From the NCBI RefSeq assembly GCF_014204325.1, contig NZ_JACHKT010000023.1:1-64000 (forward strand): a stretch of 64,000 nucleotides of DNA, read 5' to 3'. Shown here one piece after another: positions 1 to 64,000 of this stretch (position 1 is the stretch's first letter; each line of letters opens with the position of its first letter). The position numbers and the translations under genes were made by a program. This DNA comes from Arcicella rosea (GTDB taxonomy: Bacteria; Bacteroidota; Bacteroidia; Cytophagales; Spirosomataceae). The notes beneath the pieces were generated by a model. It made no database searches and was not told the origin of the DNA. It was given only the letters and a program-made list of their open reading frames with translations.

Positions 1-57
1 AAAATCGGGAATGTCTTGAAAGAAAGTTTGCCAGTTCATCTGACAAAGTTCCTAATT

Positions 58-360
58 TTATAAATAACTCGCATTTTTAAATGCGTTCAACCTGATCATT
101 GTCCTAAGTGTAGAGTTAACTGTAAATAAGTCGAAAGCTCTCATTTTCACCTTTTCGTTAGATTTTTTCAGTTCTATAATACCTTTCGATAAGTGAAAGA
201 AGGATGAAGAGTGAATAGCAAATTTATCAATTAGTAAGTTTGAGAATTCCTTTACGACATTAGTCTCATTTTTTCTCTTAGCCGAGTAAACTGCTGTTAA
301 AGGTCCTAGTAATAAATATTCGTAAAAATCATTTAGATTATTTTCAAAAGGATGTTTCAT
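58..360 (-). CDS. Truncated conserved hypothetical protein (100 aa)
   Basis: A short protein of unknown function starting at an ATG. The stretch RAFDLFTVNSTLRTMI, about residues 73-88, recalls a widespread uncharacterised family with a run like YDPFTVNxLLRTxIE, where the protein normally goes on well past this point. Here the frame ends about twelve residues later. In a neighbouring frame, an open reading ELFIKLGTLSDELANF continues without a stop to the window edge, starting at an A-rich run near positions 70-78. That pattern suggests a one-base slip in a longer gene, or a sequencing error. No signal peptide or membrane segment is visible. The family match is from memory and weak. Confidence 0.4.
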   Translation of the reverse strand: MKHPFENNLNDFYEYLLLGPLTAVYSAKRKNETNVVKEFSNLLIDKFAIHSSSFFHLSKGIIELKKSNEKVKMRAFDLFTVNSTLRTMIRLNAFKNASYL

Positions 361-537
361 TTTTTGTAGTTGAATCGTTAAGTTGAGGCGGTCGGTAATT
401 GTAATACTTTTATACTGTCAAAATTGATAATCTTTCAAACCCTAAAGTATCAAATTAAAAACTAAAATTAACCTTTCACCCCAAGCTTTCTCCCAAAAAT
501 TTATCAAACGATATTTTTTACTCCTCTTGAAGATGCA

Positions 538-600
538 ACTCATGGCATGACTAGCAAAGAGTTGTTTATTTTCCAAATGAAGTGAAGTCATGCCATGAGT
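538..600. repeat. Inverted-repeat element, copy 1 (15-bp perfect arms)
   Basis: Left arm ACTCATGGCATGACT at 538-552 and right arm AGTCATGCCATGAGT at 586-600 are exact reverse complements around a 33-nt spacer. A second copy lies at 1472-1533. In both, the octamer TTGTTTAT begins nine bases after the left arm, so the two are diverged copies of one ~62-bp element and not chance palindromes. It could be a REPIN/MITE-type element or a paired structural RNA or terminator element. Confidence 0.85.
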
Positions 601-638
601 GATTAGGAGAGGCAAATCTATCTAAAAGAACCATCAAT

Positions 639-811
639 CCATCTCCGAGATGGAAGAACCTATCTTTTTGATAGGACGAGCTATCTAAAAGATAGGTTGC
701 CGAGTCTTTCTTGCGGTTTTTTGCGTGAAAAAGATAGGATGTCCTATCTCGGAGATAGGTTTGTCTATCTTTTTCACGCAATTTTCCGTATATATACGAA
801 GAAAACCGCAA
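639..811. repeat. Cluster of nested AGATAG/CTATCT hairpins
   Basis: Consecutive short palindromes: CCATCTC-C-GAGATGG (639-653), CCTATC-N5-GATAGG (659-675), CTATCT-AAA-AGATAG (681-695), then a large nested hairpin. That last one has 17-bp perfect arms TTGCGTGAAAAAGATAG (721-737) and CTATCTTTTTCACGCAA (765-781). Inside it sits CCTATCTC-G-GAGATAGG (743-759). Outer arms TTGCGGTTTT (711-720) and AAAACCGCAA (802-811) extend it, and the perfect palindrome CGTATATATACG lies at 787-798. In total this is about 170 bp of structure with no open frame of coding character. Confidence 0.85.
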
Positions 812-894
812 ATCGAAAATAGGAGGATCTCGTTACATGGGGCGATAATGGTAAGGGGAGTAACTCTTGTTAGTGTAAACATTCTTCCCAACTA

Positions 895-1422
895 CTAAAT
901 ATTAAAAATGTCTTTGAGTACTGAGTATTGGTTGTTTTCATTGATAGGCAAAAAATATTTTAATTGCCAACTTTGTGTTTTTACTGCTTGTTTATTCGTC
1001 GCAAGGTCCCAAGGGGGATAGACTCTAATGCCACGTTTTCCCTCTTTACCATCATTTGTTAGTATTCCATGCTCGGCTAAAACTGATTTTGGGAAAATAA
1101 ATTGTCCAAAGTTGTCTCCGCTTTTTGAGGTAATTATGATAAAGTCAAGGTCGTCAGTAGTGTTATATGGTGCTGTTATACCGTCTTTGTTTCTTTTCCA
1201 AATAGCAACAAACTGCCCTGTTTTTGTCGGAGTAATTTTAGATACACGAAATTGTATTTCCTTGCCATTTAGTTTGAATGAACAAGCTCCGTATGCTGCA
1301 CTTTCCGAATGCTGCTTCAAGTTGGTCAAATCCAAACCACATTTATCATACACTAATTCTTTCACAACTTTTAGCTCGCTATAAAATAGAGTAGGTAGTG
1401 TCAAAGTATTATCTGTTTCCAT
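895..1422 (-). CDS. mepB: MepB family protein
   Basis: Resembles MepB, the small protein encoded with the MepRA multidrug efflux system in staphylococci and found alone in many bacteria; its biochemical role is unknown. Typical family features are a central KITPTKTGQFVAIWKRN run, the motif FIFPKSVL, the run GKRGIRVYPPW, and the C-terminal KTQSWQLKYF. About 175 aa is a full family length. The ATG is the fourth codon of the open frame, whose first possible start is a TTG three codons upstream, so I chose the ATG. No mepA or mepR neighbour is present. The gene stands alone between two copies of an inverted-repeat element, which suggests a mobile or recently acquired cassette. Confidence 0.8.
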   Translation of the reverse strand: METDNTLTLPTLFYSELKVVKELVYDKCGLDLTNLKQHSESAAYGACSFKLNGKEIQFRVSKITPTKTGQFVAIWKRNKDGITAPYNTTDDLDFIIITSKSGDNFGQFIFPKSVLAEHGILTNDGKEGKRGIRVYPPWDLATNKQAVKTQSWQLKYFLPINENNQYSVLKDIFNI

Positions 1423-1471
1423 CTTGTTCAATCAGTTTCTTCAAAGACTAATTCAGTAGGTTACTCTTTTT

Positions 1472-1533
1472 ACTCATGGCATGACTAACTGCATTTTGTT
1501 TATGCTCAAAACAACCCAATAGTCATGCCATGA
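1472..1533. repeat. Inverted-repeat element, copy 2
   Basis: Second copy of the element at 538-600. The left arm ACTCATGGCATGACT is identical (1472-1486). The right arm AGTCATGCCATGA (1521-1533) matches 13 bases before diverging, with a 34-nt spacer. The spacer keeps TTGTTTAT at the same offset. The element sits just upstream of the mepB-like gene start, so the two copies bracket that gene and the hairpin cluster. Confidence 0.85.
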
Positions 1534-1595
1534 TTATTTATGAAGGATTTATGAAATCACTAATCCACAACTCACTAATTCACTCATTCACTCAA

Positions 1596-3785
1596 TCAAT
1601 AACAGTCCATCAAAATCTGTCCATGCGATTGGAAGTAACTTATACTTTTCCCCATTTTTTCCTGACAAATAGTATCCAGTACTTCAACCACATCTTTTTG
1701 CATGGCAAGCGAGCCACAAATCATAATTACGCCTTTGTTTTGTAAAACCTCTGCAAATTGTTCAGCATCTCGTTTTACTAAATCACCTACATATTGTTTC
1801 GTTCCTTCTCTTGATAAAGCAATATGCAGTTGTTGTAATTGCTGATTTTCTTGAAATGCTTTAAGCGATGCTTGGTAAATTTCTAAAGAAGTATTGTTAC
1901 GGAAACCGCAATAAAGCTGTGAAGGAATCTGCTTTTTATTTTGGCTAATCATGCCTAGAAAAGGAGCAATACCTGTTCCGTTACAAATCATCATCACGAA
2001 ACTCGCTTTTTTAGGAAAATGGAAAGCTTTATTTCTTACGATTTTGGCAGAAATCGTTTCTTCTACATTCAAATTATACAAGTAATTTGAGCCTAAACCA
2101 TTGAGATGAAGTTTAACACTCAACTGAATTTCTTTATCAATCAATCCAATCGAATACAATCTTTCTCGGTGGTCCTTGGCTGGATAAATCGCCAATAAAT
2201 CTCCAGAAGTAACTTTTACTTTTTCTTGCGGAACAAGACGAAGCATAAAAGTATCTTCCGAAAAAGCATCTTTTGTATGGTGAAGTACTTTTAAAGTACT
2301 CATTTCTTCTACTTTAGGACTTTCAATTTTCAAAGAAATCGCCAAGTTTGTTTGCTGTGACCAAGCCTCTGCCCATAAACCAAAGTCGGCTGGCGATTTA
2401 TCGGCAACGGTATGAATGCCCACCAAAGGTTTTGCCCAATTTTGCTGATGCAATAATTGGTTTACTTCAAAAGCAAACTGACAAAAATCTGGATAAGCGT
2501 GCGAACCAAAGCCTAAAACTGAAAAATGAATTGGATTAGTTTGTGGATATTTTGTGAGTAATGAAGCAAATTTTTGGGCATTGGTCGGAGCGTCGCCCAA
2601 ACCATAAGTGGCTGTCATTACCAATAAATGTTCGGCTTTGGGAAATACTCGGTACTGATTCATTTCAGCCAAAAATGATTTTTCACCGCTTTGAATCAAT
2701 TGCTCATGAACCGACGAAGCGAACTGTAAAGTACTTCCGTTTTCAGAACCTACCAAAATGATAAATTTACTTTCTTCGGCACTGTACTTGTTTTTGATAC
2801 CTTTTGCTTTTCGTTTAAAAGTAATCGCAAAGCCAGAATAAATAAAAAACAAAATGTTGCATGAAGCAATTGCCAGAATAATCGCCCACAGAAAACCCGT
2901 TCTGCCCGTATGCAAATCAAGACTAAGATTGGTCAATAACTGAGCCGTTGGATACTGTTTTTCTGCCAGAATTTCACCCGTAATTTGGTTGACTGCCAAT
3001 TCTCTATCTTTTAATTTGAAAGTATAATAATCCTCTACATCTTCCGAAAAAGGAAATTCAATACTTTCTACTTCCGAAAGTTTGGTATTTTTAAAAATGG
3101 CAAAATCTTCGGGCTTTTGTGCTGGCGAAGATTTGATGGCATCAAAATCTACTTGTAAGGATACTTTTTCACTTTTGATAAGTTCAAATCTTACCAAAGA
3201 AAGATACGTTCCCGTCAGAGCAATCACTAATATCGGAATCAGCGACAAGCGTCCTAACACTACATGGTAATATTGAGCAAAATTCTCTTTGACGATTTTG
3301 GTGAAAAATCTTTTTACACCTCTCTGTCTTTGAATGATAAGTATCGTTCCCGAAATGCTAATCAGGAGTAATAAAAAAGCCGTTAAGCCAATCAAAAAAC
3401 GACCCGTTTCGTGGATAAAAAGCGAACGGTGTAAATCAGTTGTCCACTGAAAAAACTCATTTTTGGGCGAAGGAATACCCAGTACTTTGCCATCGAGCGG
3501 ATTTACATAAACTGCCTTATTGTTGCCGTCGATGTTACTGCCTTTAATGATGACCGATTGATGAGTATCCACACTTAACTCGCTAATATCAGGATATTTC
3601 TTTCTTAATTGTGGAAGCGTCTGTGATAAAGTAATGCTTTTAAAATCAGCTACTTGATGTGTATTTGCTGTATCGACGATAGGTTCAAAAGCAAGAATTA
3701 CACCCGTTATTGAAGCCAAAGTAAGGAATAAAAAAGAAGATACAGCCAGTATTAAGTGGCTGTATCTCCAGATTGAAATTGTCAT
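1596..3785 (-). CDS. PepSY-TM / flavodoxin / FAD-NAD(P) reductase fusion
   Basis: A 729-aa inner-membrane electron-transfer protein. The N-terminal half has PepSY-type transmembrane segments near residues 10-35, 130-152, 172-198 and 298-325, with periplasmic PepSY-like stretches between them. A flavodoxin domain follows (IILVGSENGSTLQFA, about 345) and then a CysJ-like reductase part with an FAD-binding RLYSIGL and nucleotide-binding NGTGIAPFLGMI. Such fusions are thought to pass NAD(P)H electrons across the membrane, often for reductive release of iron from siderophore or haem complexes; the substrate here is unknown. It is the last gene of a minus-strand set with DUF2271 and ankyrin genes, 14 bp after the DUF2271 gene. 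Confidence 0.85.
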   Translation of the reverse strand: MTISIWRYSHLILAVSSFLFLTLASITGVILAFEPIVDTANTHQVADFKSITLSQTLPQLRKKYPDISELSVDTHQSVIIKGSNIDGNNKAVYVNPLDGKVLGIPSPKNEFFQWTTDLHRSLFIHETGRFLIGLTAFLLLLISISGTILIIQRQRGVKRFFTKIVKENFAQYYHVVLGRLSLIPILVIALTGTYLSLVRFELIKSEKVSLQVDFDAIKSSPAQKPEDFAIFKNTKLSEVESIEFPFSEDVEDYYTFKLKDRELAVNQITGEILAEKQYPTAQLLTNLSLDLHTGRTGFLWAIILAIASCNILFFIYSGFAITFKRKAKGIKNKYSAEESKFIILVGSENGSTLQFASSVHEQLIQSGEKSFLAEMNQYRVFPKAEHLLVMTATYGLGDAPTNAQKFASLLTKYPQTNPIHFSVLGFGSHAYPDFCQFAFEVNQLLHQQNWAKPLVGIHTVADKSPADFGLWAEAWSQQTNLAISLKIESPKVEEMSTLKVLHHTKDAFSEDTFMLRLVPQEKVKVTSGDLLAIYPAKDHRERLYSIGLIDKEIQLSVKLHLNGLGSNYLYNLNVEETISAKIVRNKAFHFPKKASFVMMICNGTGIAPFLGMISQNKKQIPSQLYCGFRNNTSLEIYQASLKAFQENQQLQQLHIALSREGTKQYVGDLVKRDAEQFAEVLQNKGVIMICGSLAMQKDVVEVLDTICQEKMGKSISYFQSHGQILMDCY

Positions 3786-3799
3786 AGATTGATACCTGA

Positions 3800-4285
3800 T
3801 TAGTTAGCACTAAAACGCACATAGCGGATATACCCTGTGCCTTCGCTTTTAGCAGAAAGTCCTGCTGTTGTCAATGGAATTTCAAGGTCTTTGACATAAT
3901 ACGGTTTGTCTTCCACCGCACTTTCAAAGCGTAATTTATAGTTTGAATTAAGTTTTGAATTTTCAATGTCAAGTTCTACCACACTTCTATCGCCACCAGC
4001 CGCCGAAGCTCCTGTGATAGCACTAATATTACTTGGTTTTTTAGCATAAGCTTTATGCCATTCTTTTAAACTTTTATACCATTTTTTATCAGCACCCAAC
4101 ACGAACAAAGTTTTGTCGTAGCCACCTTTTGCATCTACGATAGATACAACGATGTATGCACCTTCGCCCATATAATTGGTCATCTGAATCATACATTTGT
4201 ACTTAGTAGTTTGAGCTGATGAAGTAAAAGATTGAACAAGGCTTAATAAGATAACAAATAAGCCAATTTTACAGAAATTACGCAT
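3800..4285 (-). CDS. DUF2271 domain-containing secreted protein
   Basis: A 161-aa exported protein with a signal peptide (cleavage probably near SSAQ, residue 25). The mature part carries the DUF2271 pattern: an N-terminal strand KYKCMIQMTNYMGEGAYIVV, a run about the working KWYKSLKEWHKAY, and SAITGASAAGGDRSVVELD. DUF2271 proteins are commonly encoded next to PepSY-TM reductases and are presumed periplasmic partners; no activity is known. It is close-spaced with the downstream reductase, which supports co-transcription. Family assignment rests on sequence pattern and on the neighbourhood. Confidence 0.75.
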   Translation of the reverse strand: MRNFCKIGLFVILLSLVQSFTSSAQTTKYKCMIQMTNYMGEGAYIVVSIVDAKGGYDKTLFVLGADKKWYKSLKEWHKAYAKKPSNISAITGASAAGGDRSVVELDIENSKLNSNYKLRFESAVEDKPYYVKDLEIPLTTAGLSAKSEGTGYIRYVRFSAN

Positions 4286-4429
4286 GTTTTATTGAGTGAT
4301 TGAGTTAGTTGTGAATTAGTGAGTTAGTGAATAACGAGTAAGTGATTAGTATTTTAAATATTTAATCGATAAATAATTACGATAAATCACTCATTCACAA
4401 TTCACTAACTCACTCAATACCTCACTAAC
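4286..4429. repeat. Degenerate GTGAATTAGTGA-type repeat, inverted pair
   Basis: The first part (about 4289-4345) reads as degenerate repeats of GAGTTAGTGAATTAGTGA. The second part (about 4384-4432) reads as the complement, TCACTAACTCACTCA. The two halves can pair over several interrupted blocks, so the transcript between the ankyrin and DUF2271 genes may form a long imperfect hairpin. Similar runs occur at about 1555-1605, 41995-42022, 52372-52400 and 60545-60575. Confidence 0.6.
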
Positions 4430-5929
4430 TTATTTTAAAAAGTTGATAGATATTTTATTTTTAGCTAAAGTTTCGTTTTCGCTGGCTAAGTCAAAAGCTG
4501 TTTCTTTAAAATTGGAAACAGACTCCTTCTGCGCACCAATTGATAAAAGGTATTTTAAAATAGCATCGTCTTTGGCAATCATTGCAGCTCTGTGCAAAGC
4601 GGTAAGTCCTTCGCTATTTTTAGCATTTATATCCACACCCATTGCCTGAATACGCTTTAACAAAGATAAATCACTTTTAGCAATCGCTAAATGAAACAAA
4701 GTATTGCCGTTTTTTTGTGGAGTCTTCACATTAAAACCTTTTTCTTGGAGCACTTTCAATTTTGTATCGAAGTCTTCTGATTTAGGTCCATTAAATGCTT
4801 GACGACCTTCGCCGCTACTGTACGACAGAACAAGATAAGCGGCAAGGTTATCGCCATTATTATCAGTTACATTTACCGAAGCACCTTTGTTTAGTAAATA
4901 TTGTACAATTTCTGGTGAATTACTACGAACAGCCATCGCCAAAGCCGTTACCCCTTTTGAATTACCTTGATTGATATTTTTTACATGAGGAAGCAACAAG
5001 CTCAAAGTACTTGTATCACGACTTGACGAAGCAGCATTCATGAAAACGTTATTACCATCATTGTCAGCTTTGTTAACATCAACACCTTTTGCTAAAAAAT
5101 AAGCGATAATATCATTTTGTTTAGGTTTACGCACGATAAAATGAAGTGCATTTTCTCCACTTTTGCTAATAGCCGTTGGTTTTAATTTTAAACTTTCAAG
5201 AAATTGATATACTTCTATGGTATTTGCACCTCTACGACTACCTTGTGCCGCCATAATAAACGCTTGGTCAGTAGCATTAACTCCTTTTTCTAATAAGGTT
5301 TTCATTGCAGCGATATTTCCACTTCTGGCTACATAAGCAAAAGCGTTGTTTCCTTCAGCATCAATACTTTTTAAATCAAGTCCTTTTGATACAAAATAGT
5401 TGGTCAACACAAGGTCTTTGTCATTTGCCACAGCCAATAAAAGTGCATTTGCTCCGTCATGGTTTAGGTCTTTTTTCAAATTAGCACCACTACGTAAGCA
5501 AATATCATAAACTTGAGTATTCGTTTGTCCGCCTGTAGCTGCAAAGTTTAAAGGCGTAAAACCGTGGCTATCTTCCACATTCGCTTTTGCACCTTTTGCT
5601 ACTAAAAACTCCATAATTTCTACATTGCCTTTACTAGCAGCCCAGTGCAAGTAAGTACGACCATCGTGAGTTAATTTATCGGTTGTATTTCCAGCCTGAG
5701 ATAATAAATATTTGATAGACTCATTAGGTGCTTGAGCGTTAATTGCCATCACTACTGGGTCAAAAGACATAGCATTTAGTTGCGACGGATTATTACCTTT
5801 CTCTACTTCAGCCTTAATCGCACTTACGCTAGGTTGGTTTTTCCAGAATGACTGATCTAACAGCACATTTTGTTGCGATTTTGCCGTGAATGAAACAACT
5901 GTAAATAATGCAATGATTAGTTTTTTCAT
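4430..5929 (-). CDS. Secreted ankyrin-repeat protein
   Basis: A 499-aa protein with a signal peptide (MKKLIIALFTVVSFTAKSQ) and about ten ankyrin repeats from residue ~85 to the C-terminus, recognisable by recurring DGxTxLHxAAxxGxxxIxxxLxxxGA patterns (for example HDGRTYLHWAASKGNVEIM). Ankyrin arrays are protein-binding scaffolds, and this one would act in the periplasm or outer membrane. It lies upstream of the DUF2271 and PepSY reductase genes on the same strand. I recall the same three-gene order next to iron-transport genes in other Bacteroidota, but no TonB receptor is adjacent here. Its partner is unknown. Confidence 0.85.
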   Translation of the reverse strand: MKKLIIALFTVVSFTAKSQQNVLLDQSFWKNQPSVSAIKAEVEKGNNPSQLNAMSFDPVVMAINAQAPNESIKYLLSQAGNTTDKLTHDGRTYLHWAASKGNVEIMEFLVAKGAKANVEDSHGFTPLNFAATGGQTNTQVYDICLRSGANLKKDLNHDGANALLLAVANDKDLVLTNYFVSKGLDLKSIDAEGNNAFAYVARSGNIAAMKTLLEKGVNATDQAFIMAAQGSRRGANTIEVYQFLESLKLKPTAISKSGENALHFIVRKPKQNDIIAYFLAKGVDVNKADNDGNNVFMNAASSSRDTSTLSLLLPHVKNINQGNSKGVTALAMAVRSNSPEIVQYLLNKGASVNVTDNNGDNLAAYLVLSYSSGEGRQAFNGPKSEDFDTKLKVLQEKGFNVKTPQKNGNTLFHLAIAKSDLSLLKRIQAMGVDINAKNSEGLTALHRAAMIAKDDAILKYLLSIGAQKESVSNFKETAFDLASENETLAKNKISINFLK

Positions 5930-6188
5930 GATAATATTTTGAAATACTTGTTTAATGATAATTAAAACGACTTAGACTACTCAACAATTAAATAGTAAAA
6001 TCAAGGTCATTTATTTAGACTGATTATAAATTATCGTAAAAGTAGTGAGTTTCTTTTTATTAAAAAATTGAAATAGAAAAAGAATCGCATTAAAATGATT
6101 TAAGCCAAAGAAATGATAGCTATTTTAATCAAAGTCCGTACTCAAAAGAAAGAATAAATAACTTTTGTAATTTAGCTCAAACGATTAT

Positions 6189-7481
6189 TTACTTAACCTT
6201 AATAGAAACTTCAGCATTCAATTGAGTCATTAGTTTTTTGAGATAATCTTCAAAACATTTTTCAGTTTTGAAACACTCATGGGCTAATTCCCAAGCACCT
6301 ACGGCATAATAACGCAAACTACTATTATTTTTTAAGGCTAATTTCGCATAATAACTCAATGCAAAAGAGCCAGTTTTAGGTGATTCTCCATAGCCTTGAT
6401 ACGCTTCCGCAGGTACAATAATGGCTAATCCAATAATAAACTCTTTGTTATAACTTTGTGCATCATGCGTGTAAAGTGCTATAAATTTTCCTTGCTTAAT
6501 TTCCGTTACGGGATGATTCGTCGCTACTTTCGACAGACCAATTACCAGCGTTTCATCTCCTTTCAATCCTGAAAATTTTACAGTATTCTGATACGCATAC
6601 ATGCCTGGCCAAATAGTTGGTTTTTCAGATAATTGGTAAGTTCTTTCAGTAGTAGGTTTCCAGTTATGATAATCCAAACGAATCTGTGACTTTACAGCAC
6701 CTTCACTAATAATCTTAAAATCAGTTGCTTCTACATTGTGAACAGTATCGTTTGCTGTTACTCCAACTCTATAAAGTTGATTGTTGATTAATAAACCCAC
6801 ACCACCAAGACCAACCGAAAGTCCTTCGGTATTACCTGCTGGTAAAATATCACGCCCCCAATCTTTCAAAACATGATAATTATCCTGAACGGCACCCGTT
6901 TCAGAAATTCCAACATTTTCTGGAGAAATGGCAGAAATTCTTTTCCCGAATAAATCCTTCGCATTTCTACCATCAAAGTAATGACGGAAAGCTACTTTAT
7001 CGTTTTCCCATGATGGCCCGTCGGTTTGATAAGGCTGATAACCGATAATTTTAGGTAATTGATTGGCATAAAAAGTATCGCTAGTTTTGGGTTCTACAGG
7101 TGTATTTTTCGAACTTCTTTTTCCAAAACGCACGCTTGTTTTGATAGGATAACTAGGCTGAATACTTGTCCATTTAAGCGTTAGTTGTATGCTAGATTTT
7201 TGAGGAATATCTGCTACAAAAAATAGCTCATCAAACTGTCCATTGCCATCTAAATCATTTAATTGTGAAGGTATTTCTTTTCCTTTTGTATCAAAAATCT
7301 GTGGAAAAAGATGCTTGTCAATTTTAGATTGAAATTTTTTTACTGATATACTTACAGGTTTTTCTACTAAATCTATTTTAGTTTGATTAGTTAAAGTAAT
7401 GCTGTTTCCAGATTGACTTTTCTGAGCCAAAACATTCAAGCTAACGATAGAGGCAAGTGTTAGTGCAACAAATTTGTTCAT
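6189..7481 (-). CDS. DUF4861 domain-containing secreted protein
   Basis: About 430 aa with a signal peptide MNKFVALTLASIVSLNVLAQ. The open frame extends 35 codons further upstream, but only the internal ATG gives a proper signal sequence, so I start there. The mature protein looks like the DUF4861 family: DGPSWENDKVAFRHYFDGRNAKDLFGKR near the middle, followed by DYHVLKDWGRDILPAGNTEG-like and GVGLLINNQLYRVGV segments. The family is often found near polysaccharide-utilisation genes and is suspected of carbohydrate binding or processing, without proof. It is transcribed alone, with 259 bp of AT-rich sequence before the ankyrin gene start. Confidence 0.75.
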   Translation of the reverse strand: MNKFVALTLASIVSLNVLAQKSQSGNSITLTNQTKIDLVEKPVSISVKKFQSKIDKHLFPQIFDTKGKEIPSQLNDLDGNGQFDELFFVADIPQKSSIQLTLKWTSIQPSYPIKTSVRFGKRSSKNTPVEPKTSDTFYANQLPKIIGYQPYQTDGPSWENDKVAFRHYFDGRNAKDLFGKRISAISPENVGISETGAVQDNYHVLKDWGRDILPAGNTEGLSVGLGGVGLLINNQLYRVGVTANDTVHNVEATDFKIISEGAVKSQIRLDYHNWKPTTERTYQLSEKPTIWPGMYAYQNTVKFSGLKGDETLVIGLSKVATNHPVTEIKQGKFIALYTHDAQSYNKEFIIGLAIIVPAEAYQGYGESPKTGSFALSYYAKLALKNNSSLRYYAVGAWELAHECFKTEKCFEDYLKKLMTQLNAEVSIKVK

Positions 7482-7902
7482 ATTGAATAATTTAATTTTA
7501 AGAGTTGAATTCGTAAAAATAAATCCATTCCTTCCATTTTCAATATAATTGCAGGAATAGTCTTTCAATTTGTTGCTGTGATGCAAACGGTGTTTTAAAT
7601 TGTAATATATTACTTAACATAACTATAATTATAAAGCAAAAAATATCCTAAATTAAATTTGATTACTCCACTAAACATTTAGATGGATATATTAGTAACT
7701 ATTTAATTTTCTGTTAATGACAGTAGGAACGCTTCGATTAATCAACGACCAGGGAGAGCTTTATAAAATGCTGTTGCATTTTGCCAATCTGAGATTGGCG
7801 AACACTACTATGTTGTAGAGCTTTTGTTCATTTAAAACTGAATCTATTTTAGGTACAAAGGACGTTTCGCTTACCACTTAAACCAACAGGGAATGAGGGA
7901 AT
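7482..7902. other. Intergenic region with repeat copy and short palindromes
   Basis: No gene is visible. The region holds the first copy of a 30-bp direct repeat (7758-7787), which contains the small hairpin AAAATGC-TGTT-GCATTTT. Next to it lies the perfect palindrome GCCAATCT-G-AGATTGGC (7783-7799), built like the single-base-centre hairpins at 639-653 and 743-759. The sequence GTAGGAACGCTTCG (7723-7736) recurs inverted, with one mismatch, at 8708-8721 on the other side of the next gene. Confidence 0.65.
7758..7787 (+). repeat. 30-bp direct repeat, copy 1
   Basis: Begins GCTTTATAAAATGCTGTTGC and matches 28 of 30 bases with 8805-8834 in the same orientation. The two copies lie about 1.05 kb apart and bracket the orphan gene at 7903-8625. 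Confidence 0.8.
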
Positions 7903-8625
7903 CTATTCCGAAAACTCTATCTCAAATACAGGATATGATATATCAAACCCATTTAAATTATTTAATATTAATCTATCCCATAATCTTTTTGATATATAAA
8001 TTTCATTAGTCAAGAACTGTGTTGCCCATAAATCTAATTCAGTATTAAAGTTTTTATTAAAAACTAATTTTGTAGTTTTTAGAGCCGCACCTGTTGAATA
8101 AAATATATCCATATATTCAGAATACGTCTTTATATTGGTATTTGAACTCAATTTATCCATTCTATGATGATATGTAAAATCATATTCACACTTAGAAAAA
8201 TCTATAGTATGTTCTCCAGTTTCCATATCATAGCAAAACCACCAGTAATTGTTAATTTCTTTACCAGATTGATTAAAAGTAACTTCAAAAAATTGATGAT
8301 TGGGCAAATTACATGATTCTAATACCTCTCTGAATGCTTGACTTACAAAAAAACCACGTCGTAGACCAGATGACAGATAATCTGTATGTTTAGATGTCTT
8401 TTCCATTTTAACATCTTTTAAGACCATACCATACTTATTCCAAGTAGTCCAATTCTCCCACCAATAATTATTCCAAGAGTCATTTTTATAGAAAATCATT
8501 TTATAGGTTTTATGATTTTTTAAAAATGTATCATCAAACCATGTTTGGTCGTTATCATTTCTAATTCCCGTAATTTTTGAATCAGAACTGCTAGTCAAGA
8601 CTCTATAATCTAGTGTGTTTTTCAT
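7903..8625 (-). CDS. Hypothetical protein, possibly Imm11/DUF1629-like immunity protein
   Basis: A 240-aa soluble protein with no signal peptide, unusually rich in Trp, Tyr and Asn (for example NDSWNNYWWENWTTWNKYG). The C-terminus, TNEIYISKRLWDRLILNNLNGFDISY, resembles the end of DUF1629/Imm11-type immunity proteins, which typically finish with a vSerlkeal..lkGv-like helix and strand. No toxin gene is adjacent. The gene is a singleton flanked by copies of a 30-bp direct repeat and has low GC, which fits an acquired orphan immunity gene. The family link is tentative. Confidence 0.5.
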   Translation of the reverse strand: MKNTLDYRVLTSSSDSKITGIRNDNDQTWFDDTFLKNHKTYKMIFYKNDSWNNYWWENWTTWNKYGMVLKDVKMEKTSKHTDYLSSGLRRGFFVSQAFREVLESCNLPNHQFFEVTFNQSGKEINNYWWFCYDMETGEHTIDFSKCEYDFTYHHRMDKLSSNTNIKTYSEYMDIFYSTGAALKTTKLVFNKNFNTELDLWATQFLTNEIYISKRLWDRLILNNLNGFDISYPVFEIEFSE

Positions 8626-8804
8626 TTTACCTAAAAGCTTCGTTTAGTTTTGGACTTCCTAAGTTTTTCCAATCATTATAAGCATCTCAGTCTGTTCGTA
8701 GGTTAAGCGAAGCATTCCTACGACCCTAAAGAAATAGATCTTCACACTCAGCTTGGTACAAAAAGTCCATTTTGATAACAGGTATCGAATTTTACCTATC
8801 CAAC

Positions 8805-8834
8805 GCTTTATAAAATGCTATTGCACTTTGCCAA
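8805..8834 (+). repeat. 30-bp direct repeat, copy 2
   Basis: Begins GCTTTATAAAATGCTATTGC. Differs from the copy at 7758-7787 at two positions. It lies in the 253-bp gap between the orphan gene and the 3' end of the P-type ATPase gene. Confidence 0.8.
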
Positions 8835-8878
8835 GCATGAGAGAAAATTCGGGATGACTCATGTTTATTTTAATAATA

Positions 8879-11389
8879 TTACACTGCTAATGTTTTCCTG
8901 CGTTTGTACCATTTTACGCCTTCAAACCAAATCACACTCGTAAAACCAATAAGGATGCTTATTATAAGTTGATTGAAACTAAGTGGTTCAAAATCAAAGA
9001 ATTTTGTCAGAAATGGAATGAAAAGTAAAGCAGCCATTATCGTAATTGTGATGCTGATAATAATGAGTACTAAATTGTTTTTATAGCCTGAAGTTGTAAT
9101 AATAGAGTAATAAAAAGAACGATTGATAAGGGTTAAAAAAATATTTGCTGTAATTAAAACCGTAAAAATCATGGTGCGAGTAACAGCTTCATCATAACCA
9201 TTTTGAACTGCGTATTGATAAGTAAAAAGTGTTCCGACGGTAATAAAAAGTCCTTGAATAATACTTGTTGCTAGTTCTTTCCAGCTAAAAAAAGAAGTAG
9301 TCATCGGGCGAGGTTTTTGATTCATCAAATTTTTCTCTAAAGGCTCATTTTCATAAATGATTGAGCAGGTTGGCCCCATAATCAACTCCAAGAAAATAAT
9401 ATGTACTGGTGAAAAAATATTTGGATAAACCCAAGCCAAAGCCAAGGGAATGAAAACCGTCAGGATGATTGGAATATGAATAGAGATTATGTACTGAATC
9501 GCTTTTTTAAGGTTAGTATAAATTCGTCTGCCCATCGCCACCGCATCAACCATTTTTGATAAATCATCTTCTAATAGAATCAGCGAAGCAGCTTCTTTGG
9601 CAATTTCAGTTCCTTTTTTACCCATCGCAATACCAATATGGGCAGCTTTTAAGGCTGGCCCATCGTTTACTCCGTCGCCTGTCATCGCCACAATTTCATT
9701 TTGTGCTTTCAAAGCATTGATAATTTTCAGTTTTGCTTCTGGGAACATCCTACTAAATACTTGGTTCTCTATGACACTCTTTTCCAATTCTTCTTCGGAT
9801 AACTGCATCAATTCATCTCCCGTAATACTCTTTTCATAACCTTTAAAACCGATTTGCTTCGCAATTGCGGCGGTGGTTGCGGCATTATCGCCTGTCACAA
9901 TTTTTACGGCGATTCCTGCATCATAAAATTTCTCAAGTACTTGTTGGATATTCTTTTTGGGTGGGTCATAAAAGGCTACAATACCTTTTAATTCAAAATT
10001 AAAATCTTCTTGATGTTGAGGGTAATCCTCTCCTTCAAAGTTCGCTATGGCAACTGCCAATACTCTATAACCATCTTGAGTCATCGTTTTGATGGCTTCT
10101 TCAATGGCTATTTTTTGTTGAGGATTAACATCAGAAGCTCGCATAATGGCTTCGGCTGCACCTTTTGTGGCGATGATTCGTTTGCCTTCTTTGTTTTCGA
10201 AAACATGCGTCATCATTGGTGGTTTTCCAGCCAAAGGATACTCATGCACCAATTTAAAATTTACTCTTTCATCATGAGTAGTAAAGTTTTCATAGGCTTT
10301 GTGCAAAGCAATTTCCATAGGGTCGAATGGAATGGGTTCACTTGCCCACATGGCTTGTTGTATCAATTCTTTTTCTTCTTCCGAAAGTACTTCTTCTTTT
10401 AAATCAATTATTTTTTGTGTTGATAAAACAAAAAGTTTGGCGAGCGTCATTTTGTTTTCAGTAATCGTTCCAGTTTTATCGGTACAAATCACGGTTGCAC
10501 TACCAAGTGTTTCTACCGTTTTCATTTGCTTTACAACGATGCCCATTTTCATCAAACGCCAAGCACCCAAAGCCATGAAGGTTGTAAAAGCAACAGGAAT
10601 TTCTTCTGGAATGATACTCATTGCTAAAGTCAGTGCTTTGAGTAAACTATCTAAAATAGCTTTAGAATTCAAATAGTTAATCAACCAAACAATCAAGAAA
10701 ACGATGGTGCCAATAATTACCATTTTCTTGACAAAATTGTTAATCTGTAATTCTAACGGTGTTTTTTCTTCTTGAATACTCTCAATACTTTTTCCGATTT
10801 TTCCTAATTTACTGGCATTGCCAATATGAGTAATCGTAGCTAATGCCAATCCACTTGCTACATGAGTACCTTTAAAAATCTGGTTATTCTCAGGGGCTAC
10901 ATCTTTTATCACTGCCAAAGATTCACCAGTAAGAATAGATTCATTTACCGAAAAATCATTTGAATGTACAATAAATCCATCAGCAGGAATGGCAGTGCCT
11001 TCTTCCACAATCAGGCTGTCGCCTACTACCAAATCTTCACTTTTGATTTCTATTTGTTCACCATCCCGAATTACTTTACAATTAGGCTCGCTGAATTCCT
11101 TGAGCTTTTCTAGGGCATTTCTACTTCTTGAATCTTGATATAGAGAAATTGCGGCTTCAAAAACAATGGCGAACGATAAGAAAAGTCCATCGCCAATACT
11201 TCCACTTATAAAATAAATGCTGGCTGCTACAGACAGTAAAATTATCATGGGTTCTTGCACTAAACTTTTTAACGCAAACCAAAAACCACTTTCTTTTTTA
11301 TAGTCTAATAGATTTTTACCGAATTTTTCTCTGGCTTTTTCGACTTCAGTCGATGTTAAACCTTTTATTTCAAAATCATCTATTATCAT
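8879..11389 (-). CDS. Cation-translocating P-type ATPase (P2-like)
   Basis: An 836-aa ion pump that hydrolyses ATP to move cations across the inner membrane. Visible in order: N-terminal cation-ATPase domain; paired membrane helices at about 47-85; actuator loop with TGES at 154-157; helix pair at 222-275 with the ion-site motif PEEIP (261-265); phosphorylation site DKTGT with Asp304; a nucleotide domain with KGAAE; MTGDGVNDGPALK; and six C-terminal membrane helices. No N-terminal heavy-metal domain or CPx motif is present, so Ca2+, Mg2+ or a similar ion is more likely than a heavy metal. It is intact, unlike the second P-type ATPase at 28.3-31.0 kb. It follows the AI-2E permease gene by 17 bp, probably in one operon. 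Confidence 0.9.
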   Translation of the reverse strand: MIIDDFEIKGLTSTEVEKAREKFGKNLLDYKKESGFWFALKSLVQEPMIILLSVAASIYFISGSIGDGLFLSFAIVFEAAISLYQDSRSRNALEKLKEFSEPNCKVIRDGEQIEIKSEDLVVGDSLIVEEGTAIPADGFIVHSNDFSVNESILTGESLAVIKDVAPENNQIFKGTHVASGLALATITHIGNASKLGKIGKSIESIQEEKTPLELQINNFVKKMVIIGTIVFLIVWLINYLNSKAILDSLLKALTLAMSIIPEEIPVAFTTFMALGAWRLMKMGIVVKQMKTVETLGSATVICTDKTGTITENKMTLAKLFVLSTQKIIDLKEEVLSEEEKELIQQAMWASEPIPFDPMEIALHKAYENFTTHDERVNFKLVHEYPLAGKPPMMTHVFENKEGKRIIATKGAAEAIMRASDVNPQQKIAIEEAIKTMTQDGYRVLAVAIANFEGEDYPQHQEDFNFELKGIVAFYDPPKKNIQQVLEKFYDAGIAVKIVTGDNAATTAAIAKQIGFKGYEKSITGDELMQLSEEELEKSVIENQVFSRMFPEAKLKIINALKAQNEIVAMTGDGVNDGPALKAAHIGIAMGKKGTEIAKEAASLILLEDDLSKMVDAVAMGRRIYTNLKKAIQYIISIHIPIILTVFIPLALAWVYPNIFSPVHIIFLELIMGPTCSIIYENEPLEKNLMNQKPRPMTTSFFSWKELATSIIQGLFITVGTLFTYQYAVQNGYDEAVTRTMIFTVLITANIFLTLINRSFYYSIITTSGYKNNLVLIIISITITIMAALLFIPFLTKFFDFEPLSFNQLIISILIGFTSVIWFEGVKWYKRRKTLAV

Positions 11390-11406
11390 GTTGAACGCTT
11401 CGTTTA

Positions 11407-12498
11407 TTATTTCTTACGGAGTTTTAATATACTTTGATTTAGTTTTTTTAACAAAGTATTCTCTTTGTTTTCATATTCAATTTCGCCAATCAAAAAGCCA
11501 TAAGGTTTCAACGTTTCGATATGGTCGCAAACAATTTTTAGAATGGCTGTTAACGGTATCGCCAAAATAATTCCTGGAATGCCCCAAATCAGTTCGCCAA
11601 CGACTAAAGCAATGATGGTAAACAACGGATTGATTTTTACTTGTGGCCCTAAAATAAGTGGTTCTAACACCCAGCCTTGTATAAATTGAACAGTACCATA
11701 AACGGCTACAATACCGCCAAGCACCGAAATAGGTGCACCGTGCAAAGCCGTTACCAAAACCGTAAGCGTTGTACCCGTGATATTTCCGACGAAGGGTACA
11801 ATTTCTAACAAACCACAAAGAATGGCGAAAAAGATGGCATTTTTTACGCCTAAAATACTAAAACCGATGCCGTACATTATCCATAAACAGACAATCATTT
11901 TTGATAAACCGAATAAGTATTGTTGTGAAACATGAGTGGCTTTACCAAGAATTTGGCTCATTTCTTCTTGTTGAGCAGGTTTTGCTAATTTTAGAAAAAA
12001 ATGTTTGATATGATTTCGATAATATAAAAGGAAAAAAACGTAGGCAAGTAATAAAATGAGATTGGTAATTAATGAAGTAATCGAAGAAAATGTCACTTGC
12101 ATAATACTGCTGAGTGAAGGTTGTTCTTGCTTCAATATTTTAGATTGTTGTTCAACCGAAATGCCAAGATGATTAAAGATGTACTCTTGGGCAATGATGC
12201 CAGAAGTAATCGCTTTTTGTTTAATCAGTTCAACGTCGTTGACTAATTCTGCTATTTTCCAAGCAAGTAAAGCCACTAATCCCGACATGATAAATATCAA
12301 AGTTAGCAAGCAAATAAAAGCGGCTAGTACTTTTGGGATACCATATTTTTCAAGAAAATTACTAAAAGGAATAAAAAGTGTAGCCAAAATACTGCCGATA
12401 AACAAAGGTATCAAAAAGGCTTTAGCAAAAATTAAACCTGCAATAACGAGGAAGATAAGTGCAATTTTTTTGATAATAGAAGTATTGGTAATGGTCAT
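11407..12498 (-). CDS. AI-2E family transporter
   Basis: A 363-aa polytopic membrane protein of the AI-2E (PerM/TqsA) family, whose members export or exchange diverse small molecules or ions. Features: N-terminal helices at about 10-90; a long amphipathic linker with coiled-coil character (about 90-140); further helices; and the conserved LEIVPFVGNITGT and HGAPISVLGGIVAVYGTVQFIQG segments. It ends with GEIEYENKENTLLKKLNQS, a charged tail. AI-2 transport itself cannot be inferred from sequence. It is upstream of and closely spaced with the P-type ATPase gene. Confidence 0.88.
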   Translation of the reverse strand: MTITNTSIIKKIALIFLVIAGLIFAKAFLIPLFIGSILATLFIPFSNFLEKYGIPKVLAAFICLLTLIFIMSGLVALLAWKIAELVNDVELIKQKAITSGIIAQEYIFNHLGISVEQQSKILKQEQPSLSSIMQVTFSSITSLITNLILLLAYVFFLLYYRNHIKHFFLKLAKPAQQEEMSQILGKATHVSQQYLFGLSKMIVCLWIMYGIGFSILGVKNAIFFAILCGLLEIVPFVGNITGTTLTVLVTALHGAPISVLGGIVAVYGTVQFIQGWVLEPLILGPQVKINPLFTIIALVVGELIWGIPGIILAIPLTAILKIVCDHIETLKPYGFLIGEIEYENKENTLLKKLNQSILKLRKK

Positions 12499-12693
12499 AT
12501 TAAATTTTTGGTTAACAAATAGTCAGATGAATTACTTGGGTTTCATAAGAAAATTTCAGTAGCAGTAATTGCTTTGCAATTTTCAAAATATTTAGGGCTT
12601 ATCATATTTATAATGGTCATTTTAAGATGTTTTTTGGATGATTTATCAGGAAAAAAATACTGAAAAAAGCAGATTGCGTTTTAATGCAAAAAT

Positions 12694-12740
12694 AAAAGCC
12701 CTAAAAGTGAGGTTTGTGACCAACATCTTCTAGGGTTTTA
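12694..12740 (-). terminator. Probable terminator after the outer-membrane protein gene
   Basis: AAGCCCTA and TAGGGTTT can pair with one mismatch around a ~25-nt loop just past the 3' end of the minus-strand barrel gene. Read on the minus strand, the downstream arm is followed by TTTTATTTTTG. The stem is moderate, so this is only a likely terminator. Confidence 0.45.
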
Positions 12741-12750
12741 CTTGATTAAA

Positions 12751-13392
12751 TCATAAGAATTGAAAGCCTACTGTAGCTTGAAACCACACATTTTTGTATT
12801 GTGGTGTGGATGTAGTGCCATCTCCATTATTGTTCAACACATCCCAGCCAACTCTGGCACTCAATACAAAACGATCATACTTTAAATCGGCACCGCCCGA
12901 ATAGCATAAGGTGAATTTTCGAATGTTATCGTTGGTAAATTCTTTTTCTTGTTGAGCACTCGTTAACGTATTCGTGAATACATTTTTCTCTTTCAACAAA
13001 TAAGAAAATTGCGGCCCTAAAAGAATGCTCAAATGGTTAAAAGGCTTAAAAGCAAAAAACAAAGGAATGTCTAAATAAGTAGTGGTACGAGTGAGGTCGT
13101 AAGAACTACCCAAAATTAAGCCTGTTGCTTGAAAACCTTTTTGGGAAAGTATAAACTCTGGCTGAATTCCTAAAAATGTTCCGAATGGAACAGCCACAAA
13201 AGCTCCCGAGGTAAAACCAAATTTAGCATTTGCCTTGAAATTCTCTCCTTGAATATCATACACGTTTGAATAATTTACTCCGGCTTTTAACCCAAATTGT
13301 AAGGATGCTCGCAAATCTGTATCGCCATTTTGTGCAAAGCTCTGTTGTGAGATAATAGCCAAAACTATCAAGCCAAAGAGTCTTTTTTTCAT
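12751..13392 (-). CDS. PorT-like outer-membrane beta-barrel protein
   Basis: A 213-aa exported protein (signal peptide ending near QQSFAQ). The mature part alternates hydrophobic and polar residues with GLKAGVNYSNVYD near the N-terminus, FGFTSGAFVAVPFG and PEFILSQKGF in the middle, and a C-terminal FQATVGFQFL ending in Leu after aromatic residues. That is typical of the small eight-stranded barrels (PorT/outer-membrane beta-barrel) common in Bacteroidota. The exact role is unknown. It is first in a run of minus-strand stress genes, with the coiled-coil lipoprotein gene 31 bp upstream. Confidence 0.8.
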   Translation of the reverse strand: MKKRLFGLIVLAIISQQSFAQNGDTDLRASLQFGLKAGVNYSNVYDIQGENFKANAKFGFTSGAFVAVPFGTFLGIQPEFILSQKGFQATGLILGSSYDLTRTTTYLDIPLFFAFKPFNHLSILLGPQFSYLLKEKNVFTNTLTSAQQEKEFTNDNIRKFTLCYSGGADLKYDRFVLSARVGWDVLNNNGDGTTSTPQYKNVWFQATVGFQFL

Positions 13393-13423
13393 GATTTTTG
13401 ATACGGAGAAATAAAAAGACTGT

Positions 13424-13864
13424 TTACTTCTTCACATTATTAACGGTTAAATCTTTGAAAGCTTCACCTAGTTCATCCATATCATGATTAAATTCTGCTT
13501 TGAATTTATCCCAATTTTCTTTGCCATCATCTTTGTAATCGTCCATTTTCTTTTTTAAGTCAGTATTTTTTTGCTCCAACTTTGTCAGTTTTTCCAAGTA
13601 ATCTGCTTTGGCTTCTTTTTTCTCTTTATCAATTCTAACTTTGAATTCTGCGATACTTTTATCGTTTGCTGCAATTCTTTCAGCTGTTGTTACTTTATAG
13701 CTTTCTACGTCATCAAGATATGCTTGATTGGCATCTATTAAATCTTTGTTTGCTTCAACTACTTCTGTTTGAGCATTTTCTACTTTTTTTTCAGGACTGT
13801 TACAGCTTGTGAAAAATGCCGTCGTTAAAGTGAAAGCCGTTATTAATAAGATTGTTTTTTTCAT
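13424..13864 (-). CDS. Coiled-coil lipoprotein
   Basis: A 146-aa protein with a type II signal peptide (FFTSC, lipid-modified Cys21). It then has an almost entirely charged, Lys/Glu/Asp-rich helical body predicted to form a coiled coil (for example KKEAKADYLEKLTKLEQKN). The composition resembles proteins annotated as YtxH or apolipoprotein-like stress lipoproteins, but I cannot assign a family. It would be anchored in the periplasm or outer membrane. It sits between an outer-membrane barrel gene and dps in a minus-strand run. Confidence 0.75.
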   Translation of the reverse strand: MKKTILLITAFTLTTAFFTSCNSPEKKVENAQTEVVEANKDLIDANQAYLDDVESYKVTTAERIAANDKSIAEFKVRIDKEKKEAKADYLEKLTKLEQKNTDLKKKMDDYKDDGKENWDKFKAEFNHDMDELGEAFKDLTVNNVKK

Positions 13865-13931
13865 TTGAATGAATTTTTGAATTGTTTATTTAATGTAAAT
13901 TTTAATTTTTGATTAAGTGTTTCTTTATGGC

Positions 13932-14405
13932 TTATTTGAGGTATCGCCTCAAAACCCAAGCGGTTGTTTCATGTTGTTGAATCAATCCAGTGAGGAAATC
14001 AATCGTTCCAATATCGTTGTTTTCAGTCCCAAAAAGAGCAACATCTTTTCTTAATTCAATGATGATACTTTCGTGGTCGCTCAATAGATTTTTAAGCATC
14101 TCATTTTGCGAAGGAGAATCGCCCGTCGATTCTTTCAAGCGAGTAATAGCCAGAAACTCTTTCATGCTTCCTATCGTATTTCCGCCCAATTTACCGATGC
14201 GTTCTGCTACCAAATCAACGGTTTCTTCAAGTTCTGAATATTGGCTTTGAAACAGTTTATGAAGTTCCATAAAACTCTCTCCAGCCACATTCCAATGGAA
14301 TTTTCTAGTTTTGATATACAGTGTCATTTCGTCTGATAAAATGACAGATAATATCTCAATACTTTTACTAAGATTGTCGGCTAAAACACCTATTTGCGGT
14401 TTCAT
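13932..14405 (-). CDS. dps: Dps ferritin-like DNA-binding protein
   Basis: About 157 aa. Dps proteins assemble into dodecamers that oxidise and store iron using H2O2 and protect DNA in starvation. The inter-subunit ferroxidase motif is clear: KTRKFHWNVAGESFMELHKL followed by the ExxxxxDLVAERI helix. The C-terminal helix IQQHETTAWVLRRYLK is also typical. The open frame has 23 extra codons upstream, but the ATG before KPQIGVLADNL is the natural start. It neighbours the ytxH-like gene on the same strand, in a general-stress setting. Confidence 0.93.
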   Translation of the reverse strand: MKPQIGVLADNLSKSIEILSVILSDEMTLYIKTRKFHWNVAGESFMELHKLFQSQYSELEETVDLVAERIGKLGGNTIGSMKEFLAITRLKESTGDSPSQNEMLKNLLSDHESIIIELRKDVALFGTENNDIGTIDFLTGLIQQHETTAWVLRRYLK

Positions 14406-14481
14406 ATATTTTTTGATTTGTTTATTGGATACGTTTGAGATGCAGAGAAACACTTTATTAGTCACCCAAATCAATAATTTG

Positions 14482-14760
14482 TTAGGTAGTAACTTTTTTG
14501 ATTTCCTTTACCACGTTATCGTATTTTCCTTTTCCATTTTCTACCAAAGCGTCAGCTTTATCCAAGGTAATATCGTAGCCCTCAGCAATGGATTCTGAAA
14601 TACTATTCAATTTTTGTTTGAAAGCATCTGTTAACGCTTCTCCGCCTTGTAAAATCATTTTGCGAGTTTTTGCACCTTTTTTCGGAGCAAATAGCATCCC
14701 GATGATTACTCCCGAAGCAACACTTGCTAGGATTGTCAATAATATTTTTTTCGATTTCAT
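14482..14760 (-). CDS. YtxH domain-containing protein
   Basis: 92 aa with an N-terminal membrane helix (ILLTILASVASGVIIGMLFAPKKG), the hallmark of the YtxH/gas-vesicle-like family, followed by an amphipathic helix rich in Lys and Glu. YtxH proteins are stress-induced in Bacillus, and their molecular role is unknown. The second codon is ATG and the first a TTG, so I take the ATG. Downstream lies dps, and upstream the tiny Lmo0937-like membrane protein gene. Confidence 0.85.
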   Translation of the reverse strand: MKSKKILLTILASVASGVIIGMLFAPKKGAKTRKMILQGGEALTDAFKQKLNSISESIAEGYDITLDKADALVENGKGKYDNVVKEIKKVTT

Positions 14761-14787
14761 CAAGATGTTTTTTAATTGTGTGAAGTA

Positions 14788-14946
14788 TTATTTGGTTTCC
14801 TTATCTACTTGCATAATTCGTAAGATTATAAGAATAACTGCTACAACTGGCAAAATATGAATAATAATCCCTAGACTAAACAGCATAAAACCCAGTAACC
14901 AAAAAACGATTAGTATAGCAGCGATGAAATAGAGAATATTATTCAT
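14788..14946 (-). CDS. Lmo0937-like small membrane protein (52 aa)
   Basis: A 52-residue protein, MNNILYFIAAILIVFWLLGF onward, with two hydrophobic helices and a short charged tail (MQVDKETK). It matches the pattern of the Lmo0937/DUF5670 family (xxLYxIAVILxxxWLLGFxxFxxGxxIHILLVIAVIxxxLRxI), which is widespread next to stress and BON/YtxH genes. Its function is unknown. It lies between ytxH-like and lipoprotein genes on the same strand with gaps of 16-27 bp, so it is probably in the same operon. Confidence 0.8.
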   Translation of the reverse strand: MNNILYFIAAILIVFWLLGFMLFSLGIIIHILPVVAVILIILRIMQVDKETK

Positions 14947-14962
14947 GGTTTTGATTTTTAAA

Positions 14963-15406
14963 TTAATACTTAGTTGTCAATACAATTTGTGAACTTGGAA
15001 ACTGTATATCGGCATTATCCTCAGAAGTAATAAAAACCTTTTCTGGTTTGAAGGAAGTAACGCTTTCAAAACTAGCCTTTAAATTTTTCGAGAAAAGTCC
15101 TTCCATTGAACTTTTTATTTGTCCGATATTTTTAATCAGTCCTTCATTAGTTTCTATCCAAACAACATAAGTATGATTAGGTGCTGGTAGGCGTTCTACC
15201 TCTGCCAAATCATAGATGTCGATTTTTATTACATAGTTTTTATTATGGTCTTTCGTAATATTTACAGTGCCTCTGGCTGCCGGTACTACCGACGAATTCA
15301 AGAAATTGATTTTGTTACTACAAGCCGTAAACATTGAAATTATAATGATACCAAAAAGCCCTAAGAGTATGTTTCTTGAAGGGAAATGAATGTTTGTTAA
15401 TTTCAT
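14963..15406 (-). CDS. Lipoprotein with RskA-C-like domain
   Basis: 147 aa with a type II signal peptide (SMFTAC, Cys29). The mature part has features of the extracytoplasmic C-terminal domain of RskA-type anti-sigma factors and related lipoproteins: an early GTVNITKDHNKNYVIKIDIYDL strand pair, then LPAPNHTYVVWIETNEGLIKNIGQI, where RskA domains have a YxVWL..-containing strand. It has no cytoplasmic anti-sigma domain, so a role in sigma control is unproven. It is co-directional with ytxH/dps and may act in envelope stress. Confidence 0.6.
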   Translation of the reverse strand: MKLTNIHFPSRNILLGLFGIIIISMFTACSNKINFLNSSVVPAARGTVNITKDHNKNYVIKIDIYDLAEVERLPAPNHTYVVWIETNEGLIKNIGQIKSSMEGLFSKNLKASFESVTSFKPEKVFITSEDNADIQFPSSQIVLTTKY

Positions 15407-15488
15407 GATATTAATTTTTAAGAATAAAATGTTTTATAAAGTGAAAAGAAAAAGGCGTATAAATAATTAAAAACTTATCAAACAATTG

Positions 15489-17855
15489 CTAAGCAAGTGT
15501 CAATATTAATTGCCACTCTTTTGGTTGTTTAGTAGGCTTATTTTTTTGAAGTGCTTTTTCAATCGTTAGCCTAGCCATTAAATAACTCACTGTTGATTCT
15601 GCCCCTTGATTTAGGTTTACATAATTTTCTTCTAAGCCATCATAACATCCGCCTGTACAAGGATTATAAATAATTTGATGCAAATGATTATTGCCCAAAA
15701 ACCAGTTGAAAGCAATTTTCATTTTATCCAAATATTCTTCTTCTTTGAAGACTTCATAGAATTTATTCAGGGCTAAAATAGTATAAGCAACATCAATTGG
15801 TTGTTCGCCCCCAATTACATTTTGTAAATGGTCATCTACTTTATTCAGCCAACATTTGTTAGAAATCACCTTAATACGGTATTGACTAAACGTTTTAGAT
15901 AAAAGGAAATCAAAAGAAGCTTTAGCTACTTGCATATACACAGCTTCAGCAGTAGCTAAATAGGCACAAAGCATGGCTTCGGGCAAAATACTATTGCCAT
16001 AAGTAAGGTAGCTTTCAAACCACTTCCACTGATGGTCGGCTTCATGTCTATACATTTGAAGTAATCTATCTGCTAGTTCTTTTATAAGCAAAACATTCTT
16101 CTTTGATTTATGATGGGTATTACGATAGTACAATCCTTTGATAACAAATGCCATTGCACGAGTAGAAAATATTTTTTGAACATTCTCTAATGCTTCTTGC
16201 AGGGTTTCATCAGCATCTTTTGCCAATTCTGCTGGAAGGATTGAACTTTTGGAAATCAAGAAACCCAAAGCCCAAATAGCCCTTCCATTAGAATCAGCTA
16301 GGTTTGTAGCGTAATTTTGTTCTGTAAATTTTTTATCTTCGTTGACATAATTTAAAAAAAAGCCTTCAGTTCGTAAACAGAATTTAATAAAATCGAAGTA
16401 GCGTTGGATGTACTCCAAATCGGCTCTATCATTTGTCAATTCATAATGTTGGCACATCGCTACCATCGCTCTAGCATTATCGTCTAAGGTATAACCCGAA
16501 TCAATATCTGGCTGATTGATGATAGAAAACTGTATCATTCCAAAGTCAGTTGTTAGCTTTTTGATATGGTCGAGGTTAAGAACGGGCAAATTATATTGTA
16601 AAGTAATTTGTGCCAAACCGATTTCTTCAAACAAAATGGCATGAGCAATGGCTGCATTTTCCCAAGCGGTTGATGCCATTTTGTGCAAACCGTTTGAGCT
16701 TATTTTTTTTCTAAGGGCTTCATTGGCTAATAAACTTTTAACCGCATGAGCTAATTGATGAGAGTTTTCAAAATCAATAATTACGCCTGCATCATTTTTT
16801 AATACTTCACGAGCATGAGGAATGGGCGTTGAGATAATCGGACAACCGCAACTGATGGCATAAGAAAAAGTGCCACTTACTGCTTGGTTGGGGTCTTTTG
16901 AAGTAAAAAGATAAATATCTGTTAATTGTAAATATTCTAGTAATTCGGGCAAGGGTAAAAACTGATTGATAAATCTTACGTTTTCTTGCAAAGAAAGGGC
17001 ATCAACTTTTGCTTCTAAATATTCTCTGTAACGTTCGCCCTCTCGTTTTAGCACCGATGGATGCGTTTTGCCAATGATTAGAAAAAGTACCTCTGGATTA
17101 TCTTTCACGATGGCTGGCATGGCATCCAAAGTTGTTTCGATATTCTTTCCTGAACTTAACAAACCGAAAGTTGAAAGTACTTTTCTGCCTGTCAGGTTGT
17201 ATTTATTTTTAAGCACTCCTTTATCTAAATGAGGCACCAAATGTGTGCCATGGGGAATCACTGTGATTTTCTCTTCCGTAACATCATAATCGCTCATCAG
17301 AATTTTTGCCGAAGTATTCGTCATCACGATAATTGAAGTAGCGATGGCTGAAATCTGTTGTACGTTTTCCTTTAAACTTGAATTCGGCGTTGGTAAAACT
17401 GTATGGAAAACAATCACAACAGGTTTAGTCAATGCTTTTAGAAAAGTATTGAAATTGATTTCGTTTTTTTCAAAAAATCCAAATTCATGCTGAATCATCA
17501 CCATCTGGATGTCATCATTTTTATTAATCCTAAATGCTAATTTGGTAAAAGAGTTTTCACTTTCGGTTTCAAGAATATACTTGTGTTCTTCTGAATATGT
17601 ATGCTTTTCGTTTTCAGATTCTAACGGACAAATACTGATGTTGAAAGAATGATTAAACTTATTATTTAGGGCTTTGATTAAGTCTTGCGAATATGTAGCA
17701 ATACCGCATTCACGAGGGGGGAAAGAAGTAATAAAAAGTATTTCTGGCAAGGCTTTACCTTTGCTTTCTGGATGAAAAATTCCATCCTCCAGAAGATTAT
17801 TAAATCCTAGCGGAGATTGAAATTTATGGTGATTGGAGCTTGGTTGGTTTGTCAT
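15489..17855 (-). CDS. Two-domain glycosyltransferase (GT4 plus C-terminal alpha-helical domain)
   Basis: A 788-aa cytoplasmic protein. Residues ~38-415 form a GT4-type retaining glycosyltransferase: the N-terminal FPPRECGIATYSQDLI, the hinge GLLSSGKNIETTLDAM, and the donor-site VSGTFSYAISCGCPIISTPIPHARE. Residues ~420-788 form a second, all-helical domain (FSIINQPDIDSGYTLDDNARAMVA, NESNGRAIWALG-like, GAESTVSYLMARL) that looks like a six-hairpin glycosidase or phosphorylase-like module. Its start overlaps the upstream GH130 gene by 32 bp, so the two are translationally coupled. Together they probably make and recycle a mannose-containing glycan or oligosaccharide; the acceptor is unknown. Confidence 0.85.
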   Translation of the reverse strand: MTNQPSSNHHKFQSPLGFNNLLEDGIFHPESKGKALPEILFITSFPPRECGIATYSQDLIKALNNKFNHSFNISICPLESENEKHTYSEEHKYILETESENSFTKLAFRINKNDDIQMVMIQHEFGFFEKNEINFNTFLKALTKPVVIVFHTVLPTPNSSLKENVQQISAIATSIIVMTNTSAKILMSDYDVTEEKITVIPHGTHLVPHLDKGVLKNKYNLTGRKVLSTFGLLSSGKNIETTLDAMPAIVKDNPEVLFLIIGKTHPSVLKREGERYREYLEAKVDALSLQENVRFINQFLPLPELLEYLQLTDIYLFTSKDPNQAVSGTFSYAISCGCPIISTPIPHAREVLKNDAGVIIDFENSHQLAHAVKSLLANEALRKKISSNGLHKMASTAWENAAIAHAILFEEIGLAQITLQYNLPVLNLDHIKKLTTDFGMIQFSIINQPDIDSGYTLDDNARAMVAMCQHYELTNDRADLEYIQRYFDFIKFCLRTEGFFLNYVNEDKKFTEQNYATNLADSNGRAIWALGFLISKSSILPAELAKDADETLQEALENVQKIFSTRAMAFVIKGLYYRNTHHKSKKNVLLIKELADRLLQMYRHEADHQWKWFESYLTYGNSILPEAMLCAYLATAEAVYMQVAKASFDFLLSKTFSQYRIKVISNKCWLNKVDDHLQNVIGGEQPIDVAYTILALNKFYEVFKEEEYLDKMKIAFNWFLGNNHLHQIIYNPCTGGCYDGLEENYVNLNQGAESTVSYLMARLTIEKALQKNKPTKQPKEWQLILTLA

Positions 17856-18891
17856 TTTCTTGTGTGTTAATCATTAACTCTTTTAACAAGGCGGTTAAAC
17901 TCACTGATGCACAGGCTATTTGTTCGTCGGCAGCACCGTAATAAATATAGAGGGTATCACCAAACAAGGCTGTGCCTGTCGGGAAACAAACATTATTTAC
18001 TTCTCCGTTAAGCTCCCAAGCTTGGTCTGGCTTGAATAATGGATAAGGTAAACGAGCTATTTCTTTTTGTGGGTTTTGTAAGTCGAGCAATGCCACACAA
18101 GCCGAATATACATAACCCTTTATAGAATCTTGAACTCCGTGATATATCAATACCCAACCATGTTCTGTTTCTATTGGCGGACAGCCCGTTCCGATATAAC
18201 TTACCTCATGGTCGAATTTTGGGGTAAGCACAATGTTTTCGTCCAGATGCAAAAAGTACTGTTGCCAAAATTCATCAGTAAGGTCTTCCAAATGATTGAT
18301 AGCGACTACAATTTGAATATCTGGTTTGATACGATGTAAAAAACAAAGTTTATCCTCTATTCTTCTAGGAAAAAATATTAGGTTTTTATCCCATAGTAGC
18401 ATTTCCTTACCATCTTTTTCAACAATTCCAAGGTGTTGATTATATCTTGGATATTTTTCGTCTAATGCGTTTTTTGCTTCTGAAAGTTGCCTAAATTCAT
18501 CATAAGTGATTTGTGGAACAACGATTCCCTTTTTTTCAAAATGTATTAAATCTGTAGAAGTAGCCAAAGCCCCTAAAGCATTTACGCCATCGTAAGCTGT
18601 GTAAGTCAGATAATATAAATCATCTATTTTTACAATCCGTGGGTCTTCAACACCGTGCGACTCATACTCGAATTGTGGGAAAAGTATTGGTGATTCTGAA
18701 CGAGACTCCACAACCAAAGGCCCTTTTAATTTGCAATATCCAATACTTGAAAAATTACCTTTACTAACGGCTCTGTAAAAAAGATGTACATAGTCACCAT
18801 CTTTGTATATTGCTGGATTGAGGACTCCTTCGTTTTCAAAGCCTAATGTGGTTTTCTCTAAAAGAATACCCGTTTTTATTACTTCTATCAT
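17824..18891 (-). CDS. GH130 family glycosidase/phosphorylase
   Basis: A 355-aa five-bladed beta-propeller enzyme. GH130 members cleave beta-mannosides by phosphorolysis or hydrolysis. Supporting motifs are LNPAIYKDGDYVHLFYRAV at the N-terminus, SHGVEDPRIVKIDDLYYLTYTA (catalytic Asp region), IGTGCPPIETEHGWVLIYHG, and the final YIYYGAADEQIACA. No signal peptide is present, so it acts in the cytoplasm. It lies upstream of and overlaps the two-domain glycosyltransferase gene. Whether it is a phosphorylase or hydrolase cannot be decided here. Confidence 0.87.
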   Translation of the reverse strand: MIEVIKTGILLEKTTLGFENEGVLNPAIYKDGDYVHLFYRAVSKGNFSSIGYCKLKGPLVVESRSESPILFPQFEYESHGVEDPRIVKIDDLYYLTYTAYDGVNALGALATSTDLIHFEKKGIVVPQITYDEFRQLSEAKNALDEKYPRYNQHLGIVEKDGKEMLLWDKNLIFFPRRIEDKLCFLHRIKPDIQIVVAINHLEDLTDEFWQQYFLHLDENIVLTPKFDHEVSYIGTGCPPIETEHGWVLIYHGVQDSIKGYVYSACVALLDLQNPQKEIARLPYPLFKPDQAWELNGEVNNVCFPTGTALFGDTLYIYYGAADEQIACASVSLTALLKELMINTQENDKPTKLQSP

Positions 18892-18950
18892 AAATACTGG
18901 GAGCTTACATATAAATACATAAGGCTGTAAGATGTCAGTAAAACTTATCG

Positions 18951-19067
18951 TTAAGCTTCATTCACTTTTTCTTTGCGTTTGGCAGCTTTATCCTCTCTTT
19001 TTTCTTTTAGGTTTTTTACAGGAGATTTTTTTCCTGTTTTTTCTTTACCCTCTTTTTCTTTCGACAT
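18951..19067 (-). CDS. Small Lys/Glu-rich protein (38 aa)
   Basis: MSKEKEGKEKTGKKSPVKNL begins a 38-residue highly charged, basic protein without hydrophobic segments. Similar tiny Lys-rich proteins occur in stress clusters of other Bacteroidota, where they are annotated as hypothetical. It is in the same direction as, and between, the GH130 gene and a gene for a baeRF-like protein. Function unknown; perhaps nucleic-acid binding by charge. Confidence 0.6.
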   Translation of the reverse strand: MSKEKEGKEKTGKKSPVKNLKEKREDKAAKRKEKVNEA

Positions 19068-19090
19068 ATCCTTGCTGATTATTTATTAAA

Positions 19091-19474
19091 TCAAAGTCTG
19101 GTGAAGTAATTTCTTACAAAAGCCACTTGTTGATTATCGGTCAGTTTATCACTTGGACGAACCTCAATTTTAATATTTTTAAAACGTTGGTCTTCATTCA
19201 AAATATTAAATAGTTCAACCTTTGCATTGGTTGGGCCAAAAAGTAGTACTTCATCATATTTGATGATTTCTGCTGATAGTCTTTTATAATAATCCATTTC
19301 AAGGTGTTGTTCCTTGTTGTGCATTATATTTTCACTTTTGTTTAAAGTCTCCTCTTTTTCTTGATGTGTAAAATCAGACTTTATCGTTGTCGTTTCAATG
19401 AAAATAGTACTGTATTCCATTAAATTGGCTGTGGAATGATCCATCCAAATGCCTAATTTTTTCTTTGTAGTCAT
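19091..19474 (-). CDS. Conserved hypothetical, possible eRF1-domain-3/baeRF-like fold
   Basis: A 127-aa cytoplasmic protein. It begins KKLGIWMDHSTANLMEY, a signature seen in a conserved Bacteroidota family, and ends with ADIIKYDEVLLFGPTNAK-like and QVAFVRNYFTR segments. The Rossmann-like C-terminal part (helix, strand VLLFGP, then helix) recalls domain 3 of archaeo-eukaryotic release factors as found in bacterial baeRF and host-attachment proteins. That comparison is tentative. It is grouped with small stress genes and a response regulator on the same strand. Confidence 0.55.
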   Translation of the reverse strand: MTTKKKLGIWMDHSTANLMEYSTIFIETTTIKSDFTHQEKEETLNKSENIMHNKEQHLEMDYYKRLSAEIIKYDEVLLFGPTNAKVELFNILNEDQRFKNIKIEVRPSDKLTDNQQVAFVRNYFTRL

Positions 19475-19530
19475 TATTGATTATACGTTGAGATTGTTAA
19501 AAAAAGGTTTAGAGCTTAAACAGTCTTTTT

Positions 19531-19752
19531 TTACTCAATATTCCCACGATTGTGATTGGTATTATATTTTTTCATTAATGCTAATAGTGATTCATAATAT
19601 TCTTGGAGGTTTTTTTGATTTACCTCAGGATTTTCAACATCCGGAATACTTACAGGCATTTCAGTTACATATTTTGATAACTCTGGGAACTTCTCTTGTA
19701 TCAACATCGTAATCTTGAGTATTTCGTCATTTAATTCATGAACCGTTTTCAT
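19531..19752 (-). CDS. Conserved small hypothetical protein (73 aa)
   Basis: A 73-aa acidic, helical protein (MKTVHELNDEILKITMLIQE) with a Pro-rich middle (MPVSIPDVENPEV) and a C-terminal helix. It has no signal peptide or recognisable catalytic motif. It lies 5 bp after the response regulator gene on the same strand, so it is probably co-transcribed with it. I do not know its function. Confidence 0.65.
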   Translation of the reverse strand: MKTVHELNDEILKITMLIQEKFPELSKYVTEMPVSIPDVENPEVNQKNLQEYYESLLALMKKYNTNHNRGNIE

Positions 19753-19757
19753 TATGT

Positions 19758-20246
19758 TTAAATATTAACATTCAAAGGTTTTGGAATTTGTACATTTTGT
19801 GCTAAACCCAATCCCTTAAAAGAACTTTGTAAATAATTATTGGTAGCAAATGGGTTAATGTAAAATTCTTGTCGAATAACCTGTTGGATTTTTAGCCGAA
19901 GTGTTTTTTCATCGGAAGGCTTATTGATAAATGCACAGGCACCAAGTTGAAGTACCTTTTCAATGTTAGACATATCGTTTGTCAGAAAAACCACTGGAAT
20001 ATTTTTAGTTTCAGGATTTTTCAAAATATTCATATAACATTCTACTCCTCCCATAATGGGCATATTGACGTCTGAAAAAATGATGTCAGGGAGTAAATCA
20101 GCTTCCTTTAATTGTTTTAAAGCCTCATTTCCATTTTGGGCTAATCCCCAAAAACACACTTTGTTTATCTTACTCAGGGCATCTTTAAAAAACCACTGGT
20201 CATCTTGATCATCTTCAATCAGAAATACTTTTTTGGTCGTTTTCAT
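19758..20246 (-). CDS. Single-domain response regulator
   Basis: 162 aa consisting of one CheY-like receiver domain with a short tail. Acidic pocket IEDDQDD near residue 10, phospho-acceptor in DIIFSDVNMPIMGG, and the conserved Lys in FINKPSD are all present. It has no DNA-binding output domain, so it likely signals through protein contacts, as in Rcp1-type regulators that partner with phytochrome-like or PAS kinases. No kinase is adjacent; the multi-PAS kinase at 54-58 kb is an orphan that could be a partner, but there is no direct evidence. It lies 14 bp downstream of the cupin gene. Confidence 0.87.
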   Translation of the reverse strand: MKTTKKVFLIEDDQDDQWFFKDALSKINKVCFWGLAQNGNEALKQLKEADLLPDIIFSDVNMPIMGGVECYMNILKNPETKNIPVVFLTNDMSNIEKVLQLGACAFINKPSDEKTLRLKIQQVIRQEFYINPFATNNYLQSSFKGLGLAQNVQIPKPLNVNI

Positions 20247-20260
20247 ACATAAGTAGCCAA

Positions 20261-20602
20261 TTAATCTTCATAACCGCTTTTAATAATGGTTGAAATCATT
20301 TTGAACTGTACGTTGGCATTAAAACAGTGCTTTGCATGGGCGGGAATAATAATACCTTCTCCAAGCTTTAGCTTAAAGACTTTATCATTAATCTCAACTT
20401 CCGCTGAACCATCAATAATCTGGATATAAGTATCGTAAGGAAGTGTTTTGGGAGATAATTCTTCTCCTGCATCCAAGGATGAAACCGTTACATTACCAGT
20501 AGTTTTGTTGACAATTGTTTTACTTACTACCGCATTGGGTATGTATTCTACGATTTCAACGATGATGTGAGCCTTTGCTTTTTGTAATTCAGAGTTTTCC
20601 AT
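20261..20602 (-). CDS. Cupin domain protein, paralogue A
   Basis: A 113-aa single-domain cupin. Motifs resemble the double-stranded beta-helix pattern: PYDTYIQIIDGSAEVEI and a second motif GEGIIIPAHAKHCFNA. It is a close paralogue of the protein encoded at 33499-33840, differing at scattered positions. Such small cupins often bind a metal or small ligand, and the His pattern here is reduced. It is preceded by the conserved direct-repeat promoter at 20639-20707 and appears to lead a unit with the response regulator and the 73-aa gene. Confidence 0.85.
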   Translation of the reverse strand: MENSELQKAKAHIIVEIVEYIPNAVVSKTIVNKTTGNVTVSSLDAGEELSPKTLPYDTYIQIIDGSAEVEINDKVFKLKLGEGIIIPAHAKHCFNANVQFKMISTIIKSGYED

Positions 20603-20638
20603 TTTCTTGCCGTTTTTAACTGTTTGAACTATCTAATA

Positions 20639-20707
20639 CAAAGGTGGCAAAAACTTAGATATGAAGTGTTACACAACTTTTTAAATAACTTGCATCATTC
20701 ACAGGTT
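20639..20707 (-). promoter_or_regulatory. Direct-repeat/CTTTR promoter, copy A
   Basis: On the minus strand: CTGTGAATGATGCAAG, then 21 bp on a second half-site GTGTAAC, then exactly 24 nt, then CTTTGTA, then 36 nt to the cupin start. Same layout as the four other copies (25406-25474, 28191-28259, 32731-32799, 33884-33952). The CTTTG box is placed like a Bacteroidota -7 element. Confidence 0.8.
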
Positions 20708-20795
20708 TTGTTTTTTGAAACGACAAAAGTATTGAGTATTATTAACTAGTTTATTATCAATTATTTACGAATTGATAAGATGTAGAGTGTTCTTT

Positions 20796-21701
20796 TCAGT
20801 CCATATCAGTATCAGGAACAATAATTTCAAGAGCATCCGTAATAATATTGGCATGTACTTCTTTTACCTTGCCCAAATATTCACCGTCTATTTGAAAATG
20901 CACTTTTTTGACTGAACGCATTTTGAGTGATTTTGTCTGAAAAATTGCTGTTTTTTCAGTATCGTACTCACCTTTCAAATAAGTCATTTTAAAGATTTCT
21001 AAAGCAGATATTTTTTTCAACACTACCACTTCAAACAGCCCATCATCTAGTTTCCCGATTGGGTTAATCACAGCTCCACTTCCGTACTGTGTGGCGTTGG
21101 CAATCACAATCATTTCTGCTTTTAGTTGATGTATTTCGCCATTGGTTTCTATGGCTATTTGCATCAATGGATTTTGCCAGAGTACTTTTAATGATGCTAT
21201 TAAATAGCCCCACATTCCTCTAACGCCTTGATGCTTAAATTTTTTCATGGCGTAAGCATTCAGTCCAATATCGCTTAAATGAATACATAACTGCTCGTTG
21301 ATATTGATTAAATGTACTTTTTTTGTTGTGCCAGTCAGTAAAGTTTCTAAAGCTTTTTCAGGATTATTACTGATGCCCAATTCCTTCGCCAAGCCATTTG
21401 CCGAACCTGCTGGAAGTATTCCCAATGGAATATGGCTATGAATCAAAGATTCTGCTACTAATTTTATTGTTCCATCACCGCCAACCGCTACTACTTGGCT
21501 AGGGACAAACTGAGCAATTTTTTCTTTGATGCCTTCTGTGGTACAATTCTTTTGTAAATCATATATTTCAATGATTGTCTTTTTTAAGACAAAGTATTCT
21601 GTGATTAATAAAGACCAATCTCTGGAGCTACTCCCGGCACCAGTATTGACGATAAAGAGTATTTTAAGGGTATCTTTCTCAAGCATAAACCATTTATTCA
21701 T
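20796..21701 (-). CDS. Diacylglycerol kinase/YegS-like lipid kinase
   Basis: About 301 aa. Lipid kinases of this family phosphorylate diacylglycerol or related lipids. The ATP-binding site is clear: VNTGAGSSSRD near the N-terminus, VAVGGDGTIKLVAESL, and GILPAGSANGLAKEL. The open frame extends five codons further to a TTG, but the ATG before NKWFMLEKD is preferred. The next gene, divergent, encodes an App1-type phosphatidate phosphatase with the opposite reaction, and MlaFED lipid transport genes follow. That context supports a membrane-lipid role. Confidence 0.87.
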   Translation of the reverse strand: MNKWFMLEKDTLKILFIVNTGAGSSSRDWSLLITEYFVLKKTIIEIYDLQKNCTTEGIKEKIAQFVPSQVVAVGGDGTIKLVAESLIHSHIPLGILPAGSANGLAKELGISNNPEKALETLLTGTTKKVHLININEQLCIHLSDIGLNAYAMKKFKHQGVRGMWGYLIASLKVLWQNPLMQIAIETNGEIHQLKAEMIVIANATQYGSGAVINPIGKLDDGLFEVVVLKKISALEIFKMTYLKGEYDTEKTAIFQTKSLKMRSVKKVHFQIDGEYLGKVKEVHANIITDALEIIVPDTDMD

Positions 21702-21748
21702 AATTGCATGATGCAATCTATTTTAGTACCTTTCAATTTTGTATTACT

Positions 21749-22729
21749 ATGACTAAAAAATCATACCAAGCCACTGTAAAAGTATATCATGGATATGGAC
21801 ATCAAGATAACCTTGTTGTTTATGGCCATGTTTTAGCAGGAAAACAGCCAAAGGCATCCACAAGTAACGGTGTTCTATCGAATATAAAACATTTAATCAA
21901 AATATTTTCTGTAAAACCAGTTGCTGGTGTGCTGGTTCGTTTACGATGGGGAACACAGTTTTTTTATACCACCACAGCCAAAGATGGTTTTTTTAAGTTT
22001 GAGTGGAAATCTACCAACAAAATTTCTGCAGGTTGGCATGAGATAATGGTAGATTTAATAAATGCTGAAGATACAATATTGACAACAGGCTTTGGGAAAA
22101 TTTTTGTGCCAGAGGCTACTCAATATGGATTTATTTCTGACATCGACGATACCGTACTGGTTTCGCATTCTGCTTCTACTGGTAAAAAGTTAAGAGTAAT
22201 GTTTACTAAAAACCCATTGAGTCGAAAAACTTTTGCTGATGTCGTAAAGTTCTACAAATTACTTTCGTTGGCTCATACCGAACCAAGTTTATTGAATCCT
22301 TTCTTTTATGTTTCCAGTAGCGAATGGAATTTGTATGATGATTTGAATGTATTTTTCAAACATAACCAATTACCCAAAGGTGTATTTTTATTGAATGAGA
22401 TAAAGCGTTGGTATCAATTATTAAAAACAGGAAAAACCAAACACCAAGGAAAATTGATTAGAGTAGTAAGAATATTTGAAGCTTTTCCTAAACAAAGATT
22501 TGTGTTACTGGGTGATAATTCGCAAAAAGACCCCGCTATTTATGCCATAATTGCTAATAAATATCCAGAAAGAGTATTGGCGATTTATATTAGAAATGTT
22601 AGTCCTAAAAAAGTAGGAGTGACTTCATCTTTAATGAAGTCGATTGAGAATAAAGCCATTTATACTTGTCAATTTGACCATACTGACGAAGCTATTCTTC
22701 ATGCGAAATCAATTGGACTAATTGTTTAA
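21749..22729 (+). CDS. App1-like phosphatidate phosphatase
   Basis: A 326-aa protein. The N-terminal ~120 residues are a beta-rich domain (VYGHVLAG, GVLVRLRWGTQ). From about 125 onward there is the App1/DUF2183 catalytic domain of the HAD superfamily with the DxDxT motif SDIDDT (residues 130-135), SSSEWNLYDDL, and a late LLGDNSQKDPAIY. In yeast App1, this chemistry removes phosphate from phosphatidic acid. I start at the second ATG (MTKKSYQATV). It is the only plus-strand gene of the surrounding cluster and is divergent from the lipid kinase gene, a few tens of bases away, with the 3' end facing mlaD. Confidence 0.85.
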   Translation: MTKKSYQATVKVYHGYGHQDNLVVYGHVLAGKQPKASTSNGVLSNIKHLIKIFSVKPVAGVLVRLRWGTQFFYTTTAKDGFFKFEWKSTNKISAGWHEIMVDLINAEDTILTTGFGKIFVPEATQYGFISDIDDTVLVSHSASTGKKLRVMFTKNPLSRKTFADVVKFYKLLSLAHTEPSLLNPFFYVSSSEWNLYDDLNVFFKHNQLPKGVFLLNEIKRWYQLLKTGKTKHQGKLIRVVRIFEAFPKQRFVLLGDNSQKDPAIYAIIANKYPERVLAIYIRNVSPKKVGVTSSLMKSIENKAIYTCQFDHTDEAILHAKSIGLIV

Positions 22730-22745
22730 ATTTCAAAGCGTTAAT

Positions 22746-23738
22746 TTATTCTTCTTTATTTTTCTCTTTTTTCTTGAAAAAACCTCTTAATAAAAAATTA
22801 TGCTGGATTGCCTCAAGGTCTTCATCTAATTTTTTACTACTGGTTTCTAGGTTTTTGATGGTCATTTTTATCGAAGTTGCCGATGCAGAATCGTTGAGTA
22901 ACACGCCTACGGCATTGTTTTTTCTGTTCAGTTTTTCGCTCACCATTTTTAAATTAGCCGTAAATCTACTTACTGAAGTAGCGGCATTTTGCAATTGCGA
23001 AACTGTGCCAACAATCCTATTATAGACAATGGTATCGCTTGCAAAATCATTGATTGAATTACCTGGACGGTTAATTTTTCCAGAGAATTCCTGAAAATTA
23101 GCCATCGTACTTTTACTATTTTCTGAAACAGTTTTGAGATTAGTAGCCGTTGTTTGAAGATTTTCTACTGTTTTGTTCAGTTTTATCGCAAAACTTGGGT
23201 CGTTCAGTAAAGCTCCTAAACTACCTTCACCACTGTTTATTTTATGACTGATACTCTTAAAATCGCTGGTAATAGCAACCAAATTTTTGTTATTTACTTG
23301 TAAAGTCGCCAACATATCGTCAGTGCTTTGGGCATCTTCTACTTTTAAAAAATCATTTTTTTCTACTTGTGGTAATGTAATACTACCGCCATAAATAATG
23401 ATTATTTTATTACCGATTAAGCCATCTGAGCCAATTTTGGCTTTCGCATCTTTCCGAATATGGGCTTCTGCATCTTTCTCAACATTCATCGTAACCTGTA
23501 CTTGCGAATTGCCATGAAAACCAATTTTCTTTACTGTTCCTACTTTTACGCCTGAAAACCAGATATTTGCACCAACCGACAAGCCTCCAACATCATTAAA
23601 AATAGCATTTAGGGTAAACGATTTTACAAAAGTTTCCTTCTGTCCGCCAATGGTAAACAAAGTGAGTAATAAAATTACAATACCCAACAGGATAAATATT
23701 CCTACTACAACAGGGCGGTTATTTTTCAATATTTTCAT
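22746..23738 (-). CDS. mlaD: MlaD/MCE family lipid-binding protein
   Basis: 330 aa. One N-terminal membrane helix (VVVGIFILLGIVILLLTLF) is followed by one MCE domain (about 35-115, GGLSVGANIWFSGVKVGTVKKIGF) and a long helical tail to the C-terminus. MCE proteins form hexameric rings that pass phospholipids between membranes. Its start overlaps the ATPase gene by 4 bp, so it is coupled to mlaF. It has a longer helical tail than E. coli MlaD, as is usual in Bacteroidota. The downstream App1 gene faces it on the other strand. Confidence 0.9.
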   Translation of the reverse strand: MKILKNNRPVVVGIFILLGIVILLLTLFTIGGQKETFVKSFTLNAIFNDVGGLSVGANIWFSGVKVGTVKKIGFHGNSQVQVTMNVEKDAEAHIRKDAKAKIGSDGLIGNKIIIIYGGSITLPQVEKNDFLKVEDAQSTDDMLATLQVNNKNLVAITSDFKSISHKINSGEGSLGALLNDPSFAIKLNKTVENLQTTATNLKTVSENSKSTMANFQEFSGKINRPGNSINDFASDTIVYNRIVGTVSQLQNAATSVSRFTANLKMVSEKLNRKNNAVGVLLNDSASATSIKMTIKNLETSSKKLDEDLEAIQHNFLLRGFFKKKEKNKEE

Positions 23739-24529
23739 TTGTCGTTGATAAAGTTATAGTCATAAAAACTTCTTAGACTGGCATCTTGCGTATTAAATAC
23801 TTCCTTGAAACTCCCCATGGTTAGAAATTTACCTTCTTGAATCATCGTTATTTTGTTGGCTGTTGTTTTAGCACAAGTAAGGTCATGTGTGATTATAATG
23901 GAACTGGTTTTGTATTCTTGCTGCACTTTTAAAATTAAATTATTGATTTCGATAGAAGTAATCGGGTCTAATCCAGCAGTAGGTTCGTCGTACAACATGA
24001 TTTCTGGTTTCAGGATTAATGTACGTGCAATGCCGATGCGTTTTCTTTGTCCGCCAGAAAGTTCAGAAGGCATTTGATTAATCGCTTGAGATAATCCTAC
24101 TTCATGAAGTACTTCCTCAATGGCATTATTAACTTGCGTTTTGCTTAAATCTCGCTTATTTCTTACCAAAGGAAATTCAAGATTTCCTCTTACACTCATG
24201 CTATCGTATAATGCACTATTTTGAAAAGAAAAACCAATTTTCATCCTTAATGCTTGTAATTCAACCAAACTCAGTTGATCAACTTCTTGTCCAAGTACTT
24301 TTACAACACCAGCATCAGGTTTCAATAATCCTGAAATTATTTTAATTAATACAGATTTACCACTTCCCGAACGCCCAAGTACAGCAATGTTTTCGCCCTT
24401 GAAAAGGCTGAAATCAATACCATCAAGTACTTTCAGCGTATCAAATGATTTCTTCAAACCTTTGATTACAATTACGGCTTCGTTATCTAAAATCTTTTCG
24501 TTCATTAATTCATTTTTACCTAATTGCAT
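23735..24529 (-). CDS. mlaF: MlaF-like ABC transporter ATPase
   Basis: 264 aa. Complete ABC ATPase: Walker A GRSGSGKSVLIK, Q-loop region GFSFQNSALYDSM, signature LSGGQRKRIGIARTL, Walker B EIMLYDEPTAGLDP, and the H-loop ITHD. The sequence is of the MlaF subgroup that energises retrograde or anterograde phospholipid transport. Its ATG overlaps the 3' end of mlaE; another ATG eight codons in is possible. Operon order is mlaE-mlaF-mlaD. Confidence 0.92.
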   Translation of the reverse strand: MQLGKNELMNEKILDNEAVIVIKGLKKSFDTLKVLDGIDFSLFKGENIAVLGRSGSGKSVLIKIISGLLKPDAGVVKVLGQEVDQLSLVELQALRMKIGFSFQNSALYDSMSVRGNLEFPLVRNKRDLSKTQVNNAIEEVLHEVGLSQAINQMPSELSGGQRKRIGIARTLILKPEIMLYDEPTAGLDPITSIEINNLILKVQQEYKTSSIIITHDLTCAKTTANKITMIQEGKFLTMGSFKEVFNTQDASLRSFYDYNFINDK

Positions 24530-25325
24530 TTACAAACTGAACAATAATCATCTCTTCCACAAAAATCAAAAACATAGATAATACTACCGTAGAATTGGCG
24601 GCTCTACCCACACCTTGCGTACCATTTTGAGCATAATAACCTTGAAAACATCCAGCTACACCAATGGTAAAACCATAGCAAAAAGCTTTAAAAATTGAAG
24701 CATAAATATCCAAAAATGTAATACTTGCAAAAGCACTTTTAAAAAATGCCGTAAAACTGGTGAGTTCTGTTTGGTGAATATTTAGGTACGAACCCATCAT
24801 TCCCACAAAACCAGTGTATAAAACCAAAATGGGAATCATGAGTGTAACGGCTGTGATTCGGGTTACAACCAAGTATTTGAAGGGATTGGTTGCCGATACC
24901 TCCATGGCATCAATTTGTTCTGTTACTTTCATAGAACCCAACTCTGCACCCATGTTAGAGCCTACTTTTCCCGCAGCAATCAAGGCAGTAACGAGTGGGG
25001 CTAGGGCTTTGACGATAGCAATAGAAATGAGCGATGGTAACCAAGATGTTGCTCCGAAATTTGACAGCGATGGACGGGACTGTTTGGTAAAAACAATACC
25101 CGTAATAAAACCTGTTAGTGAAATTAAAGCAAGCGATTTATAACCAACTAAATAGCATTGATTTATAATTTCTTTGAATTCAAAAGGAGGGGAAAAAGCC
25201 TCTTTGAAAAAACGAAGAATAAACATATAAACATTGTATATATCTGTAAAAAAGGCATCTACCTTTTTTGAGATAACATATTTTTGTTCATCCAAAATTT
25301 TTGACTTTACGGTATTTGTTTTCAT
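24516..25325 (-). CDS. mlaE: MlaE-like ABC permease
   Basis: About 269 aa, with five or six membrane helices and the MlaE signature region (VGSNMGAELGSMKVTEQIDAMEV). It forms the membrane part of the phospholipid transporter with MlaF and MlaD. A TTG three codons before the ATG would give 272 aa, and I prefer the ATG. It is the first gene of the mla operon and is preceded by one copy of the direct-repeat promoter, with an 80-nt gap from the CTTTG box to the start, longer than in the other copies. Confidence 0.9.
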   Translation of the reverse strand: MKTNTVKSKILDEQKYVISKKVDAFFTDIYNVYMFILRFFKEAFSPPFEFKEIINQCYLVGYKSLALISLTGFITGIVFTKQSRPSLSNFGATSWLPSLISIAIVKALAPLVTALIAAGKVGSNMGAELGSMKVTEQIDAMEVSATNPFKYLVVTRITAVTLMIPILVLYTGFVGMMGSYLNIHQTELTSFTAFFKSAFASITFLDIYASIFKAFCYGFTIGVAGCFQGYYAQNGTQGVGRAANSTVVLSMFLIFVEEMIIVQFVNAIR

Positions 25326-25405
25326 AGGACTCAAAGGGCAACATCACTCCTAACAGTAAATTTGTTAGCAAAACGCTATGTTTTTCAGAGTATTCATCCT
25401 AATTA

Positions 25406-25474
25406 CAAAGATGTATTGCTTTTACATTGCAGATGTTACATAATTCTGGAATAAAGTTTCATGATTCACTGGTT
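25406..25474 (-). promoter_or_regulatory. Direct-repeat/CTTTR promoter, copy B
   Basis: Minus-strand layout: AGTGAATCATGAAAC, second half-site TTATGTAAC 21 bp on, then exactly 24 nt, then CTTTGTA. It lies between divergent mlaE and gpmA; the orientation points to mlaE. The distance to the start codon is longer than in the other four copies. Confidence 0.75.
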
Positions 25475-25539
25475 TTCTGAATAAGTGCATGTTTGTGTCG
25501 TTATGTTATTTAAGGTTTTAATCAATAAAAATCAATAAA

Positions 25540-26145
25540 ATGGCAATACTAACATTGATACGGCACGGGCAGTCAACCTATAATTTAGAGAATCGTTTTA
25601 CAGGAAATGTTGACGTTGAGCTTACTGTTTTAGGAGAAAAAGAGGCATTATTATCAGGAGAAAAAATCAAAGCAATTCACTATGACTTTGCATATACCTC
25701 TACACTAAAACGTGCTAAGAAATCTTTAACTATAATTTTAGCAGCAATCCATCAAACAAACATACCCATCATAAGTAATGCTGCTTTAGATGAACGCATG
25801 TATGGTGATTTGCAAGGGCTTAATAAAGCTGAAACAGCAGCAAAATATGGTGAAGCACAAGTACTTATCTGGAGGAGAAGCTTTGCTGTTCGTCCACCCA
25901 ATGGTGAAAGCTTAGAAGATACATTTAATAGAACGATTCCATATTATCAAACCGAAATAGAGCCGAAGCTAAAAAATGGAGACAATATTCTGATAGTAGC
26001 ACATGGAAACAGTCTGAGAGCCTTGATGATGTATTTAGAAAAAATTGATAGCGAGGAGATTTCAAAAGTAAATATTCCTACAGGTTTGCCCAGAAATTAT
26101 ACTTTTGATAAGCAACTTAACATCAAAACAGTTGAATACCTTTAG
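25540..26145 (+). CDS. gpmA: 2,3-bisphosphoglycerate-dependent phosphoglycerate mutase
   Basis: A 201-aa histidine-phosphatase-fold enzyme interconverting 2- and 3-phosphoglycerate. The phospho-His motif is LIRHGQSTYN with FTGNVDVELT next, then DERMYGDLQGLNK and a later VAHGNSLRALMMYLE. It is shorter than the ~230-250-aa E. coli enzyme, but length variants are common. Single plus-strand gene, overlapping the 3' end of pfkA by 4 bp tail to tail. Confidence 0.88.
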   Translation: MAILTLIRHGQSTYNLENRFTGNVDVELTVLGEKEALLSGEKIKAIHYDFAYTSTLKRAKKSLTIILAAIHQTNIPIISNAALDERMYGDLQGLNKAETAAKYGEAQVLIWRRSFAVRPPNGESLEDTFNRTIPYYQTEIEPKLKNGDNILIVAHGNSLRALMMYLEKIDSEEISKVNIPTGLPRNYTFDKQLNIKTVEYL

Positions 26146-27140
26146 CTTGTTAAGGCATTCAACATGTTTAAAGTACTTTGGTTGATTTGAAGATGCTGTT
26201 TCTTTACTTCTTCAAAGGGCGTAAAACAAAGTTCATTTTTCTGTATTCCAACCATTATATTCTTTTTGCCTTCTAATAAAGCAATTACAGAAGTGTAACC
26301 AAATCTTGAAGCAAGGATTCTGTCAGCAGCCGATGGACTGCCCCCTCTTTGAATATGCCCCAAAATGCAAATACCCACATAATGTGTGGGCATGTATTTC
26401 TTAACCATTTCAGCCGTTTTGTAAGCTCCACCATTTTCATCTCCTTCAGCCACGACGATGATTAATGAGGCTTTTTTCCGATTCCACCCTTTTTTTAGAA
26501 TGTTTTCTAGGTTTTCAATATCTGCTTTTGTTTCTGGAATCAAGATAGATTCTGCCCCAGAGGCAAGTCCAGCACCATAAGCAATATAACCAGAATCTCT
26601 TCCCATTACTTCTACCAAAAATATTCGCTCATGCGACTCAGCCGTATCTCTGATTTTATCAATGGCTTCCATCGCAGTATTCAAGGCAGTATCATAACCT
26701 ATGCAAACATCCGTTCCAGCAATATCGTTATCAATCGTTTTTGGAATTCCGATAAAAGGAATATCAGCATATTCCTGAATAAAAGCATTTACACCAGCAA
26801 AAGAACCATCGCCACCGATAAGAACAATGGCATCAATATTTTCTTTCTTGATTTTCTCGTAAGCCAATAATCTACCTTCTTTTGTTCTGAAAAGTTCGCT
26901 TCTGGATGATTTAAGCATCGTTCCCCCTAACTGTATTATATTACTTACACTTTGTGCATGAAGAGGTACGAAATCTCCAGCGATTAATCCTTCAAAACCA
27001 TGTTGAATACCAACGATTTTTAATTGATTAAAAATTGCAGTTCTCACAACGGCTCTGATACAGGCGTTGAGCCCAGGGACATCCCCGCCTGATGTCATTA
27101 CCGCAATCTTTTGTATTTTTTGTGTTTCTGATTTACTCAT
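26142..27140 (-). CDS. pfkA: 6-phosphofructokinase
   Basis: 332 aa. Converts fructose-6-phosphate to fructose-1,6-bisphosphate. Motifs: SGGDVPGLNACIRAVVR at the N-terminus, GGDGS, which in this family indicates ATP use, and the catalytic PKTIDNDIAGTD. The open frame has 13 extra upstream codons, but the ATG before SKSETQKIQKIAVM is the sensible start. It is co-directional with the SHOCT gene 10 bp upstream. In context it links the fructan locus in this window (fructose to F6P) with glycolysis. Confidence 0.92.
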   Translation of the reverse strand: MSKSETQKIQKIAVMTSGGDVPGLNACIRAVVRTAIFNQLKIVGIQHGFEGLIAGDFVPLHAQSVSNIIQLGGTMLKSSRSELFRTKEGRLLAYEKIKKENIDAIVLIGGDGSFAGVNAFIQEYADIPFIGIPKTIDNDIAGTDVCIGYDTALNTAMEAIDKIRDTAESHERIFLVEVMGRDSGYIAYGAGLASGAESILIPETKADIENLENILKKGWNRKKASLIIVVAEGDENGGAYKTAEMVKKYMPTHYVGICILGHIQRGGSPSAADRILASRFGYTSVIALLEGKKNIMVGIQKNELCFTPFEEVKKQHLQINQSTLNMLNALTS

Positions 27141-27150
27141 GGTAATATCA

Positions 27151-27378
27151 TTAATAAATTTTTGGAGCATCATTATCAAGTACTTTTTTCATTTCCTTGT
27201 ACTCCTCTAGCGTAATTTCACCAGTGGCATAACGTTTTTGTAAAATATGAAGAGCCGAATTCCTTTTGGTTCTTTGTCCGGGGACTTCATAGGGCGTTAC
27301 GAATAACCAAAAGAGTAAACTAACCCAGATAAACCACCATAAAAAGTGCATTCCCCAATATGTGTCGTTGTAAAACAT
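27151..27378 (-). CDS. SHOCT domain small membrane protein
   Basis: 75 aa. An N-terminal membrane segment (MHFLWWFIWVSLLFWLFV) is followed by a C-terminal SHOCT motif (ILQKRYATGEITLEEYKEMKKVL), a short helical oligomerisation domain. SHOCT proteins are widespread partners of membrane and stress proteins without a defined activity. It leads directly into pfkA. Confidence 0.8.
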   Translation of the reverse strand: MFYNDTYWGMHFLWWFIWVSLLFWLFVTPYEVPGQRTKRNSALHILQKRYATGEITLEEYKEMKKVLDNDAPKIY

Positions 27379-27447
27379 AAGATGTTTGATTAATAAAAAT
27401 GAGAAAAAGTATTACTAAGAACCTGAATTGATATGTAATAAAAAGAA

Positions 27448-27473
27448 ATAGGAGAAAAAAGATTTCCTCCTAT
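27448..27473 (-). terminator. Hairpin after the BON gene
   Basis: ATAGGAG (27448-27454) pairs with CTCCTAT (27467-27473) around a 12-nt loop. It lies just past the 3' end of the BON protein gene and upstream of the SHOCT gene. Read on the minus strand, the second arm is followed by TTCTTTTTATT, which fits an intrinsic terminator of moderate strength. Confidence 0.5.
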
Positions 27474-27480
27474 CTAGGTA

Positions 27481-28152
27481 TTATCCCACTAAGGAATAGT
27501 TATATTCCACCACCAAATTATTGTCTAAATGCCAGATGCCTGGTGCATTCCAAGCAATTCTAGCAGCTTCATCTTTCTGAAAAAGAGACTCTACTGTTCC
27601 ATCTAACGTTACTGTATGTCCATTCACTTTTACATGAATATCTGAATTATCAATCGACCAAGTACGTGCTATTGCTTCTTCAATATCTTTTTTCTCTATT
27701 TGGTCTGCCGTTTCAGCTTTAATGATAATATCATTAATCACTCCTTTAATGTGAAGAAGACTACTTACGGCTTTTTTAGCGGCTTCTTTTTGATAATTCC
27801 ATCTTACTTCGCCCGTAAGTGTGACCATTCCGTCTTCAATTTTTACCTTAATTGTTTCGTGTGGTACTTGCCAATCCCATTGCAAGGCATTGAGGGCATC
27901 TTGGGCATTTTGATTATCATCTATTTTAAGTGAGCCTTTAAATTTTATCTCTATTTTTTCAACAATGGCATTTACGCCTGATACTTTTTTAGTCGCTGTT
28001 TCAGCTTCTTGCTTTTTTATAAAATTATCAACAGTACCCGTCAGCGTTACGATACCATCTTTAACAGTAACACCAATTTCAGCGGCGTGTAAAAGAGGCT
28101 CCCATTTGATTGCTTCTTGCACATCTTTTTGCAATTCTTCGTTACTTTTCAT
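27481..28152 (-). CDS. Triple BON-domain protein
   Basis: 223 aa made of three BON domains (about 3-70, 75-145, 150-220). Each has the pattern V.VxdGxVTLxGxVxxxxxxxxAxxxxxxxxGVxxVxxxI. The three copies begin with GVTVKDGIVTLTG, IKVKIEDGMVTLTG and IHVKVNGHTVTLDG. BON domains bind phospholipids, and BON proteins are induced by osmotic and envelope stress. No signal peptide is seen, so it is likely cytoplasmic or membrane-associated. It carries a copy of the direct-repeat promoter upstream. Confidence 0.9.
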   Translation of the reverse strand: MKSNEELQKDVQEAIKWEPLLHAAEIGVTVKDGIVTLTGTVDNFIKKQEAETATKKVSGVNAIVEKIEIKFKGSLKIDDNQNAQDALNALQWDWQVPHETIKVKIEDGMVTLTGEVRWNYQKEAAKKAVSSLLHIKGVINDIIIKAETADQIEKKDIEEAIARTWSIDNSDIHVKVNGHTVTLDGTVESLFQKDEAARIAWNAPGIWHLDNNLVVEYNYSLVG

Positions 28153-28190
28153 CTGATATTATTTTTAACAATGGAATTGTTCCCACCATG

Positions 28191-28259
28191 TAAAGGTGCT
28201 TCCTTTAATAAGAGAAAGTATTACACAATACTTTAAATGTATTACAACATTCACACATT
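28191..28259 (-). promoter_or_regulatory. Direct-repeat/CTTTR promoter, copy E
   Basis: Minus strand: TGTGTGAATGTTGTAAT, second half-site TTGTGTAAT 21 bp on, exactly 24 nt, then CTTTACA, then 38 nt to the BON start. Here both half-sites end in T where other copies have C or G. Confidence 0.78.
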
Positions 28260-28309
28260 TCTGAAAAAAACATACAAGTATATATGAGGTAAATGCCTAG
28301 TAATAAGAA

Positions 28310-31006
28310 TTATAGCCTAAATAATTTATAAAGCTGAATAGTTACTAAAGGCAGTAAACTTGCCACAATGGCTACTGTCCATATTTTGGTTGGCATCCAA
28401 GCTAAGTCTAATACCAAACGCATTTGTGGTATTACATATACCATTGCGATAAGTGCCGTACAAATCAATAAAGCGTACCAAATGAATTTGTTTTTGGTAA
28501 TGTCATTGACCAAAAATCTGGAATGAACAGAAGACATATTAAATACATGAAATAACTGTGCAAAAGCCAAAGTAAGAAATGCTACATTGTTCAATACTTG
28601 GCTGTCGGTTGTGATATATGCTCTGCAATAAAGTACTGCAATAATCACGGCTAAAGTCATTGTGAATGAATAAATGGCAATGGCAAACCAATTTTTGTTA
28701 GAGATAATATCCTTTTGTGGGTCTCATGGGCTTTTTTCCATTACTGTATTATCGCCATTGCCAACGCCCAATGCTAAAGCAGGAAATACATCCGTTACCA
28801 TGTTTAAGAACAAAATTTGTAAAGGCAGTAAAGTAGAAGCTGGAGCCATGAACCCTAAAACGGTTACAATAAAAATCTCACTCAAATTGCAGGAAACTAA
28901 ATAAATCACAAATTTTTGAATGTTCTGAAAAATGGTTCTACCATGAGCAACTGCTTCGGCAATTGAAGTAAAAGAATCATCTTTTAGAATAATACTGGCG
29001 GCTTCTTTGGCTACTTGTGTGCCTCTTAATCCCATGGCAATACCAACATCCGCTTTTTTCAGGGCAGGAGCGTCATTTACGCCATCGCCTGTCATGGCTA
29101 CGATATTACCTGCTTTTTGAAAAATATCTGCAATTTCTAATTTTTGTTTGGGTGTCGTTCTGGCAAAAACAGCCGTTTCAAGGATTTTCTTTTTCCAAGC
29201 GGCTGTCAAGGAATCTAAGGCTGGTAAATCTTTTCCTGTAATAACTGCTTGTTCATTTTCATCAACCAAACCGATTTTTTTAGCAATATTCAATGCCGTT
29301 TGTGGATGGTCGCCCGTAATCATCACAATTTTAATTCCTGCATTTCTGCATGAAACGATGGCGGCTTTAATATCCAATCTGGGTGGGTCTAAAAAACCAA
29401 TCATGCCCACATAAATCAAATCGTTTAAGAAATTATCGTGGGCAAACTCGTCTCCAACTTTATAGGCAAAGGCTAATACTCTCAATCCATCTTTTGCCAT
29501 TTCCTCTGAAGCCAATAATATCGCTTTCTTTTCTGTGGGATTTAAAGTTTGGATAGATGAACCATACTGAATACCCTTGCATTTTTCTATCAAATCTTCT
29601 ACCGAACCTTTTGCGGCTACCAATTGTCCCACCGTACTTTTGTGAAGCGTTCCCATGATTTTAGTTTCAGAACTAAATGGAATTTCTGCCAAACGTGAAA
29701 ATTGCTTTTTTACTTCCAGAGCATTCGGTTCAGCAGTATTCGCTAATTTTAGCAAGGCAATTTCTATGGGGTCGCCAATCTCTTTTTTCTTTTCTTCGGT
29801 ATTTTTTAAATGAGCATTATTACAGAGCGTACCGACTAATCTCAGCTTTTCAAAATTTTCTTTACTCTTTTCAATCTGTGCATTTTCAAACACTAAAGTA
29901 TTGTTATCAATGCTTACTTTTAGTTGTTCTTCTGGAAAATGCAGGGTTTCTACATAAATTTTATTCTCTGTTAGTGTACCCGTTTTATCGGTTAGAATGA
30001 CGCTGGTACTTCCAAGTGTTTCTACCGAAGAGAGTTTTTTAACAATGGCATTGCGTTTTGCCATTAAAAGCATTCCATAAGCCAACGCCACCGTTGCCAC
30101 AATGGGTAAACCTTCTGGAAAAGCCGCTACTGCCAAAGCAATAGACGTTTCGATGATTAATACTGCTTTTTTCCCTTGAATAATTCCCGTAATGGCAAAA
30201 ATGGCAGTCATGAATAAAGTAATCCAAATCAACTTTTTGCTTAATGCAGTGATTTTTTTATCAAGTGGCGTAGCGGTCTCTTCGGCATTTTCTACCAAAG
30301 TATTAATTGTTCCCAATTGTGTATTTTGAGCAATGCCTGTAATGATGGCTTTTCCATTGCCATTCATCACAGAAGTTCCTTTAAATACCATGTTGAGTCT
30401 ATCGCCTAATTGTGTGTCTTTGGGAAGTGCTTCTGTATTTTTTGGGGTAGGAAGAGACTCGCCAGTTAGCGAAGATTCATCGCATTGCAACTGATTAGAA
30501 TTTACTAAACGACCATCGCCAGGAATAACATCACCAGCTTCTAAAAACACCAAATCGCCAATGGCTATTTTCTCGGAAGCAATTTCAAGGGTTTTCCCAT
30601 TTCTGATGACTTTTGAATGAATTATATCCATTTTTTTCAGTGCATTCATAGAACTACGAGCTTGTAATTCCATCCAAAAACCAATGAGTGCATTCACCAG
30701 AATCACCACTAAAATAGAAAGAGCTTCTAAATAATCTTTAAAGTACAAAGAAACAACAGCCCCAAAAATCAGTAAGTAAACGATAGGACTTTTGAACTGT
30801 AAAAGGAATATTAGCCAAATACTTTTTTGCTTTTTACTTTGGTAAACATTCAAGCCAAATTCAGTATTTCGTTTCTCGGATTCGGCATGATTGATGCCCA
30901 ATTTAGCATCGGTTTGTAAAGAGGTTAAAATTTCTTCTACTGAAAAAGTATGGGCATCGTCAATAGGATATTTAATATTCATTGCTTGATTTTTCTGATT
31001 AGTCAT
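28310..31006 (-). pseudogene. P-type cation ATPase interrupted by an in-frame TGA
   Basis: Reads as one ~898-aa P2-type (Ca2+-ATPase-like) pump with TGES, ion-site motif FPEGLP, DKTGTLTE phosphorylation site (Asp340 from the ATG chosen), MTGDGVNDAPALK and C-terminal helices. It is split by a TGA at 28724-28726, directly after VMEKSP, with the same frame resuming as DPQKDIISNKNWFAIA. Related pumps usually have PPR/PRD at this point, so an Arg codon CGA or AGA has probably become TGA. The truncated product would lose the last four membrane helices. The second start ATG lies eight codons further in. The first P-type ATPase in the window is intact. Confidence 0.85.
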
Positions 31007-31197
31007 CAAATAAGGATTTATTCGGTGTAAATTTAAAGGTGAAGAATAAAGATAACCATGAGGAAACTCAGCGACACAAATGCTTATAATCACCTGATTA
31101 ACAAGTACTTTAATTTTATAGCAGATAAATCAGTAAATACCTGAATAATATACTGCAACGGAAAAAGAATAATTTCATAACTTTTACATAAATCACA

Positions 31198-31648
31198 TCA
31201 TTCCCGAATTCTATTTTTTACTTGACTGTTATCCTTTTTGACATTCGCTAACTGCCTTGTAATCATTGAATTTTGTTTTGAACTGATGTTTTCTATGTGT
31301 TTTTGTAATACTTTTTTGTAAATAAAGATGGCTATTTTTTCACCAAAAATACAAGATTTCAATACCGTATTTTCATGATGATTTGTTAAAAATGCTTTTA
31401 GATTCATCCAAATTCTTAGCAAATAAAGGCGGTTTTAGTACCAAAAATAGGTTTGCCGTCTAGTTTTTCTACTTCAAAAATCAATGCTTTGTTATTAAAC
31501 TTACTTGTATTGATACAATTGGAAAATAACGCTTTTAAAGAAATATCAGTGGTTTCACTGAAAGCCGTTTTATAACCTGCAATTCTATCATTATTGACCT
31601 GAATAAGTTTATTGAGGGTTTTTACCGTTTTATTTTTATCCAATCCAT
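31198..31648 (-). pseudogene. DUF2383 (PA2169-like) four-helix protein, frameshifted
   Basis: Two overlapping frames together match the DUF2383/PA2169 family of ferritin-like four-helix bundles. The N-terminal half is MDKNKTVKTLNKLIQVNNDRIAGYKTAF...KPIFGTKTAF. The C-terminal half is LRIWMNLKAFLTNHHENTVL...LKSCIFGEKIA. They join by a -1 shift in a T-run near 31416-31422. The start is also damaged: the tandem TGGAT-TGGAT (31638-31647) puts the likely original ATG out of frame, leaving only a TTG at 31643. The gene lies beside the interrupted P-type ATPase. Confidence 0.75.
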
Positions 31649-31665
31649 GACAGTTTTATGCTTTT

Positions 31666-32337
31666 TCAGAACGATTCTTTAACAATATTTTCGTTTTTTA
31701 CCCCTAAATTTTTCAACTGTATCGTTATTATTTCCATCATTGACGGTGGTCCACATACGTAGAATATTTTATTGGTTACATCGCAATGTGCCACAATAAA
31801 TTCTTCTGTAATAAAACCATGTGCATAGCCTTCTTCGTCTTCGTCTGATAAGATATTAATAAAGTTTTTTCCTAGCATTTCTTCAAACTCTTCATGAAGA
31901 ATAATATCAGCTTTTGTTTTATTAGCAAAGAAAAGTTTATTGCCAGCCAATTGATTTTTAGCGACAAGGTCTCTGAATATTGCAATAAATGGTGTTACAC
32001 CTGCCCCACCAGCAATGAATACTCCTTCTTTTTGATAAGCGATGTCACCAAATACTTCATGCAATATCAATTCATCACCTTTCTGAATATCCAAAAGCTG
32101 ATTCGTCACGCCATTGTGTGTAGGATAAATCTTGATAAAAAATTCCAAGTATTTATCTTCTGGAAGAGAGGTAAAAGTAAAGGGATTTCTTTTTTCTCGC
32201 CAACCATTTTTATTGATTGATACTTCTGTAGCTTGTCCAGCCAAAAAAGGGTAAAAAAAAGGTTTAGAAGTTCTAATCTTTAAAACATCATGAGTCGCTG
32301 TTTCAAGCGTTTGTATTTTTACAATGTGCTGTTCCAT
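31666..32337 (-). CDS. FAD-binding ferredoxin-NADP(+) reductase-like protein
   Basis: 223 aa, a flavodoxin/ferredoxin-NADP reductase fold. N-terminal FAD domain with KRNPFTFTSLP (about 53-63, the RxYS-type flavin motif region). Then the nucleotide domain with GVFIAGGAGVTPFIAI and the C-terminal FYVCGPPSMMEIITIQLKNLG, where the CGPP motif is typical. It probably passes electrons between NAD(P)H and a redox partner not encoded nearby. It lies 18 bp downstream in gene order of the small membrane protein (32385-32696), on the same strand. Confidence 0.87.
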   Translation of the reverse strand: MEQHIVKIQTLETATHDVLKIRTSKPFFYPFLAGQATEVSINKNGWREKRNPFTFTSLPEDKYLEFFIKIYPTHNGVTNQLLDIQKGDELILHEVFGDIAYQKEGVFIAGGAGVTPFIAIFRDLVAKNQLAGNKLFFANKTKADIILHEEFEEMLGKNFINILSDEDEEGYAHGFITEEFIVAHCDVTNKIFYVCGPPSMMEIITIQLKNLGVKNENIVKESF

Positions 32338-32384
32338 TTTTTTGTGTATATAAACTATTTGGTTTCAACTTAACCATATTAACC

Positions 32385-32696
32385 TTAAAGTAATAATATC
32401 AATAATAGCACAATGATGATGATGGCTCCTACCGAAAGATATACACCACCGCCTACTTCTTTTAAGGATTGTTTGATAGAACGAACTTCTTTACGCAAAG
32501 CCTTCTTCTCAATCGAACTCATATTCGATTTATCCATTGCTTTGATTTCCTCAAGCCTGTTAATTAATACCGTTGCTTCTACTGAAACTATTTTTTTATC
32601 GCTTAGCTTATCAGCTTCTGTAGGATTGGTATGTGCTGAAAGAGGGAATGTTAAAAATAACAAAACAATTAAGCCTAAAGATTTTATGTGTTTCAT
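32385..32696 (-). CDS. Small membrane protein with signal/anchor and C-terminal helix
   Basis: 103 aa. N-terminal signal sequence MKHIKSLGLIVLLFLTFPLS, then a charged helical region (LINRLEEIKAMDKSNMSSIE, KKALRKEVRSIKQSLKEVGG), and a C-terminal membrane helix (YLSVGAIIIIVLLLILLL). Similar proteins occur widely in Bacteroidota stress clusters as hypothetical. It has its own copy of the direct-repeat promoter (32731-32799) and may be followed by the FAD reductase in one transcript. Confidence 0.7.
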   Translation of the reverse strand: MKHIKSLGLIVLLFLTFPLSAHTNPTEADKLSDKKIVSVEATVLINRLEEIKAMDKSNMSSIEKKALRKEVRSIKQSLKEVGGGVYLSVGAIIIIVLLLILLL

Positions 32697-32730
32697 ATAT
32701 ATCTGTTTTTAAGTAATTGACTTACAGCTA

Positions 32731-32799
32731 TAAAGGTGAGAATTTAATCGATAAAATGTGTTACATCATTCTTAGTGAAACTTACATGATTCACAGATT
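32731..32799 (-). promoter_or_regulatory. Direct-repeat/CTTTR promoter, copy C
   Basis: Minus strand: CTGTGAATCATGTAAG, second half-site TGATGTAAC 21 bp on, exactly 24 nt, then CTTTATA, then 34 nt to the start of the small membrane protein. The distal half-site overlaps the stop codon of the AraC-family gene. Confidence 0.82.
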
Positions 32800-33351
32800 T
32801 TCTAGCGTACTCCTTTTTTTGAGTTTCAACATTTTGAAAAAGGAAGGTGTTAATCCTGTAATTTTTTTGAATTGATTAGAAAGATGTGCAACACTGCTAT
32901 AATGTAGTTTAGCAGCAATTTCAGTAAGATTAAGTTCATCGTAAATGATGAGTTCTTTTACTCTTTCTATTTTATGCAATAGAATAAAATGTTCGACTGT
33001 TGTTCCTTCAGTTTCTGAGAAAAGATTAGATAGATAAGTATAATCATAATTCAACTTTTCGCTTAAATAAACTGAAAAGTTGATTTTAGGAACTTCATCT
33101 GAATAGTGAATCATTTCGATAATCACATTTTTAATTTTTTCAATTAACATTGATTTCTTATCATCCATGAGTTCTAATCCAGCATTTAAAAGTGCGATTC
33201 TAATTTGATCATGTTGTAACTTAGTGAGGTCGTCGTTTACTTCCACTTCTCCCAAACTGACAGTAGTATATTGAATATCTAAGTTATTCAATACTTCCTT
33301 TACTAGCATCTTGCATCGCAAGCTGACCATGTATTTGATATATAGCTTCAT
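32791..33351 (-). CDS. AraC-family transcriptional regulator
   Basis: 186 aa. The N-terminal ~70 residues look like a compact ligand or HMA-like domain (IKYMVSLRCKMLVKEVLNNLDIQYTTVSLGEVE). Related proteins that I recall have MVCxRC there, whereas this copy has Ser in place of the first Cys. Residues ~85-180 are the AraC DNA-binding domain with two helix-turn-helix motifs (YLSNLFSETEGTTVEHF and LTEIAAKLHYSSVAHLSNQFKKITGLTPSFFK). It is the only AraC-type transcription factor gene within this island and the best candidate to bind the five direct-repeat promoters; this is inference. A 10-bp perfect hairpin lies in its leader. Confidence 0.88.
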   Translation of the reverse strand: MKLYIKYMVSLRCKMLVKEVLNNLDIQYTTVSLGEVEVNDDLTKLQHDQIRIALLNAGLELMDDKKSMLIEKIKNVIIEMIHYSDEVPKINFSVYLSEKLNYDYTYLSNLFSETEGTTVEHFILLHKIERVKELIIYDELNLTEIAAKLHYSSVAHLSNQFKKITGLTPSFFKMLKLKKRSTLENL

Positions 33352-33371
33352 GATTTTTCTTGTGATTTAAT

Positions 33372-33400
33372 TGCGATACTCTTTTTCTATGAGTATCGCA
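33372..33400. promoter_or_regulatory. 10-bp perfect hairpin between araC-type and cupin genes
   Basis: TGCGATACTC (33372-33381) and GAGTATCGCA (33391-33400) pair perfectly around a 9-nt loop. It lies ~20-50 bp upstream of the AraC-type start and ~100 bp past the cupin stop. Neither strand shows a strong T-tract after it, so an autoregulatory operator or leader hairpin is as likely as a terminator. Confidence 0.6.
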
Positions 33401-33498
33401 AAAAGTATAGAAATATGCTATTCTCGTGAGGTTAAAATGTTTTGAATAATTATGTAGCTTAATTTTCGGATGACGTAATTAACAGAAAATCAGCATAA

Positions 33499-33840
33499 TT
33501 ATTCTTCATATCCACTTTTGATGACAGTTGAAATCATTTTGAATTGTTCGGGTGCATTAAAAAAATGGGAGGCATGGGCAGGAATGATAATGCCATCTCC
33601 TAACTTTAGTTTGTGTTTTTTCCCATTCACTGTAAGCTCTGCATTCCCATCAATAATTTGAATATAATTATCAAAAGGAGAGGTTTTTTCTGCCAATTCT
33701 TCTCCTGCATCAAAAGACGAAGCGGTAATATTTCCTGTTAATTTTTTGATGATGGTTTTACTTACCACGGCATTGGGAATGTACTCAATAATTTCAATAA
33801 TAATGTGTGCCTTTGATTTTTCTATTTCACCTGTCTCCAT
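33499..33840 (-). CDS. Cupin domain protein, paralogue B
   Basis: A 113-aa single-domain cupin, very similar end to end to the one at 20261-20602: YIPNAVVSKTI, SSFDAGEEL, YIQIIDGNAEL, and GDGIIIPAHASHFFNA. Same length and same Ile-rich metal-site pattern. It lies next to the AraC-family gene and carries its own direct-repeat promoter, so the two cupins are probably co-regulated. Small cupins bind metal or ligand; the exact ligand is unknown. Confidence 0.85.
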   Translation of the reverse strand: METGEIEKSKAHIIIEIIEYIPNAVVSKTIIKKLTGNITASSFDAGEELAEKTSPFDNYIQIIDGNAELTVNGKKHKLKLGDGIIIPAHASHFFNAPEQFKMISTVIKSGYEE

Positions 33841-33883
33841 ACTCTTATATATTTACTTAAAAAAAATTAAACTAAAAATAATG

Positions 33884-33952
33884 TAAAGTTGAGCATCTTA
33901 TTCGATAATAACGTTACATTATTTAAGAATAAACTTACACAATTCACAGGTA
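33884..33952 (-). promoter_or_regulatory. Direct-repeat/CTTTR promoter, copy D
   Basis: Minus strand: CTGTGAATTGTGTAAG, second half-site TAATGTAAC 21 bp on, exactly 24 nt, then CTTTACA, then 43 nt to the cupin paralogue B start. Confidence 0.8.
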
Positions 33953-33986
33953 TTAATTCCTTCATTCACAGGAATTTGGAAACACA

Positions 33987-34650
33987 TTAATTTTCGGGCA
34001 TTCTAACTTGAATAATAATCGACGAAAGAATGGTAATTACTCCAATAAAAACAATGGCATAACTTAAACCCATCCAATCGGCAATAATACCCGAAATAAT
34101 AGCACCAAAAGCATAGCCTAAATCTCTCCAAAGCCTAAAGACACCAATACTTTCTGCTCTTTGGCTTGGGTTTGTTGCTTGCCCAATACTGCTTAGAAAT
34201 GTAGGATATACCAAAGCCGTGCCAATACCCAATGAAGCAGAAAGAATAGCCAATAAATAGAAATTGTGTGTATAAATCAGCAAAATAATGGCGATTCCTT
34301 GCAGAAACATTCCCCAAAAGTACGTTTGCCATAATTACCCATTGCCAATTGTTAGCATAAATCAAGATAAATGGAATTTGCAAAGCCATTAGCCAACCGA
34401 TTGTCAATAGGTTTTTTCTTCCTATTTTATCGGCAAAGCGTCCTGCAAAATAATTGGCAGTGGCTTTGCTAAAACCAAAAGCCGTGATGAAAGAGAGTAT
34501 CGCTACTTTTGACACAATCCCGAATTCATGTTCAGCCAATTGGGGAATGATTGAACGCTCTAAACCCACCATGCCACCTACAAAGGCATTGACGATAACC
34601 AAAAGTGTGAATTGCTGCCAGTTTTCTTTAAGACCTAATTTTGCTTCCAT
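33987..34650 (-). pseudogene. MFS transporter with central deletion and frameshift
   Basis: The N-terminal frame (MEAKLGLKENWQQF, then about four membrane helices to MANVLLGN) and the C-terminal frame (MFLQGIAIILLIYTHNFY, then helices with LGYAFGAIISGIIADWMG) both belong to one major-facilitator protein. Together they give only about 230 aa, where the family needs ~390. Roughly the middle four helices and central loop are missing, and the two parts are in different frames, joining near 34310-34325. The product cannot be a working 12-helix carrier. It is divergent from the sulfur operon and may share a promoter region with it. Confidence 0.82.
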
Positions 34651-34717
34651 TATGCTAATTTTTTTGCAAAGGTATGGCATGGTATTTTAATAGAACTGAT
34701 AATAATCATAATGTTTA

Positions 34718-34733
34718 TGTGAGAAATGTTACA
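34718..34733. promoter_or_regulatory. CRP/FNR-type site before the CstB-like gene
   Basis: Reads TGTGAGAAATGTTACA, a TGTRA-N6-TYACA palindrome. A TAAATTTG -7-like box follows 22 nt downstream on the plus strand, and the gene starts shortly after. The spacing is that expected of a class II activator. Matching sites lie at 36286-36301 and 38308-38323. Confidence 0.7.
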
Positions 34734-34795
34734 GAAATTGACTGTCTATTCGACATAAATTTGTTTAACAATTTTTACTAGAAACAAATATTAAA

Positions 34796-36217
34796 ATGAA
34801 AGTAGAGCAAATTTATACGGGTTGTTTAGCTGAGGCAGCATATTATATTGAGTCGGAGGGAGAAGTTGCCATTATTGACCCGCTGCGTGAAACAAAACCT
34901 TATATCGACCGTGCAGAGCGTAATCAAGCACAAATTAAATATGTTTTTGAAACACACTTTCATGCAGATTTTGTTTCTGGACATTTAGATTTAGCAGCAA
35001 AAACGGGTGCAAAAATTGTTTTTGGTCCCAATGCCAAGCCAGCTTATGAAGCCATTATTGCAGAAGATGGACAAGTATTCAAACTAGGAAAAATCAGCAT
35101 CAAAGTATTGCACACGCCAGGGCATACGATGGAATCGTCTTGTTATTTATTGATAGATGAAAACGGGAAAGAAGTAGCTATTTTCACAGGAGATACGTTG
35201 TTTATTGGAGATGTTGGTCGCCCAGATTTGGCACAACATGTGATAGCGGACTTAACGCAAGAAAAATTGGCAAGCTATTTGTATGACTCTTTACGCAATA
35301 AAATCATGCCTTTATCGGATGATTTAATCGTCTATCCAAACCACGGAGCAGGCAGTGCCTGCGGGAAAAATATGAGTAAAGAAACCACTGATACATTGGG
35401 GAATCAAAAGAAAGTAAATTATGCTTTGAACCCTGCATTGATGAAAGAACAATTTATGAAGGAAATTTTAACTGGTTTAACTCCGCCTCCAGCCTATTTC
35501 CCTAAAAATGTGTTGATGAATATCAAAGGCTATGAGAGTTTGGATACGGTAATCAATAGAAGTACTCAAGCTTTATCACCAAAAGCTTTTGAAACTGTAG
35601 CGCAAGAATTAGATGCACTCATTTTAGATGTCCGTGATGCGGCGGTTTTTGCCAAAGGTTTTATCCCAAAAGCTATTAATATTGGTTTAGAAGGACAATT
35701 TGCCACTTGGGTAGGCACATTAGTTCCGGATTTGAAACATTCAATTTTGTTGGTGACCGAAAAAGGAAAAGAAGAAGAAGCCATCATTCGTTTGGCTCGT
35801 GTAGGATATGATAATTGTATCGGCTTTTTGGAAGGCGGTTTTGAAGCTTGGGAAAAAACAGGAAAGCCAATTGACCAAGTACAAAGCATATCAGCAGAGG
35901 AATTCAGTGATTTATTCAAACAAAATCCTGAATTGGCTTATTTTGATGTGCGAAGAAGAAATGAGTATTTGTCGGAACACGTGGTGGGCATTGAAAATTT
36001 ACCTTTAGAAACACTCAGTGCGAATATGGCACTACTCAAGAAAGAGGGACTTAATTATATCCATTGTGCAGGAGGTTATCGTTCGATGATTGCCATTTCA
36101 ATTTTGAAAGCTCGTGGTTTTGATAATGTGGTGGACATAAGTGGCGGTTTTTCAGCCATTAAAAAAGTAGAAAAACTACCTTTGACAGCTTACGTTTGTC
36201 CGACTTCGTTATTGTAA
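34796..36217 (+). CDS. CstB-like persulfide dioxygenase/sulfurtransferase
   Basis: 473 aa, cytoplasmic. The N-terminal half (1-240) is a metallo-beta-lactamase-fold persulfide dioxygenase: FETHFHADFVSGH, LHTPGHTMESSCYLL, FTGDTLFIGDVGRPDLAQ and YPNHGAGSACGKNM, with Cys as in CstB. Then a rhodanese-like domain without an active-site Cys (VTEKGKE where Cys would be; about 260-355), and a C-terminal rhodanese with HCAGGYRS (about 420-425). This domain order matches CstB, which oxidises persulfide to sulfite or thiosulfate. It is the first gene of a plus-strand set with rhodanese, cytochrome and DsrE genes, and has its own terminator. Confidence 0.85.
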   Translation: MKVEQIYTGCLAEAAYYIESEGEVAIIDPLRETKPYIDRAERNQAQIKYVFETHFHADFVSGHLDLAAKTGAKIVFGPNAKPAYEAIIAEDGQVFKLGKISIKVLHTPGHTMESSCYLLIDENGKEVAIFTGDTLFIGDVGRPDLAQHVIADLTQEKLASYLYDSLRNKIMPLSDDLIVYPNHGAGSACGKNMSKETTDTLGNQKKVNYALNPALMKEQFMKEILTGLTPPPAYFPKNVLMNIKGYESLDTVINRSTQALSPKAFETVAQELDALILDVRDAAVFAKGFIPKAINIGLEGQFATWVGTLVPDLKHSILLVTEKGKEEEAIIRLARVGYDNCIGFLEGGFEAWEKTGKPIDQVQSISAEEFSDLFKQNPELAYFDVRRRNEYLSEHVVGIENLPLETLSANMALLKKEGLNYIHCAGGYRSMIAISILKARGFDNVVDISGGFSAIKKVEKLPLTAYVCPTSLL

Positions 36218-36240
36218 ATTAATTAGTGAATATAAGGGTA

Positions 36241-36280
36241 AAAAAGGGTTTAGTATCTTCTGTATATTAGACCCTTTTTT
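36241..36280 (+). terminator. Intrinsic terminator after the CstB-like gene
   Basis: AAAAAGGGTTTA pairs with TAGACCCTTTTT (one wobble) around a ~15-nt loop, followed by T-rich ATTTTTG. This ends the CstB-like transcript and leaves the next promoter just downstream. Confidence 0.75.
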
Positions 36281-36285
36281 ATTTT

Positions 36286-36301
36286 TGTAACATTTATCAC
36301 T
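36286..36301. promoter_or_regulatory. CRP/FNR-type site before the rhodanese operon
   Basis: TGTAACATTTATCACT, an imperfect TGTRA-N6-TYACA palindrome, ends 57 bases before the rhodanese ATG. A TATTTTAC box about 23 nt downstream may be the -7 element, but it matches the TAnnTTTG consensus less well than at the other two sites. Confidence 0.6.
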
Positions 36302-36358
36302 GACAAGCTAGAGAAAGTTTTTGCTATTTTACTTTCTCATATTTTAAAATTATCCATC

Positions 36359-36769
36359 ATGAAAAAAAGATTGTTCTCAAAAATTGATTATTGGATTGTA
36401 GCCATATTCTTCGTTTTAGCAAGTTGCTCAAATCCCCAATCCGTTAAAAATATCAATAGTGACGAATTCAAGAAATTAATCGAAACTAGCAATGCTCCGC
36501 TTGTTTTGGATGTCAGAACAGATACAGAAGTAGCAACAGGAGTTATTCCAGATGCTATACAAATAGATTATACCGCCGATAATTTTGAGCAAAAAATAGC
36601 ACAATTAGATAAAAATAAAACGGTATTTGTATATTGTGCATCTGGCGGACGAAGTGCTGCGGCTGCCAATGTTTTAGCAGGAAATGGTTTCAAGCATGTT
36701 TACAACCTTGAAGGTGGTATTGATGCTTGGAAGGAAAAGGGTTTTTCGGTGGTTAAAAATAATAATTGA
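36359..36769 (+). CDS. Rhodanese-domain lipoprotein
   Basis: 136 aa with a lipoprotein signal peptide (FVLASC, Cys23) and one rhodanese domain. The active-site loop is YCASGGRSAAAAN, and ALDVRTD-like DVRTDTEVATGVIPDA is typical of the N-terminal strand. It would transfer sulfane sulfur in the periplasm. It is followed by the TsdA-like gene, with 8 bp between its stop and that ATG. Confidence 0.88.
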   Translation: MKKRLFSKIDYWIVAIFFVLASCSNPQSVKNINSDEFKKLIETSNAPLVLDVRTDTEVATGVIPDAIQIDYTADNFEQKIAQLDKNKTVFVYCASGGRSAAAANVLAGNGFKHVYNLEGGIDAWKEKGFSVVKNNN

Positions 36770-36777
36770 TTGTTGTG

Positions 36778-37872
36778 ATGAAATCTTCAGAAATACAAAA
36801 AACACTTAGTTCTTTGTCATCATCTTTTCGGTGGTTATCAGTAACGATTATCGTTTTGGCATTACTCTTCGTTATTTTCCTATTTCAAATGGCTTTTAAT
36901 AAAGTGATTCCCAATCAAACAAGTATAGAAGATAAACCGAAGTATGTCATGCCAGATACTAATTTCACGCATCTTTGGCAAGCACCAGCCGACTGGAGAT
37001 TGATGCAAGTTGACAAAGAAACAAAGAAAAAAATACAATATGGCGAACAATTGATTGCTCATACCGCTGAGTATTTAGGACCAAATGGAAGTGTAAAAGC
37101 AATATCTAACGGAATGAATTGTCAGAATTGTCATTTGGATGCAGGCAAAAAAGCTTGGGGCAATAATTATGGTGCAGTTGAAGCTACTTATCCTAAATTT
37201 AGAGCTCGTTCAGGCAAGATTGAAAATCAAATTAAAAGAGTTAATGATTGCTTTGAAAGGAGTTTGAACGGAAAAGCTTTAGATTCAAACAGTCGAGAAA
37301 TGCAGAGTATTTTAGCGTATATTAAATGGATTGGTTCGGATGTTCCTAAAAAGAAAATACCTCGTGGAGCAGGTATTTTTAAAATTCCAATGTTGAGCCG
37401 TGCCAGCGACCCCGCCAAAGGAAAATTGGTTTATGAAGCCAAATGCCAAACTTGCCATCAAGCCAATGGAGCAGGAGTACTAGCCGAAAATGCTAAAGCT
37501 TACACTTATCCACCTTTATGGGGAAAACATAGCTACAATAAGGGTGCAGGTTTGTTTAGAATCAGTAATTTAGCGGGTTATGTAAAATATAATATGCCTT
37601 TGGGCGTAAATTATGATAGTCCGCAATTAAGCAACGAAGAAGCTTGGGATGTGGCGGCTTTTATCAATTCGATGCCAAGACCTGAAAAGGATTTAAGTAA
37701 AGATTGGCCAGACATTGCCAGCAAACCATTTGATTACCCTTTTGGCCCTTACAGTGATTCTTTCACAGAAGAACAACATAAATTTGGGCCTTATAAAGCC
37801 ATCAAAGATTGGCATAAAATTCATGATAAAAAGAAAAATCAACTTAGTAAAACCCCAATAGCATCCTTATGA
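36778..37872 (+). CDS. Membrane-anchored dihaem cytochrome, TsdA-like thiosulfate dehydrogenase
   Basis: 364 aa. An N-terminal membrane helix (about residues 20-38) anchors two c-type haem domains with CQNCH and CQTCH. Between them, VNDCFERSLNGKAL sits 39 residues after the first haem His. In TsdA, a Cys at that position is the unusual axial ligand of haem 1, so the signature favours thiosulfate dehydrogenase activity (thiosulfate to tetrathionate) over a generic electron-transfer cytochrome. The alternative start four codons upstream is a TTG. Its stop overlaps the DsrE gene by 4 bp. Confidence 0.82.
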   Translation: MKSSEIQKTLSSLSSSFRWLSVTIIVLALLFVIFLFQMAFNKVIPNQTSIEDKPKYVMPDTNFTHLWQAPADWRLMQVDKETKKKIQYGEQLIAHTAEYLGPNGSVKAISNGMNCQNCHLDAGKKAWGNNYGAVEATYPKFRARSGKIENQIKRVNDCFERSLNGKALDSNSREMQSILAYIKWIGSDVPKKKIPRGAGIFKIPMLSRASDPAKGKLVYEAKCQTCHQANGAGVLAENAKAYTYPPLWGKHSYNKGAGLFRISNLAGYVKYNMPLGVNYDSPQLSNEEAWDVAAFINSMPRPEKDLSKDWPDIASKPFDYPFGPYSDSFTEEQHKFGPYKAIKDWHKIHDKKKNQLSKTPIASL

Positions 37873-38297
37873 AAAATGTATTTATGGGCATTTTTGCCTT
37901 ATTATTAATGGCTTCAAGTTCATTGATGGCACAAAAACAAACAAGTATGAAAGAACACAAAATTGTATTTCATTTATCTACCGCAGATACTTCTGCTTAT
38001 CGTTCTTTAACGAAACAATTAAATAATGTTTTGGCAGTTTGGACAGACGCTAAATTAGAAGTAGTGATTCATAACAAAGGCATTGATTTTATGCGGAAAG
38101 ATAAAAGTGTTTTAGTCCCAGAAATACAGGCATTGAAAGATAAAGGTGTAGTATTTGCCGTTTGCGAAAATACGATGAAAGCTCAGAAATTATCAAAAGA
38201 CCAAATTTTACCACAAGCCATTTATGTTCCTGTTGGTTTGATTGAATTAGCACTGAAACAAGAAGAAGGTTGGTCTTATATTAAAGCAGGGTATTAA
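37869..38297 (+). CDS. Secreted DsrE-family protein
   Basis: 142 aa with a signal peptide (MASSSLMAQ). The mature part has the DsrE/F-like fold, KIVFHLSTADTSAYRSLTKQLNN, HNKGIDFM, and FAVCENTMKAQKLSKDQILP with a possible sulfur-carrying Cys in the typical place. DsrE-like proteins relay sulfane sulfur. The ATG overlaps the TGA of the cytochrome gene (ATGA), so translation is coupled. Confidence 0.83.
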   Translation: MKNVFMGIFALLLMASSSLMAQKQTSMKEHKIVFHLSTADTSAYRSLTKQLNNVLAVWTDAKLEVVIHNKGIDFMRKDKSVLVPEIQALKDKGVVFAVCENTMKAQKLSKDQILPQAIYVPVGLIELALKQEEGWSYIKAGY

Positions 38298-38307
38298 TTT
38301 TAATCAG

Positions 38308-38323
38308 TGTAACATTTGTCACA
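38308..38323. promoter_or_regulatory. CRP/FNR-type site before the porin-like gene
   Basis: TGTAACATTTGTCACA, a TGTRA-N6-TYACA palindrome, with TAATTTTG 21 nt downstream matching the TAnnTTTG -7 box, and the ATG 54 bases after the site. Confidence 0.7.
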
Positions 38324-38377
38324 AAACTTGGTTGGCGGTTTTTATAATTTTGAATTAATAACAATTCAAAACCATTA

Positions 38378-39775
38378 ATGAACAAACGATTGAGTGTCTT
38401 TTTGCCCATTATCTTGATGATTTCGATTCAAGGTTTTGGGCAAAATTCTTTGGTTTCCACCGTGAATTCTAAAGATTCTATCAGTATTAAAGATATTTTT
38501 ATCAAAGGAAAGTGGAGTGGACAAAGCAGATTAATGACAATGGCTACCGATAATGAAGCAAATCTTTCCGATTACGCTGCCACAGCCATTGGTTTTGGCT
38601 TGGCTTATCGTACTTTGGCATACAAAGGTTTTCAGTTCGGAATAAGTGCTTTTGTAAACCAAAATATTAATTCCCCAGATTTCACCCAAACAGATTCTTC
38701 AACGAAAGCAGTCAACCGTTATGAAATAGGTTTGTATGATGTTGCGGATGCTAATCGAAAAGATTTTTTGTTTCGTTTACAAGATTTTCACTTAAAATAT
38801 CAATTCAAAAAAGGTACAATCATCTTAGGAAATTATTTACCTAGAAATTTATTTATCAATGCGCAAGATGGCAGAATGTCGTCAACTTATGTGCAAGGTG
38901 TAGGAATAGACTGGAAAGTAAATAAACAATGGAAAATCAAGTCCGATTGGATTTGGCGAATCTCTCCACGTTCTACAACTCATTGGTATTCAATTGAAAA
39001 CTCCGTTGGAATTTATCCGACAGGCGTGAATCTGGATGGGAGTAAATCACAATATGCTAATCAAATACAAAGTGCTGGATTGGGAATATTAGAAATATAT
39101 TATCAACCCAAACCTCAAATTACGATAATTTTAGGCGACATTTTGGTTGAAAATGTTTTCAATACGGCTTATTTGAAAACAGAATACAGCTTGCAAAAAG
39201 TAAAGCATCGTTGGTTTTTTGGCACTTTATTCGTTCGACAAAATGCTACAGGAAATGGCGGAAATGCTGATATTGCCAAAGCTTATTTTCCTGTAAATAA
39301 TCGTTCATTGATTATCAATACTCGTTTGGGATATACTTTTGATACTTGGGAAAGCTCTTTGAATATGGGAAGAATTACGGGCGAAGGACGTTTTTTAATG
39401 CCTAGAGAATGGGGTGTTGAGCAGTTTTATACTTTTTTAGCCAGAGAAAGAAATGAAGGAGCAGGCGATGTTTGGGCTTACTCAGCAAAATTAGGAAAAT
39501 CATATTTTAAGAAAACGTTGAAAGTAGAATTGGGCTATGGATATTATCGTTATCCAGATGTGAAAAATACTCGTCTGAACAAATACGGTTTTGCAGATTA
39601 TACACAGTTTGTTGGCAATATCAATTATCAGTTTTCTGGCTTTTTGAAAGGACTTTCTGCACAAGTGTTATTTGTTAGAAAAGACGACAGAGGAGAAACG
39701 TACAGCAATAAACGTTATGTGATTAACAAAGTAAATATGTCGCAATGGAATGTGATTTTCAACTATCAGTTTTAA
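38378..39775 (+). CDS. Outer-membrane porin-like beta-barrel protein
   Basis: 465 aa with a signal peptide ending near SIQGFGQ. The mature protein is a series of amphipathic strands (GIGFGLAYRTLAYKGFQFG-like, FLFRLQDFHLKYQFKKG, WKIKSDWIWRISPRS) ending in WNVIFNYQF, a typical barrel C-terminus with terminal Phe. It resembles 16- to 18-stranded porins (OprD/OprB-like) only in general pattern. Placed after the thiosulfate genes and under the same type of site, it may admit or release sulfur compounds, but substrate is unproven. Confidence 0.72.
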   Translation: MNKRLSVFLPIILMISIQGFGQNSLVSTVNSKDSISIKDIFIKGKWSGQSRLMTMATDNEANLSDYAATAIGFGLAYRTLAYKGFQFGISAFVNQNINSPDFTQTDSSTKAVNRYEIGLYDVADANRKDFLFRLQDFHLKYQFKKGTIILGNYLPRNLFINAQDGRMSSTYVQGVGIDWKVNKQWKIKSDWIWRISPRSTTHWYSIENSVGIYPTGVNLDGSKSQYANQIQSAGLGILEIYYQPKPQITIILGDILVENVFNTAYLKTEYSLQKVKHRWFFGTLFVRQNATGNGGNADIAKAYFPVNNRSLIINTRLGYTFDTWESSLNMGRITGEGRFLMPREWGVEQFYTFLARERNEGAGDVWAYSAKLGKSYFKKTLKVELGYGYYRYPDVKNTRLNKYGFADYTQFVGNINYQFSGFLKGLSAQVLFVRKDDRGETYSNKRYVINKVNMSQWNVIFNYQF

Positions 39776-39777
39776 AA

Positions 39778-39810
39778 TTAGAGGCTGTTTTCAATTAAAA
39801 CAGCCTCTAA
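39778..39810. terminator. Bidirectional terminator
   Basis: Perfect 14-bp stem TTAGAGGCTGTTTT / AAAACAGCCTCTAA with a 5-nt loop between the convergent barrel and M61 peptidase genes. The A/T flanks on both sides fit terminators for both strands. Confidence 0.88.
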
Positions 39811-39815
39811 AATCA

Positions 39816-41381
39816 TTATTCTCCTAACCAAGATTTCAAAATTTGTTCTTGTAATGGCGTTGGTTTTTCTAATCTTGCAATACTTATTTTTCTTTTTCCA
39901 TTTAATTCAATTTCTTCTTTGATTCCTAGTCCAGCGAAGGCTAAATATTTTCGATAATCCAACTCTTTGGTTGTATTAATGTATTCAAAAACATTTGCTA
40001 AGGACAATCCAGCAGCTTGTTCACAAGCAGTTTGGAATTCTGCATCAGTAAAGCCACGATTTAGTTTTTTGTAATATTGCCAGTAAAGCAAACGCATTAC
40101 ATCATCCAATGATTTCGTATTTTGACTAGCATTTCTGATAGCGAAATCTAATAATAAACCAACAATTGGCCCTTTATCGTAATACGAAATTGTTTTGCCT
40201 ACTTCTTCGCCTTGCGTGCCAAAAGGCCCATCTTTCCAAGTATTATAACTCGCCTGACTCAACGATTGGTAAAAACGTCCATTATTATTTTCTACAGCAT
40301 TAATATTATGTTCTAAATTATTAAAAAGCATTTTTTCATCCATCAAACCTGCTCTTTTTACAACCAAATATTCGTAGTAAACCGTCAAGCCTTCACTTAT
40401 CCAAAGTAAATTACTTCTACTTCCTTTATCATAATCAAAAGGACCTAATTCAAAAGGACGAATGCGTTTTACATTATAATGATGGAAGTACTCGTGTGCC
40501 AAAAAATTCATTACTTGTCCCATCGAAGCCGTGGTTGTCAGTCCTGTTCCGTCAAAACTCACCGTTGTATTATTCAAATGTTCAATTCCTCCCCTTCCTG
40601 GTCCAATTCCAATAAAAGTATATTCATTATAGGGAATATCGCCCATGATTTTTACGGCTGAACTAACAATTTTTTCAAGGTTTTCATTGAATAAATCACG
40701 GTTGAAAGTACCCATTTTATAAGCAATAAATTGATGATTAATACCTTTTACTTTAAAGCTAGGCAAGGATTCTAGTTCGCCAATTAGTAAGGGGCAATCA
40801 TACAAAATATCAAAATCTGGGGCTGTAAATTCATTACTTTTTCCCGCCACTTTATCTAAACCAGTAGCAATAACATGTTTTGGTTGATTGGTTAAAACCT
40901 TTACACTAACGGGAGTATTCAAAAAACCATCTACATACAAAAAGGTGTTCGGACAAATTACGTAAGCATGTTCACTATCTAAATAACTATTTGCAACGAA
41001 TTGTCTTTTCGTTTTGATGTCATAGCTCACCGTAAAAGTTTTGTTTTTAGCACCAGTAAGTTTCCACGTATTTTCATTGCTTTGTACAATGCTAAGTTTT
41101 TTACCTTGTTGGTCATTTGCCGAAATATTTTCTAGCGATTTGGCATAATCCATTATTTGATAATAGCCCGGCATCCATTTTGGCATTTTTAGCGATAAAG
41201 TATCTTGCGACCAGCCACTTGCTTTTAATTCTACATGAAAAGTATGATTTTCAGGCTGAGACATTGATAATGTATAAGCTAACGTTCTTTTGTTTTGAGC
41301 CTCAACAGTAAGAGAAATTGTTGAAGAGAAGATTAACAATATGAGTGAAATAAATTTTGGGAATGTGTTAGTTTTTTTCAT
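39816..41381 (-). CDS. M61 family metallopeptidase
   Basis: 521 aa with a signal peptide (FSSTISLTVEAQ). An N-terminal beta domain is followed by the zinc-peptidase core: HEYFHHYNVKRIRP (HExxH) with the downstream Glu in LLWISEGLTVYYEYL. M61 enzymes are glycyl aminopeptidases. At 521 aa it is shorter than members of ~600 aa with a C-terminal PDZ domain, and I see no PDZ, so it may be a natural shorter form. It is a periplasmic or outer-membrane enzyme, with no obvious operon partner. Confidence 0.87.
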   Translation of the reverse strand: MKKTNTFPKFISLILLIFSSTISLTVEAQNKRTLAYTLSMSQPENHTFHVELKASGWSQDTLSLKMPKWMPGYYQIMDYAKSLENISANDQQGKKLSIVQSNENTWKLTGAKNKTFTVSYDIKTKRQFVANSYLDSEHAYVICPNTFLYVDGFLNTPVSVKVLTNQPKHVIATGLDKVAGKSNEFTAPDFDILYDCPLLIGELESLPSFKVKGINHQFIAYKMGTFNRDLFNENLEKIVSSAVKIMGDIPYNEYTFIGIGPGRGGIEHLNNTTVSFDGTGLTTTASMGQVMNFLAHEYFHHYNVKRIRPFELGPFDYDKGSRSNLLWISEGLTVYYEYLVVKRAGLMDEKMLFNNLEHNINAVENNNGRFYQSLSQASYNTWKDGPFGTQGEEVGKTISYYDKGPIVGLLLDFAIRNASQNTKSLDDVMRLLYWQYYKKLNRGFTDAEFQTACEQAAGLSLANVFEYINTTKELDYRKYLAFAGLGIKEEIELNGKRKISIARLEKPTPLQEQILKSWLGE

Positions 41382-41508
41382 TTCGATAAAAAGCCTTGTT
41401 GAAGAAGATGAATTTTAGTTGGTTTAATCATCAAATATTCATCATTATTCTTGAAAGACAAAGGATTACTCAAAATTCAGGTAATTATACTTAATGATGG
41501 GTTGAGGG

Positions 41509-41745
41509 CTATTTAATCAAAAGGCAATTCTTCATTAAATCCATTGCATATTTAATGTAGCCTGTTTCGATGGATTTTTTACCGTTGATGATAGCGTAAA
41601 AAGTATTCACTTGAGATTCCTGTAAGGATAAATGTTTCATCATGGAATCTCTGAATCTGCCCGACCTAAATTTTGCATTTCGCCCTCTTTGAAGGGTTTT
41701 CCATTGTGCTGTTAAGATGGCTGGGACAAATGCTTTTTCTTCCAT
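41509..41745 (-). CDS. Small hypothetical protein (78 aa)
   Basis: 78 aa from the internal ATG (MEEKAFVPAILTAQWKTLQR). Basic N-terminal half (RGRNAKFRSGRFRDSMMKHL), then LQESQVNTFYAIINGKKSIE, which could be a helix-turn-helix. No membrane segment. The open frame begins 30 codons earlier, but that extra part is low-complexity. Function unknown; possibly a small DNA-binding protein. Confidence 0.5.
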   Translation of the reverse strand: MEEKAFVPAILTAQWKTLQRGRNAKFRSGRFRDSMMKHLSLQESQVNTFYAIINGKKSIETGYIKYAMDLMKNCLLIK

Positions 41746-41891
41746 AATGATGATTAAATTCTGGTGCAATTTACGATTTAAGTAGTGATTTATAAATAGT
41801 GATACAAATTTGTATTTTAAGTCTTTAATTATCAATTATTTACGATAAATAAAACTGTACTGATTACTTCTTTATTTTTTCCTAGAACAAG

Positions 41892-41924
41892 AAAAAAGAT
41901 AGCCCTCACGAGACTATCTTTTTT
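41892..41924 (-). terminator. Terminator downstream of the susD-like gene
   Basis: AAAAAAGATAG pairs perfectly with CTATCTTTTTT around an 11-nt loop. It lies ~100 bp past the 3' end of the SusD gene and probably ends the fructan operon on the minus strand. Confidence 0.75.
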
Positions 41925-42025
41925 GCAGTAATAACCCAATTTATTCAAATATTAATGACTCTTCATCAGCATTTTAGAGTGCAGCATCGGGCTACTCATA
42001 ATTCACAACTCACAATTCATCACGC

Positions 42026-43732
42026 TTAATACCCTGGATTTTGTTTATACAAACCGTTAGTGAAAGTAATTTCAGCTTGTGGAATCGGTAAATACTCATC
42101 TCTTCCTGCGGTAAATTTCGCTGTTGCCAAGTAAGTTCTTTTTGCTTTTTCTACATTGATGTAGGCATTCAAGGTTGGTTCTGCAATGCCCCAACGTACT
42201 AAATCAAAGAAACGTGAACCTTCTGTAGCAAACTCTAAACGACGCTCCCATTGCAAAGCTTTACGAGCAAAATCTTGTGTCCAACCTGTTGTTGAATATT
42301 GTTTTACATTGTATTTTGATGCAAAAGTGCCATCAACTTTTTTCAATCTACCAGTACTTTCTGAGGCTCTTTTTCTTACTTGATTGATTAATGCCAAAGC
42401 TCTGTCTTGCTGTCCTAATTCTATATACGCTTCTGCTTGAATCAATAAAATATCATCATAACGAAGAATATCGTAGTTTTTGGCAGTTCCCATAAATGGT
42501 CCTAGCTTGAAGTATGAACCGCTTGTTGCTAATTGTTGAAACCGCATCGAGTGGAAATTTCCATAAACACCCGCATCACGCACCCAGCTATTACTAAAAG
42601 GTTTTGTGTTATCATACTTGTATGGATGTCCGTCAATACCAACGGTATGGTCAAGGCGTGGGTCAACTGTTGCCGTTGACAAATCTACATTCCCCGTATT
42701 AAAAGTATCAAATTTTGGCAAACCATTTTCATCCGTTGTGTGTGCATTTACCAAGTTTTGGCTTGGTGCATGGAAACCGCAACAGCCATATTGTGGTGCA
42801 CCGTGTGGGTAATTCAAGCCATCTTCAAAACTCAAACGACCAGCAGTTGTTCCATCATTGATTGTAAACTGAATCGCAAAGATTGATTCTGGGCCATTTT
42901 CAGTTTCAGGCACAAAATTTTCTGCAATATCATTACTCAAACTGTACTTTCCTGATGAAATCACAGCTTGTGTTAAATTCACTACTTCTTGCAATCTCGT
43001 TTTATTGATAGTCGTTACTTTATGATTACCGTCTTGCTCATAAGCTTGATACAATTTTAATTTTGCCAAATACGCTTGTGCCGCTACTTTGTTTGCTCTT
43101 CCAATTTCAGCTTGATTTACTGGTAAATTATCGACTGCAAATTGAAAGTCAGCCGCAATTTTATTCCAAGATTCATCATTGCTTAACGTATTTGATACTT
43201 TCAGAATATCTGCTTCAGTCGCTGTCTCGTCAAAAATTGGAATATTTTTGTACAAAAGCTTCATCGTAAAATAACTGTGTGCTCTCAAGAAACGTAATTC
43301 TGCCAGACGAATCTTTTTATTCGGAAAACTTGTTTCAGAAAGCGTATTTACAGCACGCAAAGCCACATTACATCTTGAAATTGACTTAAAAAGGTTTTGC
43401 CAAGTACGTGTTACAAACGAACCCATTGTTGGCGTAACCAAATTATAATGCTCTAAAGCATCAATTTCACCAACGTCGCCAGTACCGCCACCGCCTTTAT
43501 AGGCATCGTCTGAACGAACACTTCCATAAACCCAATTGCTATAGATTGGACCAATCATGTCGCCATTACCTATTGCCGCATAAGCTGAAGTAACCAAGCC
43601 ATCAATGGCTGTTGGAGACGTTAAATCTGAGGATGATAACACACCCGTTGGCGTGTATTCAAGGGTATCTTTACAAGCATTTAAAGTAAGTAAGCCTGTC
43701 ACTAATATGAGGGAAAATATCTTCTTTTTCAT
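42026..43732 (-). CDS. SusD/RagB-family outer-membrane lipoprotein
   Basis: 568 aa with a lipoprotein signal (LLTLNAC, Cys20). SusD-type features: helical tetratricopeptide-like core (RTWQNLFKSISRCNVALRAV, LRFLRAHSYFTMKLLY), and the C-terminal LQWERRLEFATEGSRFFDLVRWG signature with a final LPIPQAEI. It binds glycan at the cell surface with its SusC partner. It lies 134 bp downstream of the SusC gene and is the last gene of the putative operon. Confidence 0.93.
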   Translation of the reverse strand: MKKKIFSLILVTGLLTLNACKDTLEYTPTGVLSSSDLTSPTAIDGLVTSAYAAIGNGDMIGPIYSNWVYGSVRSDDAYKGGGGTGDVGEIDALEHYNLVTPTMGSFVTRTWQNLFKSISRCNVALRAVNTLSETSFPNKKIRLAELRFLRAHSYFTMKLLYKNIPIFDETATEADILKVSNTLSNDESWNKIAADFQFAVDNLPVNQAEIGRANKVAAQAYLAKLKLYQAYEQDGNHKVTTINKTRLQEVVNLTQAVISSGKYSLSNDIAENFVPETENGPESIFAIQFTINDGTTAGRLSFEDGLNYPHGAPQYGCCGFHAPSQNLVNAHTTDENGLPKFDTFNTGNVDLSTATVDPRLDHTVGIDGHPYKYDNTKPFSNSWVRDAGVYGNFHSMRFQQLATSGSYFKLGPFMGTAKNYDILRYDDILLIQAEAYIELGQQDRALALINQVRKRASESTGRLKKVDGTFASKYNVKQYSTTGWTQDFARKALQWERRLEFATEGSRFFDLVRWGIAEPTLNAYINVEKAKRTYLATAKFTAGRDEYLPIPQAEITFTNGLYKQNPGY

Positions 43733-43866
43733 TTTTTGAATCTGTTTTAAAAGCTGTCGGACTTCGGAAGCCAGCTTTCAGCTTTAAAATTTATACAACA
43801 ACTACTTTTGAATAGTATTAATGCTAATCATTTATCAAGAAAAGCTGACATCCGATAGCTGAATGC

Positions 43867-46800
43867 CTAGAATGACGCATTAACACCAAATGTGAACGTT
43901 TGCGGAATTGGTACTGGACCAAGGTCTATGCGTTCTGGGTCTGGACTTTGGTAGCTACTGCTTTTAATCCAGAATAAGTTTTCAGCCATTACAAAGAAGC
44001 GAAGTCTTGAGAAAACCGTCTTTGTTGGAAGCGTATAACCCAATTGGACATTACGTAATTTGAAGTAAGAAGTATTTACCATGAAGTAATCAGAAGTACG
44101 TCCTTCGTTGTTGTTATCTTTCAAAGTCAAAGCTGGAACAGTTGTATTAGTGTTTTGAGGTGTCCAACCATTGAATACTCCTGGTCCAACATTTTCTCTA
44201 CCTTTCATCAAGTTATTGAACAAAGTATAAACATCAAAACCTGTTCTACCTGCTACTCCTGAACCAAAAATGGCGATGTCAAAATTTTTGTAAGAAGCAT
44301 CAATTCTTAAACCATATTCAAGTGCTGGAAGTGTTGTGCCAATCCAAGTTCTATCTAAATCGTCAATTCTTCCATCGCTATTAATATCTACGTAACGAAT
44401 TCTACCCGGCCCAGCTCCTACTTGTGCAGGTGCAGCATCAACTTCTGCTTGCGATTGAAAAAGTCCGTTTGTTTTATATCCAAAAATATCAAATTGTGAA
44501 TGTCCGATAATGGTATTAACCAAGTTTCCTGCATAAGCTGGACGAACATTTTCTGGTAAATCCGTGATTTTATCTCTGAAATGTGCAAAGTTTGCCGTTA
44601 CGTTATACTTCAATCCATTTTCAATTTCTCCGTGATAACCCAATACAAATTCCCAACCTTTGTTAGATTTTGATGCACCGTTTACAGCTTTCGATTGTCC
44701 TTCGCCTAAAGCCGAAGCGACTGGAGGAGTAATTAAAATACCAGATGTTTTACGAGAAAAATAATCGAATGAACCAGAGATTTTATTGTTCAAGAAAGCA
44801 AAGTCAATCCCTGCGTTGATTTCTTCTGTACTTTCCCATTTCAAGGCAGAATTCGCTGCTTGTGTTTGTACAAAACCAGAAGGTAAAGTTCCAGTATTAG
44901 CACCCGACAAAGAGTATGCTGTACCAATATTCATATATTGCTCCCAGAAACCGCCTACTAATTGTGCTTGCGTAGTTCCATATCTTGTATCAAATAATCC
45001 AAAACGAGCTAAATCTCCGATTTGTTGGTTACCAACACGTCCTACTCCTACTCTTGCTTTTAATTCTGTGAACAATTTACTGTTTTTCATGAAATTCTCT
45101 TGGTCGAGTCTCCAACCAAAAGATGCCGCAGGGAAAATACCATATCGGTTATCTGTACCAAAACGAGAAGACCCATCACGGCGAATCGTCAATGCTAACA
45201 AATATTTATCTTCTAAATTATAATCCACACGACCAAACTGAGAGAACAAACGATGACCCGTTGAACCACCAGAAACCGTTGTATTTCCAGTACCAGCATT
45301 CAACGTAAAGTAATCTTCTGTTTGCAAAGCATAGCCTTCTTTTTTGGTAGTTTGGAAATCTAAATCTGTTTTGATGTATTCTGTTCCTACCAAAAATTTA
45401 AAGTGATGGTCTGTATTCAAATCCCAGTTATAACGTAAAGTATTCGACCAAGTAGTACTGATGAAATGGTTTTGGTCGAAAAGTAAGCTGTTTGTAGTAC
45501 GGTTGAAAGCTCCTTCCGAGAACGTTGGCGTAATTACTTTGTTCAAATATCTTGAATCGTCTGCACCAATATTACTTTTGAAAAACAAGTTTTTAATTGG
45601 TTGAACTTCGATAAAAATATTTCCGAAAGTGCTCAAACGATTCGCATTGTTCCATTTTGCAATGTCTTGCATGTGCAATGGGTTATTTCTATCTGAATAT
45701 CCACCACCAGAAGCACCCGCATAAGTAACACCATCTTTTTGATACACTGGAATAGTTGGTACAAGCGTAACCGCTAAACCTGTTGTACTAGCACCACCCA
45801 AATCGGTAGAAGTTAAAGTTTCATTTGAATTGGCAATACGCAAACTAAAACCAATTTTTAATTTATCATCAAAAGCACGAGTAATAGCATTGATACTTCC
45901 ATTAATACGGTCATAATTGGTAAATTTCAACATCCCCGTGTTTTTCAATTGACCAAAGTTTACTTCAATGGAAGAAGTTTTATTTCCCGTTGAAATCGTA
46001 AAGTCATTTCTTGTTACAATACCTGTTTTGTACATTACATCTTGCCAATCTGTATCGCCAGCAGGAGTATTTGGGTCGCCACCAACGAATGGTTTTACCG
46101 AAACACCATTCAAAATTGGGTTAGTAAAGCTCTTATTCCAATCGAAACTATAGATTTCTCCATAACCAGCAGCAGGGTCTTGTCCGTCGTTTACTGAAGC
46201 TTGCCAAAGTGCTCTTCCTCTGTCAACAGCATTCAACATTTTAAAACGCATTGCTTTTTCTGACTGAACAGAAACGCTACTATTGAATTGGAATTCAACT
46301 TTTCCATTGGTATTTCCGCCATTTTTTGTCGTAACGATAATTACACCGTTAGAAGCTCTAGCACCATAAATTGATTCCGCAGAAGCATCTTTCAATACTT
46401 GTACTGATTCAATATTGGTAGGACTGATGTTTTGGAATACTTCTGGACGAGTAGTAGGAATTCCGTCGATGATATAAAGTGGGTCGTTATTTCCCAAAGT
46501 ATTTGCTCCACGGATTAAGATTCGGCTATTTGAACCATTCGGAGAACCATCTTTTTCAATATACAAACCAGCCACACGACCTTGCAAAGATTGCATCGGG
46601 TTACCTGAACTGATATTTTTTAACGGTTTCATATCTACGACGGCAACTGCTCCTGTTAAATCTTGCTTTTTAGAAGAAGTATAACCTACTACTACAACTT
46701 CACTCAATTCCTTACCAGCAGTAAGTGAAATCACGATGTTGCTGAGTCCTTTAATTGAAACTTCTTTGCTGTTGTAACCTACGTAAGAAACTGATAATGA

Positions 46801-47007
46801 AGTAGCATTTTCTGGTACTGTTAAAGTAAAAGTACCATCGGCATTACTTGTAACGCCCTTTGAAGTGCCTGTGATGAGTACGTTTGCCCCAATAAGGACT
46901 TCGTTCGATTCCGCTGCGATTACCTTACCCGTTATCGTTCTTTGCTGAGCAAAGGCAAAATGAGTCGTAATAAACAGCATGATGATGCTGAGTAAAAAGT
47001 TTTTCAT
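43867..47007 (-). CDS. SusC/RagA-family TonB-linked outer-membrane transporter
   Basis: 1046 aa. Signal peptide, a carboxypeptidase-D regulatory-like domain (about 22-105, TGKVIAAESNEVLIGANVLI), a TonB plug with the SusC box (SLQGRVAGLYIEKDG, LYIIDGIPTTRPEV, ASAESIYGARASNGVIIVTTK), and a 22-stranded barrel. It ends in FTFGVNASF. It lacks the N-terminal STN domain and is therefore not under ECF/anti-sigma control, unlike the SusC at the window end. Forms the import channel with SusD; in this locus fructan or fructo-oligosaccharide is the likely substrate. Confidence 0.93.
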   Translation of the reverse strand: MKNFLLSIIMLFITTHFAFAQQRTITGKVIAAESNEVLIGANVLITGTSKGVTSNADGTFTLTVPENATSLSVSYVGYNSKEVSIKGLSNIVISLTAGKELSEVVVVGYTSSKKQDLTGAVAVVDMKPLKNISSGNPMQSLQGRVAGLYIEKDGSPNGSNSRILIRGANTLGNNDPLYIIDGIPTTRPEVFQNISPTNIESVQVLKDASAESIYGARASNGVIIVTTKNGGNTNGKVEFQFNSSVSVQSEKAMRFKMLNAVDRGRALWQASVNDGQDPAAGYGEIYSFDWNKSFTNPILNGVSVKPFVGGDPNTPAGDTDWQDVMYKTGIVTRNDFTISTGNKTSSIEVNFGQLKNTGMLKFTNYDRINGSINAITRAFDDKLKIGFSLRIANSNETLTSTDLGGASTTGLAVTLVPTIPVYQKDGVTYAGASGGGYSDRNNPLHMQDIAKWNNANRLSTFGNIFIEVQPIKNLFFKSNIGADDSRYLNKVITPTFSEGAFNRTTNSLLFDQNHFISTTWSNTLRYNWDLNTDHHFKFLVGTEYIKTDLDFQTTKKEGYALQTEDYFTLNAGTGNTTVSGGSTGHRLFSQFGRVDYNLEDKYLLALTIRRDGSSRFGTDNRYGIFPAASFGWRLDQENFMKNSKLFTELKARVGVGRVGNQQIGDLARFGLFDTRYGTTQAQLVGGFWEQYMNIGTAYSLSGANTGTLPSGFVQTQAANSALKWESTEEINAGIDFAFLNNKISGSFDYFSRKTSGILITPPVASALGEGQSKAVNGASKSNKGWEFVLGYHGEIENGLKYNVTANFAHFRDKITDLPENVRPAYAGNLVNTIIGHSQFDIFGYKTNGLFQSQAEVDAAPAQVGAGPGRIRYVDINSDGRIDDLDRTWIGTTLPALEYGLRIDASYKNFDIAIFGSGVAGRTGFDVYTLFNNLMKGRENVGPGVFNGWTPQNTNTTVPALTLKDNNNEGRTSDYFMVNTSYFKLRNVQLGYTLPTKTVFSRLRFFVMAENLFWIKSSSYQSPDPERIDLGPVPIPQTFTFGVNASF

Positions 47008-47031
47008 GTTGAAATTGTTTAATTAAAAAGG

Positions 47032-47943
47032 TTAATAAATATTTGAGAATGTGTTTAGTCGTGTTTCAATCATTGTTTTTACTTCTTCTTCCGTGATATG
47101 AGGTGTAGCTCCCTGATAAGTAGCCACCAACGAACCCATTGCACAGGCAAATTGTAAGCTTTCTGTAGGAGTATTATTGGCTAATAAATTCTTGAGCAAA
47201 CCTGCTAAAAAGGCATCTCCACTACCAATGGTATCTTTTACGGTTACTGGAAAACCTTCGTTTTGGTAAAAAATATCGTCTTTCAGCAAAATTGCTCCAT
47301 TTGCCCCAAGCGTTACGCAAAGTGTTTGAATATCAAATCGTTTGGCGATTGATTTCATTGCAGTTTCTAATGTTGTAGATTCTTCACACCAAGTAGCAAT
47401 TTGAATGAGTTCTTGCTCATTCATTTTTACCATATTAGCAATTTTCAAATAGGAAAGAACAAGTTCAGGCGTGTAAAATGGTGTTCTGAGATTCACGTCA
47501 AATACTTTGAATTTGGCTTTTTCCAAAAGTGTATTCAAGGTTTGAGCCGTTTGCTCACTGCGTGCCGACAAACTCCCAAAAATGAATACATCTGAATTTT
47601 CAACAGCTTCAATCAAAGTATCATCAACTTGGATATAATCCCAAGCAACGGGATGCACAATTTTATACGTTACTTCGTTTTCATCACTTACATTGGCTTT
47701 TACAACGCCTGTTAAATGCGTTTTTCCATGTTGAATAAGCTCGGTTGACAAACCTTTTTCGATGATAAATTGTATCAATTCTTCCCCTAATTCATCATCA
47801 CCAACACGGCTGATTACGCTTGGATTAAGTCCTAAATTTTTTAGTTGAACGGCTACATTCATGGGTGCTCCACCCGCTTGTTTACCTGTAGGAAGTATAT
47901 CCCAGAGCATTTCACCAAAACAAATTATGGTTGGATTTATCAT
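47032..47943 (-). CDS. Fructokinase (PfkB family)
   Basis: 303 aa ribokinase-fold sugar kinase. N-terminal FGEMLWDILPTGKQAGGAPMNVA, central SLSARSEQTAQTLNTLL, and the anion-hole and catalytic-base motif DTIGSGDAFLAGLLKNLL. It is the fructokinase type found in fructan loci and would make fructose-6-phosphate. It sits between the sugar symporter and susC on the same strand with gaps of about 24-31 bp. Confidence 0.9.
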   Translation of the reverse strand: MINPTIICFGEMLWDILPTGKQAGGAPMNVAVQLKNLGLNPSVISRVGDDELGEELIQFIIEKGLSTELIQHGKTHLTGVVKANVSDENEVTYKIVHPVAWDYIQVDDTLIEAVENSDVFIFGSLSARSEQTAQTLNTLLEKAKFKVFDVNLRTPFYTPELVLSYLKIANMVKMNEQELIQIATWCEESTTLETAMKSIAKRFDIQTLCVTLGANGAILLKDDIFYQNEGFPVTVKDTIGSGDAFLAGLLKNLLANNTPTESLQFACAMGSLVATYQGATPHITEEEVKTMIETRLNTFSNIY

Positions 47944-47974
47944 TTTTAATTGGTTTTAATGTTAAGGTTTTCTT

Positions 47975-49303
47975 TTAATGAAGTACTACTGCTCTTTCCA
48001 TTCCTTCCAAAGAAGTACCTTTGGTTTCTGGCATTACTTTCCAGACGAATAATAATTGTAAAACCATCATCGAAGCGAAGAAAGTAAAAGTGATTCCGCC
48101 TCCAAAAGTTTCGGCGATGTATGGAAAAGTAAAGGTGATGATTGCCGCTAAAATCCAGTGCGTGAAACTGCCTAATGCTTGTCCGTAGGCACGTACTTCG
48201 TTCGGGAAAATTTCGGAGATAAATACCCAAATAACAGCACCTTGCGAGAAACCAAAGAAGGCAATAAAAATGAATAAATAGAAAGAAACATTGATGCCGA
48301 TATTACCGCTAAAAAATGCCTGAGCAACCAAAACAAGCGAACCTATTAACCCTATTGAACCCCAAAACATTAATACCTTTCTACCAAATTTATCAATCAA
48401 TGAAATTCCAACAAGTGTTGAAACAAGGTTAATTAAACCGATACCAGCCGATGATAAAAGGGCTGAATCTTTTCCTAAACCAGCCATTTCAAAAATGCGT
48501 GGTGCAAAGTAAATGATGGCGTTGATGCCTGACACTTGGTTAAAAAATGCGAATAAAACTGCCAACATAACGGGTTTGCTATACGCTGGCTTGAATAAAT
48601 TGGTAAAGCTATTTGAAGAGTGATCTTTTGCTTGATTTTGAATCGCTTCAATTATGTCTTCAGCAGTGTTGGCATCAATGATCGCTAAGATTTTTCTGGC
48701 GGTATCTACAGCTCCTTTTTTCAAAATCAACCATCTCGGACTTTCAGGAATTATTAAAACCGTTACTAAAAATAATACTGATGGAAATGCTTGTACACCC
48801 AACATCCAACGCCAAGCGTTTTCTCCAATATCAACCAACAAGTAATTTGAAAGATATGCAATCAAAATTCCGAATACTACATTGAATTGGAACATCGCAA
48901 CCAAACGACCTCTTTTGTGTGCAGGTGCAATTTCAGAAATATACATGGGTGCTACTACCGAAGAAACCCCAACGCCTAATCCGCCAAGAAATCTGAAAAC
49001 CAAAAAGATACTCCAATTGGGTGCGTAAGCCGTTCCTAATGAAGAAAGTAAATAAAGAATAGCTACTAATAATAAGGTTGTTCTTCTTCCGTATTTTTCG
49101 GCTGGAATTCCACCAATTAAAGAGCCTAATACTGTTCCGATTAAAGCGATTGAAACCGTTACGCCGTGTTCAACTACACTTAAATTCCATAATTTTTGAA
49201 GTGTTTGTTCTACGCCTGAAATTACTGCGGTGTCGAATCCGAAGAGAAATCCTCCTAAAGCTGCGGATAATGCCCACAAGAATATTTTAATATTTTGATT
49301 CAT
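47975..49303 (-). CDS. Sugar/H+ symporter (MFS, SP family)
   Basis: 442 aa with 12 membrane helices. Sugar-porter motifs: GFLFGFDTAVISGV in helix 1, GGIPAEKYGRR after helix 2, RFLGGLGVGVSS, PESPRWLILKKGAVD, and NQVSGINAIIYFAPRIFE. The final FVWKVMPETKGTSLEGME is the standard end of the family. It probably imports fructose. It is the first gene of the symporter-fructokinase-susC-susD unit, with a 184-bp upstream region that holds a 28-bp direct repeat. Confidence 0.93.
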   Translation of the reverse strand: MNQNIKIFLWALSAALGGFLFGFDTAVISGVEQTLQKLWNLSVVEHGVTVSIALIGTVLGSLIGGIPAEKYGRRTTLLLVAILYLLSSLGTAYAPNWSIFLVFRFLGGLGVGVSSVVAPMYISEIAPAHKRGRLVAMFQFNVVFGILIAYLSNYLLVDIGENAWRWMLGVQAFPSVLFLVTVLIIPESPRWLILKKGAVDTARKILAIIDANTAEDIIEAIQNQAKDHSSNSFTNLFKPAYSKPVMLAVLFAFFNQVSGINAIIYFAPRIFEMAGLGKDSALLSSAGIGLINLVSTLVGISLIDKFGRKVLMFWGSIGLIGSLVLVAQAFFSGNIGINVSFYLFIFIAFFGFSQGAVIWVFISEIFPNEVRAYGQALGSFTHWILAAIITFTFPYIAETFGGGITFTFFASMMVLQLLFVWKVMPETKGTSLEGMERAVVLH

Positions 49304-49387
49304 GTTAACTTTTGGATAAGTTTTTGATAAACCAAAATTAACACTTCAATTAACAATTAGCTGTAAGTATTCTTTCAAAGAGTATTT

Positions 49388-49484
49388 AATTTGATACATT
49401 GTTTTAAAATACTGTAAATCAATCTATTGTTTATCTTTTCAATAATTGAATCATTGAATTTGATACAGCATTTTAAAAAATGTT
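49388..49484 (-). promoter_or_regulatory. Putative operator for the fructan operon
   Basis: Two imperfect 28-bp direct repeats, 49388-49415 and 49457-49484, both beginning AATTTGATACA and sharing TTTTAAAA, with a 69-bp offset. They lie between the regulator gene and the symporter gene. The core TTTGATACA recurs before the GH32 gene. A plausible binding site for the AraC-type output domain of the hybrid regulator, but not shown. Confidence 0.5.
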
Positions 49485-49487
49485 ACA

Positions 49488-52184
49488 TCAAGAATTTCGC
49501 CATTCTGAGGGTGTTTGATTGGTCTTTTGTTTAAAGAAAGTAGTGAAATAACTTGGGTTGTTAAAGCCTGTTTCATAAGCAACTTCGGCAATGGTTTTAT
49601 CGGTTTCTTTTAATAATGCTTTGGCTTTTAGTAATTTAAAATCAGCGATATAATCGGTTACATTTTTATTCGTCAGAGCAGAAATCTTACGGAATAATTG
49701 TACTCTCGACATTCCCAATTCTTTACTTAGTTTCTCGACCGACAGTGAGCTATCGTTCAGATTTTTTTCAATCAGCAATTCAAATTCTACTAAAAATTTA
49801 CGTTCTGTTTTTTGAATCTGACTTGGATTAGTGATTTCGCTCGAAAAACGGCGACGCATTCTGTCACGGTTTTCTAAAAGTCCTTTTATTTTCTCTTCTA
49901 ATAATTGCTGATTAAACGGTTTTGAAATATAAGCATCTGCACCAGCTTTTGCTCCTTCAATTTGGCTTTCTAATTGTCCTTTGGCAGTCAGTAAAATCAC
50001 CGGAATGTGTGAAGTACGGAAATCATTTTTGATTTTTTGCGTCAACGAAAAACCATCCATTGCTGGTAGCATTACATCACTGATGATTAAATCTGGAATA
50101 TTATTCAGAATTTCTTCCCAACCTTTTTCAGCACTTTCAACAGGAACAGTATTGTAAGCTATTCTCAATTTTTGGGTCAAGAATTGGTTTAAATCTTGAT
50201 TATCCTCAATCAATACAATCGTATTTTCATGAACGACTGAATTATTTACGAGTATTGGCGTGATGGCTTCAACGCTTTCACGCAAGTATGGATTTTCTTT
50301 AATAGGCTCTTTTTCATACATTTGACCTTCAACATAGGGTAAAATAATTTTAAAAGTTGTTCCTTTCCCTTTTTCAGATTCTACTTCTATATCACCTTGA
50401 TGAAGCGAAACAAATTCACGAGAAAGTGCCAAGCCCAAACCTGTTCCCAAAGAAATATTTTGGTTGCCACGATAAAATAAATCGAAAGCTCGCTCTTTTT
50501 CTTCTTTACTCATCCCGATGCCATTATCCGAAATCAAAATCTCTATTTTTTCAATATTTTTTAAGAGTGAAACATGGATTAAACCGCCTACAGGCGTGTA
50601 TTTGAAGGCATTTGAAATAATATTGAAGAGTACTTTATCCAATTTTTCAGCATCAAAACCGAATGGCATTTGTGCAAATGGACAAATAAATTGTAAGTCG
50701 ATATGCTGTGTTTTGGCTTTTACATTAAAATCTGAAACGATGTCTTTCACAAAAGCTACCAAATCTTGCTGAGTAACTTCCAATTCCATTTTACCAGCAT
50801 CAACTTTTCTTAATTCCAGCAGTTGGTCAACCAAACGGAGTAATCTATTGGCATTTTTATAAATTAATTGAAGTGCATTTTTGGTTTCTTTTGCATCAAC
50901 CGATTTACGATGTAAAATATCTTCCGTAGGCGTTAAAATCAAACTCAAAGGCGTGCGAAATTCGTGTGAAATATAAGAGTAAAATCGTAATTTATCTTCT
51001 GTGGCTTGTCGGGCAAGTTGTGAAATTCGCTCTATTTCATCTTTTTGCTCTAAAATCGCACGATTCTGATTTCCCAAAATTTGGTTAGATTTCTGTTTTT
51101 CTCGTAAAAGATAGAACAAAATTCCTCCAAGAGAAATCACAACTAACAAAAAAATTATCGTTAAGTAAAGCGTATTTTGTTGCGTTGAAAAGATACGAGT
51201 AAGCTCTTTTATTTTACTTGCTTGTCGTTTAATATCATCTTGTTGCTCTTTTATTTTTTGGTATTGAGCCAACATAATGCCTACATTTTCGGCATTGATG
51301 ATGGTTGTAAATAATTGATTTTCCTTTTCAAAAGGTTGTTTATTCAAAATTTTAACCGCCGTTTTGATGGCTTCTTCTCCGCCCGTAGGATACAAAATAG
51401 TAGCCGAAATAATGCCTTTACTCACCAAATCAATCCCTTGGTTTGCTCCATACAAACCATCAACACCAATGATTTTTTTGTTCAAACCCAAACTTTTACA
51501 AACGTTTGCAATGGCATGAGCTAATCTATCATTGTGTGCATAAATCAAATCTACTTTAGGATGCTGACTCAGAAAAGAACGAATTTCTTCTTGTAAATAC
51601 TGTGGTTGTCTCGCTGAGAAAAGCGATTTTAGCAATTTTAATTGAGGATTTTTATTAATTACTTTCAGAAAACCTTGATGTCTGTCTATCGTCGGAGAGG
51701 TTTTTGCTCCTTCGCCTACTTCAAAAATTGTTCCTTGTCCTTTCAGGATGATGTTTGCGTATATCCCAGCATTTTGTCCGATAAGTTGGTTATCAGCACC
51801 CACAAAAGCCGTATATTTTTCAGAAGTAGTTTTTCGGTCAACAATCACCACAGGAATGCCTGCATCGAATGCTTTTTCAATAATAGCCGTTAACGGTTTG
51901 GCCTCATTGGGTGTAACGATGATTAAATCTACTTTATCTTCTATAAATTGCTGAATTTGAGCAATTTGTTTAGTACTATTACTGTTTGCATTGGCGATAG
52001 TCATCCCAATATTATTATGAAAAGTCAATTCGCTTTCCATTCCTTCTACCATTGTTTTTCGCCAATTATCGTTCATGGTACATTGTGCAAAACCAATTTG
52101 AAAGGTCTTTTTCTCCGACTTATCGCAAGCGTACAACATCAAGATGAGCAATAGTGCTACAAATATTTGATAGATTTTTCTCAT
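49488..52184 (-). CDS. Hybrid two-component regulator with periplasmic sugar-binding sensor
   Basis: About 898 aa. Signal/anchor ending in MLYAC, then a type I periplasmic-binding domain of the ribose/fructose class (about 27-305: IGFAQCTMNDNWRKTMVEGM, VIVDRKTTSEKYTAFVGADN). One membrane helix near 345-367 (TIIFLLVVISLGGILFYLL), a histidine kinase with SHEFRTPLSLIL and N/G boxes, a receiver domain with LIISDVMLPAMDGFS, and a C-terminal AraC domain. This is the architecture of BT1754, the fructose sensor of Bacteroides. I use the internal ATG; an upstream ATG would add 15 residues. Flanked by GH32 and symporter genes, it most likely controls this locus. Confidence 0.93.
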   Translation of the reverse strand: MRKIYQIFVALLLILMLYACDKSEKKTFQIGFAQCTMNDNWRKTMVEGMESELTFHNNIGMTIANANSNSTKQIAQIQQFIEDKVDLIIVTPNEAKPLTAIIEKAFDAGIPVVIVDRKTTSEKYTAFVGADNQLIGQNAGIYANIILKGQGTIFEVGEGAKTSPTIDRHQGFLKVINKNPQLKLLKSLFSARQPQYLQEEIRSFLSQHPKVDLIYAHNDRLAHAIANVCKSLGLNKKIIGVDGLYGANQGIDLVSKGIISATILYPTGGEEAIKTAVKILNKQPFEKENQLFTTIINAENVGIMLAQYQKIKEQQDDIKRQASKIKELTRIFSTQQNTLYLTIIFLLVVISLGGILFYLLREKQKSNQILGNQNRAILEQKDEIERISQLARQATEDKLRFYSYISHEFRTPLSLILTPTEDILHRKSVDAKETKNALQLIYKNANRLLRLVDQLLELRKVDAGKMELEVTQQDLVAFVKDIVSDFNVKAKTQHIDLQFICPFAQMPFGFDAEKLDKVLFNIISNAFKYTPVGGLIHVSLLKNIEKIEILISDNGIGMSKEEKERAFDLFYRGNQNISLGTGLGLALSREFVSLHQGDIEVESEKGKGTTFKIILPYVEGQMYEKEPIKENPYLRESVEAITPILVNNSVVHENTIVLIEDNQDLNQFLTQKLRIAYNTVPVESAEKGWEEILNNIPDLIISDVMLPAMDGFSLTQKIKNDFRTSHIPVILLTAKGQLESQIEGAKAGADAYISKPFNQQLLEEKIKGLLENRDRMRRRFSSEITNPSQIQKTERKFLVEFELLIEKNLNDSSLSVEKLSKELGMSRVQLFRKISALTNKNVTDYIADFKLLKAKALLKETDKTIAEVAYETGFNNPSYFTTFFKQKTNQTPSEWRNS

Positions 52185-52271
52185 CTGTATTGAGTTATGA
52201 AAGGGTATTAATTTTGAGTTTTGTTTCAATAAAAGTGTAAAAATACGAAAGCTTTAAAAACAAGAAAAAGA

Positions 52272-52301
52272 TAAACTGCTGGATTAAAACCCAACAGTTT
52301 A
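52272..52301 (-). terminator. Terminator after the GH32 gene
   Basis: TAAACTGCTGG pairs with CCAACAGTTTA (one wobble) around an 8-nt loop, past the 3' end of the GH32 gene on the minus strand, with TCTTTTTCTTG following. It separates GH32 from the regulator gene. Confidence 0.65.
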
Positions 52302-52429
52302 CCTAATTAATCTTTATTAAATAAACAGATTTGTTTTATGAATTAAAGTGATGTATATGAGTATTTTATATTCATCACTCACAATTCACAACTCTTAATA
52401 TATTAATTGTACTCAATATTGACGGTATA

Positions 52430-54013
52430 TTACTTCCAGCTACTTTTCAAATTCCAGACATTTAGCGTATTTACTTTGAAATTTTTCTCTGAAGTATTGA
52501 TTTTCATTTTTGTATAATCTTCATTCGGAAAGAAAATCTCTGTAACAACTGTTTCGCCATTATCCGCAAATAACTCGGCTGAAGATACGTCGAAATAAAT
52601 ATGTAACTTAACAATTTTGTCGGTAGATAATCTTGGTGCAAGATGGATTTTCTGAGCAAAAGTGTCAGAAAAGTCTATTTTCCCTGATTTCGTTCTATCG
52701 CTATAGAAAGTATTATTTTCACTATCGTAACCAATGATGTATTTTTCACCTTTGCTGTTTGATACTTCTACTTCAACTTTCCCTTTTTCTGGCTTTTCAA
52801 AAGATAATTCTAGTTCGGATAACGTTGGCTTAAAGTTTAGTTTGGGTGTAATGTCTAAAGAACCTGAAACGTTTAGGTTACTCAATTGTAAAGCTTTTTT
52901 AGCAGGATTTCTCAAAGCTTTAAGTTCCTTTACAGGATTAACGGATACTCTATATCCCTCATTAGTTGCTTTCAAGTTTAATACTCTTGGCAATGTAGCG
53001 GCACTTCTCCATACTCCAGTTGGAACAATGTTGGCATATTGCCAGTTGCTCATCCAACCGATTAAAATTCTTCTTCCATCGGCTTTTGGAATATCCGACC
53101 ACGTTACACCAGCGTAATTATCTTTACCATAATCTAACCAAAGTCCGTTTCCGTTTTTTACATAAGGTTTAAGGGCTTCGTCGAGAATAAATGTTTTTCC
53201 ATCAAAATCTCCGACAAAATATTGTGTTCCTGATCCACCATTTGGCCCGCCCGGATTAATATTTACGATTAAAACCCATTTGATGACATTACCATCTTTC
53301 AATGGAAACATATCTGCACATTCCCAAACACCACCGTGATTACCCCATTCTTTTCCAAAATTTCCTGTATTTTCCCAATCTTTCAAGTTTTTAGAAACCC
53401 AAAATTCATGATGATCTTGTACTGCAAGTGACATTACCCATTGCTTATGGGCTTCGTCCCAAATTACTTTTGGGTCTCTAAAATCACGTGTACCTGTATT
53501 TTTTACAACAGGATTTCCAGCATATTTTGTCCAAGTACGTCCTTTATCGTTACTGTAAGCAATCCCTTGATTTTCAAAATCACTTCTACCTGCCTTTTCA
53601 CCTTCCATGTTGTGATAAGTAAATATTGCGATTAAAGGAGGCTGGTTATTTTTACCAAATCCGCTGGTATTCTTCCAGTCCACCACGGCACTTCCTGAAA
53701 AAATATAGCCTAAACTATCAGGATAAAGTGCAATGGGTAGATTTTTCCAATGTGTTAAATTTTTACTAACGGCATGTCCCCAGTGCATTGGCCCCCAAAC
53801 GGTTTTGTCTGGATAATGTTGGTAGAATAAATGGTATTCTCCTTGATAAAAAAACATTCCATTGGGGTCATTCATCCAGCCTTTTGCAGGAGAAAAATGA
53901 AATTGTGGTCTATGAGGCTCTTGATACAATTTTGAAGTTTTATACTGCCCAAAGCTATCTGTTTTTAGAAGAAGTACTAAAGCAATGCAAAGCAGACTTA
54001 TAAATTTCGTCAT
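52430..54013 (-). CDS. GH32 fructan hydrolase (levanase/inulinase/invertase-like)
   Basis: About 527 aa with a signal peptide (MTKFISLLCIALVLLLKTDS), so secreted or periplasmic. The five-bladed propeller shows the nucleophile motif WMNDPNGMFFYQGEYHLFYQ, the RDP motif in TRDFRDPKVIWDEAH, and the acid/base WECADMFPL. A C-terminal beta-sandwich domain follows (about 385-527). Cleaves beta-fructosyl bonds; linkage preference (levan versus inulin) cannot be read here. A second ATG five codons in is the start I use. It leads the fructan locus and may have its own promoter. Confidence 0.92.
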   Translation of the reverse strand: MTKFISLLCIALVLLLKTDSFGQYKTSKLYQEPHRPQFHFSPAKGWMNDPNGMFFYQGEYHLFYQHYPDKTVWGPMHWGHAVSKNLTHWKNLPIALYPDSLGYIFSGSAVVDWKNTSGFGKNNQPPLIAIFTYHNMEGEKAGRSDFENQGIAYSNDKGRTWTKYAGNPVVKNTGTRDFRDPKVIWDEAHKQWVMSLAVQDHHEFWVSKNLKDWENTGNFGKEWGNHGGVWECADMFPLKDGNVIKWVLIVNINPGGPNGGSGTQYFVGDFDGKTFILDEALKPYVKNGNGLWLDYGKDNYAGVTWSDIPKADGRRILIGWMSNWQYANIVPTGVWRSAATLPRVLNLKATNEGYRVSVNPVKELKALRNPAKKALQLSNLNVSGSLDITPKLNFKPTLSELELSFEKPEKGKVEVEVSNSKGEKYIIGYDSENNTFYSDRTKSGKIDFSDTFAQKIHLAPRLSTDKIVKLHIYFDVSSAELFADNGETVVTEIFFPNEDYTKMKINTSEKNFKVNTLNVWNLKSSWK

Positions 54014-54142
54014 TTTGAGGTAAATCATTTTTTCATCATTTTAATAGTGAGTGAATGCCAAAGCTTGCCTTTGTGCTTTTCCATGGTTCAAAATTACTGG
54101 TAGATGATTTTTCAATGATGTACTAATCTTTCCAAAAACTTC

Positions 54143-54243
54143 AATTTTGATACAAGTGCTAAACATCTGTTTTATAGACAATTAAGCTTAAATTATAAAA
54201 TTAAATTATTAATTATGTTACCTAAATTCAAATAATGATACAT
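54143..54243 (-). promoter_or_regulatory. TTTGATACA-type motifs before GH32
   Basis: TTTGATACA at 54146-54154 and AATGATACA at 54235-54243, about 80 bp apart, resemble the repeat core before the symporter. They lie upstream of the GH32 start on the minus strand and suggest shared control by the hybrid regulator. Short motifs in AT-rich DNA, so weak. Confidence 0.35.
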
Positions 54244-54279
54244 ATAGGAAACTTTAGAAAATAAAAACGGAGCTTTTTG

Positions 54280-57200
54280 TTATGCAAGAGCTTTCGGTTG
54301 TACTTCATAAGGGAATTTCAAGGTAAATGATGTGCCTTTTCCTTCATGACTTTCAAAAGAAATATGTCCGCCTAAAATATTGGTAAACTCTTTAGTGATG
54401 GTCAGTCCTAGACCTGTTCCTTCAATATGCAATACATTATTTGCTCTAAAAAACAGTTCAAATAAATGTTCCTGATCTGCCCTCGGAATCCCAATGCCAT
54501 AATCGGTAATGATGAGTTTAAAAGTATCAGGCTCAAACACTAATTCTAAACTAGGGTTTTTAGCATTTGGGGAATATTTGAAAGCATTGTTCACCAAATT
54601 ACTGATGATATGATTCAGGAATGAAGTATTGGAAGTAATCAACCTATGTTTTTCTGGCAATATTAAATTTAAGCTTCTACCGTCTTTTCGGTCGATATAA
54701 TATTGATTATTTACCTGATGAATTAGCTGAATAATATCTATACTTTCAATACTATATTCTTCACGATTAACACTATTTTTTTCCAATAAGAGAATATCTC
54801 TTAACATTTCTGTAAGACGATTCGACTGAAACATTATTTTGTCTAAATGTACTGTAGCTTTTTCTTTCAGCGTTTCATTTTCAATCATTTTCACATAAAT
54901 ATCCAAAATATCAATACTACTTACGATAGTAGCAATGGGAGTTCTGAATTCATGAGAAGCAAGTGCTGTGAAACGATTTTTTATGATGTTCATTTCTCGC
55001 TCTTTTTCCAAAGAAAGTTCTAGTGCTTTCAATTGTCTTTGAGCTTCTTCTGCCAACTTTTTTTCTGTAACGTCTCTTTCGATAGAAATCCAATGAGTGA
55101 ACCAGCCTGTTTCATCTGCAACAGGAATTACTGTGAAATTTATCCAAAATTCCTCTCCATTTTTTTTATAATTGATGGTGGTGATTTCACAAATTTCCCA
55201 ATTACGCAAGGCTCTGCCAAGTCGAGCTAATTCTGCTCTATCAGATTTAGGCCCTTGTAAAATTCTTGGTGTTTTTCCGATTATTTCTTCGGAAGTATAG
55301 CCAGTCATGCTGGTAAAAGCTTCGTTTACATATAAAATTCTTGGCCCGGGTTCATCAAAAGGTTCTGCTTCGGTAATCAATACCGCATCATTTGTATTAA
55401 CCACCACAGATTCTAACAATTTCAATTGGCGTTCTCTCTCTTTTTGTAAAGTAATATCCTGAATCGCACCTACCATTCTAATGCCCTTTCCTTGCTCGTT
55501 TCTGATGAGGAAACCTTTATCAATTACATGAGCGTATTTTCCATCAGCTTTTTGGAAACGATATTCGTCATACCAATTATTACCTGTTCCCTCAATAGAA
55601 AGGTTGATACTTTTAATGACTCTCTCTTTATCATCAGGATGAAGGTAGCAAGCCCAAGATTCAAAAATAGTAGTAGGAGGTTCGTGTCTGTGTCCAAACA
55701 TATTAAAATAACCTTCTCCCCAAAGAATCGTATTATTTTCTAAGTCCAAATCCCATATAGCATCTGAAGTTGCCTTAGAAGCAAATTGGTATCTTTCATT
55801 ACTTGCAACCACAGATTTTTGAGCTTCCACTATGTCTGTAACATCTACTACTGTTGAAATCATCAAGTTTTGCTCGTAAATCGGAATATTCTTAGCATTT
55901 ACAATGCGTTTTTTACCTGTTTTAGTAGTAATGGTTATTCCTTCCCAACTCATTCTACGTTCATCTCCACTTAAAATATCCGCCATAATGCGTTCGCTTA
56001 TTTCTTTTCGATAAGCTTCATCAGGGTATATTTTATCAAAAAAAGTAGTGACGTCTAAAATATCTTCATTTGTCCAGCCATAAATTTCACTAAATTTTTT
56101 GTTCATCAAAGTGGCTGTTCCTTCGTTTATTTTATTCACTGAGATACCTATCGGTAAATTCTCTAGAGCAGTTTCAATAAAATCATTCCGTTCTTTTAGC
56201 ACAATCTGACTGTTTTTTTGCTCAGTAACATCTTGAACGGTTCCTTCTAAAAAAAATGACTGCTCATTTTCATCATAAATTAGTTTTCCGATTTCATGAA
56301 TCCATTTAAATGAACCATCTGGTAAAATAATGCGAAATTCTATATCAATGTCTTTTCCGCCTTCAAACGAAATGGCGTGTTGCATGATGTAATTTTCTCT
56401 GTCTTTCTCTTGTAAAGTAAGTAAGAATGATTCATAGTCAAGATTAAATGATTGTTTTGAAAGTCCCCAAATAACATATACTTCATCCGACCAATACAAG
56501 TTTTTTTCTTGAATATTTACTTGCCAATAACCTAATTTGGCAATATTGGTGGCTGTACGTAATTTTATTTCATTATCTCTTAATTCTTGTAAAACTTTTT
56601 CTTTTTCAGTAACGTCATTTATTTGGACTAACACTACTCGTCTTCCTTGATAGTCCATCAAGTGTCCAAGTCCTTCTATTTTAATGATTTCTCCATTTTT
56701 CTTTTGATGGATTCGTAATTTTTTATGTAGTTTCTCGTAATTTTCTTCACTATGAGCTAGTTCAAATACCTCAGGAATTTCTGATTTTGGTCTTAAATCT
56801 AAGATGGAAAGTCTCAAAAATTCTTCCCGAGTATAGCCATATTTATTGTGTGCTACTTCGTTACAATCTACAATTTCTAGGGTTTTAAAATCCCAAATAA
56901 ACATCGGAGCGGGATTGTTCTCGAAAAGATATTTATATTGTTCTACTGATTTAGTTAAGGCTAATTCATTATTTTTTTTCTCGGTAGCGTCTTTAGCAAC
57001 ACAGTAATAGCGTTCGTCAACTTCATCCCAAGTACTCGACCAAGTGATTGGCACTTCCTTTCCTTCTTTATGAATATATCTATTCTGAAAATTGGTTGTT
57101 CCAATTCCACTTTTTATTTGGTTTTCTCTAGCAATGGTTATTCTACGATCATCTGGGAGTACATAATTGATAAACTTTTTACCAATTAATTCTTCTGGTT

Positions 57201-58116
57201 TGTAACCCAAAATTTTATACGAAGCTTCACTTACTTGTACGAATCGTCCTTCTATATCAATAGTACAAATCATATCCAAAGACGATTGCATGATTTTATG
57301 AAGCTCTTCTTTGGTTTTTTGTAATGAAATGTGTTGAAGTTTTTCGGCTGTAACGTCTTGAAAAACACCGAATATTTTTATGGGATTTCCCTCATCATCA
57401 TTAATGGTAATTGCCCTAGAAATAATGTGTTTGATATGCTGATCTTTGGTGACAAACCTTTTCTCAATTTTATATTCCTTTCCTGTTTTCAGCGTATTTT
57501 CTAAGGCTTCAATAGCCATTGCTCTGTCGTCAGGATGAATAACGGAAAGTCCTTTTTCAAAATCTACTTCAAATGCGTTAGGCTCGTATCCACAAATTCT
57601 ATAGACACCATCCGACCATTGAACTCGGTTTGTTTTTAAATCATATTCCCAAGTACCAAACTCAGAAATTATCTCGGCTTGTTTAAGAAGTTCATCGTTC
57701 TTAGCAATGCTATCATTAACTTTTTCTAATTGGTTTTTAAGTAAAACTTGTTCATTAACATTCACTAGCGACTGCATAATAATACTTATCTGCCCATCAA
57801 CTACTATAGGTGTATGTGTTACTTCCCAATATTGTGCCTCATCTGGAAGTATTCCAAAAGCTAAAACAGGAATTACTTGTAGCGTTTTTTCCTGAATTAC
57901 TTTTTCTAATGAAAAACGAAGTGCTGTCTGTGAATCTGGTAATATTGATGCAATTTCAAAAAAACTTTTTCCAATTAAATCAACATTATCTAAAGCACAA
58001 ATTTTTAAATAAGCGTCGTTGATGTCGATGATTTTAAAGTCTTCTTCATCCTGTGATAATAATAAGCAAGGCGAAGGAAGTACTTTAAAAACTTTGTTTG
58101 GAAATGCTGGATTCAT
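54280..58116 (-). CDS. Large multi-PAS sensor histidine kinase
   Basis: 1278 aa without a membrane segment, so cytoplasmic. It has at least seven PAS or PAS-PAC units from residue ~15 to ~1030, recognisable by repeated WxxxVxxI-xGYxxxExxG and PDDR-like stretches with PAC tails. Then a dimerisation/phosphoacceptor domain with ASHEFRTPIATI (H box) and an HATPase with N-box HIISNLVNNAFKYSPN and G-box GIGIPRADQEHLFELF...GTGLGLTITKEF. No receiver or DNA-binding output, so it must signal to a separate regulator. None is adjacent. It may sense redox, light or small ligands, but the signal is unknown. Confidence 0.88.
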   Translation of the reverse strand: MNPAFPNKVFKVLPSPCLLLSQDEEDFKIIDINDAYLKICALDNVDLIGKSFFEIASILPDSQTALRFSLEKVIQEKTLQVIPVLAFGILPDEAQYWEVTHTPIVVDGQISIIMQSLVNVNEQVLLKNQLEKVNDSIAKNDELLKQAEIISEFGTWEYDLKTNRVQWSDGVYRICGYEPNAFEVDFEKGLSVIHPDDRAMAIEALENTLKTGKEYKIEKRFVTKDQHIKHIISRAITINDDEGNPIKIFGVFQDVTAEKLQHISLQKTKEELHKIMQSSLDMICTIDIEGRFVQVSEASYKILGYKPEELIGKKFINYVLPDDRRITIARENQIKSGIGTTNFQNRYIHKEGKEVPITWSSTWDEVDERYYCVAKDATEKKNNELALTKSVEQYKYLFENNPAPMFIWDFKTLEIVDCNEVAHNKYGYTREEFLRLSILDLRPKSEIPEVFELAHSEENYEKLHKKLRIHQKKNGEIIKIEGLGHLMDYQGRRVVLVQINDVTEKEKVLQELRDNEIKLRTATNIAKLGYWQVNIQEKNLYWSDEVYVIWGLSKQSFNLDYESFLLTLQEKDRENYIMQHAISFEGGKDIDIEFRIILPDGSFKWIHEIGKLIYDENEQSFFLEGTVQDVTEQKNSQIVLKERNDFIETALENLPIGISVNKINEGTATLMNKKFSEIYGWTNEDILDVTTFFDKIYPDEAYRKEISERIMADILSGDERRMSWEGITITTKTGKKRIVNAKNIPIYEQNLMISTVVDVTDIVEAQKSVVASNERYQFASKATSDAIWDLDLENNTILWGEGYFNMFGHRHEPPTTIFESWACYLHPDDKERVIKSINLSIEGTGNNWYDEYRFQKADGKYAHVIDKGFLIRNEQGKGIRMVGAIQDITLQKERERQLKLLESVVVNTNDAVLITEAEPFDEPGPRILYVNEAFTSMTGYTSEEIIGKTPRILQGPKSDRAELARLGRALRNWEICEITTINYKKNGEEFWINFTVIPVADETGWFTHWISIERDVTEKKLAEEAQRQLKALELSLEKEREMNIIKNRFTALASHEFRTPIATIVSSIDILDIYVKMIENETLKEKATVHLDKIMFQSNRLTEMLRDILLLEKNSVNREEYSIESIDIIQLIHQVNNQYYIDRKDGRSLNLILPEKHRLITSNTSFLNHIISNLVNNAFKYSPNAKNPSLELVFEPDTFKLIITDYGIGIPRADQEHLFELFFRANNVLHIEGTGLGLTITKEFTNILGGHISFESHEGKGTSFTLKFPYEVQPKALA

Positions 58117-58802
58117 GTTGATGAAATGTTAAATAATCTAATAAGCTTCTGGGTTTTTCTTTAGAGAGATACCACCAATTTTAGCCCACTTAATGAGGAT
58201 TTCTACTTTAAAGTACTTTACATCCAAATGTACGTGATTGTTTTGTAAAATCTTAATAGAAGAAATGCCTAAGATTGATTTCCCTCAATAAGGTATTTCA
58301 AGGGAAATTACAGAAACAAATCTTTATTGAATTAAATATATAATTGAAATTATCTATACCAGCTTTGAATTTGGAAAAGAAGAGTACATAGAAGATAGAA
58401 AAACACTCAGCAACAGCGAATTCCATAGCAGAATTGTCTTTAAAAATATTCTATTCTTTCCCAAAATTCAAAGATGATTTGCAGTATCGACAGTATTTTG
58501 TAATTTTGTCTATAGTTTTTATAGATTTTATATACTTACAGATGTCATCAAATAAAAACTACAGGTTTAATTTTTAATATTTTTTAGCTATTTTTTGTCA
58601 ATCAAAAGCAATGAGCTTGCGAAAAAATTTATAATTTGACTTTTTTTTGTTTTTTTATTAAAAATCAGTTTCAATTATACATTTTCCGAGAAAAATATCA
58701 ATCCTAAATAAGATGTTTGTAGTTTTATGATTCAGATTGAAAATCCTTATATTTTTTGTAAATTCATGGAATCAAGCTTGAAAAAACCATAACCCTAAAG
58801 CA
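58117..58802. other. AT-rich intergenic region between divergent genes
   Basis: About 686 bp with no gene. It holds an 8-bp inverted repeat ATTTCCCT (58278-58285) / AGGGAAAT (58301-58308) with a 15-nt loop, and otherwise AT-rich sequence in which I can point to no convincing promoter. It should contain the promoters of both the PAS kinase and the ECF sigma gene. Confidence 0.6.
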
Positions 58803-59393
58803 ATAAATAAAACGATATTACATACTGACCAAGAATTATTTGCTTTGATACAGCAAGGTGATACTTTAGCTTTTGATGAAATTTATGAAAAGTATTGGGC
58901 TAAATTATATGCTTTTGCCTACAATCGTTTGCGTGAAAAAGAAGCTTGCGAAGAAATCATCCAAGATATTTTTGTTTCACTTTGGTCGAATCGTGAAAAT
59001 CTTCAAATTACCAGTTCCCTTTCTGGCTATCTTTTCCAAGCAGTAAAGTACCAAATGTTGAATTTTATGAAATCAACACAAGTACGAAACAGCTATATTG
59101 ATAGTTTTAATCATTTCAGAGATGCCCTTTTTGATGATTCTACCAACGAACAAATGGCATTGAATGATTTGAAAATGATGCTAGAAAAAAGCATAGAAGA
59201 GCTTCCAGAAAAATGTCAAGAAGTATTTCGGCTTAGTAGAATTCATCATTTAAGTATCCAAGAAATTGCACTTCAATTAAACATTTCTCATAAAACTGTC
59301 GAAAATCATCTTACAAAAGCCCTTAAACATCTTCGTAGTTCCTTAGGCGATTTTCTAGTTTTCAGCATCTTTTTTGAATTTTTTATCCACTAA
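58803..59393 (+). CDS. ECF sigma factor, start codon probably ATA
   Basis: About 196 aa if translation begins at ATA (58803), giving INKTILHTDQELFALIQQGD at the N-terminus, the usual beginning of these sigma factors. The only standard start in frame is a TTG at 58845 (182 aa), which would remove the first conserved helix of region 2. Region 2 continues with AFDEIYEKYWAKLYAFAYNR, region 4 with SIEELPEKCQEVFRLSRIHH and LSIQEIALQLNISHKTVENH. FecR-type anti-sigma and SusC genes follow, so it should activate that SusC gene. Either ATA functions, the start was mutated, or the sequence has an error. Confidence 0.85.
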   Translation: MNKTILHTDQELFALIQQGDTLAFDEIYEKYWAKLYAFAYNRLREKEACEEIIQDIFVSLWSNRENLQITSSLSGYLFQAVKYQMLNFMKSTQVRNSYIDSFNHFRDALFDDSTNEQMALNDLKMMLEKSIEELPEKCQEVFRLSRIHHLSIQEIALQLNISHKTVENHLTKALKHLRSSLGDFLVFSIFFEFFIH

Positions 59394-59571
59394 AAAACCT
59401 GTTTTTTTAGCTGTATGATGCTTATTAAAAAAAAAGGTTAAATATTTTCATTTTGAAATAGGTGTATTTCTCCTTTGTATTTACTTCACTATAAGAGGAT
59501 ACATAAAATAATATTTGGGCATTTGTGAATCTTCCAAAATATTATTTTATCTACTCATTTTTAAAACAGCA

Positions 59572-60540
59572 ATGAAAGATTCAAAACTTATAGTACTTAT
59601 TGACAAGTACCAACAAGGCAACTGTACGCCAGCAGAAAAATTAATCGTTGAAGAATGGATGAATTCTTTAGCGGTTGAAAAAAACGCCTTTGAGAAAATA
59701 AATGAAGAAGAAAAATTGGCAATCAAACAAAAAATGTTTGCCAAAATTAAGGAAGAAATTAAGCCCTTACCCAAAGAAACGGTAAAGCTTTTTAATTGGG
59801 CTGCTTATGTTAAAATAGCAGCCGTTTTAGTTGTTTTTATTGGTTTGGCATTTTCATTGGTGCTTGCTTATGATGTTTTCGATTGGAAAAATGAAACATT
59901 ACAGGCTTCGTCGGAAGGACAAACCAAAAAAGTAATGCTTCCCGACGGCAGTATTATTTGGTTGAAAGGAAAAAGTACGCTGACTTATCCAGAACATTTT
60001 GACCAAGCTACTCGTGAAGTAAGTTTAAGCGGTGAAGCACTGTTTGAAGTAGCTAAAGATGCACAGCATCCTTTCATCGTTCATTCAGGGAATATGGATA
60101 CCCGTGTATTGGGAACAAGTTTTAACATCAGACCCATCGGTAAGCATATCGAAGTCGTAGTTTTTACAGGGAAAGTAACGGTTTCATTACCTAACACGAA
60201 CAAGCAACTGTTGATACTGCCCTCAGAAAAAGCCATTTGTATGCCTGCTGAAAAAGAAATTAAAGCACAAACAAATGTTCAAAAAGAAGAATATTTGGCA
60301 AATACGGAATACAACATGAATTTTGAAGATGCCCAAATGAGTGAAATCATCAAGAAAATTGAGGCAAAATTTGATGTGAAAGTAAAACTGACAGATAATA
60401 CTGTAGCCAATTGTTTGATTACTGCAGATTTTACAGATCAGTCTTTAATAAAAACCTTTGAAGTACTTTGCCAAACGTTGAATGGCACTTTTGAGGTCGA
60501 AAATAACAGCGTGTGGCTGAGAGCAGAAGGATGTAAGTAG
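59572..60540 (+). CDS. FecR-family anti-sigma factor
   Basis: About 322 aa from the internal ATG (MKDSKLIVLIDKYQQGNC). Cytoplasmic helical N-terminus, one membrane helix (about 78-100, IAAVLVVFIGLAFSLVLAY), then the periplasmic FecR domain (about 110-315): KVMLPDGSIIWLKGKSTLTY, VSLSGEALFEVAKDAQHPFIVHSG, VLGTSFNI. The end, with TADFTDQSLIKTFEVLCQTL, is the DUF4974 part that contacts the STN domain of the SusC-like transducer. It would hold the ECF sigma until the SusC receives substrate. Confidence 0.92.
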   Translation: MKDSKLIVLIDKYQQGNCTPAEKLIVEEWMNSLAVEKNAFEKINEEEKLAIKQKMFAKIKEEIKPLPKETVKLFNWAAYVKIAAVLVVFIGLAFSLVLAYDVFDWKNETLQASSEGQTKKVMLPDGSIIWLKGKSTLTYPEHFDQATREVSLSGEALFEVAKDAQHPFIVHSGNMDTRVLGTSFNIRPIGKHIEVVVFTGKVTVSLPNTNKQLLILPSEKAICMPAEKEIKAQTNVQKEEYLANTEYNMNFEDAQMSEIIKKIEAKFDVKVKLTDNTVANCLITADFTDQSLIKTFEVLCQTLNGTFEVENNSVWLRAEGCK

Positions 60541-60706
60541 AGAGATGAGTTTTGAATTATGAGTTATGAATGAATAGATTTTATCACTTGAATAAATTAT
60601 TCAATGCCTAAAGCTTACCGCCCAAAGCCTAAAGCAATAAAACCAAACTAAATTATCAACAAACCCCAATATAATCCTTAATGACCGAAAAAAAATCGTA
60701 AAAAAA

Positions 60707-60773
60707 GGCAAGAGTGTTCCCAGCACTCCTGCCTTGGCTAACTCCATTTCATAACACCGTTTGGAGAACGGTG
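60707..60773 (+). promoter_or_regulatory. Two hairpins in the SusC leader
   Basis: Hairpin 1: GGCAAGAGTG (60707-60716) with CACTCCTGCC (60724-60733), one mismatch. Hairpin 2: CACCGTT (60755-60761) with AACGGTG (60767-60773), perfect, 5-nt loop. Both lie between FecR and the SusC start. They may be a terminator plus leader structure, or a regulatory 5'UTR. Confidence 0.6.
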
Positions 60774-60831
60774 ATGAGAAACTATTGTCTTATTCCTCCA
60801 TTTCAACAAAGAATAAAAACCAACCAAAGGT

Positions 60832-63800
60832 ATGATAGAAAATTATCGAATCAAAGACTTAACCCTAAGAATTATGCGGTTTACCATGTATCAAGCCATC
60901 ATAATTATGGTTTTTACTGGAATCATCAACGCTCATGTAAATTTTGCACAAGGAGTTCTTAATCAAGGTGTTTCCATCAAAATAGAAAACGTTTCACTCA
61001 AAAGTGCTTTGTCACGTTTGGAAAAAGAAGCGAAAATAAAGTTTGTTTACAGTAGCAGTCAAATCAATTTGAAACAAACGGTAAGTGTTACTTCTTCTAA
61101 AGAATCATTAGGGATTTTTTTGGATGGATTACTGAAACCGATGGGTATAAAATATGCCGTGAAAGATGAACGTTTGATCATTCTTTCTCGCATTGGCAAC
61201 AATACTCCTTTGAATTTTTTGAAAGGAAGCACTGTAACAAGTACTCCTAGCGAAGCAGAAAAGGAAGACGTTACAGGTATTGTTACCTCTGCCGAAACGG
61301 GCGAACCTTTAATAGGGGTATCTGTAACTGCCAAAGGTACTCCATTTGGAACAATCACCGATGAGAACGGTAAATTCCGCATTTTGGCAAAGAAAGGATA
61401 TATTCTTTTGTTTACTTATGTTGGTTTTGAATCATATACAATCACCGTTGGGAATGCTACGGATTTAAAAATATCGCTAAAGCCTTCTCAAAAAGCCTTG
61501 GATGAAGTAGTGGTAATTGGTTATGGGACATCTTCTAAAAGAATTAATACTGGTTCTGTAAGTTCAATTACATCGGCTGAAATTTCAAAACAACCAGTTG
61601 CCAATGTATTGGCTGCTTTGCCGGGTCGTATTCCTGGAGCACAGATTGCACAAAATAACGGACTTCCTGGAAGTGCCGTACAAATCCAAATTCGTGGTCA
61701 GGGTTCACTTTCTTCGGGCACAATTCCTTTGTATGTAATTGATGGAGTGCCATTTACAAATTTCAACGGAGGTTCGCCAGCGACAGACAATTTGAATGCT
61801 TTTGGTACTTCTGGTGCAAATGGTGGCGTGAGTCCATTTAGTATGATTAACCCAGCCGACATCGAGCGTATTGATATTTTGAAAGATGCTGATGCTACTT
61901 CAATTTATGGTTCTCGTGGTGCGAATGGCGTAGTATTGATTACGACCAAAAGAGGAAAATCTGGCAAAACAAAATTTGATGTCAATGCTTCAACGGGTTT
62001 TAGTGAATTGAATCGTTTTATCCCGATGTTGAATCCTGAACAATATTATGATTTAAGAACACAGGCATTCAAAAACGATGGAGTTACACCAACAGTGAAT
62101 AATGCCCCAGATTTATTGGTTTGGGATAAAACCAAAACAACCGACTGGCAAAAATATTTTTTGGGCGGAACTGGCAAAATCAATGATATTCAAACAACGC
62201 TTTCGGGTGGTGATGCCAATACTCGTTTCTTGTTTAATGCAGGTTATAGAACTGAAACAACGGTTTTCCCGGGCGATTTTTCAAACAAAAGATTTACGAG
62301 TCGTTTGAATTTAGACCATAATTCAAAAAACAGAAAACTAAACGTTGCTTTTGCCGTAAGTTATTCAAAAGACAATACCAATCTACCACAAAGTGACGTG
62401 AGTATGGTGTATAACTTACCGCCAAACCTGCCTTTGTATGATGCAAACGGAAAATGGTTTTGGTCATCAAATTTCACGAATCCATTGTCAACTTTGGGAA
62501 GGACGTATTTATCAAGTAGTTCTAACTTAATTGCCAATGCAAGTGTGAAATACAATGTGTTTTCTGGCTTCAATATCAAGTCAAATTTTGGTTATACCAT
62601 TACTGATTTAGACCAGAAAAACCTAACGCCTGCTTCGGTATTGAATCCTGTTTCAAACCCAACAAGTAATTCTGTTTTTGCCAATAATAAGGCACAAAAC
62701 TACATTATTGAACCAACAGCAGAATACACAAAAGAAATTGGCGAAGGTAAATTATTGGCTGTAGCGGGTGCAAGCTGGCAACATAATACTTCAAATGGTT
62801 ATTTTATCACAGGAAGTAATTATAGCAGCGAAGCATTGTTGAATACACTTTCTGCGGCTGGTTTAATTACTATCAATTACAACAACATTGTAGAATATAA
62901 ATACAATGCACTTTTCGGACGTGTAAATTATGACTGGAAAGGAAAATACTTTGCTAATGCTACTTTCCGTAGAGATGGTTCTTCACGTTTTGGACCAAAT
63001 AATCGCTTCGGAAACTTTGGTGCAATTGGTGCGGCTTGGGTTTTTAGTGAAGAAGATTTTGCTAAAAAATTACCTGTTTTGAGCTTCGGTAAATTAAGAG
63101 CAAGTTATGGAACTACTGGTAACGACCAAATTTCTAATTACTTATACTTGCCACTTTACAGTACTTCAGGAACGTATTTGAATAATCCAGTAATGAACCC
63201 AACTACTTTACCAAATGCTGATATTCAATGGGAAACGACTAAGAAATTTGAAGTAGCCTTAGAATTAGGTTTCTTGAAAGATAAAGTATTGTTAACGGCA
63301 GAATATTATAATAATCGTTCAAGTAATCAGATTGCTTACCTACGTTTACCAACCCAAACTGGCTATAATGCCATTCTATCAAACTTACCTGCTTTGATTG
63401 AAAACAGCGGTTTAGAATTTGATTTGAATACAACAAATATTTCTGCTGGCGATTGGAAGTGGACTTCTACCTTCAACATTACTTTACCAAAAAACAATTT
63501 AGTTGAATTTCCGGGTTTAGAAAATACTTTCTCTAGTTCATCTTATGTCGTTGGTCAGCCGATAAACTTTTCAAGATTACTTCACTATTTAGGTGTTGAC
63601 CCAAAAACTGGTGCGGCTCAATATGAAGACATCAACAAAGATGGCGTGGTTACTTTTGATGACCGTTATGTAGCAAAAATCGGAACGCCTTATTACGGTG
63701 GCTTAGGAAATAGTGTTTCTTATAAAAACTTCCAATTAGATTTCTTTTTCCAATATAATCATCGTTTCGGACAAACCAATATTTTGAACAACAGACCCGG

Positions 63801-64000
63801 AACGTTGAATAACCAAAATACTTCGTATTTGAATGTTTGGAAACAAGAAGGTGACGTTACGAATATTCCAGCAGCAACAACTATAGCGGGTACAGCTTTG
63901 TATAATTCATACAATTTCTTCGGTTCGTCGGATGCTTTCTGGGGAGATGCTTCATACTTGAAATTGAGGTCAGCAAGTATTGCTTACAATGTTCCTAAAA
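60832..64000 (+). CDS. STN-domain SusC/RagA-type TonB-linked transporter (partial)
   Basis: Open from the ATG to the window edge (~1056 codons without stop). N-terminal signal, then an STN domain (about 50-115, VSIKIENVSLKSALSRLEKE, KFVYSSSQIN) that contacts FecR. Next, a carboxypeptidase-D-like domain (EDVTGIVTSAETGEPLIGVS), and the SusC TonB box and plug (LDEVVVIGYGTSSKRINTGS, VLAALPGRIPGAQIAQNNG, LYVIDGVPFTNFNGG, ATSIYGSRGANGVVLITTK). The start with the longer N-terminal tail (IENYRIKDLTLRIMRF) is normal for the STN group. The substrate is unknown, and a SusD gene is expected beyond the edge. Confidence 0.92.
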   Translation, partial: MIENYRIKDLTLRIMRFTMYQAIIIMVFTGIINAHVNFAQGVLNQGVSIKIENVSLKSALSRLEKEAKIKFVYSSSQINLKQTVSVTSSKESLGIFLDGLLKPMGIKYAVKDERLIILSRIGNNTPLNFLKGSTVTSTPSEAEKEDVTGIVTSAETGEPLIGVSVTAKGTPFGTITDENGKFRILAKKGYILLFTYVGFESYTITVGNATDLKISLKPSQKALDEVVVIGYGTSSKRINTGSVSSITSAEISKQPVANVLAALPGRIPGAQIAQNNGLPGSAVQIQIRGQGSLSSGTIPLYVIDGVPFTNFNGGSPATDNLNAFGTSGANGGVSPFSMINPADIERIDILKDADATSIYGSRGANGVVLITTKRGKSGKTKFDVNASTGFSELNRFIPMLNPEQYYDLRTQAFKNDGVTPTVNNAPDLLVWDKTKTTDWQKYFLGGTGKINDIQTTLSGGDANTRFLFNAGYRTETTVFPGDFSNKRFTSRLNLDHNSKNRKLNVAFAVSYSKDNTNLPQSDVSMVYNLPPNLPLYDANGKWFWSSNFTNPLSTLGRTYLSSSSNLIANASVKYNVFSGFNIKSNFGYTITDLDQKNLTPASVLNPVSNPTSNSVFANNKAQNYIIEPTAEYTKEIGEGKLLAVAGASWQHNTSNGYFITGSNYSSEALLNTLSAAGLITINYNNIVEYKYNALFGRVNYDWKGKYFANATFRRDGSSRFGPNNRFGNFGAIGAAWVFSEEDFAKKLPVLSFGKLRASYGTTGNDQISNYLYLPLYSTSGTYLNNPVMNPTTLPNADIQWETTKKFEVALELGFLKDKVLLTAEYYNNRSSNQIAYLRLPTQTGYNAILSNLPALIENSGLEFDLNTTNISAGDWKWTSTFNITLPKNNLVEFPGLENTFSSSSYVVGQPINFSRLLHYLGVDPKTGAAQYEDINKDGVVTFDDRYVAKIGTPYYGGLGNSVSYKNFQLDFFFQYNHRFGQTNILNNRPGTLNNQNTSYLNVWKQEGDVTNIPAATTIAGTALYNSYNFFGSSDAFWGDASYLKLRSASIAYNVPK

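Follow-up and report, generated by a model that had tools for sequence, protein, structure and literature searches.

A dispersed palindromic repeat family in Arcicella rosea, very probably REPIN- or MITE-like

REPINs are inverted doublets of REP sequences with a diverse spacer, and are moved by RAYTs (Bertels and Rainey 2011, PMC3116915; Park et al. 2021, PMC8049555). They show the same contrast between conserved arms and diverged spacers (PMC3116915) that we describe below. In Bacteroidetes, atypical palindromes flank the tnpA-REP genes of subclass 2.6 (Quentin et al. 2018, PMC6006769). The literature collection searched contained no paper on palindromes in Arcicella. Here, we analysed a window of 64,000 nucleotides from the start of contig C23 of the 5.31 Mb Arcicella rosea genome (labelled G000), which contains two similar palindromic elements in neighbouring intergenic gaps. 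These are very probably members of a dispersed, non-autonomous REPIN/MITE-like family of palindromic repeats, and would add such a family in Bacteroidota, where palindromes tied to Y1 transposases were called atypical.

The preliminary description of this locus reported paired look-alike inverted-repeat elements with identical left arms and near-identical right arms, and this was borne out. Element 1 (538-600, unstranded, 63 bp) has two fully complementary 15-bp arms around a spacer of 33 nt; the left arm (538-552, plus strand) has the sequence ACTCATGGCATGACT, and the right arm (586-600, minus strand) is its exact inverted copy. Element 2 (1472-1535, unstranded, 64 bp) also has 15-bp arms (left 1472-1486, plus strand; right 1521-1535, minus strand), with one mismatch in the right arm (AATCATGGCATGACT) and a spacer of 34 nt. 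Minor corrections to that description concern the lengths, 63 and 64 bp instead of 62 bp, and the end of element 2, which is at 1535 and not 1533. The sequence TTGTTTAT is present at offset 24 in each element (562-569 and 1496-1503). Allowing up to two mismatches, the window contains 4 occurrences of the 15-mer ACTCATGGCATGACT, where shuffled sequence predicts 0.16. Folded as ssDNA, both elements are more stable than any shuffled sequence (z = -7.2 for element 1 and -6.1 for element 2). An Rfam search of the window gave no match at gathering thresholds, and a known RNA family was therefore dropped as the identity of the elements.

Both elements resemble copies elsewhere in the genome. Element 2 is 84% identical to a copy on contig C28 (position 65223). 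The left flank of element 1 (401-537, unstranded) is part of a longer repeat unit of approximately 200 bp found with a subset of copies; together with element 1 it is 76% identical to the flank of a copy on C19, and approximately 70% identical to the flanks of two copies on C7 (89290 and 184347). This longer left flank of approximately 130 bp is common to four copies in the genome. Exact core pairs of the form CATGGCATGACT-N33..35-AGTCATGCCATG occurred 8 times in A. rosea, and the reversed control pattern did not occur. With up to two mismatches per 15-mer, the arm matched at 66 places and the control at 7, and reading of the listed arm matches gave approximately 24 inverted pairs at this threshold. 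Every exact 15-mer (23/23) was paired with an inverted copy carrying no more than one mismatch. Most of these pairs had spacers of 33-35 nt (mostly 33-37 nt for the family), one had a spacer of 17 nt and one of 30 nt, and seven copies had a spacer of only 3 nt, forming a 33-bp hairpin. The copies examined were dispersed and all intergenic, whether the neighbouring genes were convergent, divergent or co-directional, and occurred in both orientations; folding as ssDNA gave hairpins with z from -6.1 to -8.7. The preliminary description would have given up its mobile-element reading had only two copies existed genome-wide with no variation among relatives; instead, there were approximately 24 pairs and a patchy distribution across genomes.

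Arms and spacers have diverged to very different extents. In the 16 long copies of A. rosea, the partner of a perfect arm was mismatched at 5/285 sites (1.8%), whereas spacers differed at 37% of positions on average, close to the 40% seen in shuffled spacers, with several subgroups of spacers still clearly homologous. Changes in the arms tended towards symmetry (ACTG..CAGT in the short copies, ATTC..GAAT in relative G005). Since the arms are nearly invariant while the spacers diverge, the simplest reading is that the arms are under selection, through mobility or binding.

Evidence for movement came from related genomes. The exact pair was present in 5/222 Spirosomataceae genomes from two genera, and absent from 4/8 Arcicella genomes, a patchy occurrence in relatives. 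In a sister species (G006), the core lies inside a 117-bp unit found at 7 sites with unrelated flanks, its copies being 90-99% identical, and one of these sites carries a second copy of the unit in tandem. The family has therefore moved, and this unit has been copied and dispersed in the sister species. Its outer ends are TAAGTGCTT..AGCACTTA, and it is bounded on both sides by TA, either as a duplicated TA target or as bases that belong to the inverted repeat. As a multi-copy, non-coding sequence with short TIRs, the 117-bp unit has the features of a MITE, whereas A. rosea shares only the core, with diverged spacers. A related unit occurs in G005 at 3 sites with approximately 95% identity, and identical arms are found inside quite different flanking units in A. 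rosea, G006 and G120. A doubled element at one G006 locus (L044) is present at the same positions in the Arcicella sp. MAG record of JANXRS (L114). At an orthologous site in G006 and G004 (L101 and L110), where 2.37 kb of flanking sequence is 90.5% identical, the unit aligns in opposite sense, which would reflect either a flip in place or two separate insertions.

The A. rosea copies are too diverged in their spacers to be recent, and direct evidence of movement comes from the relatives, not from this genome. We found no clean, precise empty site for either element of the window. Seven relatives keep the gene beside the C28 copy at 77-80% identity and lack the element at this place, one of them having an N gap; because a different gene lies on the opposite side, this locus was dropped as a precise empty site. 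One IMG/VR prophage contig carries a copy between structural genes; the element is absent from its prophage relatives, whose capsid-like protein is only approximately 50% identical. In this prophage gap (L153, 4500-5130) palindromes are nested, and the element lies beside inverted-order copies of CCGTGGTCTGTGGCACACAGAACACAAA with heptamer repeats around. We also searched for a parent element with the outer-end pattern TAAGTGCTTRGATA, which proved too short and noisy to be useful: its counts were similar to the control in Arcicella and exceeded it only in G120.

The preliminary description had suggested a check for a RAYT-type transposase gene, and one is present. A. rosea has six Y1 transposase genes, of which one, on contig C34, scores above the cut-off of the NCBIfam model for REP-associated tyrosine transposases. 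A decayed copy of the element lies approximately 0.5 kb from this gene and another 3.7 kb away on the other side. G005 and G006, which both carry the element, were the only genomes with relatives of the C34 RAYT at 80-82% identity; the carrier G004 (89% complete) has no relative of at least 80% identity, and the best in the carrier G120 is 48% identical. These data make a link between this RAYT and the repeat family suggestive. However, this gene, the only RAYT near a copy of the element, is itself bordered on each side by another family of palindromes, GTCGTAGG..CCTACGAC, and no copies were found within 1.5 kb of its G005 and G006 relatives; for these reasons we did not accept it as the proven cognate enzyme. 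No transposase with ends matching the arms was found. The palindromes beside the C34 RAYT (locus L031, 640-659, ~1176-1235 and ~1810-1880) occur with AGAGCGTCTCGCTCT on both sides of the gene, and probably form another REP family, one that has a transposase of its own.

Next to several of the elements or Y1 transposase genes, A. rosea has imperfect hairpin arrays with a 21/42-bp period. The hairpin cluster that the preliminary description placed between the two window elements is one of these; it is real, lies at approximately 607-811 and has a 21-bp periodicity. Others are at L010:1622-1897, L030:2203-2451, L031:826-1173 and L182:1105-1266, and their unit sequences differ. Several are stop-free in one frame, giving rise to spurious ORFs of 7-aa repeats. 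One orthologous intergenic gap is approximately 580 bp long in A. rosea (L182 on C39, 940-1523), where it contains a short element and a 42-bp array; in G006 (L101, 174-269) it is 95 bp long and contains another palindrome, indicating fast turnover of intergenic repeats.

The mepB gene reported between the window elements is also real (895-1431, minus strand; PF08877, E = 6.8e-52). The suggestion that the two elements are the ends of a composite mobile unit or recombination cassette around this orphan gene has in its favour that they flank exactly one conserved gene, and that the genome has three close pairs (<1.2 kb), where 0.12 would be expected under uniform placement. That expectation ignores the restriction of copies to intergenic regions, which raises the expected number of close pairs, and the other two pairs bracket quite different sequences: a tandem array on C7, and on C21 an unrelated 329-aa gene between one long and one short element. 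Other elements in A. rosea likewise adjoin unrelated genes. Homologs of mepB in G002, G004 and G005 (58-69% identity) are in other contexts and have no paired elements beside them, and in G001 the neighbouring PepSY-flavodoxin gene has neither mepB nor elements beside it. The spacers of elements 1 and 2 differ, so that these are not a recent duplicated pair. We therefore rejected a composite transposon around mepB, and consider any reading of the elements as the ends of such a unit highly improbable. Their position around mepB reflects two intergenic insertions that coincide by chance or, at most, mild clustering, and the two elements are independent members of the family rather than the ends of a mepB-carrying unit. 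Of the original interpretation, the mobile unit was not supported, while its REPIN/MITE-like part was upheld by the dispersed doublets, the near-identical G006 units, the patchy distribution and the Y1 genes.

Two further explanations were considered. The arms may be sites at which a host DNA-binding protein or recombinase binds; mobile units would carry these sites and not depend on them. The 15-mer contains an 11-bp near-palindrome (TCATG-G-CATGA), two such sites face each other at near-constant spacing, and the arms stay nearly invariant inside quite different flanking units (A. rosea, G006 and G120) while the spacers are approximately 37% diverged within A. rosea. The inversion of the unit between G004 and G006 would also fit. 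However, the position of the elements relative to genes is inconsistent, the arms are absent from most close relatives, and the same contrast of arm and spacer has been described for REPINs (PMC3116915); we regard this explanation as unlikely. In a variant of it, selection would keep the arms in place as facing protein-binding or recombination sites, between which the segment, or around which the unit, could flip, different mobile units having adopted the site. The inverted orientation at the orthologous site and the perfect arms around diverged spacers fit this reading, but both also fit a REPIN, and we regard it as similarly unlikely. It is very unlikely indeed that the elements act as bidirectional terminators of transcription, or as structures at mRNA 3' ends, and share sequence by chance: although they form strong hairpins in intergenic gaps, several of them between convergent genes, they also occur in divergent gaps, no regular T run follows the stem, and a terminator does not need a 15-mer that is invariant across two genera.

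We therefore favour the REPIN/MITE-like family. Every copy consists of two inverted ACTCATGGCATGACT 15-mers separated by a variable spacer, and as ssDNA would be able to fold into a hairpin with a 15-bp stem. The arms are probably recognised by a transposase that is provided in trans, and its requirement for them would keep them nearly invariant while the spacers drift. The copies form a small, countable set, and sister species differ in activity, the family being diverged in one and recently spread in another. This makes the set useful for asking which enzyme moves the copies. For mepB it has no special meaning.

In comparison with known systems, the elements look, and probably also work, like REPINs or MITEs. 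As in REPINs, a short conserved oligomer forms an inverted doublet around a spacer that is variable in sequence and near-fixed in length; the elements are intergenic, non-autonomous ssDNA hairpins with conserved ends and a diverged spacer, and the genome has a REP-associated tyrosine transposase gene. Unlike REPINs, there are approximately 24 copies rather than hundreds, and no RAYT was found with these arms immediately beside it. The ACTCATGGCATGACT arm and its consensus flanks also lack the GTAG/GTGG tag found at the stem-loop foot of canonical REPs. Subclass 2.6 (PMC6006769) is from the same phylum, and the RAYTs here have YIHQNP/YIHNNP motifs and similar lengths; in contrast, the palindrome beside the RAYT here is GTCGTAGG..CCTACGAC and not an ACTCATGG element. 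The BrickBuilt MITE of Porphyromonas gingivalis (PMC4596501) shares small intergenic units with terminal inverted repeats, and also minisatellite arrays, which are inside the element in BrickBuilt and beside some copies here; compared by description, the array period is 23 bp in BrickBuilt and 21/42 bp in A. rosea.
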